Assembly (NCBI GenBank): GCA_022396035.1
Contig: JAIOXO010000015.1
Span: 1 to 42,071 of the forward strand
Reading direction: 5' to 3'
Source of the DNA: Actinomycetes bacterium
Lineage (GTDB): Bacteria; Actinomycetota; Humimicrobiia; Humimicrobiales; Humimicrobiaceae
DNA length: 42,071 bases
Part shown: positions 1-42,071 of the stretch, piece by piece
Layout of the letters: each line of letters opens with the position of its first letter
How positions within the stretch are numbered: the first letter of the stretch is position 1
Translations under genes and position numbers: made by a program
Notes under the pieces: model-generated
What the model was told of the DNA's origin: nothing
Database searches by the model: none
The model's input: the letters and a program-made list of their open reading frames with translations, nothing else

Positions 1-144
1 ATTACCCTGGCTCTCAGCCCCCAGGATTCAGAGAAACTGGTATTTACGGAAGAAATGGGCCTGGTATGGCTGGCATTACTTCCTGTCGATGGCATAGAAG
101 AAGAAGAGACTCCAGGAAGTACATTTAAAAATATTTTAGATTAG
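1..144 (+). CDS. cpaB: Flp pilus assembly protein CpaB/RcpC, C-terminal end (partial)
   Basis: The window opens inside a reading frame in frame 1 that ends at a TAG at 142-144. The 47 visible residues contain LALSPQDSEKLVF followed by GLVWLALLP, the typical end of the CpaB/RcpC family. These periplasmic or extracytoplasmic Tad-pilus proteins carry SAF domains and help assemble or anchor the pilus. The start lies outside the window. The gene sits 13 bases before cpaE/tadZ, the usual order in tad clusters. The call rests on this short C-terminal match plus context, so it is good but not certain. Confidence 0.75.
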   Translation: MTLALSPQDSEKLVFTEEMGLVWLALLPVDGIEEEETPGSTFKNILD

Positions 145-157
145 GTGCAGGATAATT

Positions 158-1345
158 ATGAATAAGATCCCGGTAGCAATAATAGATAAAGAAGAACTGA
201 ATATAAAAAAAATTGAAAAGCTTTTAGATAATATATCGGACCTGAATATAATTCATAGAAGCAGAAGTGTAAACGATCTGGAAATATTACTCCAGGAAAG
301 CTCTCCCATATTAGTGTTTGTGGGCCCTGCCATACAGCTTGAAGATATTGGAGAAATTTTGCAGACCTACAGTTCCGCCCTTAATACAGTAAAAGTTATA
401 TTGCTGGCAAAGGATACCTCTGCCGAGCTTTTAAGAAAAGCCATAAAATTAAATATTCATGATGTCCTCGAATTTCCCTTTACCTATGATGAACTTAAGG
501 AATCCATAAAGAGGGCAGAGAACCTGTTTGCCAGCGCATCACTGGCCAGGAACAGCCAGGAGGCAAAAACAAAAGATTTTACAAAAGAAGGCCACAAAAA
601 GATCATGGTATACAGCCCCAAGGGAGGTTCGGGCAAATCCTTTATAGCCACCAATCTGGCCATAGCATTACATAACCAGACCAAAAAGGATGTTACAGTT
701 TTTGACATCAACTATCAGTTTGGGGACATAGCACTGCTGCTGAACCTTTATCCCCGGCATACTGTTTATGATGTGGTATCGGCAATGGACAGCCTGGACA
801 AGGAAATGCTGAACAGTTTTTTAACCCCCCATGAGTCCGGGATTAAAATACTTCCTGCCCCTATTGACCCATCCCAGGATGAATCAATAAGTACTGGGGA
901 TACTTTAAAAATTTTAAAGATGCTGGCTGAAGTATCTCCGTATCTGGTTATAGATGCACCATCAATGTTTTCAGATACCATATTGTCGGTAATAGATGAA
1001 ACTGACTACCTTTGCCTGGTGGCCAGCATGGATGTACCCAGCATAAAAAATTTAAAAATATCTCTTCAGGTGCTGGATAAGCTTAAGTTCCCCCGGGGCA
1101 AAATATTTATAGTTCTTAACCGGGCAGGCAGCAAGGTGGGTATTACTTTAGACGAGATAGAAAAAACCATAGGAAGAAAGATTGATGTTGCTGTTCCCAG
1201 CCACCGGATAGTTCCGGTGACTGTAAATAAGGGCATACCGGTAGTAATTGATTCCCCCCGGTCTGCAGTAAGCAAAAGCATAAACCGTTTGGCCAAGCTG
1301 CTGCTTACTTCCAAGCTGGAACAGAGAGAATTGATATTTTCTTAA
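158..1345 (+). CDS. cpaE: Tad pilus localisation ATPase TadZ/CpaE (receiver-like domain + MinD/ParA ATPase)
   Basis: This 395-residue protein places the Tad secretion machine in the cell. Residues about 1-125 form a CheY-like receiver fold. The strand that normally ends in the phospho-accepting Asp reads ILVFVGP, so the domain looks unable to be phosphorylated, as is usual for TadZ. After a short linker comes a MinD/ParA-type ATPase (about 147-385) with the deviant Walker A KGGSGKS at 155-161 and a conserved VIDAPS segment. It is cytoplasmic and probably dimerises at the membrane near a pole. The ATG at 158 follows a GCAGG ribosome site. It lies between cpaB and cpaF/tadA, 14 bases before the latter, and is clearly one operon with them. 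Confidence 0.9.
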   Translation: MNKIPVAIIDKEELNIKKIEKLLDNISDLNIIHRSRSVNDLEILLQESSPILVFVGPAIQLEDIGEILQTYSSALNTVKVILLAKDTSAELLRKAIKLNIHDVLEFPFTYDELKESIKRAENLFASASLARNSQEAKTKDFTKEGHKKIMVYSPKGGSGKSFIATNLAIALHNQTKKDVTVFDINYQFGDIALLLNLYPRHTVYDVVSAMDSLDKEMLNSFLTPHESGIKILPAPIDPSQDESISTGDTLKILKMLAEVSPYLVIDAPSMFSDTILSVIDETDYLCLVASMDVPSIKNLKISLQVLDKLKFPRGKIFIVLNRAGSKVGITLDEIEKTIGRKIDVAVPSHRIVPVTVNKGIPVVIDSPRSAVSKSINRLAKLLLTSKLEQRELIFS

Positions 1346-1359
1346 AAAAGGAATGATTT

Positions 1360-2715
1360 ATGGGTTTACAGGAAAGAATAAAAAGAGTACAGAGTTTTGA
1401 AAATGATCTTGAGGTAAAAAATGAAGAGCATGCCTCGGCCAGAAGCAAGCTTATAGATGAGGTAAAGCAGGATATACATTTAAGGCTGATTGAAAAATTA
1501 TCGGATCAGATATTTAAAAAGAATATCAATGATACCGAGCTGAGGCTAAAAGTAAGAAGAGAGGCCCAGAGTTTTTTAAATGAAAATACAACTCCCCTGA
1601 CATCGGATGAAAGGCAGAAAGTAGTTGAAGCATTGATTGATGATGTAACCGGCTATGGTCCGGTAGAAGAGTTTTTAAAAGACGGGGAGATTACAGAAAT
1701 AATGGTAAACGGGCCGGATAAGATATACATTGAAAAATATGGAAAAATTTACAGGACTACCAAATCCTTTCTGGACCAGGCCCATTTGCTCAGGATAATA
1801 GATAAAATTGTTTCCAAAATTGGCAGGCGAGTAGACGAGTCTTCACCGTATGTGGATGCCAGACTGCCTGACGGTTCCAGGGTTAATGTAATAATACACC
1901 CCCTGGCCTTAAACGGGCCCTTTTTAACCATAAGAAAGTTTGCTGCTGACCCCTTTACTATGGAAAATTTAGTGGAAATGGGAACCTGTACAGAAAAAGT
2001 GGCAACCTTTCTGGAAGCCTGTGTCAGGGGAAGGTTAAATATTATTTCTTCCGGGGGTACCGGTACCGGAAAGACCACCACGTTAAATGTTTTATCTTCT
2101 TTTATCCCTGATGATGAAAGAATAGTAACCATAGAAGATTCAGCAGAGCTTCAACTGCACCAGCCTCATGTGGTCAGGCTGGAATCGAGGCCGCCCAATA
2201 TAGAGGGGGAGGGAGAAGTAACCATAAGGGACCTGGTAAGAAACTCTCTCCGTATGAGACCCGACCGGATTATAGTGGGCGAGGTCAGGGGAGGAGAAGC
2301 CCTGGACATGCTCCAGGCTATGAATACCGGGCATGACGGCAGTATTTCTACCGTACATGCCAATTCAACCAGGGACGTGCTTTCCAGGATTGAAACTATG
2401 GTGCTGATGGCTGGTGTAGATCTGCCCATAAGAGCCATAAGGGAGCAGGTATCTTCAGCTATCAACCTTATAGTCCATCTTAACCGTCTAAAAGACGGTA
2501 CCAGGAAGTTTGTAAAGATTACTGAAGTTCAGGGCATGGAGGGGGATATAATTACCCTACAGGATTTATTTTTATTTGATTTTTCCATGGGTATGGACCA
2601 GAGCGGCAAGTTTAAGGGCTATATTAAATCTACCGGCCTCAGGCCTAAATTTTTAGAGAGGCTTCACGATATAGGGGTAGACCTGGATCCGCAAATATTC
2701 GAAAAAGAGATTTAA
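1360..2715 (+). CDS. cpaF: Tad/type II-IV secretion ATPase CpaF/TadA
   Basis: This 451-residue protein is the cytoplasmic hexameric ATPase that powers Tad pilus extension. The N-terminal half has the usual CpaF domain (GYGPVEEFL, ITEIMVNGP near 98-118). The core carries Walker A GGTGTGKT at 232-239, an acidic Asp box (TIEDSAELQL near 257), Walker B-like IIVGEVRGGE at 304-313 and the His box with GHDGSISTVHAN at 324-335. All catalytic motifs are intact and the length is normal. A strong ribosome site (AAGGAATG) precedes the ATG. Two bases separate its stop from the vWA-TadB start, so the two are probably translated together. Confidence 0.95.
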   Translation: MGLQERIKRVQSFENDLEVKNEEHASARSKLIDEVKQDIHLRLIEKLSDQIFKKNINDTELRLKVRREAQSFLNENTTPLTSDERQKVVEALIDDVTGYGPVEEFLKDGEITEIMVNGPDKIYIEKYGKIYRTTKSFLDQAHLLRIIDKIVSKIGRRVDESSPYVDARLPDGSRVNVIIHPLALNGPFLTIRKFAADPFTMENLVEMGTCTEKVATFLEACVRGRLNIISSGGTGTGKTTTLNVLSSFIPDDERIVTIEDSAELQLHQPHVVRLESRPPNIEGEGEVTIRDLVRNSLRMRPDRIIVGEVRGGEALDMLQAMNTGHDGSISTVHANSTRDVLSRIETMVLMAGVDLPIRAIREQVSSAINLIVHLNRLKDGTRKFVKITEVQGMEGDIITLQDLFLFDFSMGMDQSGKFKGYIKSTGLRPKFLERLHDIGVDLDPQIFEKEI

Positions 2716-2717
2716 AA

Positions 2718-4664
2718 ATGAAGGTATTTAAATACTTTTTTATCTTTTTTATCTTTTTATTCATGTTTGGCACTTCCAGTGCTGTCTATGCTCAGGAAAG
2801 CCAGGAAATAAATATACAAAAAATAGATATTGACCAATTTCCTGAAATTGATGCTTTTCTAAATTTCCCCACCGGTTCTGAACTGGGAGCTCTTGATCTG
2901 GATGAGAAAAATTTTAAGGTTTTAGAAAACGGCCAGGATGTTGAAGGCTTATCGGTTACCAGGGTAGCCCAGATTGAAGAACCTATTGGAGTGGTTCTGG
3001 TAGTAGATACCAGCGGGAGTATGGAGGGCGAACCAATTGAAGATGCTAAGAATGCTGCTTCAGTATTTATGGATGAGATGAGGCCCATAGATGAATTCTC
3101 CATAGTGGGTTTTGCCGATGATGTAAAAGTGTATTCTGATTTTACTTCCAGGAGGTTGATTTTAAGGCAGAATTTAGAATCTATGGCAGCAGAGGGGGAA
3201 ACATCACTTTTTGACGGAATAATTATAGCTTCAAATCAATTTAACCGGAGAGAAGACCTAAGGTACAGGTATATAATTGTATTGTCCGATGGAACCGATA
3301 CAGTGAGTAAACTGGGAGCAGGCCAGGCCATAGAAGAGGTTAAGCAGTCAGGAGCAGTGGTCTATTCTGTGGTTTTAGAATCTTATGATTTTAATCCGGA
3401 AGACCTAAGAAGCATTTCCAGTGCTACCCGGGGGGAATTATTGGTAGCTGCAGGTTCTTCGGAATTGGAGGGACTGTACAGGGAAATTTCTAGAAAAATT
3501 AGAAACCAGTATAAAATTTCCTATACCAGCCTATGGCCTAATACAGAACAGATTGAAGTAGAGGTAAGGGTAGGGCAATCAAATCTGGAAGGGGTTGCCC
3601 ATACAGAATACAGCAACCCTTATTATGCTCCGCCGCCTACCGAGGTAATAGTAGAGAGGCCTTCTGCTTTTCTATCTTTTTTTAAGATTTGGTGGGTGAA
3701 GTTAATTATATATGCAGCTATTTTTCTGGGTGCATCCCTGTTTTTATATATTCTGGCGGTTCTGGTTTTGCCTTCCGGAAAACTTCTGGATAAGAGAACT
3801 GAATTCTATGGATACAAGCCCAAGGCCAAAAGTACAATTGATGAGGATATGGAAGGAGAAAGCAGGCTGGGCAGGGGCAGGCTGGTTAAATTAGTTCAAA
3901 GGCTTGCTTCCAAGCGGGGGTTTATAGAGTTCTTTGACTTAAAGCTGGAACGAGCAGGTATGAGTATACGGGCTTCAGAATTTATAACTCTGCATATTAT
4001 TGCGGTAGTAATAGCCACCCTGGGTATATACGTTCTATCTTCGAACATACTTATTACAATTTTAATAGTAGTCATTATTATATTTTTACCCTTTTTGATT
4101 TTAAATTATAAAAGTGAAAAGAGGCTGCAAAAGTTTAACCAGCAGCTTCCGGATACCCTTCAGCTTATAAGCGGATCATTGAAAGCCGGCTATAGCTTTA
4201 ACCAGTCTTTAAGCATGGTGGTAGATGAAACAGCGCCACCGATATCTTCTGAATTTAAAAAGGTGCTAAGCGAAATAAGGATGGGTCTTCCGGAAAAAGA
4301 AGCGCTGGGTAATATGCTAAGCAGGATAGGAACCGAACACTTGAAATGGGTGGTTATGGCGGTAAACATTCAGAGGGAAGTTGGCGGTAACCTGGTGGAG
4401 GTTCTGGAAACAATTTCCAAAACTATCAGGGAAAGGGATGCAGTGCTCCGCCAGATAAAAGCGCTTACTGCTGAAGGAAAGCTTTCTGCTATCATCTTGA
4501 TTGCATTGCCCATACTGGTGGGAGCATTCATTACCATCACTAACCGGGAATATATAAGTTTACTGATAACCAATCCTCTGGGGCTGGTAATGATAGGCGT
4601 ATCGGTGCTGTTAATGATTATAGGTACCGTATGGATAGTAAAGGTAATAAAGGTTGAATATTAA
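2718..4664 (+). CDS. tadB: Fusion protein: secreted von Willebrand A domain + TadB (T2SSF) inner-membrane platform
   Basis: This 648-residue protein joins two parts. Residues 1-25 look like a signal peptide ending SAVYA. A von Willebrand A domain follows (about 88-270) with a complete metal-ion-dependent adhesion site: DTSGS at 97-101, a Thr in GETSLFDG, and an Asp in LSDGTD. A membrane segment lies near 325-350. The rest is a type II secretion F domain with QLPDTLQLISGSLKAGYSF and the paired hydrophobic helices of TadB. TadB is normally about 300 residues and forms the pilus platform with TadC. Here the adhesion-type domain should face outside while the T2SSF loops face the cytoplasm. Position between tadA and tadC confirms the TadB role. 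The reading frame is continuous, so this is a real fusion. Confidence 0.9.
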   Translation: MKVFKYFFIFFIFLFMFGTSSAVYAQESQEINIQKIDIDQFPEIDAFLNFPTGSELGALDLDEKNFKVLENGQDVEGLSVTRVAQIEEPIGVVLVVDTSGSMEGEPIEDAKNAASVFMDEMRPIDEFSIVGFADDVKVYSDFTSRRLILRQNLESMAAEGETSLFDGIIIASNQFNRREDLRYRYIIVLSDGTDTVSKLGAGQAIEEVKQSGAVVYSVVLESYDFNPEDLRSISSATRGELLVAAGSSELEGLYREISRKIRNQYKISYTSLWPNTEQIEVEVRVGQSNLEGVAHTEYSNPYYAPPPTEVIVERPSAFLSFFKIWWVKLIIYAAIFLGASLFLYILAVLVLPSGKLLDKRTEFYGYKPKAKSTIDEDMEGESRLGRGRLVKLVQRLASKRGFIEFFDLKLERAGMSIRASEFITLHIIAVVIATLGIYVLSSNILITILIVVIIIFLPFLILNYKSEKRLQKFNQQLPDTLQLISGSLKAGYSFNQSLSMVVDETAPPISSEFKKVLSEIRMGLPEKEALGNMLSRIGTEHLKWVVMAVNIQREVGGNLVEVLETISKTIRERDAVLRQIKALTAEGKLSAIILIALPILVGAFITITNREYISLLITNPLGLVMIGVSVLLMIIGTVWIVKVIKVEY

Positions 4665-4677
4665 AGGGGTAATTTAA

Positions 4678-5616
4678 ATGCAGAATATATATTTTTATAT
4701 CATGCTGGGGTCGGTTTTTCTGAGCGTATTTTTGATAATATTGTTTTCAGGGATGCCTAAAATAGTTAAGCCTACAGACAAGAAGAGGATGGATAAGCTT
4801 GATTATTACCAGATGCCTTATTCCCGGGAGGAAAAAAAGATTCCTTCATTTATGGAAAGAGTTGTCTTACCTTTCTTTGGTAAAATTGCAGCGGTAACCA
4901 AGAGGCTCAGTCCCTCCAATATAGTAGAAAATACCAGGAGAAAATTAGAACTTGCCGGGGCATATGAAAGGATAAGTGTGGATATGTACCTGGCCATAAA
5001 ACTACTGTTCCCCGTAGGGATTTTCTTTCTGGATATAATAATATTTATATTTTTTCCTACCAGCTTGTTAGTAAAAATAATACTTCTGGCCTTTATACCC
5101 ATCTCTTATTTTTTCCCCGATATTTATATGAGCAGCAAGATTTCTGGCCGGCAAACTGAGATAAGAAAGACACTGCCCAATGCCCTGGACCTGTTAACCA
5201 TTAGTGTTGAAGCAGGAATGGGTTTTGACCATGCCCTGGCCAGGGTTGCCGGCAATATCAAAGGCAGCCTGGGAGATGAATTAAATAAAATGCTTCACGA
5301 AATCCAGCTGGGGTTCTCCCGAAAGGATGCTTTCAGAAACCTTAACCGCAGGACTGAAGTAGAAGACCTCAATACCTTCATAGTGTTAATGATACAGGCA
5401 GAAACATTTGGAATATCGGTGGGAAAGGTGCTTAGAGTCCAGGCAAATGAGATGAGAACAAAAAGAAGGCAGAGAGCTGAAGAAGCTGGAGCCAAAGCTC
5501 CGGTTAAACTGGTATTCCCCCTTATTTTCTGTCTTTTCCCTGCCCTGATGACCGTAATTATTGGTCCGGCCGTAATAAGAATACTTGGGGTGCTGGCCCA
5601 GATGTCCTCACCGTAG
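4678..5616 (+). CDS. tadC: Tad pilus platform protein TadC (T2SSF domain)
   Basis: This 312-residue membrane protein partners TadB in the inner-membrane platform of the Tad pilus. It starts with a membrane helix (about 5-25) and has a helix pair near 105-155. The conserved T2SSF block includes LPNALDLLTISVEAGMGFD and GISVGKVLRVQANEMR, and a final hydrophobic pair lies near 280-305. Length and layout are typical. A good ribosome site (AAAGGGG) precedes the ATG, 13 bases after tadB. No flp pilin, tadE/F pseudopilin or prepilin peptidase gene follows, so those must lie upstream or elsewhere. This is the last gene of the operon, since the next gene, tex, has its own probable promoter. Confidence 0.92.
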   Translation: MQNIYFYIMLGSVFLSVFLIILFSGMPKIVKPTDKKRMDKLDYYQMPYSREEKKIPSFMERVVLPFFGKIAAVTKRLSPSNIVENTRRKLELAGAYERISVDMYLAIKLLFPVGIFFLDIIIFIFFPTSLLVKIILLAFIPISYFFPDIYMSSKISGRQTEIRKTLPNALDLLTISVEAGMGFDHALARVAGNIKGSLGDELNKMLHEIQLGFSRKDAFRNLNRRTEVEDLNTFIVLMIQAETFGISVGKVLRVQANEMRTKRRQRAEEAGAKAPVKLVFPLIFCLFPALMTVIIGPAVIRILGVLAQMSSP

Positions 5617-5624
5617 ATTTATAG

Positions 5625-5653
5625 TTGAATAGTAGCCAGAATAATTATAGGAT
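5625..5653 (+). promoter_or_regulatory. Possible sigma-70-type promoter for tex
   Basis: A TTGAAT hexamer (5625-5630) is followed after 17 bases by TAGGAT (5648-5653), in the 67-base gap between tadC and tex. The -10 match is modest (four of six), so this is a candidate only. Confidence 0.3.
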
Positions 5654-5683
5654 ATACAATCATTAAAAAAAATAATAGAGGTA

Positions 5684-7813
5684 ATGGCTACGCAGTACTC
5701 AAAAACCATCTCTGAAAAGTTAGATATTTCTGAAAACAGGGTAGAATCCACTTTACAGTTGCTGGAAGACGGCAATACCATACCTTTTATAGCCAGATAC
5801 AGAAAAGAAGCTACCGGAAACCTTGACGAGACATTGATTCAGGGAATAGAGAAAGAGGCAAAGAAACTGGCCGAGCTGGACAGCAGAAAAGGAACCATCC
5901 TCAAAGAGATAAAAAGCCAGGGCAAACTTGAGCCTTCCCTTAAAAAGGAAATAGAAAGTGCAGACAGCCTAACTGAATTGGAAGATCTCTACCTTCCCTT
6001 TAAGCCCAAGAGAAAGACCAAGGCCTCTGTAGCCAGGGAAAAGGGGCTGGAGCCACTGGCGAAAAAAATATTTGGCCAATCCGACTTTGACCCTGAGAGT
6101 GAGGCTAAAAAATACCTGAATGAAAAAGTGGAAAGCACCGATGCTGCCCTGGAGGGAGCAGGATATATAATAGCAGAATGGATAAATGAAGACAGGGCAG
6201 CCAGGGAGCAAATAAGGGATCTGTTTTCCAAGAGGGCCGCGGTAAGGTCAATATCTGCCCAAAAAGATTATGAAGATGCATTAAAATACAAGGATTATTT
6301 TGATTATTCTGAACCCCTTTCCACAATAAGCTCGCACCGTTACCTGGCTATCATTAGGGGCGAAAGAGAAGGCTATTTAAGGGTTATGGTATCTCCCGAT
6401 GCCGAGGAAGGAATTAAAAGGCTAGAAGAAATATTTGTAAAATCATCTAATCCGGCCAGCCGGCAGGTAGAGCTGGCAGTAACGGATAGTTACCGCAGGC
6501 TGCTTTCTCCTTCCATGGAAAATGAGTTAAGGAAAGAGGCTAAACAGGTTGCGGATACCGAAGCCATTGCTGTTTTTGCCAATAACCTCAGGCAGCTGCT
6601 CCTGGCCCCCGTACTGGGATCTAAAAGGATACTGGCTATTGATCCCGGGTACCGGACCGGATGTAAAGTTGTATGTCTGGATGAGCAGGGAGACTTAATC
6701 TATAAACACACCATATATCCACATGCCCCGATTAAAAAAGAAGAGGAAGCGGCAAAAGATATAAAAGATATGGTGTCCAGGTTTAATATAGAAGCCATAG
6801 CTATTGGAAATGGCACTGCCGGCAGGGAAACCCGGCAGTTTATAGATTCTTTAGAGCTTTCAGATAAGGTAAGGGTGTTTGTGGTCAGTGAAAACGGTGC
6901 ATCCATTTATTCGGCTTCAGAAGTGGCCAGGGAAGAATTTCCTGATCATGATGTTACGGTAAGGGGCGCGGTTTCCATTGGCAGGCGGCTGGCCGATCCG
7001 TTATCGGAACTTGTAAAAATCGATCCCAAATCCATAGGGGTAGGTCAGTACCAGCATGATGTAGATCAGGGAAGGCTAAAAGAGAGCCTTAACCAGGTGG
7101 TCGAGAGCTGCGTTAACATGGTGGGGGTTAACCTGAATACAGCCAGCAGGCACCTGTTGATGTATGTATCAGGGCTGGGTCCCAGGATTGCTGAAAACAT
7201 AGTGAATTACCGCAGTAAAAATGGGCGTTTTAAAAGCAGAAAAGAGCTCAAACAGGTTCCCAAGCTGGGAGACAAGATATTTCAGCAATGTGCAGGCTTT
7301 TTAAGAATCGGGCAGGGAATAAATCCTCTGGACAGCAGCGGGGTACATCCGGAAAGCTACTATCTGGTAGAGAAAATAGCCGGGGATCTGGGAGTAAAAA
7401 TAGAAGACTTGATAGGGGATAAAAATATTGAACAGAAGATAGATCTGGCCAGGTACGTAGATAAAAATGCAGGGATGCTTACTTTAAAAGATATTGCAGC
7501 AGAGCTGGCTAAACCAGGAAGGGATCCCCGGGACACGGTAGATGATTTTGAGTTTAACCGGGATTTAAAAACTATAGAAGACTTAAGCACAGGCATGGTG
7601 GTTAATGGTATTATTACCAATATTACTAATTTTGGTGCTTTTGTAGATATCGGGCTAAAAACTGACGGCCTGATACATATATCCCAGATTTCTTCAGATT
7701 TTATAAAACACCCCCAGGATGTTGTTAGCATGCATCAGAAGGTTAAGGCCAAAGTAATAGGCATAGACCTGCAGAGGAAAAGAATATCCCTGTCCTTAAA
7801 GGATATAAATTAG
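5684..7813 (+). CDS. tex: RNA-binding transcription accessory protein Tex
   Basis: This 709-residue protein matches the Tex/YhgF/Spt6-like family, which binds nucleic acid and affects transcription. The order is standard: an N-terminal helical region (about 1-310), a YqgF/RNase H-like domain starting with LAIDPGYRTG near 318, a helix-hairpin-helix region near 482-550 (VSGLGPRIAENIV), and a C-terminal S1 domain (about 635-705) with FGAFVDIG and DGLIHISQIS. The length is normal. The ATG at 5684 is preceded by AGAGG with a short spacer. The gene ends in a four-base overlap with the stop of the convergent MFS gene at 7810-7813. It seems to be transcribed alone. Confidence 0.95.
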   Translation: MATQYSKTISEKLDISENRVESTLQLLEDGNTIPFIARYRKEATGNLDETLIQGIEKEAKKLAELDSRKGTILKEIKSQGKLEPSLKKEIESADSLTELEDLYLPFKPKRKTKASVAREKGLEPLAKKIFGQSDFDPESEAKKYLNEKVESTDAALEGAGYIIAEWINEDRAAREQIRDLFSKRAAVRSISAQKDYEDALKYKDYFDYSEPLSTISSHRYLAIIRGEREGYLRVMVSPDAEEGIKRLEEIFVKSSNPASRQVELAVTDSYRRLLSPSMENELRKEAKQVADTEAIAVFANNLRQLLLAPVLGSKRILAIDPGYRTGCKVVCLDEQGDLIYKHTIYPHAPIKKEEEAAKDIKDMVSRFNIEAIAIGNGTAGRETRQFIDSLELSDKVRVFVVSENGASIYSASEVAREEFPDHDVTVRGAVSIGRRLADPLSELVKIDPKSIGVGQYQHDVDQGRLKESLNQVVESCVNMVGVNLNTASRHLLMYVSGLGPRIAENIVNYRSKNGRFKSRKELKQVPKLGDKIFQQCAGFLRIGQGINPLDSSGVHPESYYLVEKIAGDLGVKIEDLIGDKNIEQKIDLARYVDKNAGMLTLKDIAAELAKPGRDPRDTVDDFEFNRDLKTIEDLSTGMVVNGIITNITNFGAFVDIGLKTDGLIHISQISSDFIKHPQDVVSMHQKVKAKVIGIDLQRKRISLSLKDIN

Positions 7814-8988
7814 GATTTAGCCTTAAGCAGGGGGAAAAACATCAACAGTATAATGCTTATCAATGGTACAGCCAGTACAATGTTCATGGTAGCTACCACC
7901 CCGATTATATCGGCTGCCCTACCCAGAAATATCATGGTTATAGCTGCTGTTCCGCCACTTAATCCAATTACCAGCGAAGAAGCCAGGCCCAGGTTGGAAG
8001 GAAGTATTTCCTGGGAGAGCCTTATGCATACCGGCAGGGTGGATACAAGAAAAAATCCTCCTAAAATATAGAGAATAATAGATAAAAGGCCTTCTGTCCT
8101 GAACACCAGGAACAGTAGGGGAAGGCAAAACAGTAGTCCTGCCTGTATAAGGGTGGTGCCTTTTAAGCCCCGGTCATAATAGTATCCGGTGATTATTCCC
8201 CCTATGGCTCCTACTACCCCAAAGGCAAGCAGCAGGTACCCTACATTTAAAAGGGTAATATTTCTCTGGGTAAAATACAGGGGTAAAAAGGTAACCAGGG
8301 ATATCCATATCAGGTCCCTGGAATAAGAGGTAAAAAAGATAATGATTATCAGGCCCAGTTTGGTTTTCTTTATGTTTTTAATCCTGGAGAATATGGTAGG
8401 CTGGCCGGGGTCAGGTATTTCTATGTGTGGAGATTGAAGAGTCTTTAGAAGGATCAAGGACATTATGACGCCGGGGATCATGGCCAGGGGAGTAAAAGAT
8501 AAACCAAGTTTTTCTACTATAAAAATAATAAAAAGGGAGCCGGCCGCATAACCGAGATTACCGCCAAAGGCTATAATGGAGTTGCCCAGGCCCCTTCTTT
8601 CTCCACCAAAGTGTCCGGCAATGGAAGCACTGGGAGGATGGAATGCGGATATGGACAGGTTTCCGAAAAAAAGGAAGGCAACAATAAGCCAGTAGGACGG
8701 AAGCACTCCCAGAAGGCTTATGAATACTGATGCCAGAAGAGGGCCCATTACCATAAAATACTTGGTTCCATGCCGGTCTGAAAGCAGCCCGAATACCGGC
8801 TGAGTAAAGCTGTTGGCAATATAATTGGTAGAAGTAAGTATGCTTACCAAAAACAGCGACAGATCAAATTTTACAGCCAGAACCGGAATCAGTCCTACAA
8901 TAAAACTGGCATACAGGTCGGTTACCAGATGGCTGGTTGCCGATAGTGATACCTGCAAACGGTTAAATTTAAGTTTAGTTTCTACCAT
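7810..8988 (-). CDS. MFS transporter, fosmidomycin-resistance (Fsr) type
   Basis: This 392-residue protein has about twelve hydrophobic segments and belongs to the major facilitator superfamily. The loop motif GLLSDRHGTK (67-76) is the family motif A, and FHPPSASIAGHF (116-127) resembles the Fsr-like subgroup, which exports small drugs in some bacteria. The actual substrate cannot be read from sequence. The ATG at 8988 is the only reasonable start: an in-frame TAG lies a short way upstream and there is no strong ribosome site. An inverted repeat sits just upstream (9011-9038). The gene stands alone between tex (convergent) and the SRP RNA (divergent). Confidence 0.82.
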   Translation of the reverse strand: MVETKLKFNRLQVSLSATSHLVTDLYASFIVGLIPVLAVKFDLSLFLVSILTSTNYIANSFTQPVFGLLSDRHGTKYFMVMGPLLASVFISLLGVLPSYWLIVAFLFFGNLSISAFHPPSASIAGHFGGERRGLGNSIIAFGGNLGYAAGSLFIIFIVEKLGLSFTPLAMIPGVIMSLILLKTLQSPHIEIPDPGQPTIFSRIKNIKKTKLGLIIIIFFTSYSRDLIWISLVTFLPLYFTQRNITLLNVGYLLLAFGVVGAIGGIITGYYYDRGLKGTTLIQAGLLFCLPLLFLVFRTEGLLSIILYILGGFFLVSTLPVCIRLSQEILPSNLGLASSLVIGLSGGTAAITMIFLGRAADIIGVVATMNIVLAVPLISIILLMFFPLLKAKS

Positions 8989-9010
8989 AGCAAATGTTGA
9001 TGGTTTTAGA

Positions 9011-9038
9011 TTTTGATTCTACAACTTTAAAATCAAAA
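9011..9038. promoter_or_regulatory. Inverted repeat upstream of the MFS gene (possible operator)
   Basis: Arms TTTTGATT (9011-9018) and AATCAAAA (9031-9038) are exact complements separated by 12 bases. The repeat lies 23 bases upstream of the MFS start codon. No T-run follows on the side that would make it a terminator, so a protein-binding site is more likely. No regulator gene is next to it. Confidence 0.35.
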
Positions 9039-9057
9039 GTAAACTGTTTTACAGCCC

Positions 9058-9077
9058 CATAAATTAAATAATTTATG
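9058..9077. repeat. AT-rich inverted repeat between the MFS gene and the SRP RNA
   Basis: CATAAATT (9058-9065) and AATTTATG (9070-9077) form a perfect 8-base inverted repeat with a 4-base spacer. It lies about 60 bases upstream of the SRP RNA 5' end, in the stretch 8989-9135 that holds no gene. It could be a regulator site or an upstream activating element for the RNA promoter. Confidence 0.3.
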
Positions 9078-9123
9078 GATGACATAAACATATTTGTAAT
9101 TTTATTTTTTCCCGTTTATTTTA

Positions 9124-9129
9124 TATAAT
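9124..9129 (+). promoter_or_regulatory. -10 box of the SRP RNA promoter
   Basis: A perfect TATAAT at 9124-9129 lies six bases before the expected 5' end of the SRP RNA at 9136, the right distance for a start site. The -35 region (TTTATT at 9101-9106, 17-base spacer) is weak, but the upstream DNA is very AT-rich and could help. Confidence 0.6.
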
Positions 9130-9135
9130 CAATTA

Positions 9136-9405
9136 GGCCGTGCTAGGCGGGGAGCTAGCGGTGCCCTGTACTCACAATCCGCTACAGTGAGGCTGAATGG
9201 CGGTATTGAGGTTTCCTGCAGTAGGGTTTGACCTTGTGCAAGTGGCAATGAAGGCTGGGTCTCATGCGGCGAAGAGTTGCGAACCCCGTCAGGTCCGAGA
9301 GGGAGCAGCGGTAAGCAATAAGCTTCGGGTGCCATGAGGAAACCTGGCTGGAGCAAACTGCACAGGGGGCACCTGTTGCGGTAAATCGAATTCCGCTGCA
9401 CGGCT
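9136..9405 (+). ncRNA. ffs: Signal recognition particle RNA, long form with Alu domain
   Basis: The RNA is about 270 nt and matches the long, Bacillus-type SRP RNA. The 5' end GGCCGTGCTAGGCGGGGAG and the following GGTGCCCTGTA are the Alu-domain signature. The conserved S-domain hairpin lies near 9288-9309 (GTCAGGTCCGAGAGGGAGCAG, in part), with a GAGA tetraloop and the asymmetric loop that binds Ffh. The 3' end GCACGGCT pairs with the 5' GGCCGTGC (one G-U). The ends are placed from this terminal helix. The RNA targets membrane and secreted proteins to the translocon. It directly precedes dnaX, a common arrangement. Confidence 0.93.
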
Positions 9406-9422
9406 CTATATTAAGGAGAATT

Positions 9423-10976
9423 ATGGGTTATATTTCATTTTACAGAAAATGGAGGCCACAGGACTTTGACCAGGTAATAGGCCAGGATTATACGGTAAAG
9501 ACTTTAAAGAACGCAATTTCAAAGGACAGGCTGTCCCATTCATATATCTTTTGCGGGCCCCGGGGGACGGGTAAAACATCCACTGCGCGTATCCTGGCCA
9601 AGGCTTTAAACTGTGAAAAAGGGCCTACACCCCAACCCTGCAATAAGTGCAAAAGCTGCATCAGCATATCCGAAGGAAACAATGTTGATGTGGTAGAGAT
9701 TGATGCCGCTTCCAATAATGGGGTGGAGCATATCAGAGAACTCAGGGAAAAAGTAAAGTATCTGCCCAGCAAACTCAAGAAGAAGGTCTATATAATAGAT
9801 GAGGTACACATGCTTTCGGTTTCTGCTTTTAATGCTTTGCTTAAAGTTCTGGAAGAGCCGCCTTCTCATCTGGTATTTATAATGGCTACCACCGAGCCCC
9901 ATAAGGTTCTTCCTACTATCATGTCCAGATGCCAGAGGTTTGATTTCTATCCCATACCGGCAGAAGAAATTATAAAAAAACTTAAGAGGATATCGGAAAC
10001 TGAAGGTATAACCATAGATGATCAAGCTTTGAATATAATTGCAAAATATGCAGATGGAAGCCTCAGAGATGCAGACGGCATGCTGGAACAACTAGCTTCC
10101 TACGGGAGTGACCGGATTACTATTGATGATGTTACTACCCTGTTGGGGGTAATAGATTTTGAGCTGTTGTTTGAGTTTACCGATATTTTAGTGGAAAAGG
10201 ATGTAAGCCAGGCTATCCTGTTTGCCCACAGGTTGTTTAGCAGCAATCAGGATTTGGGCACTTTTGTGCAGGAATTTTTAGAACATCTTTACCTGCTGTT
10301 TGTCTATAAAAATTATGAATATCCCCGGCAGGTAGAAGGTATAACCGGGGATTTTAGCGAAAGATACAGGTCCCAGGCAAACCGGATTAACCCGGAGAAT
10401 TTAAGTTATTTTATAGATGTTTTTTCCCAGCTTCAAAAACAGGCCCAATACGGGCACCTGGCCAAGACCCTGTTTAAAGTTAACATGGTAAAAGCCCTTA
10501 CTTATAAAGGCCTGCCGGAAAAGAAACCGGTAGAAGAGCCGGTTGAAAAACCAGCGGCAGAACCCGGGGGAGAAGAGAGCAACGATGCAATATCCCCAAA
10601 CTGGCTAAAGATTTCCAATCTGGTAAAAAGAGCCAAAATATCTGTTTATGCCATGTTTGCCGAAACCAGTGGCTGTAAGGTAGATAAAAATACCCTGTAT
10701 TTTTATCTGGACAAAAACAAGGAATGGCACCAGCAACAGCTTAATAAAAAACCAAATATTGATATAGTTACTGCGGCGGTAAAGGAAGCCACCGGTAAAA
10801 AATACAAGGTGAAGTTTGTAACCGGCCAAGACCAGGAAGCTGTGGCATTGCCCAAAGACAGGCCGCAGGAGTATGAACAGGAGCAGGACCAGCAAGTGCA
10901 GGAGGCGGTAAAAGAGGCCGGACCGGTGCCGGAGGTCTATGATTATTTAAAAGAGAAATTTAAGATAAAGGAGTAA
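9423..10976 (+). CDS. dnaX: DNA polymerase III subunit gamma/tau
   Basis: This 517-residue protein is the clamp-loader ATPase of the replicative polymerase. It has Walker A GPRGTGKT (45-52), a four-cysteine zinc module (C64, C73, C76, C79), the DEVHM Walker B (126-130), the sensor ATTEPHK (155-161) and the SRC arginine finger (168-170). The C-terminal third has a Pro/Glu-rich linker near 365-390 and then a tau-like domain. I see no well-placed slippery heptamer for a programmed gamma frameshift, so one product is expected. The ATG at 9423 follows AAGGAG. It comes right after the SRP RNA and before ybaB and recR, a conserved order. Confidence 0.96.
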   Translation: MGYISFYRKWRPQDFDQVIGQDYTVKTLKNAISKDRLSHSYIFCGPRGTGKTSTARILAKALNCEKGPTPQPCNKCKSCISISEGNNVDVVEIDAASNNGVEHIRELREKVKYLPSKLKKKVYIIDEVHMLSVSAFNALLKVLEEPPSHLVFIMATTEPHKVLPTIMSRCQRFDFYPIPAEEIIKKLKRISETEGITIDDQALNIIAKYADGSLRDADGMLEQLASYGSDRITIDDVTTLLGVIDFELLFEFTDILVEKDVSQAILFAHRLFSSNQDLGTFVQEFLEHLYLLFVYKNYEYPRQVEGITGDFSERYRSQANRINPENLSYFIDVFSQLQKQAQYGHLAKTLFKVNMVKALTYKGLPEKKPVEEPVEKPAAEPGGEESNDAISPNWLKISNLVKRAKISVYAMFAETSGCKVDKNTLYFYLDKNKEWHQQQLNKKPNIDIVTAAVKEATGKKYKVKFVTGQDQEAVALPKDRPQEYEQEQDQQVQEAVKEAGPVPEVYDYLKEKFKIKE

Positions 10977-10980
10977 AACA

Positions 10981-11295
10981 TTGGGTATGAATTATGGAAA
11001 TATGATGAAACAGGCCAAGCAGATGCAAAAGAAGATGCAGGAAATTCAGGAAGAGCTTAAAAAAACTGAGTTTGAGGCTTCTTCCGGAGGCGGGGCAGTA
11101 AAAGTAAAGGTAAATGGCGAACAGGAAGTACTGGAAGTAAAGATAAACCAGGATATGGTAGATGCAGATGACCTGGAAATGGTTGAGGATATGGTGGTAG
11201 TGGCTATAAACGATGCCCTGTCCAAGTCCAAACAGAAGATGCAGGAAGAAATGGGCGCCCTGACCGGGGGTATGAATATACCCGGCTTATTTTAG
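10981..11295 (+). CDS. ybaB: Nucleoid-associated protein, YbaB/EbfC family
   Basis: This 104-residue protein binds DNA as a dimer and is found next to dnaX and recR in many bacteria. It has the Met/Lys/Gln-rich N-terminal coiled coil (KQAKQMQKKMQEIQEEL), the glycine-rich turn SSGGGAVKVKVNG and a final Gly/Met-rich tail (GGMNIPGLF). The chosen start is TTG at 10981, because AAAGGAG ends about seven bases upstream. The in-frame ATG two codons later would have a longer spacer. It is four bases after dnaX and 15 before recR, so it is in the same operon. Confidence 0.93.
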   Translation: MGMNYGNMMKQAKQMQKKMQEIQEELKKTEFEASSGGGAVKVKVNGEQEVLEVKINQDMVDADDLEMVEDMVVVAINDALSKSKQKMQEEMGALTGGMNIPGLF

Positions 11296-11310
11296 AAAGG
11301 AAATAAGGTT

Positions 11311-11910
11311 ATGCCTTTATATCTGGAAGCAGTAGAGAATTTAATAAATGAATTCCGCAGGCTGCCGGCCATAGGGCCGAAGTCAGCCCGGAGGATTGTT
11401 TTTTATCTGTTGAGCCGGCCTAAAAAAGAAATTGATACGCTGGCAGAAGCGCTGGTAGATATGAAGAATAAAGTCGGTTTTTGCAGGCAGTGCCATAATT
11501 TGAGCCAGGGCGATATTTGCCTTATCTGCAGCGACCAGGGCAGGGACAGGAGCAAGATTTGCGTGGTTCAATCACCCAGTGATGTGGCCATAATAGAGTC
11601 TACGGGTGAATACAGGGGGCTCTACCATGTGCTGGGAGGCCTTCTGTCACCTATTGAAGATGTAGGTCCGGAACAGATAAAGATACCTTCACTGGTAAAA
11701 AGAATTGAACAGGGAGATGTGCGTGAAGTAATACTGGCCCTTAATCCTACGGTTGAAGGTGAAAGCACTGCCATGTATATAAGAAAATTACTGGGTACAA
11801 AGGATATAGAGACAACCAGGCTGGCCAGCGGACTGCCGGTAGGCGGAGACCTTGAGTATGCCGATGAGCTGACCCTGGGTAGGGCCATAACCAACCGGGG
11901 TAAATTTTAA
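11311..11910 (+). CDS. recR: Recombination protein RecR
   Basis: This 199-residue protein acts with RecF and RecO to load RecA at gaps during DNA repair. It shows the N-terminal helix-hairpin-helix (LPAIGPKSARRI, 18-29), the four-cysteine zinc finger (C58, C61, C70, C73), a TOPRIM domain from about 81 (ICVVQSPSDVAIIE) and the C-terminal ASGLPVGGDLEYAD motif. Length is standard. A good ribosome site (AGAAAGGAAATAAGG) precedes the ATG. It is the last gene of the SRP RNA-dnaX-ybaB-recR block. A separate promoter for lysC follows. Confidence 0.96.
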   Translation: MPLYLEAVENLINEFRRLPAIGPKSARRIVFYLLSRPKKEIDTLAEALVDMKNKVGFCRQCHNLSQGDICLICSDQGRDRSKICVVQSPSDVAIIESTGEYRGLYHVLGGLLSPIEDVGPEQIKIPSLVKRIEQGDVREVILALNPTVEGESTAMYIRKLLGTKDIETTRLASGLPVGGDLEYADELTLGRAITNRGKF

Positions 11911-11917
11911 TTATTCA

Positions 11918-11946
11918 TTGACGAATAGAAGAAACAAATAGATAAT
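11918..11946 (+). promoter_or_regulatory. Sigma-70-type promoter for lysC-asd
   Basis: TTGACG (11918-11923) is followed by a 17-base spacer and GATAAT (11941-11946). Both boxes differ from consensus by one base. The expected transcript starts near 11953, about 25 bases before the lysC start. That leader is too short for a lysine riboswitch, so control, if any, is at the protein or promoter level. Confidence 0.65.
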
Positions 11947-11977
11947 AAACGGATAAAATTATTGATATCCCATTAAA

Positions 11978-13198
11978 ATGATGAGAACAAAAAGAGATAT
12001 AATAGTAATGAAGTTTGGAGGAACCTCGGTGGCCGATGCCGCTAAGATAAAGAGGGTAGCCCGGAAGGCGGCTCAGGCCAAAGAATGGGGAAAAGATGTA
12101 GTAGTAACTGTTTCGGCAATGGGTTCGACTACCGATGATTTAATAGAACTGGCCGGCCAGATAACCGGCAAGCCTTCCAAAAGGGAGATGGATATGCTTC
12201 TCTCTACCGGAGAACAGGTATCCATAGCTCTGCTATCAATGGCCATTCACGAAAGTGGGCATAATTGTGTATCTCTTACCGGAAATCAGGCCGGGATTTT
12301 AACCGACAGCATTTATTCCAATGCAAAAATATTGAGCATTAACTGTAACCGTATACTAAAAGAGCTAAAGGAAGGAAAAACAGTTATTGTAGCCGGATTT
12401 CAGGGAATTTCGGCAGATAATGATATTACTACCCTGGGCAGGGGAGGCTCAGATACTACTGCTGTGGCTTTAGCAGCAGCCCTTAAAGCCAACTATTGCG
12501 AGATATATACCGATGTGGATGGTGTATACACTACTGATCCGAATATAGTCCCGGAAGCTAAAAAGATTCATTCCCTGGGCTATGATGAGATGCTGGAGCT
12601 GGCATCATCCGGGGCCAGGGTGTTGCATTTAAGGGCAGTGGAATTTGCAAAAAAACATGATGTAGTTTTGCATGTAAGATCAAGTTTTAATGATATTGAG
12701 GGGACGTGGGTAATGGACTTAAAAGATGAAACAATGGAAAGACCGATAATTACCGGAGTATCTTATGATAATAACCAGGTCAAGATTACCGTATACGGTC
12801 TGGAAGATAAGCCGGGAATGGCGGCTGACCTGTTTGGACAGCTGGCCGAACAAAATGTTAATGTAGATCTTATAGTACAGAATGTTAGTGAAAAAAACAT
12901 AGCCACCATATCCTTTACGGTAACTGAAGAGGATATGGATGCGGCGGAGAAGATTTTAAAAGAGATAGGATATAAAAATATTTCAGTGGACCCTGAGGTA
13001 GGGAAGGTATCTATAGTGGGGGCAGGCATGCAGACCCATGCCGGTATTGCTTCCAAGATGTTTCAATACCTGGGTGATGAGTCTATAAATATTGAGATGA
13101 TAAGCACTTCTCCTATAAGGATATCCTGTATTATAAGGAAAGATAAGATAAAGAAAGCAGTGAGAGCCCTGCATGAGGGGTTTGAGCTGGACCAATAA
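11978..13198 (+). CDS. lysC: Aspartate kinase
   Basis: This 406-residue enzyme phosphorylates aspartate, the first step toward lysine, threonine, methionine and diaminopimelate. KFGGTSV (12-18) is the kinase signature. The amino-acid kinase domain runs to about 245 with TTLGRGGSDTTAVALA and YTDVDGVYTTDP. Two ACT domains follow (about 265-400), the sites of feedback inhibition in this monofunctional class. The start is uncertain: ATG at 11978 or the next codon at 11981 both lack a clear ribosome site, though the N-terminus aligns with family members. It heads a two-gene operon with asd, 35 bases downstream. Confidence 0.94.
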   Translation: MMRTKRDIIVMKFGGTSVADAAKIKRVARKAAQAKEWGKDVVVTVSAMGSTTDDLIELAGQITGKPSKREMDMLLSTGEQVSIALLSMAIHESGHNCVSLTGNQAGILTDSIYSNAKILSINCNRILKELKEGKTVIVAGFQGISADNDITTLGRGGSDTTAVALAAALKANYCEIYTDVDGVYTTDPNIVPEAKKIHSLGYDEMLELASSGARVLHLRAVEFAKKHDVVLHVRSSFNDIEGTWVMDLKDETMERPIITGVSYDNNQVKITVYGLEDKPGMAADLFGQLAEQNVNVDLIVQNVSEKNIATISFTVTEEDMDAAEKILKEIGYKNISVDPEVGKVSIVGAGMQTHAGIASKMFQYLGDESINIEMISTSPIRISCIIRKDKIKKAVRALHEGFELDQ

Positions 13199-13233
13199 GG
13201 CAAAGCATTAGTTTTTGAGCGGGGTGAGTTGAT

Positions 13234-14244
13234 GTGAAGCAGTATAATGTGGCCATAGTCGGGGTTACCGGTGCAGTAGGAAAAGTTTTTTTAGACATAC
13301 TGGAAGAAAGAAAATTTCCGGTAAAAAACCTTCTGCCCCTGGCTTCTGTCAGGTCTGCAGGTAAAACTATAGAGTTCTGCGGGCAACAGCTGGAGGTTAA
13401 GAAACTAAAACCTGACTCATTTAAACAGACTGATATAGCCCTGTTTTCCGCCGGAGCCTCTATAAGCAGGCAATTTGCGCATCATGCGGTCGGCAGCGGA
13501 GCGGTAGTTGTGGACAATAGCAGTGCTTTCAGGATGGAAGAAGACATACCTTTGGTTGTTCCGGAAGTAAACAGAGAAAAGATATTTGAACATAAAGGCA
13601 TCATTGCCAACCCCAATTGTTCAACCATAATCATGACGGTGGCCATAAAACCCATATATGATATCAGCAGAATTGTAAGGATTGTAGTATCCACCTATCA
13701 GGCGGTTTCAGGAGCGGGGGCTAAAGCTATAGTAGAACTGGAAGATCAGACCAGGCAGTTGATCTGTGAAAAAAGAAAAGATGTGAAATGCCAGGTATTT
13801 CCAGTACAGATTGCATTTAATGTCCTGCCCCACATTGATGTATTTTTGGATAATGGGTATACCAAGGAAGAAATGAAAATGGTAGATGAAACCCGAAAAA
13901 TTTTTAATGATGACGCTATTAACGTAACTGCTACCACGGTAAGGGTTCCGGTGTTTACCTCCCACTCAGAATCCATTAATTTAGAAACAGAAAAGAAGGT
14001 TGATTTAGCTCAGGCCAGACAGGCCATAGAGAATACCCCTGGCTTAACCTTAAAGGATGACTTCAAACAGGCGGTTTACCCCACAGTACTGGACAGCTCA
14101 GGGAAAGATTCGGTTTTTATAGGCAGGTTAAGAAAAGATAACTCCCTGCCCAATGGCATTAATATGTGGGCGGTGGGTGACCAGCTTAGGAAGGGAGCGG
14201 CCTTAAATGCTATCCAGATTGCCGAGCAGCTGATTAAGGGCTAG
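13234..14244 (+). CDS. asd: Aspartate-semialdehyde dehydrogenase
   Basis: This 336-residue enzyme makes aspartate semialdehyde from aspartyl phosphate with NADPH, directly after LysC in the pathway. It has the Rossmann motif GVTGAVG (10-16) and the catalytic cysteine C129 in NPNCST. The substrate-binding segment STYQAVSGAG and the later RVPVFTSHSES are also present. The start is GTG at 13234, preceded by GGGGTGA at good distance; the overlapping ATG at 13232 is followed at once by a stop. The gene's TAG overlaps the stop of the convergent rarA gene (14241-14244). Confidence 0.95.
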   Translation: MKQYNVAIVGVTGAVGKVFLDILEERKFPVKNLLPLASVRSAGKTIEFCGQQLEVKKLKPDSFKQTDIALFSAGASISRQFAHHAVGSGAVVVDNSSAFRMEEDIPLVVPEVNREKIFEHKGIIANPNCSTIIMTVAIKPIYDISRIVRIVVSTYQAVSGAGAKAIVELEDQTRQLICEKRKDVKCQVFPVQIAFNVLPHIDVFLDNGYTKEEMKMVDETRKIFNDDAINVTATTVRVPVFTSHSESINLETEKKVDLAQARQAIENTPGLTLKDDFKQAVYPTVLDSSGKDSVFIGRLRKDNSLPNGINMWAVGDQLRKGAALNAIQIAEQLIKG

Positions 14245-15575
14245 TCTTTTTTCTTTATTTTTCTAATATATTCCACCCTTTTTTGCAGGATTTTTTCAAA
14301 TCCCCTATCAGTAGGGTAGTAATACCTGCGCCCGGTTAGTTTCTGGGGGAGATGATCCTGGTTAACAATACCCTGTTCATAATCATGGGCATATTTATAA
14401 CCCTTGCCATAGCCAAAGTCTTTCATAAGTTTGGTGGGAGCATTCCTTATATGCAGGGGTACCGGAAGTGCCTGGTACCGGTCAACATCCTTTTTTGCAG
14501 ACCCGTAAGCTTTATAGACGGCATTGCTTTTGGGAGCAAGGGCCAGGTATACTGCAGCTTCAATTATGGCCAGGTACCCCTCTGGAGGGCCTATAAATTC
14601 AAAACTCTGTTTGGCCCATAGAGCAACTGACAGGGCATTGGTGTCCGCCAGGCCTACATCTTCGGCCGCAAACCTTACCAGTCGTCTGATTATGTATAAG
14701 GGATCCTCTCCGCTTTCCAGCATCCTGGTTATCCAGTAGGTGGCGGCATCCGGATCGCTTCCCCTTAAACTCTTGTGTACTGCAGATATCAGGTTAAAAT
14801 GCTCTTCTCCCTGTTTATCGTAGAGAAGGGATTTGGACTGCATAACGTTTTCTACCATTTTTTGGCTTATCTCTAATTTAGAGCCCTCTTTTTTTGCGGA
14901 ATTGAATGACATTTCCAGTATATTGTAGGCTATTCTGATATCTCCATCAGCGAAATCACTTATAAACTTTAAGGTATCCTCTTCTATCTTTAAATCATAT
15001 TCCCCATAGCCATTAGCGGGATCATCTATGGCTTTTTTTAAAAGATACAGGATTTCCTCCTGCTCCAGTTTTTTAAGTACAAAAACTTTGCATCTTGAAA
15101 GCAGGGCTGAATTGATTTCAAAAGATGGGTTTTCAGTAGTTGCGCCTACCAGAATGATGGTGCCATTTTCAATAAAAGGTAGGAATGCATCCTGTTGTGC
15201 CTTATTGAAACGATGTATCTCATCAACAAACAGTATGGTCTTCTGTCCTTTCTGGTCCCGGTTATACTGGGCCTGATCCATAACCTGTTTTATTTGTTTT
15301 ATTCCCGAGGTTACCGCAGAAAAAGAGATGAATTTGCAATGGGTGGTATTGGCCATGATCCTGGCCAGGGTGGTCTTACCGGAACCGGGTGGACCCCAGA
15401 AAATGATGGAGGTGATACTGTCCTGCTTTAACATCTGCTTAATTACTTTGCCTTCTCCCACCAGATGCTGCTGTCCTGCAAAACCATCCAGGGTAAGCGG
15501 CCTCATTCTTTCGGCCAGAGGAGGCTTTATATCCTGATTGCCTTTTTCTGAAGGTTGCTTATCAAAAAGAGTCAT
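14241..15575 (-). CDS. rarA: Replication-associated recombination protein A (RarA/MgsA AAA+ ATPase)
   Basis: This 444-residue AAA+ ATPase is related to clamp loaders and to eukaryotic WRNIP1 and acts at stalled replication forks. It has an N-terminal GFAGQQHLVG motif (31-40), Walker A GPPGSGKT (61-68), Walker B LFVDEIHRF (115-123), sensor ATTENPSFE (145-153) and the SRC motif (160-162). The C-terminal domain has the family's DPDAATYWITRMLESGEDP stretch and GYKYAHDY. Length is normal. It follows yjbQ on the same strand with a three-base gap, so the two are co-transcribed, and it shares its stop region with asd. Confidence 0.95.
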   Translation of the reverse strand: MTLFDKQPSEKGNQDIKPPLAERMRPLTLDGFAGQQHLVGEGKVIKQMLKQDSITSIIFWGPPGSGKTTLARIMANTTHCKFISFSAVTSGIKQIKQVMDQAQYNRDQKGQKTILFVDEIHRFNKAQQDAFLPFIENGTIILVGATTENPSFEINSALLSRCKVFVLKKLEQEEILYLLKKAIDDPANGYGEYDLKIEEDTLKFISDFADGDIRIAYNILEMSFNSAKKEGSKLEISQKMVENVMQSKSLLYDKQGEEHFNLISAVHKSLRGSDPDAATYWITRMLESGEDPLYIIRRLVRFAAEDVGLADTNALSVALWAKQSFEFIGPPEGYLAIIEAAVYLALAPKSNAVYKAYGSAKKDVDRYQALPVPLHIRNAPTKLMKDFGYGKGYKYAHDYEQGIVNQDHLPQKLTGRRYYYPTDRGFEKILQKRVEYIRKIKKKD

Positions 15576-15578
15576 GGT

Positions 15579-15977
15579 TTAGCCTGTCATCAGCTTGATA
15601 TATAATTTCCGGTTTCTGGGGCCGTCAAATTCTGCGAAATAGACCCCCTGCCAGGTGCCCAGGACCAGCTGGGAATTATCAATAATTATATTCAGCTGGG
15701 GGCCGAACAGGCTGCATTTGATATGGCTGTCCGAGTTTCCCTCACCATGGCGGTAGCCATCATTGACCGGTATAAGGCTGTTCATCTTCTGGATAATGTC
15801 TGAGTTAACTGACGGGTCTGCTGCCTCGTTTATGGTTACCCCGGCGGTGGTATGGGGGACGAATAAGCAGGCCAGGCCATTTTGTATATTTTCTTCTTCT
15901 ACCAGCTTTCGAACTTCTTCGGTTATATCGATTAATTCTACTCTGCTGGACGTTTTTATTTGTAGAGTATGTAGCAT
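15579..15977 (-). CDS. yjbQ: YjbQ/UPF0047 family protein
   Basis: This 132-residue protein belongs to the widespread YjbQ (UPF0047) family. Members show weak thiamine-phosphate synthase activity in some tests, but the true role is not settled. The conserved residues are present: PHTTAGVTINE (41-51), HGEGNSDSHIK (77-87) and GTWQGVYFAEFDGPR (107-121). The histidines probably bind a metal. AAAGGA lies a few bases before the ATG. It is the first gene of the yjbQ-rarA unit, and the 134-base gap on its upstream side is shared with the divergent kinase operon. Confidence 0.9.
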   Translation of the reverse strand: MLHTLQIKTSSRVELIDITEEVRKLVEEENIQNGLACLFVPHTTAGVTINEAADPSVNSDIIQKMNSLIPVNDGYRHGEGNSDSHIKCSLFGPQLNIIIDNSQLVLGTWQGVYFAEFDGPRNRKLYIKLMTG

Positions 15978-16111
15978 ATAATCCTTTCTAGCCTTTGTTT
16001 TAATTGTATAGGGTTTTAGCCCACCTTAAAAGCTGTATAAATAATATATTTAAAATTTTAAGTTATGGCAATATTTGGTATATTATTATATGAACTAAAA
16101 GCGGTGTATAT

Positions 16112-17131
16112 ATGATGAAAAAATTTGATGTAGCAGGAATAGGAAACGCCATAGTGGATGTGGTGGCTAATGTTGATGACAGCTTTCTGGAACTGAACTT
16201 GCTTGAAAAAGGGTCCATGAAGCTGGTTGACGAAATTGTGTCTGCTAAAATATGCAATTCCATAAATATATTGGGCAAGGATTGTGGAGGTTCTGCCGCC
16301 AATACTATTGCCGGACTGGCCTGCATGGGCAACAGAGCAGCCTTTATTGGAAAAGTCAGTGAAGACAGTTATGGCTTTGACTTTGAGAAAAGCTTAAAGG
16401 AAATCGGGGTATTCTATAATACCAGGAAGGCCAAGGACGGTCCCCCTACTGCCCATTGCATTGTTCTGGTTACACCAGATGCCCAGAGGACCATGAATAC
16501 GTGTCTGGGGGTCGCGGGTTCATTGTGCGCTGAAGATATCGAGGAGGAGGTTATTGAGAACAGCTCCATTATTTATATGGAAGGATATTTATGGGATAAG
16601 CCGGAGGCAAAAGAAGCAATCTACAAGGGAATGGAGATTGCAGTAGCCAGCGGCGGTAAAACCGCATTCAGCCTTTCAGATTCTTTCTGTGTTTTAAGCC
16701 ACCGGGAAGAATTTATGGATCTGGTTTCTAACCAGGTAGATATTCTTTTTGCCAATGAAGATGAAATCAATGCCCTTTTTAAGACCAGGTCTTTTGAAGA
16801 AGCAGTGGAAAAATGCAGAAAATTGGATGCAATCTGCGCTCTTACCCGGTCAGAGAAGGGCTCGGTTATAGTAAGCGGGGATAAAGTTGTTTCAGTAGAA
16901 AGCAGGGCACCTTCAAAACTGGTGGACACCACAGGCGCGGGGGATCTTTATGCGGCAGGGTTTTTACATGGCTATATTAAAGGGTACAGCCTTGAAGCCA
17001 GCGGGGATGCAGGGAGTATAGCAGCCAGTGAAGTTATAAGCCATTTTGGAGCCAGGCTTCAAAAATCTTTAACCCGGTTATTGGAGAACAACAAGTATTT
17101 AACTTCAGGGAAAGGTGAATATGGAAGATAA
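16112..17131 (+). CDS. PfkB-family sugar/nucleoside kinase, probable adenosine kinase
   Basis: This 339-residue protein is a ribokinase/PfkB-family kinase. GGSAANT (59-65) is the N-terminal signature and DTTGAGD (272-278) holds the anion hole and catalytic Asp278. The sequence TPDAQRTMNT with MEGYLWD and SDSFCV resembles the bacterial adenosine-kinase-like group, which converts adenosine to AMP. The next gene is methylthioadenosine phosphorylase, which fits a purine-salvage role. A sugar substrate cannot be excluded. Two adjacent ATG codons (16112, 16115) are possible starts and no strong ribosome site is seen. It is the first gene of a six-gene operon and overlaps mtnP. Confidence 0.82.
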   Translation: MMKKFDVAGIGNAIVDVVANVDDSFLELNLLEKGSMKLVDEIVSAKICNSINILGKDCGGSAANTIAGLACMGNRAAFIGKVSEDSYGFDFEKSLKEIGVFYNTRKAKDGPPTAHCIVLVTPDAQRTMNTCLGVAGSLCAEDIEEEVIENSSIIYMEGYLWDKPEAKEAIYKGMEIAVASGGKTAFSLSDSFCVLSHREEFMDLVSNQVDILFANEDEINALFKTRSFEEAVEKCRKLDAICALTRSEKGSVIVSGDKVVSVESRAPSKLVDTTGAGDLYAAGFLHGYIKGYSLEASGDAGSIAASEVISHFGARLQKSLTRLLENNKYLTSGKGEYGR

Positions 17132-17930
17132 GCAAACAGCGCAGGTAGGAGTTTTTGGAGGTTCGGGGTTCTATTCTTTCTTAGATAAGGCAGAAAAAAT
17201 AGAAGTGGAAACTCCCTACGGGAGTCCTTCGGATAAGGTTGTGGTGGGAACTGTGGAGGGAATTAAGGTTGCCTTTATTCCCAGGCACGGAAGCAAGCAT
17301 GATCTGCCGCCCCATAAGATAAATTACCGGGCCAACATATATGCTATGAAAAAGCTGGGAGTAACCCAGATCTTTGGCCCCTGCGCAGTGGGCAGTCTCC
17401 AGCCCCATATAAAACCGGGACAGTTTGTTATCTGTGACCAGTTTGTAGACAGGACAAAAGGCAGAATAGATACTTTTTACGATGGCCCCAAAACCATCCA
17501 TGTTTCGGCGGCCAAACCATACTGCCCCCGGTTGAGCAGGGTAGTTTCAGAAACAGCTCAAAAGATGGGCCTGCAGTTCCATGACAGAGGTACGGTGGTA
17601 GTTATCCAGGGCCCCAGGTTCAGCACCAAGGCCGAGAGTAAATGGTTTTCCAGCCAGGGCTGGGAAGTAATTAATATGACTCAATACCCGGAGGCTTACC
17701 TGGCCAGGGAAATGGAGATCTGTTATGCCAATATATCCCTGATTACCGACTATGATGCAGGGCTTGAAGATTACCCTGAGATTGAACCGGTATCCAGTGA
17801 GGAAATTATAAATATGTTCAAGCAAAATAATGATAAATTGAGGGAACTTCTGTTTAAATCTATACCCCGGGCCGTCACTGAAAGAAATTGTATTTGTTCA
17901 ACTGCGTTAAAGGATGCTGTAGTTAATTAA
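17121..17930 (+). CDS. mtnP: S-methyl-5'-thioadenosine phosphorylase
   Basis: The protein (269 residues from this start) cleaves methylthioadenosine, a by-product of polyamine and related pathways, to adenine and methylthioribose 1-phosphate. It has the PNP/MTAP features GGSGFY near the start, FIPRHGSKHDLPPHKINYRAN, GPCAVGSL, and INMTQYPEAYLAREMEICYA, which marks MTAP rather than a nucleoside phosphorylase for guanosine. A GTG at 17115 is in frame, but the ATG at 17121 has AAAGG at better spacing, so I prefer it. The gene overlaps the kinase upstream, which suggests coupled translation. No other methionine-salvage genes are nearby. Confidence 0.92.
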   Translation: MEDKQTAQVGVFGGSGFYSFLDKAEKIEVETPYGSPSDKVVVGTVEGIKVAFIPRHGSKHDLPPHKINYRANIYAMKKLGVTQIFGPCAVGSLQPHIKPGQFVICDQFVDRTKGRIDTFYDGPKTIHVSAAKPYCPRLSRVVSETAQKMGLQFHDRGTVVVIQGPRFSTKAESKWFSSQGWEVINMTQYPEAYLAREMEICYANISLITDYDAGLEDYPEIEPVSSEEIINMFKQNNDKLRELLFKSIPRAVTERNCICSTALKDAVVN

Positions 17931-17934
17931 AATT

Positions 17935-18867
17935 ATGAATATTTTGCTGGTATATAACACTATTTCCGGGCGAGTAAATGCCAAAACCCTGCGTAAGACA
18001 GTAAATGTTTTAAAGAACAGGGGATTTTCCATAGGTCATATAAGGGCTACAGAGATAGGGCAGGCATACACCAAGCTGAACAATTTCCTTAAAGAGGAAA
18101 GCAATCGAAATTCTGTAGATATAGTAGCTGCCCTGGGCGGTGACGGCCTTATAAACGAGGTAATCAATGCTATTGCGTATACCCGGATACCCCTGGGTAT
18201 TATTCCCTGCGGAACCACCAATGCCTTTGCCAGGGAGAAGGGCATCCCTCTTTCCATTAAGGGGTCCATTAATATTTTTGAAGATAAAAACCGGAGGACC
18301 ATTGACCTGGGCTTACTCAACCAGAAAAAATATTTTTTGATGATGTGTTCCTACGGATTTGATGTAAAGGCATTATCGGAGATAAGCCTTATGGTAAAGA
18401 AAAAGCTGAAAGTATTCGCCTATATCTGGTATGGTATCAGGGCTTTTTTATTGCATAATCCGGTTAAAGTTTCAGTAAAGGTGGAACAGGAAAACAAGTT
18501 TTACAGCGGTTATTACTGTATCATAAATAACATCAAATCTTACGGAAATCCCCTGGCCAAAATTACCCCCCATGCATCTACCGATGACGGGCTGTTGGAT
18601 ATATGTATTTTTAAAAATCCTGATAAGTACAGTTTTATAAAAAATACCATTGGCATTTTTACCTCGAAACATATAAATTACAAAGATGTGGTCTATATTC
18701 AGACCAGCAATACAGTTAATATTGATATAGGAGAAAACTTTAAGGATAAGCCGGATAATATGCAGGTTCAGCTGGACGGGGATGCTTTTACCTACCTGCC
18801 GGTAAGTGTTACCTGCGCAAGAAAGGCTTTGGATATATATTTACCAGGGGGTATTAAAAAGAAATGA
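17935..18867 (+). CDS. Diacylglycerol kinase-like lipid kinase (DagK/YegS family)
   Basis: This 310-residue protein has the diacylglycerol/sphingosine kinase catalytic fold. The N-terminus NILLVYNTISGR is the family start, GGDG at 68-71 binds nucleotide, and PCGTTNAFAR (91-100) is the second signature. The C-terminal part with TPHASTDDGLLDI is the lipid-binding sandwich domain. In Gram-positive bacteria the soluble DgkB type recycles diacylglycerol released during lipoteichoic acid synthesis; the substrate here is inferred. The start is ATG at 17935, four bases after mtnP. Its TGA overlaps the ATG of the glycerate kinase gene. Confidence 0.87.
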   Translation: MNILLVYNTISGRVNAKTLRKTVNVLKNRGFSIGHIRATEIGQAYTKLNNFLKEESNRNSVDIVAALGGDGLINEVINAIAYTRIPLGIIPCGTTNAFAREKGIPLSIKGSINIFEDKNRRTIDLGLLNQKKYFLMMCSYGFDVKALSEISLMVKKKLKVFAYIWYGIRAFLLHNPVKVSVKVEQENKFYSGYYCIINNIKSYGNPLAKITPHASTDDGLLDICIFKNPDKYSFIKNTIGIFTSKHINYKDVVYIQTSNTVNIDIGENFKDKPDNMQVQLDGDAFTYLPVSVTCARKALDIYLPGGIKKK

Positions 18868-20018
18868 AAGTGGTAGTAGCTTGTGACAAATACAAAGGCA
18901 ATATTCCCGCAATGGAGATATGTAATATTATTAAATCGGCCATACTGGACACAGACCGGGAGATAGAAGTGGTGCTAAAGCCCATGGCTGATGGAGGAGA
19001 AGGAACAGTGGAAACCATGGTGGAAAGCCGCCGGGGCAGGTATATAACCATTCCTGTAAAGGGGCCCCTGGGGGAGGATATCCAGGCCAGGTTCGGTATT
19101 ATTGATAAACATACTGCGGTAATAGAGATGGCTGCTGCTTCCGGCATAGCTTTAATTGATAAAGACCACCTGAACCCTATGGAGACAACTACTTATGGTA
19201 CCGGCCAGCTTATAAGGGAAGCTCTGGAGAGGGGATGCAGCAAGATAATCATAGGTATAGGAGGCAGTGCTACTACTGATGGAGGTATGGGTATGGCCCA
19301 GGCCATGGGGGTAAAATTCTACTCCCCCCAGGGCGAAGAACTGGGATGGGGAGGAAAGCAATTAAAAAACATAGAAAAAATAGATATGGGCGGCCTGCAT
19401 CCACAAATAGGCAAGGTTAAAATAGAGGTTGCCTGCGATGTGGATAATCCTCTAACCGGAAAGGATGGAGCAGCTTATGTCTACAGCCCCCAGAAAGGGG
19501 CAGATGCTAAGATGGTACAAGAATTGGATCAAGGGCTGCAAAATTTTGCGGCGGCGGTAAAAAGAGACTTAAAAATAGATGTGGACCGAATGAAGGGTGC
19601 AGGGGCAGCAGGAGGTCTGGGGGCCGGCCTGGCTGCATTTCTAGGGGCAAGCCTTAAACCGGGTACCGATATCATAACCGGAGCTATTGGCCTAAGAGAA
19701 GCTATTGAGGGTTCAGATCTGGTGATTACCGGCGAAGGGGCCATGGACCGGCAGACTTTTTACGGGAAAAGTGCCTATGGGGTAGCCAGAGCTGCAGATG
19801 ATTTTAAAGTTCCGGTGGCCACCATAAACGGCTCGGTTCTGGTAAGCAGAAAAGAAGTTGATCCTGATCACGCCAGGCTGTTCAGCGGAAATTTTTCTAC
19901 GGTGAACAAACCCTTAACCCTGGAGCAGGCGATAGCCCAGGGCAGAGAGCTTGCCTATGATACAGCCAGGGAATTAATTAATTTTTATTTAAGTATTTAT
20001 AATAATATGAAACCATAA
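18864..20018 (+). CDS. Glycerate kinase (GarK/GlxK family)
   Basis: This 384-residue protein matches glycerate kinase type I, which phosphorylates D-glycerate for entry into lower glycolysis. Visible family features are VVVACDKYKG at the start, KPMADGGEGTVE near 40-52, IIGIGGSATTDGGMGMAQAMG, and ITGEGAMDRQTFYGK near the C-terminus. The length is standard. Whether the product is 2- or 3-phosphoglycerate cannot be seen. The ATG overlaps the previous stop (ATGA). The gene has no obvious metabolic link with the purine genes on either side, but the packing shows it is co-transcribed. Confidence 0.92.
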   Translation: MKVVVACDKYKGNIPAMEICNIIKSAILDTDREIEVVLKPMADGGEGTVETMVESRRGRYITIPVKGPLGEDIQARFGIIDKHTAVIEMAAASGIALIDKDHLNPMETTTYGTGQLIREALERGCSKIIIGIGGSATTDGGMGMAQAMGVKFYSPQGEELGWGGKQLKNIEKIDMGGLHPQIGKVKIEVACDVDNPLTGKDGAAYVYSPQKGADAKMVQELDQGLQNFAAAVKRDLKIDVDRMKGAGAAGGLGAGLAAFLGASLKPGTDIITGAIGLREAIEGSDLVITGEGAMDRQTFYGKSAYGVARAADDFKVPVATINGSVLVSRKEVDPDHARLFSGNFSTVNKPLTLEQAIAQGRELAYDTARELINFYLSIYNNMKP

Positions 20019-20041
20019 CATAGTATAGGAGGAGGCTAACC

Positions 20042-20935
20042 ATGAAATTAGTTGGAGAGGTGGAAATTGAAGGATTGGAAAAGATAAAAAGCGGAAAAGT
20101 AAGAGAGATGTTTTCCCTGAATAACCATATAATGATAGTAACTACGGATAGAATATCGGCTTTTGATTATATATTGCCCACCCTGATTCCGTTTAAAGGA
20201 ATTCTTCTAAACCAGATTTCCATTTTCTGGTTTGATTATTTAAAGGATGTTATAAAAAATCATCTGCTGGAAACAGATATAGATAAGTTTCCAAAAAAAT
20301 TAAAGAAAAACAAGGATATGCTCAAGAGCAGATCGGTAATTGTGGAGAGGGCTAACATATATCCCATAGAATGTGTGGTAAGGGGCTATATTACCGGTTC
20401 GGGATGGGAAGAATACAAACAGACTAATGCCATTGGCGATTTGAAACTGCCCCGGAACCTTAAAAATTGCAGTAAGCTGCCTGAACCCATATTTACCCCC
20501 AGCACCAAAGAGGTTTCCGGACATGATGTTTCCATTACCATAAATAAGGCCAAGAAGATATTCGGGGCAAAAGTGGTAGAATACCTAAAACAAAAAAGCC
20601 TGGAGCTTTACACCAAGGCTGCAGATTTTGCATTAGAGAAAGGAATAATTATAGCCGATACAAAGTTTGAGTTCGGGGTGGTGGATAACCAGACTATTTT
20701 AGTGGATGAGGTACTTACTCCTGATTCTTCAAGATTCTGGCCACTGGATGATTATCAGGAAGGCCGGCAGCAGGACAGCTTTGATAAGCAATATGTAAGG
20801 GATTATCTGCTTTCTACAGACTGGGATAGAAACTCTACGCCTCCTCAGTTGCCGGCTGAAGTTATTAAAAAAACTTCCCAGAGGTATATTGCAGCTTATG
20901 AAAAGCTTACTGGAAAGAAATTTGACTGGAAATGA
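20042..20935 (+). CDS. purC: Phosphoribosylaminoimidazole-succinocarboxamide (SAICAR) synthase
   Basis: This 297-residue enzyme joins aspartate to CAIR in de novo purine synthesis. It carries KIKSGKVREMF (15-25), the TTDRISAFD motif, VVRGYITGSGWEEY, EPIFTPSTKE and the C-terminal DEVLTPDSSRFW. It is the longer (about 300-residue) version of the enzyme. A very strong ribosome site (AGGAGGAGG) precedes the ATG, so this gene may be translated more than its neighbours. It is isolated from other pur genes, and its stop overlaps the comB start by four bases. Confidence 0.96.
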   Translation: MKLVGEVEIEGLEKIKSGKVREMFSLNNHIMIVTTDRISAFDYILPTLIPFKGILLNQISIFWFDYLKDVIKNHLLETDIDKFPKKLKKNKDMLKSRSVIVERANIYPIECVVRGYITGSGWEEYKQTNAIGDLKLPRNLKNCSKLPEPIFTPSTKEVSGHDVSITINKAKKIFGAKVVEYLKQKSLELYTKAADFALEKGIIIADTKFEFGVVDNQTILVDEVLTPDSSRFWPLDDYQEGRQQDSFDKQYVRDYLLSTDWDRNSTPPQLPAEVIKKTSQRYIAAYEKLTGKKFDWK

Positions 20936-21678
20936 TAATTGTAGATGTGCTTTATTCCAACCGGATTAGCAAGGATACGCTTACAGTTAAGCTTGGCCAG
21001 TCGGTTTGTGGGGTTATTGACGTAATAAGGGCCACTTCTACCATAGTTGTGCTGTTGAAAGCAGGATGCAGCAGGGTAATAGTGGCAGCTGATAAAAACC
21101 AGGCTTACCGGCTTAAAAAAAAGAATCCGGATTATATATTATGCGGGGAAGAAGGGGGTCTTGCGCCCCCGGGTTTTGATTATGGTAATTCCCCGCTGGA
21201 ATTGTCCGGCCAGAGTTTGAGAGGCAGGACAGCCATACTTAAAACTACCAATGGCACCGTTTCCATGCATCTGGCCCAAAATTGTATATCCTGTCTTCCG
21301 CTGTCATTACTTAATCTTCATTATGGTCTGGGGGAGATGGCCAGGGAGGCAAAGTTAAAAAACAGCAGTATTCTTCTGATCTGTTCCGGCCAGCAGGGAA
21401 GGATTGCCTATGACGATGTGTTTGTGGCCGGCCTGGCAGTCAAACACCTGCTTACTATCGGGGGTAATTTCAACTTTACTGATTCTGCCAAGCTGGCCTT
21501 AAGTGTTGCCCTGAGTGAATCCAGCCTAAAATTAGCCTTGGAGAAGTCCAGCAGCGGACAGTCACTGAAAGCCATAGGCCTGGAAAAGGACATAGATTTC
21601 TGTGCCCGGTTAAACCATTATAATATTAACGGCAAACTGATAAATGAAGCCGGTTTACTGCAGATTGTGCCGGTTTAA
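20932..21678 (+). CDS. comB: ComB-family phosphatase (2-phosphosulfolactate phosphatase-like)
   Basis: This 248-residue protein matches the ComB family, Mg-dependent phosphatases whose named member removes phosphate from 2-phosphosulfolactate on the way to coenzyme M. Matches are DVIRATSTI (30-38), CGEEGGLAPPGFDYGNSP (71-88) and KTTNGT (104-109). No other coenzyme M or sulfolactate gene is visible, and the family is common in bacteria that do not make coenzyme M, so the true substrate is open. The ATG overlaps the purC stop (ATGA), and the TAA overlaps the stop of the convergent lipoprotein gene. Confidence 0.85.
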   Translation: MIIVDVLYSNRISKDTLTVKLGQSVCGVIDVIRATSTIVVLLKAGCSRVIVAADKNQAYRLKKKNPDYILCGEEGGLAPPGFDYGNSPLELSGQSLRGRTAILKTTNGTVSMHLAQNCISCLPLSLLNLHYGLGEMAREAKLKNSSILLICSGQQGRIAYDDVFVAGLAVKHLLTIGGNFNFTDSAKLALSVALSESSLKLALEKSSSGQSLKAIGLEKDIDFCARLNHYNINGKLINEAGLLQIVPV

Positions 21679-22262
21679 TTGGAGCAAGGACCAAAATAGA
21701 CTTCACCTTCCAGCATTTCGACCCCTTTGGTGGAAAACCAGTATTTTCCTTCAAGCACCGGGTCTATCCTGAGGATATAGTCGCCTTCCCGGGTAATATT
21801 GTTTACCAACACTTCCACAGTTGCGGTTTCTCCCGGTTTTATATCCTGCTCCAGATGGGTTCTGGTAGGATTATCATAACTTTCCGAGTCGGTTTGCTTG
21901 TGATAATAATGGTAGCCTATACGTACCATATACTGGCCGTCTTTTTTCCAGGTGAAATCTGAATTATTGGTAATTTCTATTTTTATATAATTATCTTTAT
22001 CCAGGCAAAGATAGCCAGGTGCATAACCCTTTAGTTCGGCAGCAACATTTACAGCATCGTAATCTACCTGTTCTTCTATTACTTCTATAATTTCTTCTTC
22101 TGGCGGCTGTTCTTCTTCAGCTTCCTCCGGTTGCTGCTGTTGTTCTGGTGCAGGAGGCATCTGTTCCTCCTGGGGACTGGAGCAGGAAATTGCTCCGGCC
22201 AGAATAATGGCCAGTGATAAAAATAAGGTTAAAATTACCTTAATGCCTATTTTTTTGATCAT
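21675..22262 (-). CDS. Predicted lipoprotein with Pro/Glu-rich linker and Ig-like domain
   Basis: This 195-residue protein is probably a surface lipoprotein. Residues 1-26 are a signal peptide, and C27 in GAISCSS is the likely lipidated cysteine, although the lipobox is not ideal. A low-complexity linker rich in Pro, Gln and Glu runs to about 65. The rest resembles an Ig-like beta domain seen at the ends of many surface proteins: ITNNSDFTW, YMVRIGYHYY, IKPGETATVEV and EGKYWFSTKGVEML. No enzymatic motif is seen. GGTGAGG lies upstream of the ATG. It is a single gene, convergent with comB and divergent from the DUF948-like gene. Confidence 0.75.
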   Translation of the reverse strand: MIKKIGIKVILTLFLSLAIILAGAISCSSPQEEQMPPAPEQQQQPEEAEEEQPPEEEIIEVIEEQVDYDAVNVAAELKGYAPGYLCLDKDNYIKIEITNNSDFTWKKDGQYMVRIGYHYYHKQTDSESYDNPTRTHLEQDIKPGETATVEVLVNNITREGDYILRIDPVLEGKYWFSTKGVEMLEGEVYFGPCSN

Positions 22263-22321
22263 CTTTATTCTACCTCACCTTTAAATATTCTATGATTTTT
22301 TTACATTATAAATTAGTTTGG

Positions 22322-22350
22322 TTGTTTTTTAAATAAAAGATATTTAAAAT
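22322..22350 (+). promoter_or_regulatory. Possible promoter for the DUF948-like/YtxH/tldD/pmbA genes
   Basis: TTGTTT (22322-22327), a 17-base spacer and TAAAAT (22345-22350) give a plausible sigma-70 promoter, with a start near 22357 and the first start codon at 22376. It is the only good candidate in the 113-base divergent gap. Confidence 0.45.
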
Positions 22351-22375
22351 AAAGAGAAAAGAACAGGTTTTTATT

Positions 22376-22732
22376 ATGAGCAGTTTGGAAACAGTTGGGC
22401 TAATAACCCTTATATTTATAGGTGGAATAGTTATCAGTGCAATTATTCTGGCCATTCCACTGATAAGCTTAATAAAAAAATATAAGGGGCTGTCCAGAAA
22501 ATTGGATAAACAGGTTTTGCCCCTGGCAGAACAACTAAAGGACAGCAGCCTCAAACTGAATGAAGAAATGGAATCTGCCCAGGCCATAAAGAAGGATCTG
22601 GAAAATCAGTTTACAGAAATAAATATAATTTTAAATGAAATTAAGAGGGTAAGAAATAATCCCTTAAAACAATTTGTAGGTTCATCTTTTGAAATAATAT
22701 CAATGTTTAGCAAAGGGAGGCAAGATGAGTGA
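22376..22732 (+). CDS. Small membrane protein, DUF948-like
   Basis: This 118-residue protein has one N-terminal membrane helix (about 8-30) and then a charged helical region likely to form a coiled coil (SRKLDKQVLPLAEQLKDSS and onward). This layout fits the DUF948 family, often found next to a YtxH gene, as here. The function is unknown; such pairs are often linked with general stress, which is inference only. The ATG at 22376 has a weak AACAGG ribosome site. The gene overlaps the YtxH start by eight bases, so the two are probably made together. Confidence 0.7.
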   Translation: MSSLETVGLITLIFIGGIVISAIILAIPLISLIKKYKGLSRKLDKQVLPLAEQLKDSSLKLNEEMESAQAIKKDLENQFTEINIILNEIKRVRNNPLKQFVGSSFEIISMFSKGRQDE

Positions 22733-23102
22733 CAGCAAACAGGGACAGAATAGTTCAATGGGAATAGTAATATCACTATTTACCGGTTTGTTTATAGGAA
22801 CAATCATAGGCATGCTTTATGCTCCGAAGTCAGGCAAGGAGACAAGAAAAGAAATAAAGGATAAGAGCGAAGAAGTAATGGATAAGAGCAAGAAAAGCAT
22901 GGATACAGCAGTTACCAGGACCAGGGATTTTATAGATAAAGGAAGTGCCCGAGTTTCAGACCTTAAGAAAAAGGGTGAGGGTTTTGTAGAAAAAGGCAGG
23001 GAAAAGGCAAAAAAAACTGCTAAGGATGTTTCTTCCAGGCTGGATAAGGTGGTTAAGGAAGGAAAACAGGCCGCTAAAAAAGCAGAAGAAGAAATATCTT
23101 AG
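22725..23102 (+). CDS. YtxH-domain protein
   Basis: This 125-residue protein has a single membrane helix (about 12-31) ending in the YtxH signature GMLYAPKSGKETR. A long lysine- and glutamate-rich amphipathic tail follows, with repeats such as EKGREKAKKTAK, and resembles LEA-like or apolipoprotein-like helices. YtxH proteins in Bacillus belong to the general stress response, but the molecular job is unknown. GGGAGGC precedes the ATG. It overlaps the DUF948-like gene and ends three bases before tldD. Confidence 0.85.
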   Translation: MSDSKQGQNSSMGIVISLFTGLFIGTIIGMLYAPKSGKETRKEIKDKSEEVMDKSKKSMDTAVTRTRDFIDKGSARVSDLKKKGEGFVEKGREKAKKTAKDVSSRLDKVVKEGKQAAKKAEEEIS

Positions 23103-23105
23103 TGT

Positions 23106-24488
23106 ATGATTGATAAAGAACTGTTAAGCAGAGTTTTAGCCGAGATGTTAGGCGGCGGTGGAAGTTTTGCTGAAATATATACACAAAAAAATAGAAATAA
23201 TAGTTTAAAGCTTGAAGACAGTAAAATTGAAAATGCAGTAAGTGGTTTTGATTTGGGCTGCGGATTAAGGTTATGGCGGGATGACAGCATATTCTATGCT
23301 TATGTGGATTCTGTTAAGAAGAAGGATTTGCTGGATGCAGCCAGGGCTTTAGCCCGGATATCAAAATCAGAGACCAATGCTAGGTCCATAGAAATAAATG
23401 CAAACCAGAGCCTGGGAGACAGGTCGCTGGTTATGCCTTCAGCTGTGGATAATGACTATAAGAAAAACCTGCTGCTAAAGGTGGATAAGGTTACCAGGGA
23501 CTATAGCCAGAATATAGCTCAGGTAAGTGCCTATATTTCAGATTCAGAACAGGAAATCCATATAGCAAACTCCAATGGGGTATCCTCGTATTTTACTCTT
23601 CAGAAAGTAATACTTTCGGTAAGTGCAATTGCCAAGAGGAAAAAAGAAATAAGAACCGGCCATAAATCTTATGCAAAAACCCTTGGCTACGAGATATTTG
23701 AACAGAAAAAACCAGAGGATGTAGCCCTGGAAGCTGCCGCTACTGCAGTAAAGATGCTGGAAGCAAGAGGTGCTCCTACCGGAGAGATGCCGGTAGTAAT
23801 AGGGCCGGCTTTTGGTGGTGTAATTTTCCATGAAGCCTGCGGACATGGACTGGAAGCTGATGCCGTAATAAAGGATGCCTCTGTGTTTAAGGGGAAAATA
23901 GGTAAAAAGATTGCTTCTGACGTAGTTACTGCCATAGACGATCCATCCCTCAAGGGCCACTGGGGTTATTATGGTTTTGATGATGAGGGCTGCCGGTCAT
24001 CAGAAACTGTTCTTATAAAGGATGGCTGCCTGATGGAGTATATGCATGATTTAAAAAGTGCGGTTAAATTAAACCAGTCCCAGACCGGAAACGGAAGAAG
24101 GCAGTCTTACCGGTACATGCCCTATCCAAGGATGAGCAATACCTATATTGCCAATGGAAAAAGTGATCCAAAGGATATATTGGGTTCGGTTAACAGAGGG
24201 ATATATGCCAAAGAATTTGCCGGTGGCCAGGTAGATCCTGCTACCGGAGATTTTGTATTCGGTATCAGCGAAGGCTATATGGTTGAAAATGGTAAAATAG
24301 CTTATCCCATAAAAGGGGCTACGCTTATTGGCAATGGGCCACAGGTATTAAAAAAGATTGAAATGGTGGGTAACGATCTTGCTTTTGCCCCTGGATTTTG
24401 TGGTAAAAATGGTCAGTCTCTAGCCAATGAAGTAGGCCAGCCCACTATAAAGGTTAGTAATATGACTGTAGGGGGTACCGAGACCTGA
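23106..24488 (+). CDS. tldD: TldD family metalloprotease subunit
   Basis: This 460-residue protein is the catalytic half of the TldD/TldE protease, a cytoplasmic enzyme that matures some ribosomal peptides and helps degrade antitoxins. The zinc motif is HEACGHGLEAD near 241-251, the family form of HExxxH. The C-terminal part has GNGRRQSYRYMPYPRMSNTY and GGQVDPATGDFVFG, typical of TldD. The length is normal. The ribosome site is weak. The stop overlaps the start of the pmbA/tldE gene (TGATG), so the two subunits are made in balance. No peptide precursor gene is visible nearby. Confidence 0.93.
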   Translation: MIDKELLSRVLAEMLGGGGSFAEIYTQKNRNNSLKLEDSKIENAVSGFDLGCGLRLWRDDSIFYAYVDSVKKKDLLDAARALARISKSETNARSIEINANQSLGDRSLVMPSAVDNDYKKNLLLKVDKVTRDYSQNIAQVSAYISDSEQEIHIANSNGVSSYFTLQKVILSVSAIAKRKKEIRTGHKSYAKTLGYEIFEQKKPEDVALEAAATAVKMLEARGAPTGEMPVVIGPAFGGVIFHEACGHGLEADAVIKDASVFKGKIGKKIASDVVTAIDDPSLKGHWGYYGFDDEGCRSSETVLIKDGCLMEYMHDLKSAVKLNQSQTGNGRRQSYRYMPYPRMSNTYIANGKSDPKDILGSVNRGIYAKEFAGGQVDPATGDFVFGISEGYMVENGKIAYPIKGATLIGNGPQVLKKIEMVGNDLAFAPGFCGKNGQSLANEVGQPTIKVSNMTVGGTET

Positions 24489-25861
24489 TGCCAGAAAACT
24501 TTAGAGATATAATAAAATATGCAGCGGATAAGATTTCTAAAAGAGGAGTGGACGAATTTGAAGTGTATGCCATCTCTTCAAAAGAAAACCAGATAGAGGT
24601 ATACCAGCAGGATATTGAGTCACTTTCTTTTTCGGAATCCAGCGGTATCGGAATAAGAATTATAAATAATTGTTCGGTTGGTTATGCCTATACCTCGTTT
24701 TTAGAGAAGCATCAGATTCTTGATTGTATAGACAGGGCTGTAGCCAATGCCCAGGCAACTAATTCAGAAGAGTTTAATACTTTACCTCAAAGTGATGATT
24801 ACCTGTATCCGGCCAAACAAGGAGAACAGAAACTGTCTTTTGATAATAATTTTTTTAATTATACTATGAATGATAAGGCCCTAGCTGCCAAGAAACTGGA
24901 ATATGCGACTAAAGCCAGAGATAAAAGGATAATAGGTATAAGCAATAGCTCTTACCAGGATTCTGAAGCCGAGATTATCCTAATCAATTCCAATGGCTTT
25001 TTTGACAGCTATAAAAAAAGCTGGTGCTACCTGTATGTAAATGCCATCTCCAGGTCTGGAGAAGATACCTCGACTGGAGATTATTTTGGATACGGAAAAC
25101 ATCTGGGAGAAATAGATATTGAGAATATTGCCGGCAATGCAGCCCAGAAGTCTGTTTCAGTGCTGGGCGGCAAAAAAATTAAATCCAGGAAGGCTGATCT
25201 TCTGCTGCATCCTCTGGTGGGGGCACAATTTTTAAGCCTTATTGCCGGGGCCTTGGCTGCGGATTCGATACAAAAGAGGAAATCATTATTTAGGGGCAAG
25301 CTCTCTGAAAAACTGTTTTCATTAGATATTGATATTTATGATGACGGAGTAATGCCCTCCGGGCTGGCCAGTTCGCCGTTTGATGGAGAGGGGGTATACA
25401 AGGGAAAAACTGCCGTATTTGAAAAAGGTGTGCTAAAAACATATCTCTATAATACCTATACCGCCCGAAAAGATGGCACCAAATCTACGGGGAATGCCAG
25501 CAGAAGCTCCTATCGCTCTGTACCTTCGGTAGGGATAAATAATTTTTATATTAAACCCGGAAAATCCAGCTTTGAAAAAATTTTATCCAGTATGGATGAA
25601 GGGTTTTATGTCCTGGACATAATAGGCCTTCATTCAGGAGCCAACCCGGTCAGCGGGGATATAAGTGTGGGGGCAAAGGGAATATGGGTGGAAAAAGGAA
25701 TCCTTTCTTACCCGGTAAAAGAAGTAACCATAGCTACTGATTTTTTGAGCCTTTTAAAAAGCATAAAGGAAGTTGGGGATAATTTAAGTTTTATGCCTTT
25801 AAATGGTTTTATGGGAAGTCCGGCTCTGCTGATAGACAAGGTAATGATAAGCGGCACTTAG
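24488..25861 (+). CDS. pmbA: TldE/PmbA family protein (partner of TldD)
   Basis: This 457-residue protein is the non-catalytic partner of TldD. It shares the fold but has no HExxxH motif, as is normal for PmbA/TldE. Family features are FSESSGIGIRIINN near 47-60, LLHPLVGAQFLSLI, VMPSGLASSPFDGEG and GLHSGANPVSGDISVGAKG. The length is standard. The ATG overlaps the tldD stop. The final TAG overlaps the stop of the convergent COG2426 gene at 25858-25861. Confidence 0.93.
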   Translation: MPENFRDIIKYAADKISKRGVDEFEVYAISSKENQIEVYQQDIESLSFSESSGIGIRIINNCSVGYAYTSFLEKHQILDCIDRAVANAQATNSEEFNTLPQSDDYLYPAKQGEQKLSFDNNFFNYTMNDKALAAKKLEYATKARDKRIIGISNSSYQDSEAEIILINSNGFFDSYKKSWCYLYVNAISRSGEDTSTGDYFGYGKHLGEIDIENIAGNAAQKSVSVLGGKKIKSRKADLLLHPLVGAQFLSLIAGALAADSIQKRKSLFRGKLSEKLFSLDIDIYDDGVMPSGLASSPFDGEGVYKGKTAVFEKGVLKTYLYNTYTARKDGTKSTGNASRSSYRSVPSVGINNFYIKPGKSSFEKILSSMDEGFYVLDIIGLHSGANPVSGDISVGAKGIWVEKGILSYPVKEVTIATDFLSLLKSIKEVGDNLSFMPLNGFMGSPALLIDKVMISGT

Positions 25862-26352
25862 CCGGCTGTAATAAATCTTACATAGCCCACTGTTTGAAAA
25901 ATAACTGTTACTATAACCCCTGCCAGCAGTACCCCCACAGTTATATCCAGTAAAGCTTTCCTGGGGGGTATGCCAAACACAAAAGCTATTAGAGCCCCGG
26001 TCCAGCCTCCGGTTATAGGCAGGGGGATGCATACAAAACCGGCCAGAGCAAAGCCGCTGTATTTTTCAAATCTTTTATAATATCTTTTTCTGGTCCGGTT
26101 AAACAACCAGGTAAAAAAACGGTTGAATACCTTAAACCTTGACATCAGGAATTTGGAAACCGGCTCCAGTATCCACAGTATTAACACCACCGGAACCAGG
26201 TTACCTATTACTGATATAATATAAGTTTCAATTATTCCCATCTTATAGGTACCCAGAGCTATGGGAATGGACGCCCTCAACTCGCCCACCGGGATCATGG
26301 CGGTAAAAAAAGTGGCTAACTGATAGGGTAATTCTGAAAAATAATGTTCCAT
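25858..26352 (-). CDS. Small membrane protein, COG2426 (putative small multidrug export) family
   Basis: This 164-residue protein has four or five hydrophobic segments. PVGELRASIPIAL (22-34) and PLPITGGWTGALIA are the family signatures. The family name includes multidrug export, but the evidence for transport is thin and the structure resembles DedA/SNARE-associated proteins. The function should be treated as unknown. It is a single gene, convergent with pmbA and divergent from uppP. No ribosome site stands out before the ATG. Confidence 0.82.
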   Translation of the reverse strand: MEHYFSELPYQLATFFTAMIPVGELRASIPIALGTYKMGIIETYIISVIGNLVPVVLILWILEPVSKFLMSRFKVFNRFFTWLFNRTRKRYYKRFEKYSGFALAGFVCIPLPITGGWTGALIAFVFGIPPRKALLDITVGVLLAGVIVTVIFQTVGYVRFITAG

Positions 26353-26426
26353 ATATTTTTATATTTTAAAATTTTTATGTTAATATTTTCAAAGCTTATT
26401 ACAAAAGATTTAAGATATTATATAAG

Positions 26427-27281
26427 TTGAATATATTACAGTCAATTATTTTAGGCATAATTCAGGGATTAACCGAGTTTTTTCCAATAAGCAGTTCCGG
26501 CCATCTGGTTATTCTACCTTATCTGTTCAGCTGGGATTATGTGCCCCTTTATTTTACGGTTACCGTGCATTTTGGAACTCTGGTGGCAGTGGTTCTGGTG
26601 TTCTACAGGGATATTGTTAATATAATAAAATCTTTTGTTCTAGCTCTTTTTAAAAAAAACCAGGACCAATCCAGCTTGAAACTGGGGTGGTTTTTGATAT
26701 TAGGTTCCATACCTGCTGCCGCTGCCGGCTTTTTTCTGGAGGATTATGCGGATATGCTTTTTTCCAGCCCGGTAATGGTAGCATTTTTTTTACTGTTAAC
26801 TGCTGCCCTGCTATTTAGCAGTGAACTATGGGGAAAATACCGGTTGCAGAAAATGGCAGTCCAGACTATCAGTGATAAACAAGCGGGGCAAAGATTAACA
26901 CTGGCTAAATCGCTGATTATAGGAGTAGGCCAGGCACTGGCTATAATGCCCGGGGTTTCCAGGTCCGGAGCCACCATATCTTTTGGAAGGTATCTGGGGC
27001 TTAGCCGAAAAAAAAGTGTCCGGTTTTCATTTCTGCTGTCAGTGCCGGTTATATTTGGTTCCTTTTTATTTCAAATAATAAAAATACGCCAGGTAATCTC
27101 CGGAAATGAACCCGGCATGGCTTTGAATCTGGGGCTGGGATTTATTTTCTCTTTTTTAGCAGGGCTTTTTGCTATAAAATTTATGTTAAGACTGGTAGAG
27201 AACAGGAGCCTGAATGTTTTTGCCATATACTGTGTCTGCCTGTCTGTATTGATATTTGTTTTCTATTTTATAAATATGTAA
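26427..27281 (+). CDS. uppP: Undecaprenyl-diphosphatase (UppP/BacA)
   Basis: This 284-residue membrane enzyme recycles undecaprenyl diphosphate, the lipid carrier for peptidoglycan and other wall polymers; the family can give bacitracin resistance. It has the N-terminal GLTEFFPISSSGHL (14-27) and the PGVSRSGAT motif near 174-182, which hold the active residues, and about eight hydrophobic segments. The start is TTG at 26427, since the family begins with this sequence and no ATG is near. There is no ribosome site before it. A TATTAT box at 26416-26421 lies only five bases upstream of the codon, so the transcript may be nearly leaderless. Confidence 0.94.
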   Translation: MNILQSIILGIIQGLTEFFPISSSGHLVILPYLFSWDYVPLYFTVTVHFGTLVAVVLVFYRDIVNIIKSFVLALFKKNQDQSSLKLGWFLILGSIPAAAAGFFLEDYADMLFSSPVMVAFFLLLTAALLFSSELWGKYRLQKMAVQTISDKQAGQRLTLAKSLIIGVGQALAIMPGVSRSGATISFGRYLGLSRKKSVRFSFLLSVPVIFGSFLFQIIKIRQVISGNEPGMALNLGLGFIFSFLAGLFAIKFMLRLVENRSLNVFAIYCVCLSVLIFVFYFINM

Positions 27282-27305
27282 TTACAGGGAGTGATTGTTA
27301 TTATT

Positions 27306-28028
27306 ATGAAAGGCGTTATTTTAGCAGGAGGATTAGGGACCAGGCTGTGGCCTTGTACCAAGGTTACCAATAAGCATTTGCTGCCGGTTTATGATAAGCC
27401 CATGATTTACTATCCGCTGGAGACCATGGTGGATGCAGGGCTGAAAGATATAATGATAGTTACCGGAGGCAATTATGCCGGCGATTTCTTAAGGCTGTTG
27501 GGCAACGGGAGCGAATTTGGATTAAAAGATATAAGTTATACCTATCAGGAAGGTGAGGGAGGCATAGCTGATGCTTTAAAACTTGCTGAAAACTTTGTAG
27601 ATAAAGATAAAATCTTTGTTATGCTGGGTGATAATATTATCCAGGACAATATTGGTAAATATATAAAAGAATTTAATAACCGGGAAGAAGGGGCCCACAT
27701 ATTTTTAAAAGAAGTCCATGATCCCCAGAGGTTCGGGGTGGCGGAAGTAAAAGACGGTAAAGTTTTAAATATTGAGGAGAAACCCAAAAATCCCAGAAGT
27801 AATTATGCGGTGACCGGGCTTTACATGTATGACAATAAGGTTTTTGACATAATAAAGAACCTCAAGCCTTCGGACCGGGGAGAATTTGAAATTACTGATG
27901 TAAACAATCACTATATCCGCCGGGGCAAGATGAGCTATACTGTACTCAAAGGATGGTGGACTGATGCAGGAACTTTTGAATCACTGTATCGGGCCAGCAA
28001 GCTGGTTGCAGAAAAATTCAGGAAATAA
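27306..28028 (+). CDS. Short sugar-phosphate nucleotidyltransferase (RmlA-like)
   Basis: The protein (240 residues from this start) belongs to the glucose-1-phosphate thymidylyltransferase group that makes NDP-sugars for surface polysaccharides. It begins MKGVILAGGLGTRLWP with NKHLLPVYDKPMIYYPL, the nucleotide- and sugar-binding signature; VMLGDNI and EKPKNPRSNYAVTGLYMYD follow. It lacks the final 40-50 residues of full-length RmlA, as in the known short subgroup, so the exact nucleotide and sugar are unknown. An in-frame GTG at 27291 exists, but the ATG at 27306 matches the family start. It follows uppP closely. Its TAA directly abuts the stop of the minus-strand zinc-ribbon gene. Confidence 0.86.
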   Translation: MKGVILAGGLGTRLWPCTKVTNKHLLPVYDKPMIYYPLETMVDAGLKDIMIVTGGNYAGDFLRLLGNGSEFGLKDISYTYQEGEGGIADALKLAENFVDKDKIFVMLGDNIIQDNIGKYIKEFNNREEGAHIFLKEVHDPQRFGVAEVKDGKVLNIEEKPKNPRSNYAVTGLYMYDNKVFDIIKNLKPSDRGEFEITDVNNHYIRRGKMSYTVLKGWWTDAGTFESLYRASKLVAEKFRK

Positions 28029-28220
28029 TTAAATTTTAACTATATTTTTTGAGTGGCAGTAATAACAGGATTTTATATGGCAATCTGATTTCCAGTTTGA
28101 GTCTGAAATCCTGTATAACCACTGGTAACCATTTCCGGATCGGTTAAATTCAGCTGTGCCTTTTTCCCTGGCTACACCTATAAATTTTTCCGTATTTCCG
28201 CAATCCATACATTTATACAC
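28029..28220 (-). CDS. Zinc-ribbon mini-protein of unknown function
   Basis: This 63-residue protein has two cysteine pairs, C4-x2-C7 at the start and C52-x2-C55 near the end (a further Cys at 47), the pattern of a zinc ribbon. The middle has aromatic residues (YQWLYRISD, SNW). I do not recognise a named family. It is likely real: the GTG start at 28220 is preceded by AAAGGA at good spacing, a TATAAT box lies upstream at 28258-28263, and its stop abuts the stop of the convergent nucleotidyltransferase gene exactly. It could bind nucleic acid or a protein partner. Confidence 0.6.
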   Translation of the reverse strand: MYKCMDCGNTEKFIGVAREKGTAEFNRSGNGYQWLYRISDSNWKSDCHIKSCYYCHSKNIVKI

Positions 28221-28257
28221 TATTCTTCCTTTCTGTTATTATCAGTTATTATGGCAT

Positions 28258-28263
28258 ATTATA
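28258..28263 (-). promoter_or_regulatory. -10 box for the zinc-ribbon gene
   Basis: On the minus strand this reads TATAAT. The transcript would start near 28251 and reach the GTG at 28220 after about 30 bases. The -35 region (TTTAAT, 17 bases upstream) is weak. Confidence 0.4.
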
Positions 28264-28310
28264 GTATAAAAACAACAATAATTAAATCATTTTTATAAAA
28301 TTTATTCTAT

Positions 28311-28339
28311 TTGACTTAAAAAAAGCGCTTTGATAATAT
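28311..28339 (+). promoter_or_regulatory. Promoter with palindrome in the spacer, upstream of the 86-aa gene
   Basis: TTGACT (28311-28316), a 17-base spacer and TAATAT (28334-28339) with an extended TG at 28331-28332 make a good promoter. The spacer contains the perfect palindrome AAAGCGCTTT (28322-28331), a possible repressor site. It would serve the 86-aa protein, thioredoxin and DUF72 genes. Confidence 0.5.
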
Positions 28340-28356
28340 CTGATTATTATTAAAAA

Positions 28357-28617
28357 TTGATTACTGAAACTATAGTGAAAGCTTCAACCGAAAAGGTTAA
28401 AGTAAAAATAAAAACAGAATCCTACATAGTTAATGGGAATGTCCATACTATGCCTGGCGGAAGACTTAGTGATTACATAACCAGCCACATAAACAGGTTT
28501 ATTCCGGTAACCGAAGCAGAAGTAGTACCTATTGATGACAGGCTGAATGAAGGTATGGAAAAAAGAGAAGTGGTATTTATAAATACCGAAAAAATAGAAA
28601 TGATAGAGTACCTATAG
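28357..28617 (+). CDS. Conserved-looking hypothetical protein, 86 residues
   Basis: This small soluble protein alternates charged and hydrophobic residues, suggesting a beta-rich domain: VKVKIKTESYIVNGNVHTMPG, in part, then GGRLSDYITSHINRFIPVTEAEV and VVFINTEKIEMIEYL in the second half. The pattern resembles small DUF6812-like proteins, but I am not sure of the family. No catalytic motif is seen. The start is TTG at 28357 or the in-frame GTG at 28375; neither has a strong ribosome site. It has its own promoter with a palindrome in the spacer and lies 28 bases before thioredoxin, so the two are probably co-transcribed. Confidence 0.6.
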   Translation: MITETIVKASTEKVKVKIKTESYIVNGNVHTMPGGRLSDYITSHINRFIPVTEAEVVPIDDRLNEGMEKREVVFINTEKIEMIEYL

Positions 28618-28645
28618 TAAAGGCAATAAATAGAAAGGAAAATCA

Positions 28646-28969
28646 ATGGCAGAGATGATACAATTAACTGATTCTGATTTTGAAGACAAGGTAGTTAATT
28701 CGGATCTACCGGTTTTGGTAGATTTTTGGGCAGTATGGTGTGGGCCCTGTAAGATGATCGCTCCCGAGCTGGAGAAATTAGCCGATGAAAAAGGAGACGC
28801 TCTAAAGATAGGGAAGTTAAATGTGGATGAAAACAGGGACACCGCAATAAAATATGGAATCAGCAGTATTCCTACCCTGCTGTTTTTTAAAGATGGCAAA
28901 ATCGCAAAGAAGCTTATTGGTGCTATGTCCAAAGATAAGATATTAAATGAAATATCTTCCTTCCTTTAA
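28646..28969 (+). CDS. trxA: Thioredoxin
   Basis: This 107-residue protein is a standard cytoplasmic thioredoxin that reduces disulfides. The active site WCGPC is at 31-35, and the cis-proline lies in the SSIPTLLFF segment. The length and fold are typical, with no signal peptide or extra domain. GAAAGGA precedes the ATG. Its stop overlaps the start of the DUF72 gene by one base. No thioredoxin reductase gene is in the window. Confidence 0.96.
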   Translation: MAEMIQLTDSDFEDKVVNSDLPVLVDFWAVWCGPCKMIAPELEKLADEKGDALKIGKLNVDENRDTAIKYGISSIPTLLFFKDGKIAKKLIGAMSKDKILNEISSFL

Positions 28970-29769
28970 TGGCACAAATTTTTCTAGGTACCTCCGGGTA
29001 TAAATATAAGGATTGGATAGGGGAGTACTATCCACAGGACATGGATAGTAAAGAAAACCTTTTCTATTATGGAAGGGATTTTAATACAGTAGAGATAAAT
29101 TTTACTTATTACTCCCTGCCCAATCCTTACATATTTTTAAATATGGTTAAAAAAGCAAAACCCGGCTTTTTATTTTCCATTAAGGCCCATAGTTCCATGA
29201 CTCACCATAGAAATTTTACCGACCAGCAGCGACAGCAGTTTTTTCAATCACTCAAGCCCTTGCAGGATAACTCAATGCTGGGATGTCTGTTGTTTCAATT
29301 TCCATATTCCTTTAAATTCAATAAAAAAAATGCCCAATACTTAGAAGAAATAGGGGAAAAATTTGGCGAGTACCCCTCAGTTATAGAGTTCAGGCATAAT
29401 TCATGGTTAAGGGAAGAAGTATTTAATTTGATGGCAAAAAGCAATCTTGCTTTTTGCAATGTTGATGAGCCTGGTTTGCCCGGATTACTGCCGCCAACAG
29501 AAATTAATGTTGGCGATATTTCTTATATAAGGTTCCATGGCCGTAACAGGAAAAACTGGTGGAACCATGAACAGGCTTACCAGCGGTATGATTATGCCTA
29601 TACCCTTAAGGAATTATCAGAATGGATACCCAGGATTGAACATATGGCTTCCAAACCCGGAAAAATATTTATATATTTTAATAACCATTACCGGGCCAAA
29701 GCAGTAAAATCAGCCAGAGTTCTGGCAGGTTTACTTAAAGAAAGCCATATTATTACTTCACAAAATTAA
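28969..29769 (+). CDS. DUF72 (YecE-like) family protein
   Basis: This 266-residue protein belongs to the DUF72/YecE family, a TIM-barrel-like fold of unknown function. Family features are the N-terminal FLGTSGYKYKDW, FNTVEINFTYYSLP, LLFQFPYSFK, VIEFRHNSW, YIRFHGRN and the C-terminal IFIYFNNHYRAKA. The many conserved charged and aromatic residues suggest an enzyme active site, possibly with a metal, but no reaction is established. The ATG overlaps the thioredoxin stop, so a redox link is possible but unproven. Confidence 0.9.
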   Translation: MAQIFLGTSGYKYKDWIGEYYPQDMDSKENLFYYGRDFNTVEINFTYYSLPNPYIFLNMVKKAKPGFLFSIKAHSSMTHHRNFTDQQRQQFFQSLKPLQDNSMLGCLLFQFPYSFKFNKKNAQYLEEIGEKFGEYPSVIEFRHNSWLREEVFNLMAKSNLAFCNVDEPGLPGLLPPTEINVGDISYIRFHGRNRKNWWNHEQAYQRYDYAYTLKELSEWIPRIEHMASKPGKIFIYFNNHYRAKAVKSARVLAGLLKESHIITSQN

Positions 29770-29785
29770 CCTAATTATATAAAAT
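29757..29785 (+). promoter_or_regulatory. Possible promoter for ileS
   Basis: TTCACA (29757-29762), a 17-base spacer and TAAAAT (29780-29785) would start a transcript near 29792, about 36 bases before ileS. That leader is too short for a T-box, so no tRNA-sensing switch controls this synthetase here. Confidence 0.4.
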
Positions 29786-29827
29786 CTATTAAGCAGTTTT
29801 GGCAATAGCTTATAGAAAGTTAGTTTT

Positions 29828-32800
29828 ATGTTTAAGAGAGTAGAGGCAAAAGTAAATTTAGTAGAGATGGAAGAAAGAATCCTGAAGTTCTGGAAGGATG
29901 CCCGGGTTTTTGAAAAGAGCCTTCAAAAGAACAAACATAATAAAAAATTTGTCTTCTATGAAGGTCCCCCTACAGCAAATGGTGCCCCGGGAGTCCATCA
30001 TGTGTTATCCAGGGTGTTTAAGGATATATTTCCCCGGTATAAAACCATGAAAGGCTATTATGTCCCCAGAAAAGCAGGCTGGGATACCCACGGGTTACCG
30101 GTTGAGCTGGAGATTGAAAAAAAATTAAATATAAATTCAAAGAAAGAAATTGAAGAAATAGGCATCGAGAAATTTAACCGGTTATGCAAACAGAGCGTAA
30201 TGCGCTATGAAGAAGAATGGAAAAAAATGACTGAGCGCATAGGCTTCTGGATTGATATGGATAATGCTTATTATACTTTTACCAATGATTATATTGAAAC
30301 TATATGGTGGATACTTAAAACAGTATGGGACAAGGATCTTCTATACCAGGGGCACAAGATTGTGCCTTATTGTACCCGATGCGGTACGGCTCTATCCTCA
30401 CATGAAATAGCCCTGGGATACAAGGAGGTTATTGACAAAACTATTGTGGTAAAGTTTAAGCTGAAGGAAAAGAAGAATTGTTATCTTCTGGTTTGGACTA
30501 CCACCCCCTGGACCCTGGTGTCCAATGTAGGCTGCGCTATAAACCCGAAAGCAACTTATGCAGAGGTTGAATTTGAGGACCAGTGCCTGGTTCTGGCCGG
30601 GGACCTGGTGGAAAGTGTATTTGGGGAAGAAGACAGCTACAGGGTTATCCGTAAATTTAGCGGTAAAGAACTGGTGGGTAAAAAATATGAGCCCATTTAT
30701 GATTATGCCGAGGACAGCACCCGGGCCTATAAGGTGGTGCCTGGCGACTTTGTCTCTACCCGGGAGGGTACAGGGATTGTACATATAGCCCCTGCCTTTG
30801 GTGAAGATGATATGAGTGTAGGGTTAAAAAACAACCTTCCTGTAGTGCAGATGGTTGACTATGATGGGAAATTCAAGCCAGAGGTAGACCAGTTTGCAAA
30901 AATGGGAATAGAGGAATCCAATCCGGTCATAATTGATGATTTAAAGAAAAGAAATCTGTTGTTCAGCTTTGAAAACCACAAGCACTCCTATCCTTTTTGT
31001 TGGAGGTGTGACAGCAGATTGATCTATTATGCTAAAAAAAGCTGGTACATAAGAACTTCTAAAATAAAGCAGCAGCTGCTGGACTCCAACCAAAAAGTTA
31101 ACTGGTACCCGGAACATATAAAATATGGAAGATTCGGTAAATGGCTGGAGAATAATATAGACTGGGCCTTAACCAGGGAACGTTACTGGGGAACCCCGTT
31201 ACCCATATGGGAAGATGAAAATGGTCACCGGGTATGTATAGGCAGCATACAGGAATTAAAACAAATGGCAGTGGAAGAATTTGATGAACTGGACCTCCAC
31301 CGGCCCTATGTAGATAATGTAAAAGTCAAATGCCCTCAATGCGGGCAGCATATGCACAGGGTTACCGAGGTAATAGATGTATGGTTTGATTCGGGCTCAA
31401 TGCCTTTTGCCCAGTTTCATTATCCTTTTGAGAACCAGGAGTTGTTTAAGGAAAGTTTTCCTGCCGATTTTATATGTGAGGCCATTGATCAAACCAGAGG
31501 CTGGTTTTATACCATGCTGGCTATATCTACTTTCCTGTTTAAACAATCAAGTTACAAGAATGTATTGTGTCTGGGCCTGATAAATGATGAAAATGGACAG
31601 AAAATGAGCAAGTCCAGGGGCAATATAGTGGAGCCCTGGAAAATACTGAACAAACAGGGCGCAGATGCTCTCAGGTGGTACTTTTTTACGGCAGTATCCC
31701 CCTGGCTGCCCAAAAATTTTTCAGTCAGTTCGGTAGATGAAGTAATCAGGAAGTTTATCCTTACCCTGTGGAACACTTATTCGTTCTTTGTAATCTATGC
31801 CAATATAGATAATTTTGATCCGGCAAAACACCATCTTAAAGTGGAAGACAGGCAGGAGATTGATAGGTGGATAATATCGGAATTAAATAAGACTGTAAAA
31901 GAGGTAAACAGATTGTTGGATGACTATAATGTTACTGACAGCGGAAGGCTTATACAGGATTTTGTAGACAATTTATCCAACTGGTATGTAAGGAGAAGCA
32001 GGAGGAGATTCTGGAAAAGCGGCACCGATAAAGAAAAAATCAGCGCCTATAAGACCCTTTATGAATGCCTTACTACCGTGGCCTTGCTGTGTGCACCCTA
32101 TGTACCATTTATAAGCGAAGAAATATATCAGAATCTGGTAGTGGGAATGGACCAGGATAAGGTCAGTGTTCATCTTCAGGATTATCCTGAAGATGATATG
32201 GAACTCATAGATGAACAATTAAGTTTTAATATGGAGATAGCCAGAAAAGTGGTAGGTCTGGGTAGAACCATAAGAAACAAACTGAATATAAAGACCAGGC
32301 AGCCGCTTTCTGAGGTTATAATCTATTTTGATGTAGATAAAAAAGTTACTGAAGCCATACGTCATTTTGAGCCCATAATAAAAGAAGAGCTAAATGTTAA
32401 ACAGGTAAATATCCTGGACGACAGGGGGCAGCTGGTAAGTTATGACATTAAACCTAACTTGAAGCTTTTGGGGTCCAAATACGGGGCCATGGTACCTAAA
32501 ATAAAGCAAAGCCTGGAAGAGATGAACCCGGCTATGGTAGCCCTTAAATCAGAAAGCAGCAAGAAGATATCTATGATGGTAGATGGAAAACACATAGATC
32601 TGGAACCTGATGAGGTTCTGGTGGATATTGTAAACAAAGAGGGGCTGGGAATAGAGAGCGACGGAACCTTTACCATCGGCCTTCCTTCAGAGATAGAACC
32701 CGGACTTCTTGAGGAGGGTTTTGCCAGGGAACTGGTACATCAGATCCAGAACCTTAGAAAAGAAGCTGATTTTAAGATTGAAAACACCATAAACACTTAC

Positions 32801-32977
32801 ATAGATTGTGGACCGGAAGAGAAAAAGATAATTAAAAAATATGATGATTATATAAAGAAAGAAACACTTACCCAGAAACTGAATTTTGGTAAGAAAGAGG
32901 AGTGCTTTAACCGGGAGGCGGAAGTTGACGGATCCAGTATGACCATTGCTATAGTAGTGGTGGGAAGTATTGTATGA
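29828..32977 (+). CDS. ileS: Isoleucyl-tRNA synthetase, type 2, with GXHH signature
   Basis: This 1049-residue enzyme charges tRNA-Ile. It has the class I fold with an editing domain, WDTHGLPVE (85-93), LTRERYWGTPLPIW and the KMSKS motif in KMSKSRGNIV near 591. The length and sequence fit the type 2 (eukaryote-like) group, which usually resists mupirocin. The first signature, normally HXGH, reads GVHH at 55-58 (29990-30001), so the His and Gly positions are swapped. This altered form is reported in some type 2 enzymes and gives extreme mupirocin resistance without loss of activity. The C-terminal part is the usual anticodon-binding and tail region. The stop overlaps lspA by four bases. Confidence 0.97.
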   Translation: MFKRVEAKVNLVEMEERILKFWKDARVFEKSLQKNKHNKKFVFYEGPPTANGAPGVHHVLSRVFKDIFPRYKTMKGYYVPRKAGWDTHGLPVELEIEKKLNINSKKEIEEIGIEKFNRLCKQSVMRYEEEWKKMTERIGFWIDMDNAYYTFTNDYIETIWWILKTVWDKDLLYQGHKIVPYCTRCGTALSSHEIALGYKEVIDKTIVVKFKLKEKKNCYLLVWTTTPWTLVSNVGCAINPKATYAEVEFEDQCLVLAGDLVESVFGEEDSYRVIRKFSGKELVGKKYEPIYDYAEDSTRAYKVVPGDFVSTREGTGIVHIAPAFGEDDMSVGLKNNLPVVQMVDYDGKFKPEVDQFAKMGIEESNPVIIDDLKKRNLLFSFENHKHSYPFCWRCDSRLIYYAKKSWYIRTSKIKQQLLDSNQKVNWYPEHIKYGRFGKWLENNIDWALTRERYWGTPLPIWEDENGHRVCIGSIQELKQMAVEEFDELDLHRPYVDNVKVKCPQCGQHMHRVTEVIDVWFDSGSMPFAQFHYPFENQELFKESFPADFICEAIDQTRGWFYTMLAISTFLFKQSSYKNVLCLGLINDENGQKMSKSRGNIVEPWKILNKQGADALRWYFFTAVSPWLPKNFSVSSVDEVIRKFILTLWNTYSFFVIYANIDNFDPAKHHLKVEDRQEIDRWIISELNKTVKEVNRLLDDYNVTDSGRLIQDFVDNLSNWYVRRSRRRFWKSGTDKEKISAYKTLYECLTTVALLCAPYVPFISEEIYQNLVVGMDQDKVSVHLQDYPEDDMELIDEQLSFNMEIARKVVGLGRTIRNKLNIKTRQPLSEVIIYFDVDKKVTEAIRHFEPIIKEELNVKQVNILDDRGQLVSYDIKPNLKLLGSKYGAMVPKIKQSLEEMNPAMVALKSESSKKISMMVDGKHIDLEPDEVLVDIVNKEGLGIESDGTFTIGLPSEIEPGLLEEGFARELVHQIQNLRKEADFKIENTINTYIDCGPEEKKIIKKYDDYIKKETLTQKLNFGKKEECFNREAEVDGSSMTIAIVVVGSIV

Positions 32978-33465
32978 AAATAAGCAATAATAATAAATTA
33001 TTAAACACAGTTTTTGTTCTGGTAGCAGTTATTGTACTGGCCGCAGATCAGTATACCAAGTACTGGATAAAAATAAACCTTCCCACCTCCAGTTCCATTG
33101 AAGTGGTACCCAATTTTTTTTATATCACCCATATAAAAAATACGGGAGCCGCCTTTGGGCTTTTCCCCAATGGAACCCAGGTGTTAATAATCATCTCCAT
33201 AATAGCTATACTTCTTATAATAGTAATAAAGATTATACTCAAGATTAAATCCTATTTTTTCAATATTGCCCTGGGCCTTATAATGGGGGGAGCTTTGGGC
33301 AATCTGGTAGACCGTTATTTTATTGGCGAAGTTACTGATTTTTTATATATAGTTTATTGGCCCATATTCAATATAGCGGACAGCTCGGCGGTAGTAGGAT
33401 TTGCTATTATGGTTATAATTTTATTTAAGGAATTTTTTAAAAAAGATGGGGCAGTTAAGCAGTGA
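32974..33465 (+). CDS. lspA: Lipoprotein signal peptidase (signal peptidase II)
   Basis: This 163-residue membrane protease removes signal peptides from lipoproteins after lipid addition. It has four hydrophobic segments and the two catalytic aspartates: D113 in GNLVDR and D136 in FNIADSS. The KNTGAAFGLF segment (55-64) is also typical. The window has at least one likely substrate, the lipoprotein at 21675-22262. The ATG overlaps the ileS stop (ATGA), and the stop overlaps the GTG of the next gene. The ileS-lspA-rluD order is common in bacteria. Confidence 0.95.
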   Translation: MKISNNNKLLNTVFVLVAVIVLAADQYTKYWIKINLPTSSSIEVVPNFFYITHIKNTGAAFGLFPNGTQVLIIISIIAILLIIVIKIILKIKSYFFNIALGLIMGGALGNLVDRYFIGEVTDFLYIVYWPIFNIADSSAVVGFAIMVIILFKEFFKKDGAVKQ

Positions 33466-34406
33466 ACTCTAAACCTCTGGAGTTTGTAGTAACCGCTCAG
33501 GAACAGGGCAAAAGAATTGACCGGTTTCTTTCCGAAAATATTAACCGGATAACCCGAAGCCAGATTTCAATATTAATGGAACAGGGCAAGGTCAGGGTCA
33601 ATCAGCAATCAGTAACCAAAAGTTACAGAATCAAGGAAGGCGACAGAATCTATGTCCTGGATCTGGTAAAGGATGATTCGCCTAAACTGGAGCCGGAGAA
33701 CCTAAATTTAAACATTCTGTATGAGGACAAATATCTGATGGTGGTATCCAAGCCTGCGGGAATGGTATGCCATCCAGGGCCCGGCCACAGCCGGCATACC
33801 CTGGTTAATGCCCTGCTCTATCATAGCCAGAAGCTGTCGGATAGGGGGGAAGGGGATCGTCCAGGGATTGTGCACCGGCTGGATAAGGATACATCAGGCC
33901 TGGTAGTAGTGGCAAAAGATAATCATACCCATCAACTTTTATCTGATTTGTTTAAATCCAGGCAGGTAAAAAAGATATACTGGGCATTGGTATGGGGCAA
34001 TTTTAGCGAAAAGAAGGGAATGATAAGCCTGCCTCTTTCCCGGTCTGCAAAAGACCGTAAAAAGATAGCAGTTAGTTCGGACCGGGGAAGGCAGGCCAGC
34101 ACAGAATTTGAGATCAGGGAGCAATTCAACCAGTGCAGCTGGCTGAGCATAAATTTAAAAACAGGCAGAACTCACCAGATTAGAGTGCATATGAATTATA
34201 TCGACCATCCGGTTATAGGGGATAATACATATAGAAATAAGGAATCTGCAGGACTTGCCCAGACTCTTGGATTATCCAGGCAGTTTCTGCATGCCATAAA
34301 AATAGAATTTGTGCACCCCATCAAAAAAACCGGGATAAAGGTAGAGGACAGTCTGCCCGCTGAATTGCAATCAGTTCTGGATAGACTTATCCTTAATAAG
34401 CAATAA
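33462..34406 (+). CDS. rluD: Ribosomal large-subunit pseudouridine synthase, RluD/RluA family
   Basis: This 314-residue protein modifies uridines in 23S rRNA. It has an N-terminal S4 RNA-binding domain (about 17-65, RIDRFLSENI and GKVRVNQQSVTKSYRIKEGD) and the catalytic motif HRLDKDTSG (138-146) with Asp141. The C-terminal GRTHQIRVHM segment is also present. The two-domain layout fits RluD-like enzymes, but the exact target uridines cannot be read. The start is GTG at 33462, overlapping the lspA stop (GTGA). Confidence 0.93.
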   Translation: MNSKPLEFVVTAQEQGKRIDRFLSENINRITRSQISILMEQGKVRVNQQSVTKSYRIKEGDRIYVLDLVKDDSPKLEPENLNLNILYEDKYLMVVSKPAGMVCHPGPGHSRHTLVNALLYHSQKLSDRGEGDRPGIVHRLDKDTSGLVVVAKDNHTHQLLSDLFKSRQVKKIYWALVWGNFSEKKGMISLPLSRSAKDRKKIAVSSDRGRQASTEFEIREQFNQCSWLSINLKTGRTHQIRVHMNYIDHPVIGDNTYRNKESAGLAQTLGLSRQFLHAIKIEFVHPIKKTGIKVEDSLPAELQSVLDRLILNKQ

Positions 34407-34437
34407 TGCAGTTTATATCATTAAGGAAGGTATCAAT

Positions 34438-34725
34438 ATGTCAAAAATAAGAAGAGTGGTCCTAGATGTGTTAAAACCCCATGCCCCCAGTATAATAGAT
34501 CTGGCCAATATATTGGCTGATATAAAGGGGATAGAGGGGGTGGATATCAGTCTAAAAGAGATGGACCAGAAGGTGGAAAACGTTAAGATAACTTGCGAAG
34601 GCGAAGATATAGACTACGGTCAACTGGAAAAAGCCATAATTGAAAATGGCGGGTCAGTTCACAGCATAGACAAAATATCTGCGGGAGCCAGCATGGTTGA
34701 TGAAGTTTTAACTTCCCAGGATTAG
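34438..34725 (+). CDS. DUF211 protein (archaeal-type small protein)
   Basis: This 95-residue protein matches the DUF211 family, best known from archaea (structures are of small ferredoxin-like folds). Matches include RRVVLDVLKPHAPSIIDLA near the start, EGVDISLKEMDQKVENVKIT in the middle and ENGGSVHSIDKISAG near the end. The function is not known. AAGGAAGG precedes the ATG. It lies 31 bases after rluD on the same strand, and its TAG overlaps the stop of the convergent ABC permease gene at 34722-34725. Confidence 0.8.
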   Translation: MSKIRRVVLDVLKPHAPSIIDLANILADIKGIEGVDISLKEMDQKVENVKITCEGEDIDYGQLEKAIIENGGSVHSIDKISAGASMVDEVLTSQD

Positions 34726-35669
34726 GTAGCCCTGATCTCCTGCCGCATAAATATTATATAAGATAGAGCGAAACATATAACTGCCAGGGATATAATCGCT
34801 ATCAGCTGTGGCCAAACCTGAACCAAACTCTGCCCCAGAGAAAGTGGACTTAACAGCATTCTGCTCAAATCAGTAGAAACCAGAGATTGAGCATTTAAAA
34901 ACATATGTCCTCCTACCGGTATCAGCAGGGTGGTTATAGCTTCTGAAAACAGGGTGGCTGGAGATATCCTGGATATATTGCTCTCAATCATATAATTTTT
35001 TACCTGGTCAGCAGTAGATGCATTATCCAGAGGAACTACTGCATTGGCCACTGCATTGGCTATTATGGGTAGAAAGACTATCAGAAACAGCCATATAGCA
35101 ATAGAGGTGAGTATGGAGGTGGCTGTTTTTTCCATAATAACTGAAAACAGCATAGACAGTCCCATCCAGAAAGTACCATAGAATATACATATAAACACAA
35201 AGAAAAACAGCCGGAGTATTTCCATGGATGAAGGGGGAACGCCAATGGTCCTAAGCCCTATTCCTGCTATCAGCAATACTATGCTGCCCATGATTATGGC
35301 CAGGGTGGTAATTCCTGCTAAAAATTTTCCGTTTATTACGCTATCCCTGAAAATTGGCTGGGACATAAGCCTGCTTAAATTACCGCTTCTTCTTTCGCTG
35401 TTTATAGCATCAAAACCAAAAACAATGCCTATTATGGGTATAAACAGGCTGATAAAAGTTATAAATGAGGGGAGTATGTCTCCCGAGGTGGTAAAAAGTT
35501 TTAAGAATATATTTGCATCTACACCGCTGGCTGCGTCCCGGATATTTTGCAGGGCAACATATACAGAAGACAATCCTGCAACGTATACCAGCCCCAGCAG
35601 TATTATAAATTTTTTACTGCTGAAATAATCTGTCAGTTCTTTTCTATATACAGTAAGAATGCTTTTCAT
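34722..35669 (-). CDS. ABC-2 type transporter permease
   Basis: This 315-residue protein has about six membrane helices and a large loop after the first one, the layout of NosY/ABC-2 permeases. The N-terminus VYRKELTDYFSSKKFIILL is typical, as is the segment GFDAINSERRSGNLSRLMSQ, part of the loop that contacts the ATPase. It forms the membrane part of an exporter with the ATPase gene one base upstream and the NEW3-domain protein before that. The substrate is not known. A strong GAGGAG ribosome site precedes the ATG at 35669. It shares a four-base stop overlap with DUF211. Confidence 0.9.
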   Translation of the reverse strand: MKSILTVYRKELTDYFSSKKFIILLGLVYVAGLSSVYVALQNIRDAASGVDANIFLKLFTTSGDILPSFITFISLFIPIIGIVFGFDAINSERRSGNLSRLMSQPIFRDSVINGKFLAGITTLAIIMGSIVLLIAGIGLRTIGVPPSSMEILRLFFFVFICIFYGTFWMGLSMLFSVIMEKTATSILTSIAIWLFLIVFLPIIANAVANAVVPLDNASTADQVKNYMIESNISRISPATLFSEAITTLLIPVGGHMFLNAQSLVSTDLSRMLLSPLSLGQSLVQVWPQLIAIISLAVICFALSYIIFMRQEIRAT

Positions 35670-35670
35670 A

Positions 35671-36603
35671 TTACTCCTCTTTAAAATATTTTAGGTAAAT
35701 TTCTTCCAAAGCATAATTCTTTATATTCATGCTGGTAAGAAATGAATCCGAGCCAGAGATGGTTTTGGATATTTCAGACCTCAAATCCTTATCACAGATA
35801 ACCTGAATTTTGCCATCCTCCTGGTTTACTTCTACTACTTGGTCCATGTTTCTAATTTTTTCAATCAGGCCCTGGTCAAAGGGATTGATTTCTATTTCTA
35901 TCCTGTATTTTCCGCCGCCAAACAAATCTCTTCCCAGTTTATCGATTTCGCCTTCACCTATGAGATTTCCCTTGGACAGCACTCCCACTCGGTGGCATAT
36001 TTTCTGAACCAGGTTTAACTGGTGAGATGACAGCATGAAAGTTATTCCCTTTTCCTGATTCAGCCTGATAATGGTTTCCAGTATACTATTGGCAACCTTT
36101 ACGTCCAAACCTTCTGTAGGCTCATCAAAAATTACCAGCTGGGGATCCTTTATTAAAACATCGGCTATACCCAGCCTTTGTTTCATTCCTTTGGAAAACT
36201 GTTTTACCGGCTGATTCTTATTTTTAAGAAGGCCTACCGTTTCCAGCACACGATCTGTCTTTTCAGGGATCTCACTGTACTTTATATTATTGAGTTCTGC
36301 AGTGTAGGTCAAGTTATCTCTGGCGGTCATATCCTCATAAAACCCAACTTTTTCCGGCAGATACCCGGTTATCCTTTTTACTTTTAAAGGCTCCCTGGTA
36401 GAATTAAAACCGGCTACACTTATGCTTCCCGAGGTAGGCTCTGTTAACCCCAGTAGCATAAGAATAATGGTAGACTTACCGGCACCGTTTGGTCCCAGCA
36501 GTCCATAAATCTCGCCTTTATTTATGGTCAGGTTTAGATTATTGACTGCTATGGTACTGCCATATTTTTTAGTAAGGTTTTCTGCAATGATTATTTTTTC
36601 CAT
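35671..36603 (-). CDS. ABC transporter ATP-binding protein
   Basis: The protein (310 residues from this start) is the ATPase of an ABC-2 exporter. It has Walker A GPNGAGKS (37-44), the signature FSKGMKQRLG (136-145), Walker B LVIFDE (156-161) and the switch His in SSHQL. A C-terminal domain of about 90 residues follows, common in this NatA/CcmA-like group. I prefer the ATG at 36603: a TTG at 36630 would overlap the NEW3 gene by 23 bases and the family normally begins near MEKII. It lies between the NEW3 protein and the permease as one operon. Confidence 0.93.
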   Translation of the reverse strand: MEKIIIAENLTKKYGSTIAVNNLNLTINKGEIYGLLGPNGAGKSTIILMLLGLTEPTSGSISVAGFNSTREPLKVKRITGYLPEKVGFYEDMTARDNLTYTAELNNIKYSEIPEKTDRVLETVGLLKNKNQPVKQFSKGMKQRLGIADVLIKDPQLVIFDEPTEGLDVKVANSILETIIRLNQEKGITFMLSSHQLNLVQKICHRVGVLSKGNLIGEGEIDKLGRDLFGGGKYRIEIEINPFDQGLIEKIRNMDQVVEVNQEDGKIQVICDKDLRSEISKTISGSDSFLTSMNIKNYALEEIYLKYFKEE

Positions 36604-36607
36604 AATC

Positions 36608-37510
36608 CTATCTTCTTCCCAACCTTGCAAATATTATGGCTACACCAACTATAACTATAACAATGATGCCAATTCCGACCCAGCCCCACACGGTGGGTGT
36701 TAATACAGTTACCCTGAGGTCCAGAGAATCTGTGCTGTTTTCACTATTGGCATTGAAAGTAACCATATAGTCACCGGCAATAGTTTTCTCAGGCGGTTTT
36801 ATGGTTACCTCTATCTCTTCCTGTTCACCGGCTTCCAGGGTTTCAATGTCTTTATTATCAAATTCCACCATCCAGCCTTCAGGCTCGGTGGTGGTAAGTG
36901 AGATATTTTCAATTGAGGCTGAACCGCTGTTTCCCAGCATCAGCATATATTTATTATCTTTACCGGAGGTAATTTCAGTACTGAGCCTTCCGGTTTTGGT
37001 AGAAAGGTCTAGCTGATAAGTAGCGGTAACAATGGCTGTAAACTCAGCATTAGCGCTTAAGCCTGTATCTTCGTCTTCAACCATGATGGTTATGGCATAT
37101 TCGCCCGGCTCTATTTTAACCAGAGGGGTAGCTATTACTTTTAAGCTTGTGGAAGCTGCATTGGGGGCCAACTTAATAGCAGATATCTCTGTATTTTCAA
37201 ATGAGGGCTGTATGGAAACATACCATCCTTCAGGTGCTTCAGAGTTTAGATCAAAGGTCCTTTCTTCTTGCCCCGAATAAGAAAGATCTGCCTTAAATTC
37301 AAAAGATCCGCCAGATTTCGCCCTCAATTCAGGAAACTGTATATCAAAGCTGAGCTCCTCTGGTACCACTTCCTCTGCCTGAGGGGTCTCTGTTTCAGCT
37401 TCTTCCTCCTGGGCAAGAACAACTGAAGGTACGGATAAAATAATGGATAAAGTAAAAATTGCTAAAAAGCTAAAAATTAATGTCTTCATTTTTTTATTCC
37501 TGCTTTTCAC
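36608..37510 (-). CDS. Secreted, membrane-anchored protein with two NEW3 (Ig-like) domains
   Basis: This 300-residue protein has a signal peptide (about 8-34, ending VVLA), an acidic stretch, two NEW3-type beta domains (about 60-150 and 160-265) with EGWYVSIQPSF and EPEGWMVEF, and a membrane helix near 275-294 followed by RLGRR. It should be anchored with its domains outside the membrane. The GTG start at 37510 has a strong AAAGGAG before it. It is the first gene of the operon with the ABC ATPase and permease, a known pairing, so it may be the extracytoplasmic part or the passenger handler of that exporter. No enzymatic site is seen. Confidence 0.85.
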   Translation of the reverse strand: MKSRNKKMKTLIFSFLAIFTLSIILSVPSVVLAQEEEAETETPQAEEVVPEELSFDIQFPELRAKSGGSFEFKADLSYSGQEERTFDLNSEAPEGWYVSIQPSFENTEISAIKLAPNAASTSLKVIATPLVKIEPGEYAITIMVEDEDTGLSANAEFTAIVTATYQLDLSTKTGRLSTEITSGKDNKYMLMLGNSGSASIENISLTTTEPEGWMVEFDNKDIETLEAGEQEEIEVTIKPPEKTIAGDYMVTFNANSENSTDSLDLRVTVLTPTVWGWVGIGIIVIVIVGVAIIFARLGRR

Positions 37511-37568
37511 TTATTAGACTCCTTTACTATCTAATGATATTTTAGGCTGTTTTAATTTTGCTTTATTG

Positions 37569-37620
37569 CCACGGTTACATTTTTGTATACGAACAAAAAT
37601 TTTAATAATTTTGTCCGTGG
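37569..37620. repeat. Nested inverted repeat (possible operator or cruciform)
   Basis: Outer arms CCACGG (37569-37574) and CCGTGG (37615-37620) enclose an inner perfect 8-base inverted repeat, ATTTTTGT (37579-37586) and ACAAAAAT (37593-37600), with the loop ATACGA. It lies between two divergent operons and not after a gene, so a terminator is unlikely. A regulator site is the simplest idea. Confidence 0.45.
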
Positions 37621-37773
37621 TTGTCAAGAAAGGCTAAGGGGTTGTCATTTAAAAGTTAAAAGTTCAATTATTATTTTAAGTGATTTACAATTTATAACCA
37701 GGAAAGTATGATCCCAAATTTTTTCTTGTATTTTGTTATAAAATTTCATATATTATAAAAAGCTATTTATCAA

Positions 37774-37803
37774 CCTTTAAAATAGTCCAGAGAGACTAAA
37801 AGG
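37774..37803 (+). promoter_or_regulatory. PyrR-binding RNA hairpin (anti-antiterminator) of the pyr operon
   Basis: The RNA would form a lower stem CCTTT/AAAGG, an internal A-rich bulge, an upper stem TAGTC/GACTA and the loop CAGAGA. The segment AGTCCAGAGAGACT agrees with the known PyrR-binding consensus (ARUCCNGNGAGGYU) at nearly every position. In Bacillus-type systems PyrR with UMP binds this loop and favours termination. The first gene downstream is pyrR itself, as expected. Confidence 0.8.
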
Positions 37804-37845
37804 GAAAAAGTGAAGAATAAAAAATATATAAATAAAAATATTATG

Positions 37846-37877
37846 CCTTCTTGCTGCATGGGTGGGAAGGTTTTTTT
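37846..37877 (+). terminator. Leader terminator that also covers the pyrR ribosome-binding site
   Basis: CCTTC (37846-37850) pairs with GAAGG (37866-37870), and further wobble pairs and a C-G extend the stem to about nine base pairs. Seven Ts follow (37871-37877), then the pyrR ATG at 37878. The GGGAAGG of the 3' arm is also the best Shine-Dalgarno sequence for pyrR. The hairpin could therefore end transcription, hide the ribosome site, or both. I see no strong antiterminator: the best alternative pairing is about five bases. Confidence 0.7.
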
Positions 37878-38432
37878 ATGTCCCAATTTAAGCCTATGAG
37901 AGAAAAAGCATTAATACTAGGAGCCCAGGATATAGAAAGAGTGCTAAAAAGGATTTCACATGAAATCCTTGAGAGAAACAAGGGATGCGGCAACCTGGTG
38001 TTTATAGGTATACAAAAAAGGGGAATACCCTTGGCTGCCAGAATTGCAGAGAACATAAAAAATTTTGAGCAGTCACAGATACCGGTGGGGAAACTGGATA
38101 TAACATTTTACCGGGATGATATAGGTAAGAGCATAAAACCGGAAGTAAACATTACCGACATACCTTTTGACATAAAGGATAAGGATATAATTTTAGTTGA
38201 TGATGTTCTGTTTACCGGTAGAACTATCAGGGCAGCCATGGATGCAATTATTGATCTGGGAAGGCCCAGATCCGTCCAGCTGGTGGTTTTAATAGACAGA
38301 GGCCACAGGGAACTGCCTATCAGGGCCGACTATGTAGGAAAAAACATTCCCACTTCCATAAATGAGCTGATTGAAGTCAGGCTAAAAGAGACCGACAGTA
38401 TAGATAAAGTAACCATATGTGATAATAAATAG
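37878..38432 (+). CDS. pyrR: PyrR: pyr operon regulator / uracil phosphoribosyltransferase
   Basis: The protein (184 residues from this start) senses UMP, binds pyr mRNA and often has uracil phosphoribosyltransferase activity. The PRPP loop is [17 protein letters not shown], and [20 protein letters not shown] is typical of PyrR. I place the start at ATG 37878, which follows GGGAAGG and a seven-T spacer. A TTG at 37851 would fall inside the terminator. Homologues align best from MREKALIL, whose ATG at 37896 is also possible but lacks a ribosome site. It heads the operon pyrR-pyrB-pyrC-carA-carB and is downstream of its own RNA target. Confidence 0.93.
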
Positions 38433-38444
38433 AGGAGTATTTAG

Positions 38445-39380
38445 TTGTTAGCAGGAAGCAGTTTATTAAGAATAGATGACCTTGAGCCAGGTGATGTAGA
38501 ACAGATTCTGCATAATACTGATTCCTTTGTGGAAGTTTTAGAAAGAAAAGTTAAAAAGGTGCCTGCCCTGAGGGGCAAGACGGTTGCCAATATTTTTTTT
38601 GAGCCCAGCACCAGGACCAAGAATTCTTTTGAAATCGCTGCAAAAAGGCTCAGTGCCGATACTATTAATTTTTCCTCTTCTACCAGCAGCCTGAAAAAAG
38701 GAGAATCAATAACCGATACCATAAACACTATTATTGCCATGAAGGTAAACCTGCTGGTCATAAGGCACGGCCACAGCGGTGTTTTAAATTTTTTATCTGA
38801 CCGGATAGATCTTCCCATAATCAATGCAGGGGACGGAAAGAATCAGCACCCCACTCAGGCCCTGCTGGATCTTTATACCATCAGGCAAAAGTTTAGCCAG
38901 GTTGAAGGATTAAAAGTGGGCATAGTGGGGGATTATTTAAACAGCAGAGTGGCCCGTTCCAATGTTGATTTGTTTCAAAAAATGGGAATGGAGGTCACCG
39001 TAGTAGCCCCCAGCATGTTTCTTCCCGGCGATATAAAGGTTACCAAAGCCAGGGTGGCAGGCAGTATTGATGATATTATCCACAAGGTGGACGTGCTGTA
39101 CATGCTCAGGATGCAGCTGGAAAGGCAGGACAGAAAATTTTATCCCTCTATCAGGGAATATAATCGTTTTTTAAGCTTAAATTCAAAAAGAATGACAGCC
39201 ATGAAAAAGAATTCAATGGTGATGCACCCGGGTCCGGTAAACAGGGGGATAGAAATAAGTGAAGAATTAATGGAAAGAATAACTACAGATAAACAGTTGG
39301 CCAACAAGGTGTTTATACAGAAACAGGTAACCCACGGAGTAGCAGTACGAATGGCGCTGCTTTATCTGATTTTAAGTTAG
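38445..39380 (+). CDS. pyrB: Aspartate carbamoyltransferase, catalytic subunit
   Basis: This 311-residue enzyme makes carbamoyl aspartate, the committed step of pyrimidine synthesis. EPSTRTKNSF (53-62) binds carbamoyl phosphate, and HPTQALLDLY near 133 is the second signature. GDYLNSRVARSN and VMHPGPVNRG are also family features. No regulatory subunit gene (pyrI) is near, so control is probably through PyrR alone. The start is TTG at 38445, with AGAGGAG about seven bases before it. It follows pyrR by 12 bases. Confidence 0.95.
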   Translation: MLAGSSLLRIDDLEPGDVEQILHNTDSFVEVLERKVKKVPALRGKTVANIFFEPSTRTKNSFEIAAKRLSADTINFSSSTSSLKKGESITDTINTIIAMKVNLLVIRHGHSGVLNFLSDRIDLPIINAGDGKNQHPTQALLDLYTIRQKFSQVEGLKVGIVGDYLNSRVARSNVDLFQKMGMEVTVVAPSMFLPGDIKVTKARVAGSIDDIIHKVDVLYMLRMQLERQDRKFYPSIREYNRFLSLNSKRMTAMKKNSMVMHPGPVNRGIEISEELMERITTDKQLANKVFIQKQVTHGVAVRMALLYLILS

Positions 39381-39395
39381 GCGGTAACTACTAAA

Positions 39396-40682
39396 TTGGA
39401 AGACAAAAAAAATATACTCATAAAACAGGCCAGGATTGTAGACCCTTATCTGGATAGGGACTTGGTATCCGATTTATTTATAAGCCGGGGAAAAATAGAA
39501 AAAATATCCGGTCATATAGAAAAAAGGGATAATACCGAGGTCATAGAAGGAAAACAATTAGTAGTTTGTCCCGGCTTTATAGATATGCATGTCCATTTAA
39601 GGGATCCAGGCGATGAAATGGAGGAGGATATTGCCAGTGGCATAAAGGCAGCTCTTGCCGGCGGGTTTACCGCCATAGCCTGTATGCCCAACACCAGGCC
39701 CCCCATAGACAACCCTTATCTTATAGATTATATAAAAGATAAGGCTAAAATCCATGATTTTAGCCTACTTCCGGTAGCTGCAATGACTAAAGGTTTAAAA
39801 GGAAAACAGATTACGGAAATGGGGCTGCTGGCAGAACATGGAGCAGTAGCTTTCTCCGATGATGGATATTGTGTTCAGGATTCCAGAAACATGTATGAAA
39901 TAATGCGCTATAGCCGGCAGATAAACTCCCTGCTTATTTTGCATGAAGAGGATAACCAGTTTTCAGAAGGGGGGCTGGTTCATGAAGGATACTATTCCAA
40001 TAAATTCGGCCTGGAAGGCATAAGCCCACTTGGCGAAGAGCTGATTATAGCCAGGGATATTATGCTGGCAGAAAAAACCGGGGCCCGGATACACATTACC
40101 CATTTAAGCAGTGCTAAATCTGTGCAGCTTATAAGGGAGGCCAAAAAAAATGGCATAAATATCAGCTGTGACGTAACTCCCCATCACCTGTATTTTAATC
40201 ACAGCTGTCTGGATAAGCTGGATACCAATTTAAAGGTAAAACCGCCTATCCGGGATGAACAGGACCAAAAAGCATTGATTGAGGGCATAAAAGACGGCAC
40301 CATAGATGCCGTAGCCAGCGATCATGCGCCCCATTTGCTGGAAGAAAAGAATACCACCCTAAGGGATGCGGCCTTTGGGGCTATCGGTATGGAAACCTCA
40401 TTTAAGGCAAGCTTTAGCAAGCTGTGCATACAGGAAAAAATGAACCTTGTAGATCTTTTAAAACTTTTTACTCTGGGACCCGCGCAAATATTGAAAATTA
40501 GTCCCCCAACAGTAAAAGAAAAGCAGATTGCAAATTTAGTAATCCTGGATATTAAATCTAAAAATAAAGTAATGCCAGAATTTATTTCTAAAAGCTCCAA
40601 TTGCCCCTTTATGGGACAAAATCTTACCGGACAGGTGCTTTATACTATAAATAACGGCAAGCTATGTTATAAAAGAGAGTGA
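39396..40682 (+). CDS. pyrC: Dihydroorotase
   Basis: This 428-residue zinc amidohydrolase closes carbamoyl aspartate to dihydroorotate. Metal ligands lie in MHVHLRDPG (64-72), with further histidines in HITHLSS and CDVTPHHLYF, and the catalytic Asp in SDHAPH. The long form with these motifs is the class I type found with PyrB in many bacteria. The start is TTG at 39396, 15 bases after pyrB, with only a weak ribosome site. Its stop overlaps the carA start. Confidence 0.95.
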   Translation: MEDKKNILIKQARIVDPYLDRDLVSDLFISRGKIEKISGHIEKRDNTEVIEGKQLVVCPGFIDMHVHLRDPGDEMEEDIASGIKAALAGGFTAIACMPNTRPPIDNPYLIDYIKDKAKIHDFSLLPVAAMTKGLKGKQITEMGLLAEHGAVAFSDDGYCVQDSRNMYEIMRYSRQINSLLILHEEDNQFSEGGLVHEGYYSNKFGLEGISPLGEELIIARDIMLAEKTGARIHITHLSSAKSVQLIREAKKNGINISCDVTPHHLYFNHSCLDKLDTNLKVKPPIRDEQDQKALIEGIKDGTIDAVASDHAPHLLEEKNTTLRDAAFGAIGMETSFKASFSKLCIQEKMNLVDLLKLFTLGPAQILKISPPTVKEKQIANLVILDIKSKNKVMPEFISKSSNCPFMGQNLTGQVLYTINNGKLCYKRE

Positions 40683-41791
40683 TGGAATTGAATAAAAAAG
40701 CAATTTTAATGCTGGAAGATGGAAAAGTATTTGAAGGCAGGAGTTTTGGCTGCCCCGGTGAAGCTGTGGGAGAAGTGGTTTTTAATACATCCATGACCGG
40801 TTACCAGGAAATTTTAACTGACCCTTCCTACTGTGAACAGATAGTAACTATGACTTACCCCCAGATTGGCAACTATGGAGTAAATTACAAGGATATAGAA
40901 TCCAACAAGGTACAGGTAAAAGGATTTATAGTAAGAGAATATATTGATACCTACAGCAACTGGAGAGCCAAAAAAAGCCTGCAGGATTATCTGCAGAATA
41001 ATAGTATAGTGGGAATATCGGAAATAGATACCCGTCAGCTCACCAAACATATACGGCTGCAGGGAGCCATGAAGGGTATAATATCTACCAATACTGACCA
41101 TCAGCAACAGCTTAAACAGAAGCTTGACAGTTATCCCGGTATGATAGGACGGGACCTGGTAGACAATGTCAGCTGCAGCCAGCCCTATGTATTTAACCCC
41201 GAGAAAAAGGGAGCCAGATACAAAGTGGTGGCTATAGATTATGGAATCAAATTAAATATACTCAGGTGTCTGGCAGATGCCGGTTTCAGGATACAGGTAG
41301 TACCTGCCAGAACCACGCCTCAGCAGGTTCTTGACTATAAGCCGGACGGAGTAATGTTGTCCAATGGACCCGGGGATCCGGCGGCTGTAAGTTATGCCAT
41401 AAATAATATAAAGCAGCTGGTTTCCAGGGTCCCTATTTTTGGTATCTGCCTGGGGCACCAGCTGCTGGGCCTGGCTCTGGGTGCTAAAACCTACAAGCTG
41501 AAATTTGGACATCACGGAGGCAATCATCCGGTTAAGAATTTATTAACCGGGGAAGTTGAGATAACCACCCAGAATCATGGATTTTCTTTGGATATGGAAA
41601 GCTTAAACCAGATTGGAGATATAAATTACAGGGTGACTCACATAAATTTAAATGATCAAACCATGGAGGGTATCGAGTACGATGATCTCTCTGCTTACAG
41701 CGTACAGCACCATCCGGAGGCCGGGCCCGGACCCCATGATGCCCGTTATATTTTTAAGAGATTTATTAATATAATTGAAAATTTTAAATAG
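40682..41791 (+). CDS. carA: Carbamoyl-phosphate synthase small subunit (glutaminase)
   Basis: The protein (369 residues from this start) releases ammonia from glutamine for carbamoyl phosphate synthesis. The N-terminal domain begins with MLEDGKVFEGRSFG and includes VVFNTSMTGYQEILTDPSY. The class I glutaminase domain carries the nucleophile Cys in GICLGHQLLGLA, with the partner His in VQHHPEAGPGPHD. The ATG at 40682 overlaps the pyrC stop by one base; a GTG at 40679 and a TTG at 40688 are less likely starts. It is followed by carB nine bases later. Being in the pyr operon, it is likely the pyrimidine-specific enzyme. Confidence 0.95.
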   Translation: MELNKKAILMLEDGKVFEGRSFGCPGEAVGEVVFNTSMTGYQEILTDPSYCEQIVTMTYPQIGNYGVNYKDIESNKVQVKGFIVREYIDTYSNWRAKKSLQDYLQNNSIVGISEIDTRQLTKHIRLQGAMKGIISTNTDHQQQLKQKLDSYPGMIGRDLVDNVSCSQPYVFNPEKKGARYKVVAIDYGIKLNILRCLADAGFRIQVVPARTTPQQVLDYKPDGVMLSNGPGDPAAVSYAINNIKQLVSRVPIFGICLGHQLLGLALGAKTYKLKFGHHGGNHPVKNLLTGEVEITTQNHGFSLDMESLNQIGDINYRVTHINLNDQTMEGIEYDDLSAYSVQHHPEAGPGPHDARYIFKRFINIIENFK

Positions 41792-41800
41792 GAAGATTTT

Positions 41801-42071
41801 ATGCCTAAAAGGAAAGACTTAAAAAAGATTTTAATAATAGGCTCGGGACCCATAATAATTGGACAGGCTTGTGAGTTTGACTATTCGGGTACCCAGGGCT
41901 GTAAGGTATTAAAGGACGAAGGCTATGAAGTAATACTTGTAAACAGCAATCCTGCCACCATTATGACTGATCCTGAATTTGCGGATAAAACCTATATTGA
42001 GCCGCTTACCCCGGAATTTGTGAAAAAAGTTATAATAAAAGAAAGGCCGGATGCACTGCTGTCAACCCTGG
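41801..42071 (+). CDS. carB: Carbamoyl-phosphate synthase large subunit, N-terminal part (partial)
   Basis: Ninety residues are visible before the window ends. The protein begins [18 protein letters not shown] and contains [13 protein letters not shown] and [11 protein letters not shown], the unmistakable start of CarB. It makes carbamoyl phosphate from ammonia, bicarbonate and ATP with CarA. AATAGGAAG precedes the ATG. The gene continues past 42071. Confidence 0.96.

Follow-up and report, generated by a model that had tools for sequence, protein, structure and literature searches.

The ileS gene of the window (the whole 42,071-nt stretch of DNA analysed) very probably encodes the sole, housekeeping type 2 isoleucyl-tRNA synthetase (IleRS) of its organism, with a natural GXHH signature that should confer hyper-resistance to mupirocin and that descends from an old GXHH lineage spanning several phyla. 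Its sequence, type, single copy, conservation, phylogeny and synteny are established here. The gene (positions 29828–32977, + strand; 1049 amino acids) scores 987.7 bits against TIGR00392 in an NCBIfam search (curated cut-off 621.4), and its product carries the full set of Pfam domains (tRNA-synt_1, Anticodon_1 and DUF5915) expected of an isoleucyl-tRNA synthetase and aligns over its full length to the structures of Priestia megaterium IleRS2 (PmIleRS2).

The codons at positions 29990–30001 (+ strand; gga gtc cat cat) specify G-V-H-H at residues 55–58, where class I synthetases have H-X-G-H, as the first-pass annotation had read. In alignment, this tetrapeptide falls exactly on the H-V-G-H of Thermus thermophilus IleRS and PmIleRS2. 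That another HXGH might occupy the catalytic site is refuted by this alignment and by a scan of all 1049 residues, which reveals no second H-X-X-H or H-X-G-H. As had also been claimed, KMSKS is canonical (residues 592–596; 31601–31615, + strand). No change is seen in Asp86, Gln555 or the editing-site stretches TTTPWT and GTGIVH.AP. Two further elements are of note, namely Glu45 in FYEGPP (29960–29962, + strand) and Leu582-Gly-Leu584 (31571–31579, + strand), in which the two leucines align with T. thermophilus His581 and Leu583, both mupirocin-contact residues (PMC7916415). With G/A-X-H-H on the HXGH positions and a canonical KMSKS, the enzyme belongs to the G/AXHH IleRS2 of Brkic et al. 2023. 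In the class search, all same-family IleRSs whose motif could be read show G-V-H-H in the same context. Their codons vary synonymously (e.g. GGAGTCCATCAT, GGAGTACACCAT and GGCGTGCATCAT), so that neither chance nor sequencing error accounts for the motif.

Eukaryote-like or type 2 IleRSs are recognized by HYPFE and by lack of both the type 1 tyrosine (in GPPY) and NKIL (PMC4861432). The window enzyme has HYPFE at residues 531–535 (31418–31432, + strand), GPPT in place of GPPY and LSRV in place of NKIL, together with a long C-terminal region containing DUF5915. In the tree it groups with IleRS2 and is split from five IleRS1 rows with an SH-aLRT of 100. The earlier type 2 assignment thus stands on HYPFE, the full-length match to PmIleRS2 and tree position. 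The genome of the organism (97.8% complete, 1.6 Mb, 40 contigs) holds one TIGR00392 match over cut-off, the window ileS; a second ileS, for which a search had been suggested, is absent at this cut-off. The other large class I hits are 893-aa ValRS-like and 846-aa LeuRS-like frames with ordinary HXGH signatures (LHIGH and PHMGH). A reading in which the true HXGH IleRS lies elsewhere in the genome, and the window gene is merely a non-canonical paralogue or codes for a degenerate enzyme, has next to no probability given the single IleRS at this completeness and the intact KMSKS and editing-site motifs. The window ileS is very probably the housekeeping IleRS of the organism. A methionyl-like class I frame (512 aa) was also seen in this genome (G000:C35:1268-1924, – strand), with a match that crosses one TAA.

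The published work on swapped type 2 IleRSs to which the first-pass annotation had referred exists, with the content stated there (Brkic et al. 2023, PMC10485003), and the GVHH swap is therefore already described and not new with the window enzyme. In that study, G/AXHH was found in about half of prokaryotic IleRS2, with X listed as I/V/L/M/Y, the structure of a GVHH mutant was solved and the swap was tied to millimolar Ki values for mupirocin. In IleRS2, a displaced tip of helix α1 lets the third-position histidine fit beside the adenine, where its side chain substitutes for that of the first histidine, and this same histidine clashes with mupirocin (PMC10485003). IleRS1 does not tolerate the swap, and the tolerance could not be traced to any simple residue; within IleRS2, engineered exchange of the motifs in either direction yields active enzymes (PMC10485003). 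The natural ALHH enzyme of Deinococcus radiodurans (DrIleRS2) combines a mupirocin Ki of 6600 μM with normal catalytic efficiency, whereas engineered swaps, which raise Ki ∼200- to 430-fold, come at some catalytic cost, with kcat lowered as much as ∼10-fold and KM raised (PMC10485003). The full activity claimed for swapped enzymes hence holds for natural DrIleRS2 but not for the engineered variants. Since the Ki of engineered GVHH enzymes is 35 to 460 μM (PMC10485003) versus 6600 μM for DrIleRS2, the degree of resistance depends on the background. By analogy with these IleRS2, the third-position histidine of the window enzyme would take over the catalytic role of the first and should clash with bound mupirocin. 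This would make the enzyme hyper-resistant, its Ki exceeding the canonical IleRS2 value by a wide margin. On these grounds, hyper-resistance of the enzyme is very likely, and the organism itself would be resistant by the same comparison.

Two origins had been proposed for the swap, exposure to producers of pseudomonic acid and simple descent. The data show descent. The class search matched 37 of 40 genomes, and all readable type 2 relatives in the class are GXHH, including those of a second family, likewise GVHH. In a third family, the enzyme of one genome (G001) is type 1, with HMGH. In two genomes of the second family, RMSKS stands in place of KMSKS in GVHH enzymes (L012, L111 and L112). Across a phylum sample of 297 genomes, GXHH patterns occur in 153 and HXGH patterns in 75, with both in two genomes (G188 and G275); the 71 that match neither reflect incompleteness or pattern strictness. 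The two genomes with both patterns each encode two type 2 IleRSs, one with GVHH and one with PHYGH (L154/L155 and L156/L157). Stricter patterns applied to 201 genomes of the phylum to which the Anaerolineae-like genome G310 belongs (here called Chloroflexota) recovered 77 GXHH and 5 HXGH. In a scan of public genomes, the motif also occurs in relatives with the labels Actinomycetota, Thermoleophilia, Anaerolineae and Poribacteria. GSHH, GAHH and GTHH are widespread (L013–L019, L021, L069 and others); therefore X is not always among the residues listed in 2023.

Two IleRS trees, both built without the motif columns, place the window protein within an all-GXHH clade of the class (SH-aLRT 100), which in turn lies inside a larger clade that spans several phyla and is dominated by GXHH. 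In each tree, five motif changes are required in total. Gene order is equally conserved. Upstream of ileS lies a gene (28969–29769, + strand) whose product we take to be a DUF72 protein; it reaches the cut-off of no NCBIfam family, and it sits beside ileS throughout the family. Downstream, lspA, encoding signal peptidase II (32974–33465, + strand; TIGR00077), overlaps the ileS stop by 4 bases and is followed by a gene for an RluA-family pseudouridine synthase (33462–34406, + strand; TIGR00005). The order DUF72-ileS-lspA-rluA recurs across the family. With a GC content of 0.41, ileS matches the average of the window (0.42). Collectively, the family-wide motif, the deep nesting, the conserved gene order and the unremarkable GC content indicate that the GXHH IleRS2 of the window was inherited from an old multi-phylum lineage and is not a recent gain of this organism. 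A recent adaptive origin, in which contact with pseudomonic-acid producers selected for a swapped ileS that had arisen by mutation or been received by transfer in the organism or a near ancestor, would agree with the hyper-resistance that the swap confers on tested IleRS2 (PMC10485003), yet it is highly improbable: every same-family homologue readable at the motif is swapped in an unchanged gene order, the second family is swapped too, the window motif lies deep within a clade of several phyla and ileS has the GC content of its surroundings. Likewise, class-wide conservation, tree and synteny rule out an origin from a resistance cassette. The Rfam search found no T-box upstream of ileS, its only hit being a large bacterial SRP RNA (RF01854, 194.9 bits) at 9138–9403 of the window (+ strand).

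Descent leaves room for different reasons why the swap persists, and bulk conservation cannot show the reason. Some guidance comes from an apparent natural reversion. Two genomes of another family of the phylum (f9) encode IleRS2 with PHIGH (L143, G117:C77:28600-32600; L144, G244:C28:4500-8500), and eight sampled relatives of theirs have GXHH. Neither genome has a second ileS over cut-off. The clade that holds both has SH-aLRT values of 99–100; where exactly they branch, and whether they are each other's sisters, is less secure (95 and 85 in the two trees). Among near-invariant positions outside the motif, both are altered only by E45D, L582F and a change at the weaker position 578. The 2023 paper, which gives Deinococcus-Thermus as its case, does not list this apparent reversion from GXHH, read here from sequence comparison. 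Position 45 shows a broader association with the motif. Glutamate accompanies GXHH in 149 of 149 entries (some of them duplicates) as well as in all 77 of the Chloroflexota matches, and is found in every sampled GXHH enzyme outside a deep clade with MHKS; aspartate accompanies HXGH in 25 of 25 entries and occurs in IleRS1, PHYGH IleRS2 and the natural revertants. A strict coupling is nevertheless rejected, since the canonical PmIleRS2, T. thermophilus IleRS and three Chloroflexota IleRS2 (L194–L196) retain Glu45, and the deep MHKS clade joins Asp45 to GXHH. Thus, the association is a tendency and not a rule.

Catalytic or architectural demands may maintain the swap, or a return that takes two changes may simply be difficult; in either case, resistance would be a by-product in most lineages including that of the window. 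The spread of the swap over many lineages, its near-absolute conservation and the apparent reversion with E45D and L582F, which hints at a coupled active-site set, give this explanation a chance only slightly short of even. They are offset by the canonical enzymes that keep Glu45 (those of P. megaterium, T. thermophilus and L194–L196), which make the coupling less than strict, and by the activity of enzymes exchanged in both directions (PMC10485003). It is compatible with inheritance from the old GXHH lineage and differs only on why the swap persists. It is tempting to propose, though only tentatively, that Glu45, G/AXHH and Leu582 form a coupled set that is the default of the multi-phylum clade, with resistance as a by-product; that HIGH revertants such as those of f9 change Glu45 and Leu582; and that a deeper Chloroflexota clade, as sole IleRS, has also turned KMSKS into MHKS.

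This deep clade is characterized by GPITANNxMG[V/I/A]HH (L034:3-3410, L046:2-3274 and L217–L231). Most copies read have [E/P/A]MHKS for KMSKS, one has MSKS, and several further active-site changes accompany them. Of 151 Chloroflexota-centred genomes, 57 carry it. In nine of the 10 genomes examined, no other IleRS exceeds the cut-off; in two others, both Anaerolineae-like, it adjoins a normal ileS in tandem. Brkic et al. describe a minor IleRS2 clade to which it may correspond; their text makes no mention of MHKS (PMC10485003). Elsewhere, class I synthetase matches occur in two consecutive sets along a 1738-aa open frame (G309:C68:9977-14629), possibly a doubled ValRS-like protein.

The window thus extends a known type of naturally resistant enzyme to an uncultured class, in which the swap has full penetrance among type 2 members readable at the motif. 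It illustrates a change in a highly conserved catalytic motif that is stable over deep time and apparently reversible in nature, and with which at least one nearby residue seems to covary. The associated residues offer specific single-site tests of how class I synthetases tolerate the swap. What is new is small: the apparent f9 reversion with E45D and L582F, the Glu45 association, and the Chloroflexota GXHH/MHKS clade, often sole IleRS. The Chloroflexota and f9 observations leave the verdict on the window as it is.

Among named systems, the closest are the G/AXHH IleRS2, such as those of D. radiodurans (ALHH) and Streptomyces griseus, which share with the window enzyme the type 2 form, the exchange of HXGH positions 1 and 3 and a canonical KMSKS; the window enzyme differs only by sequence divergence and by lineage, that of an uncultured Actinomycetota-affiliated class. 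PmIleRS2 (PDB 8c8u, 8c8v, 8c8w and 8c9d), the enzyme into which GVHH was introduced for the solved mutant, shares the domain plan over residues 3–1032. Of the PDB matches, 8c8w ranks first: it reads LPGVHH in its printed sequence, as in the window enzyme, and outscores three PmIleRS2 entries with PHVGH; from the text of PMC10485003, we infer that it is the engineered GVHH mutant. Natural PmIleRS2, by contrast, has HVGH, and a histidine where the window has Leu584. T. thermophilus IleRS (1ile, 1jzq and 1jzs) is also type 2, with the same catalytic core and Glu45, but has HVGH, which Brkic et al. take to be reverted (PMC10485003), and carries His581 at the position of Leu582 in the window enzyme. 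The mupirocin-resistant IleRSs MupA and MupB (NF000257 and NF000258) are type 2 as well and their HMMs match the window protein strongly. Its scores of 984–1006 bits lie far under the curated cut-off of 1900 bits, and the genome has one ileS, which rules out an acquired MupA/MupB determinant: MupA and MupB are acquired second copies, whereas the window gene is a chromosomal, single-copy housekeeping gene.
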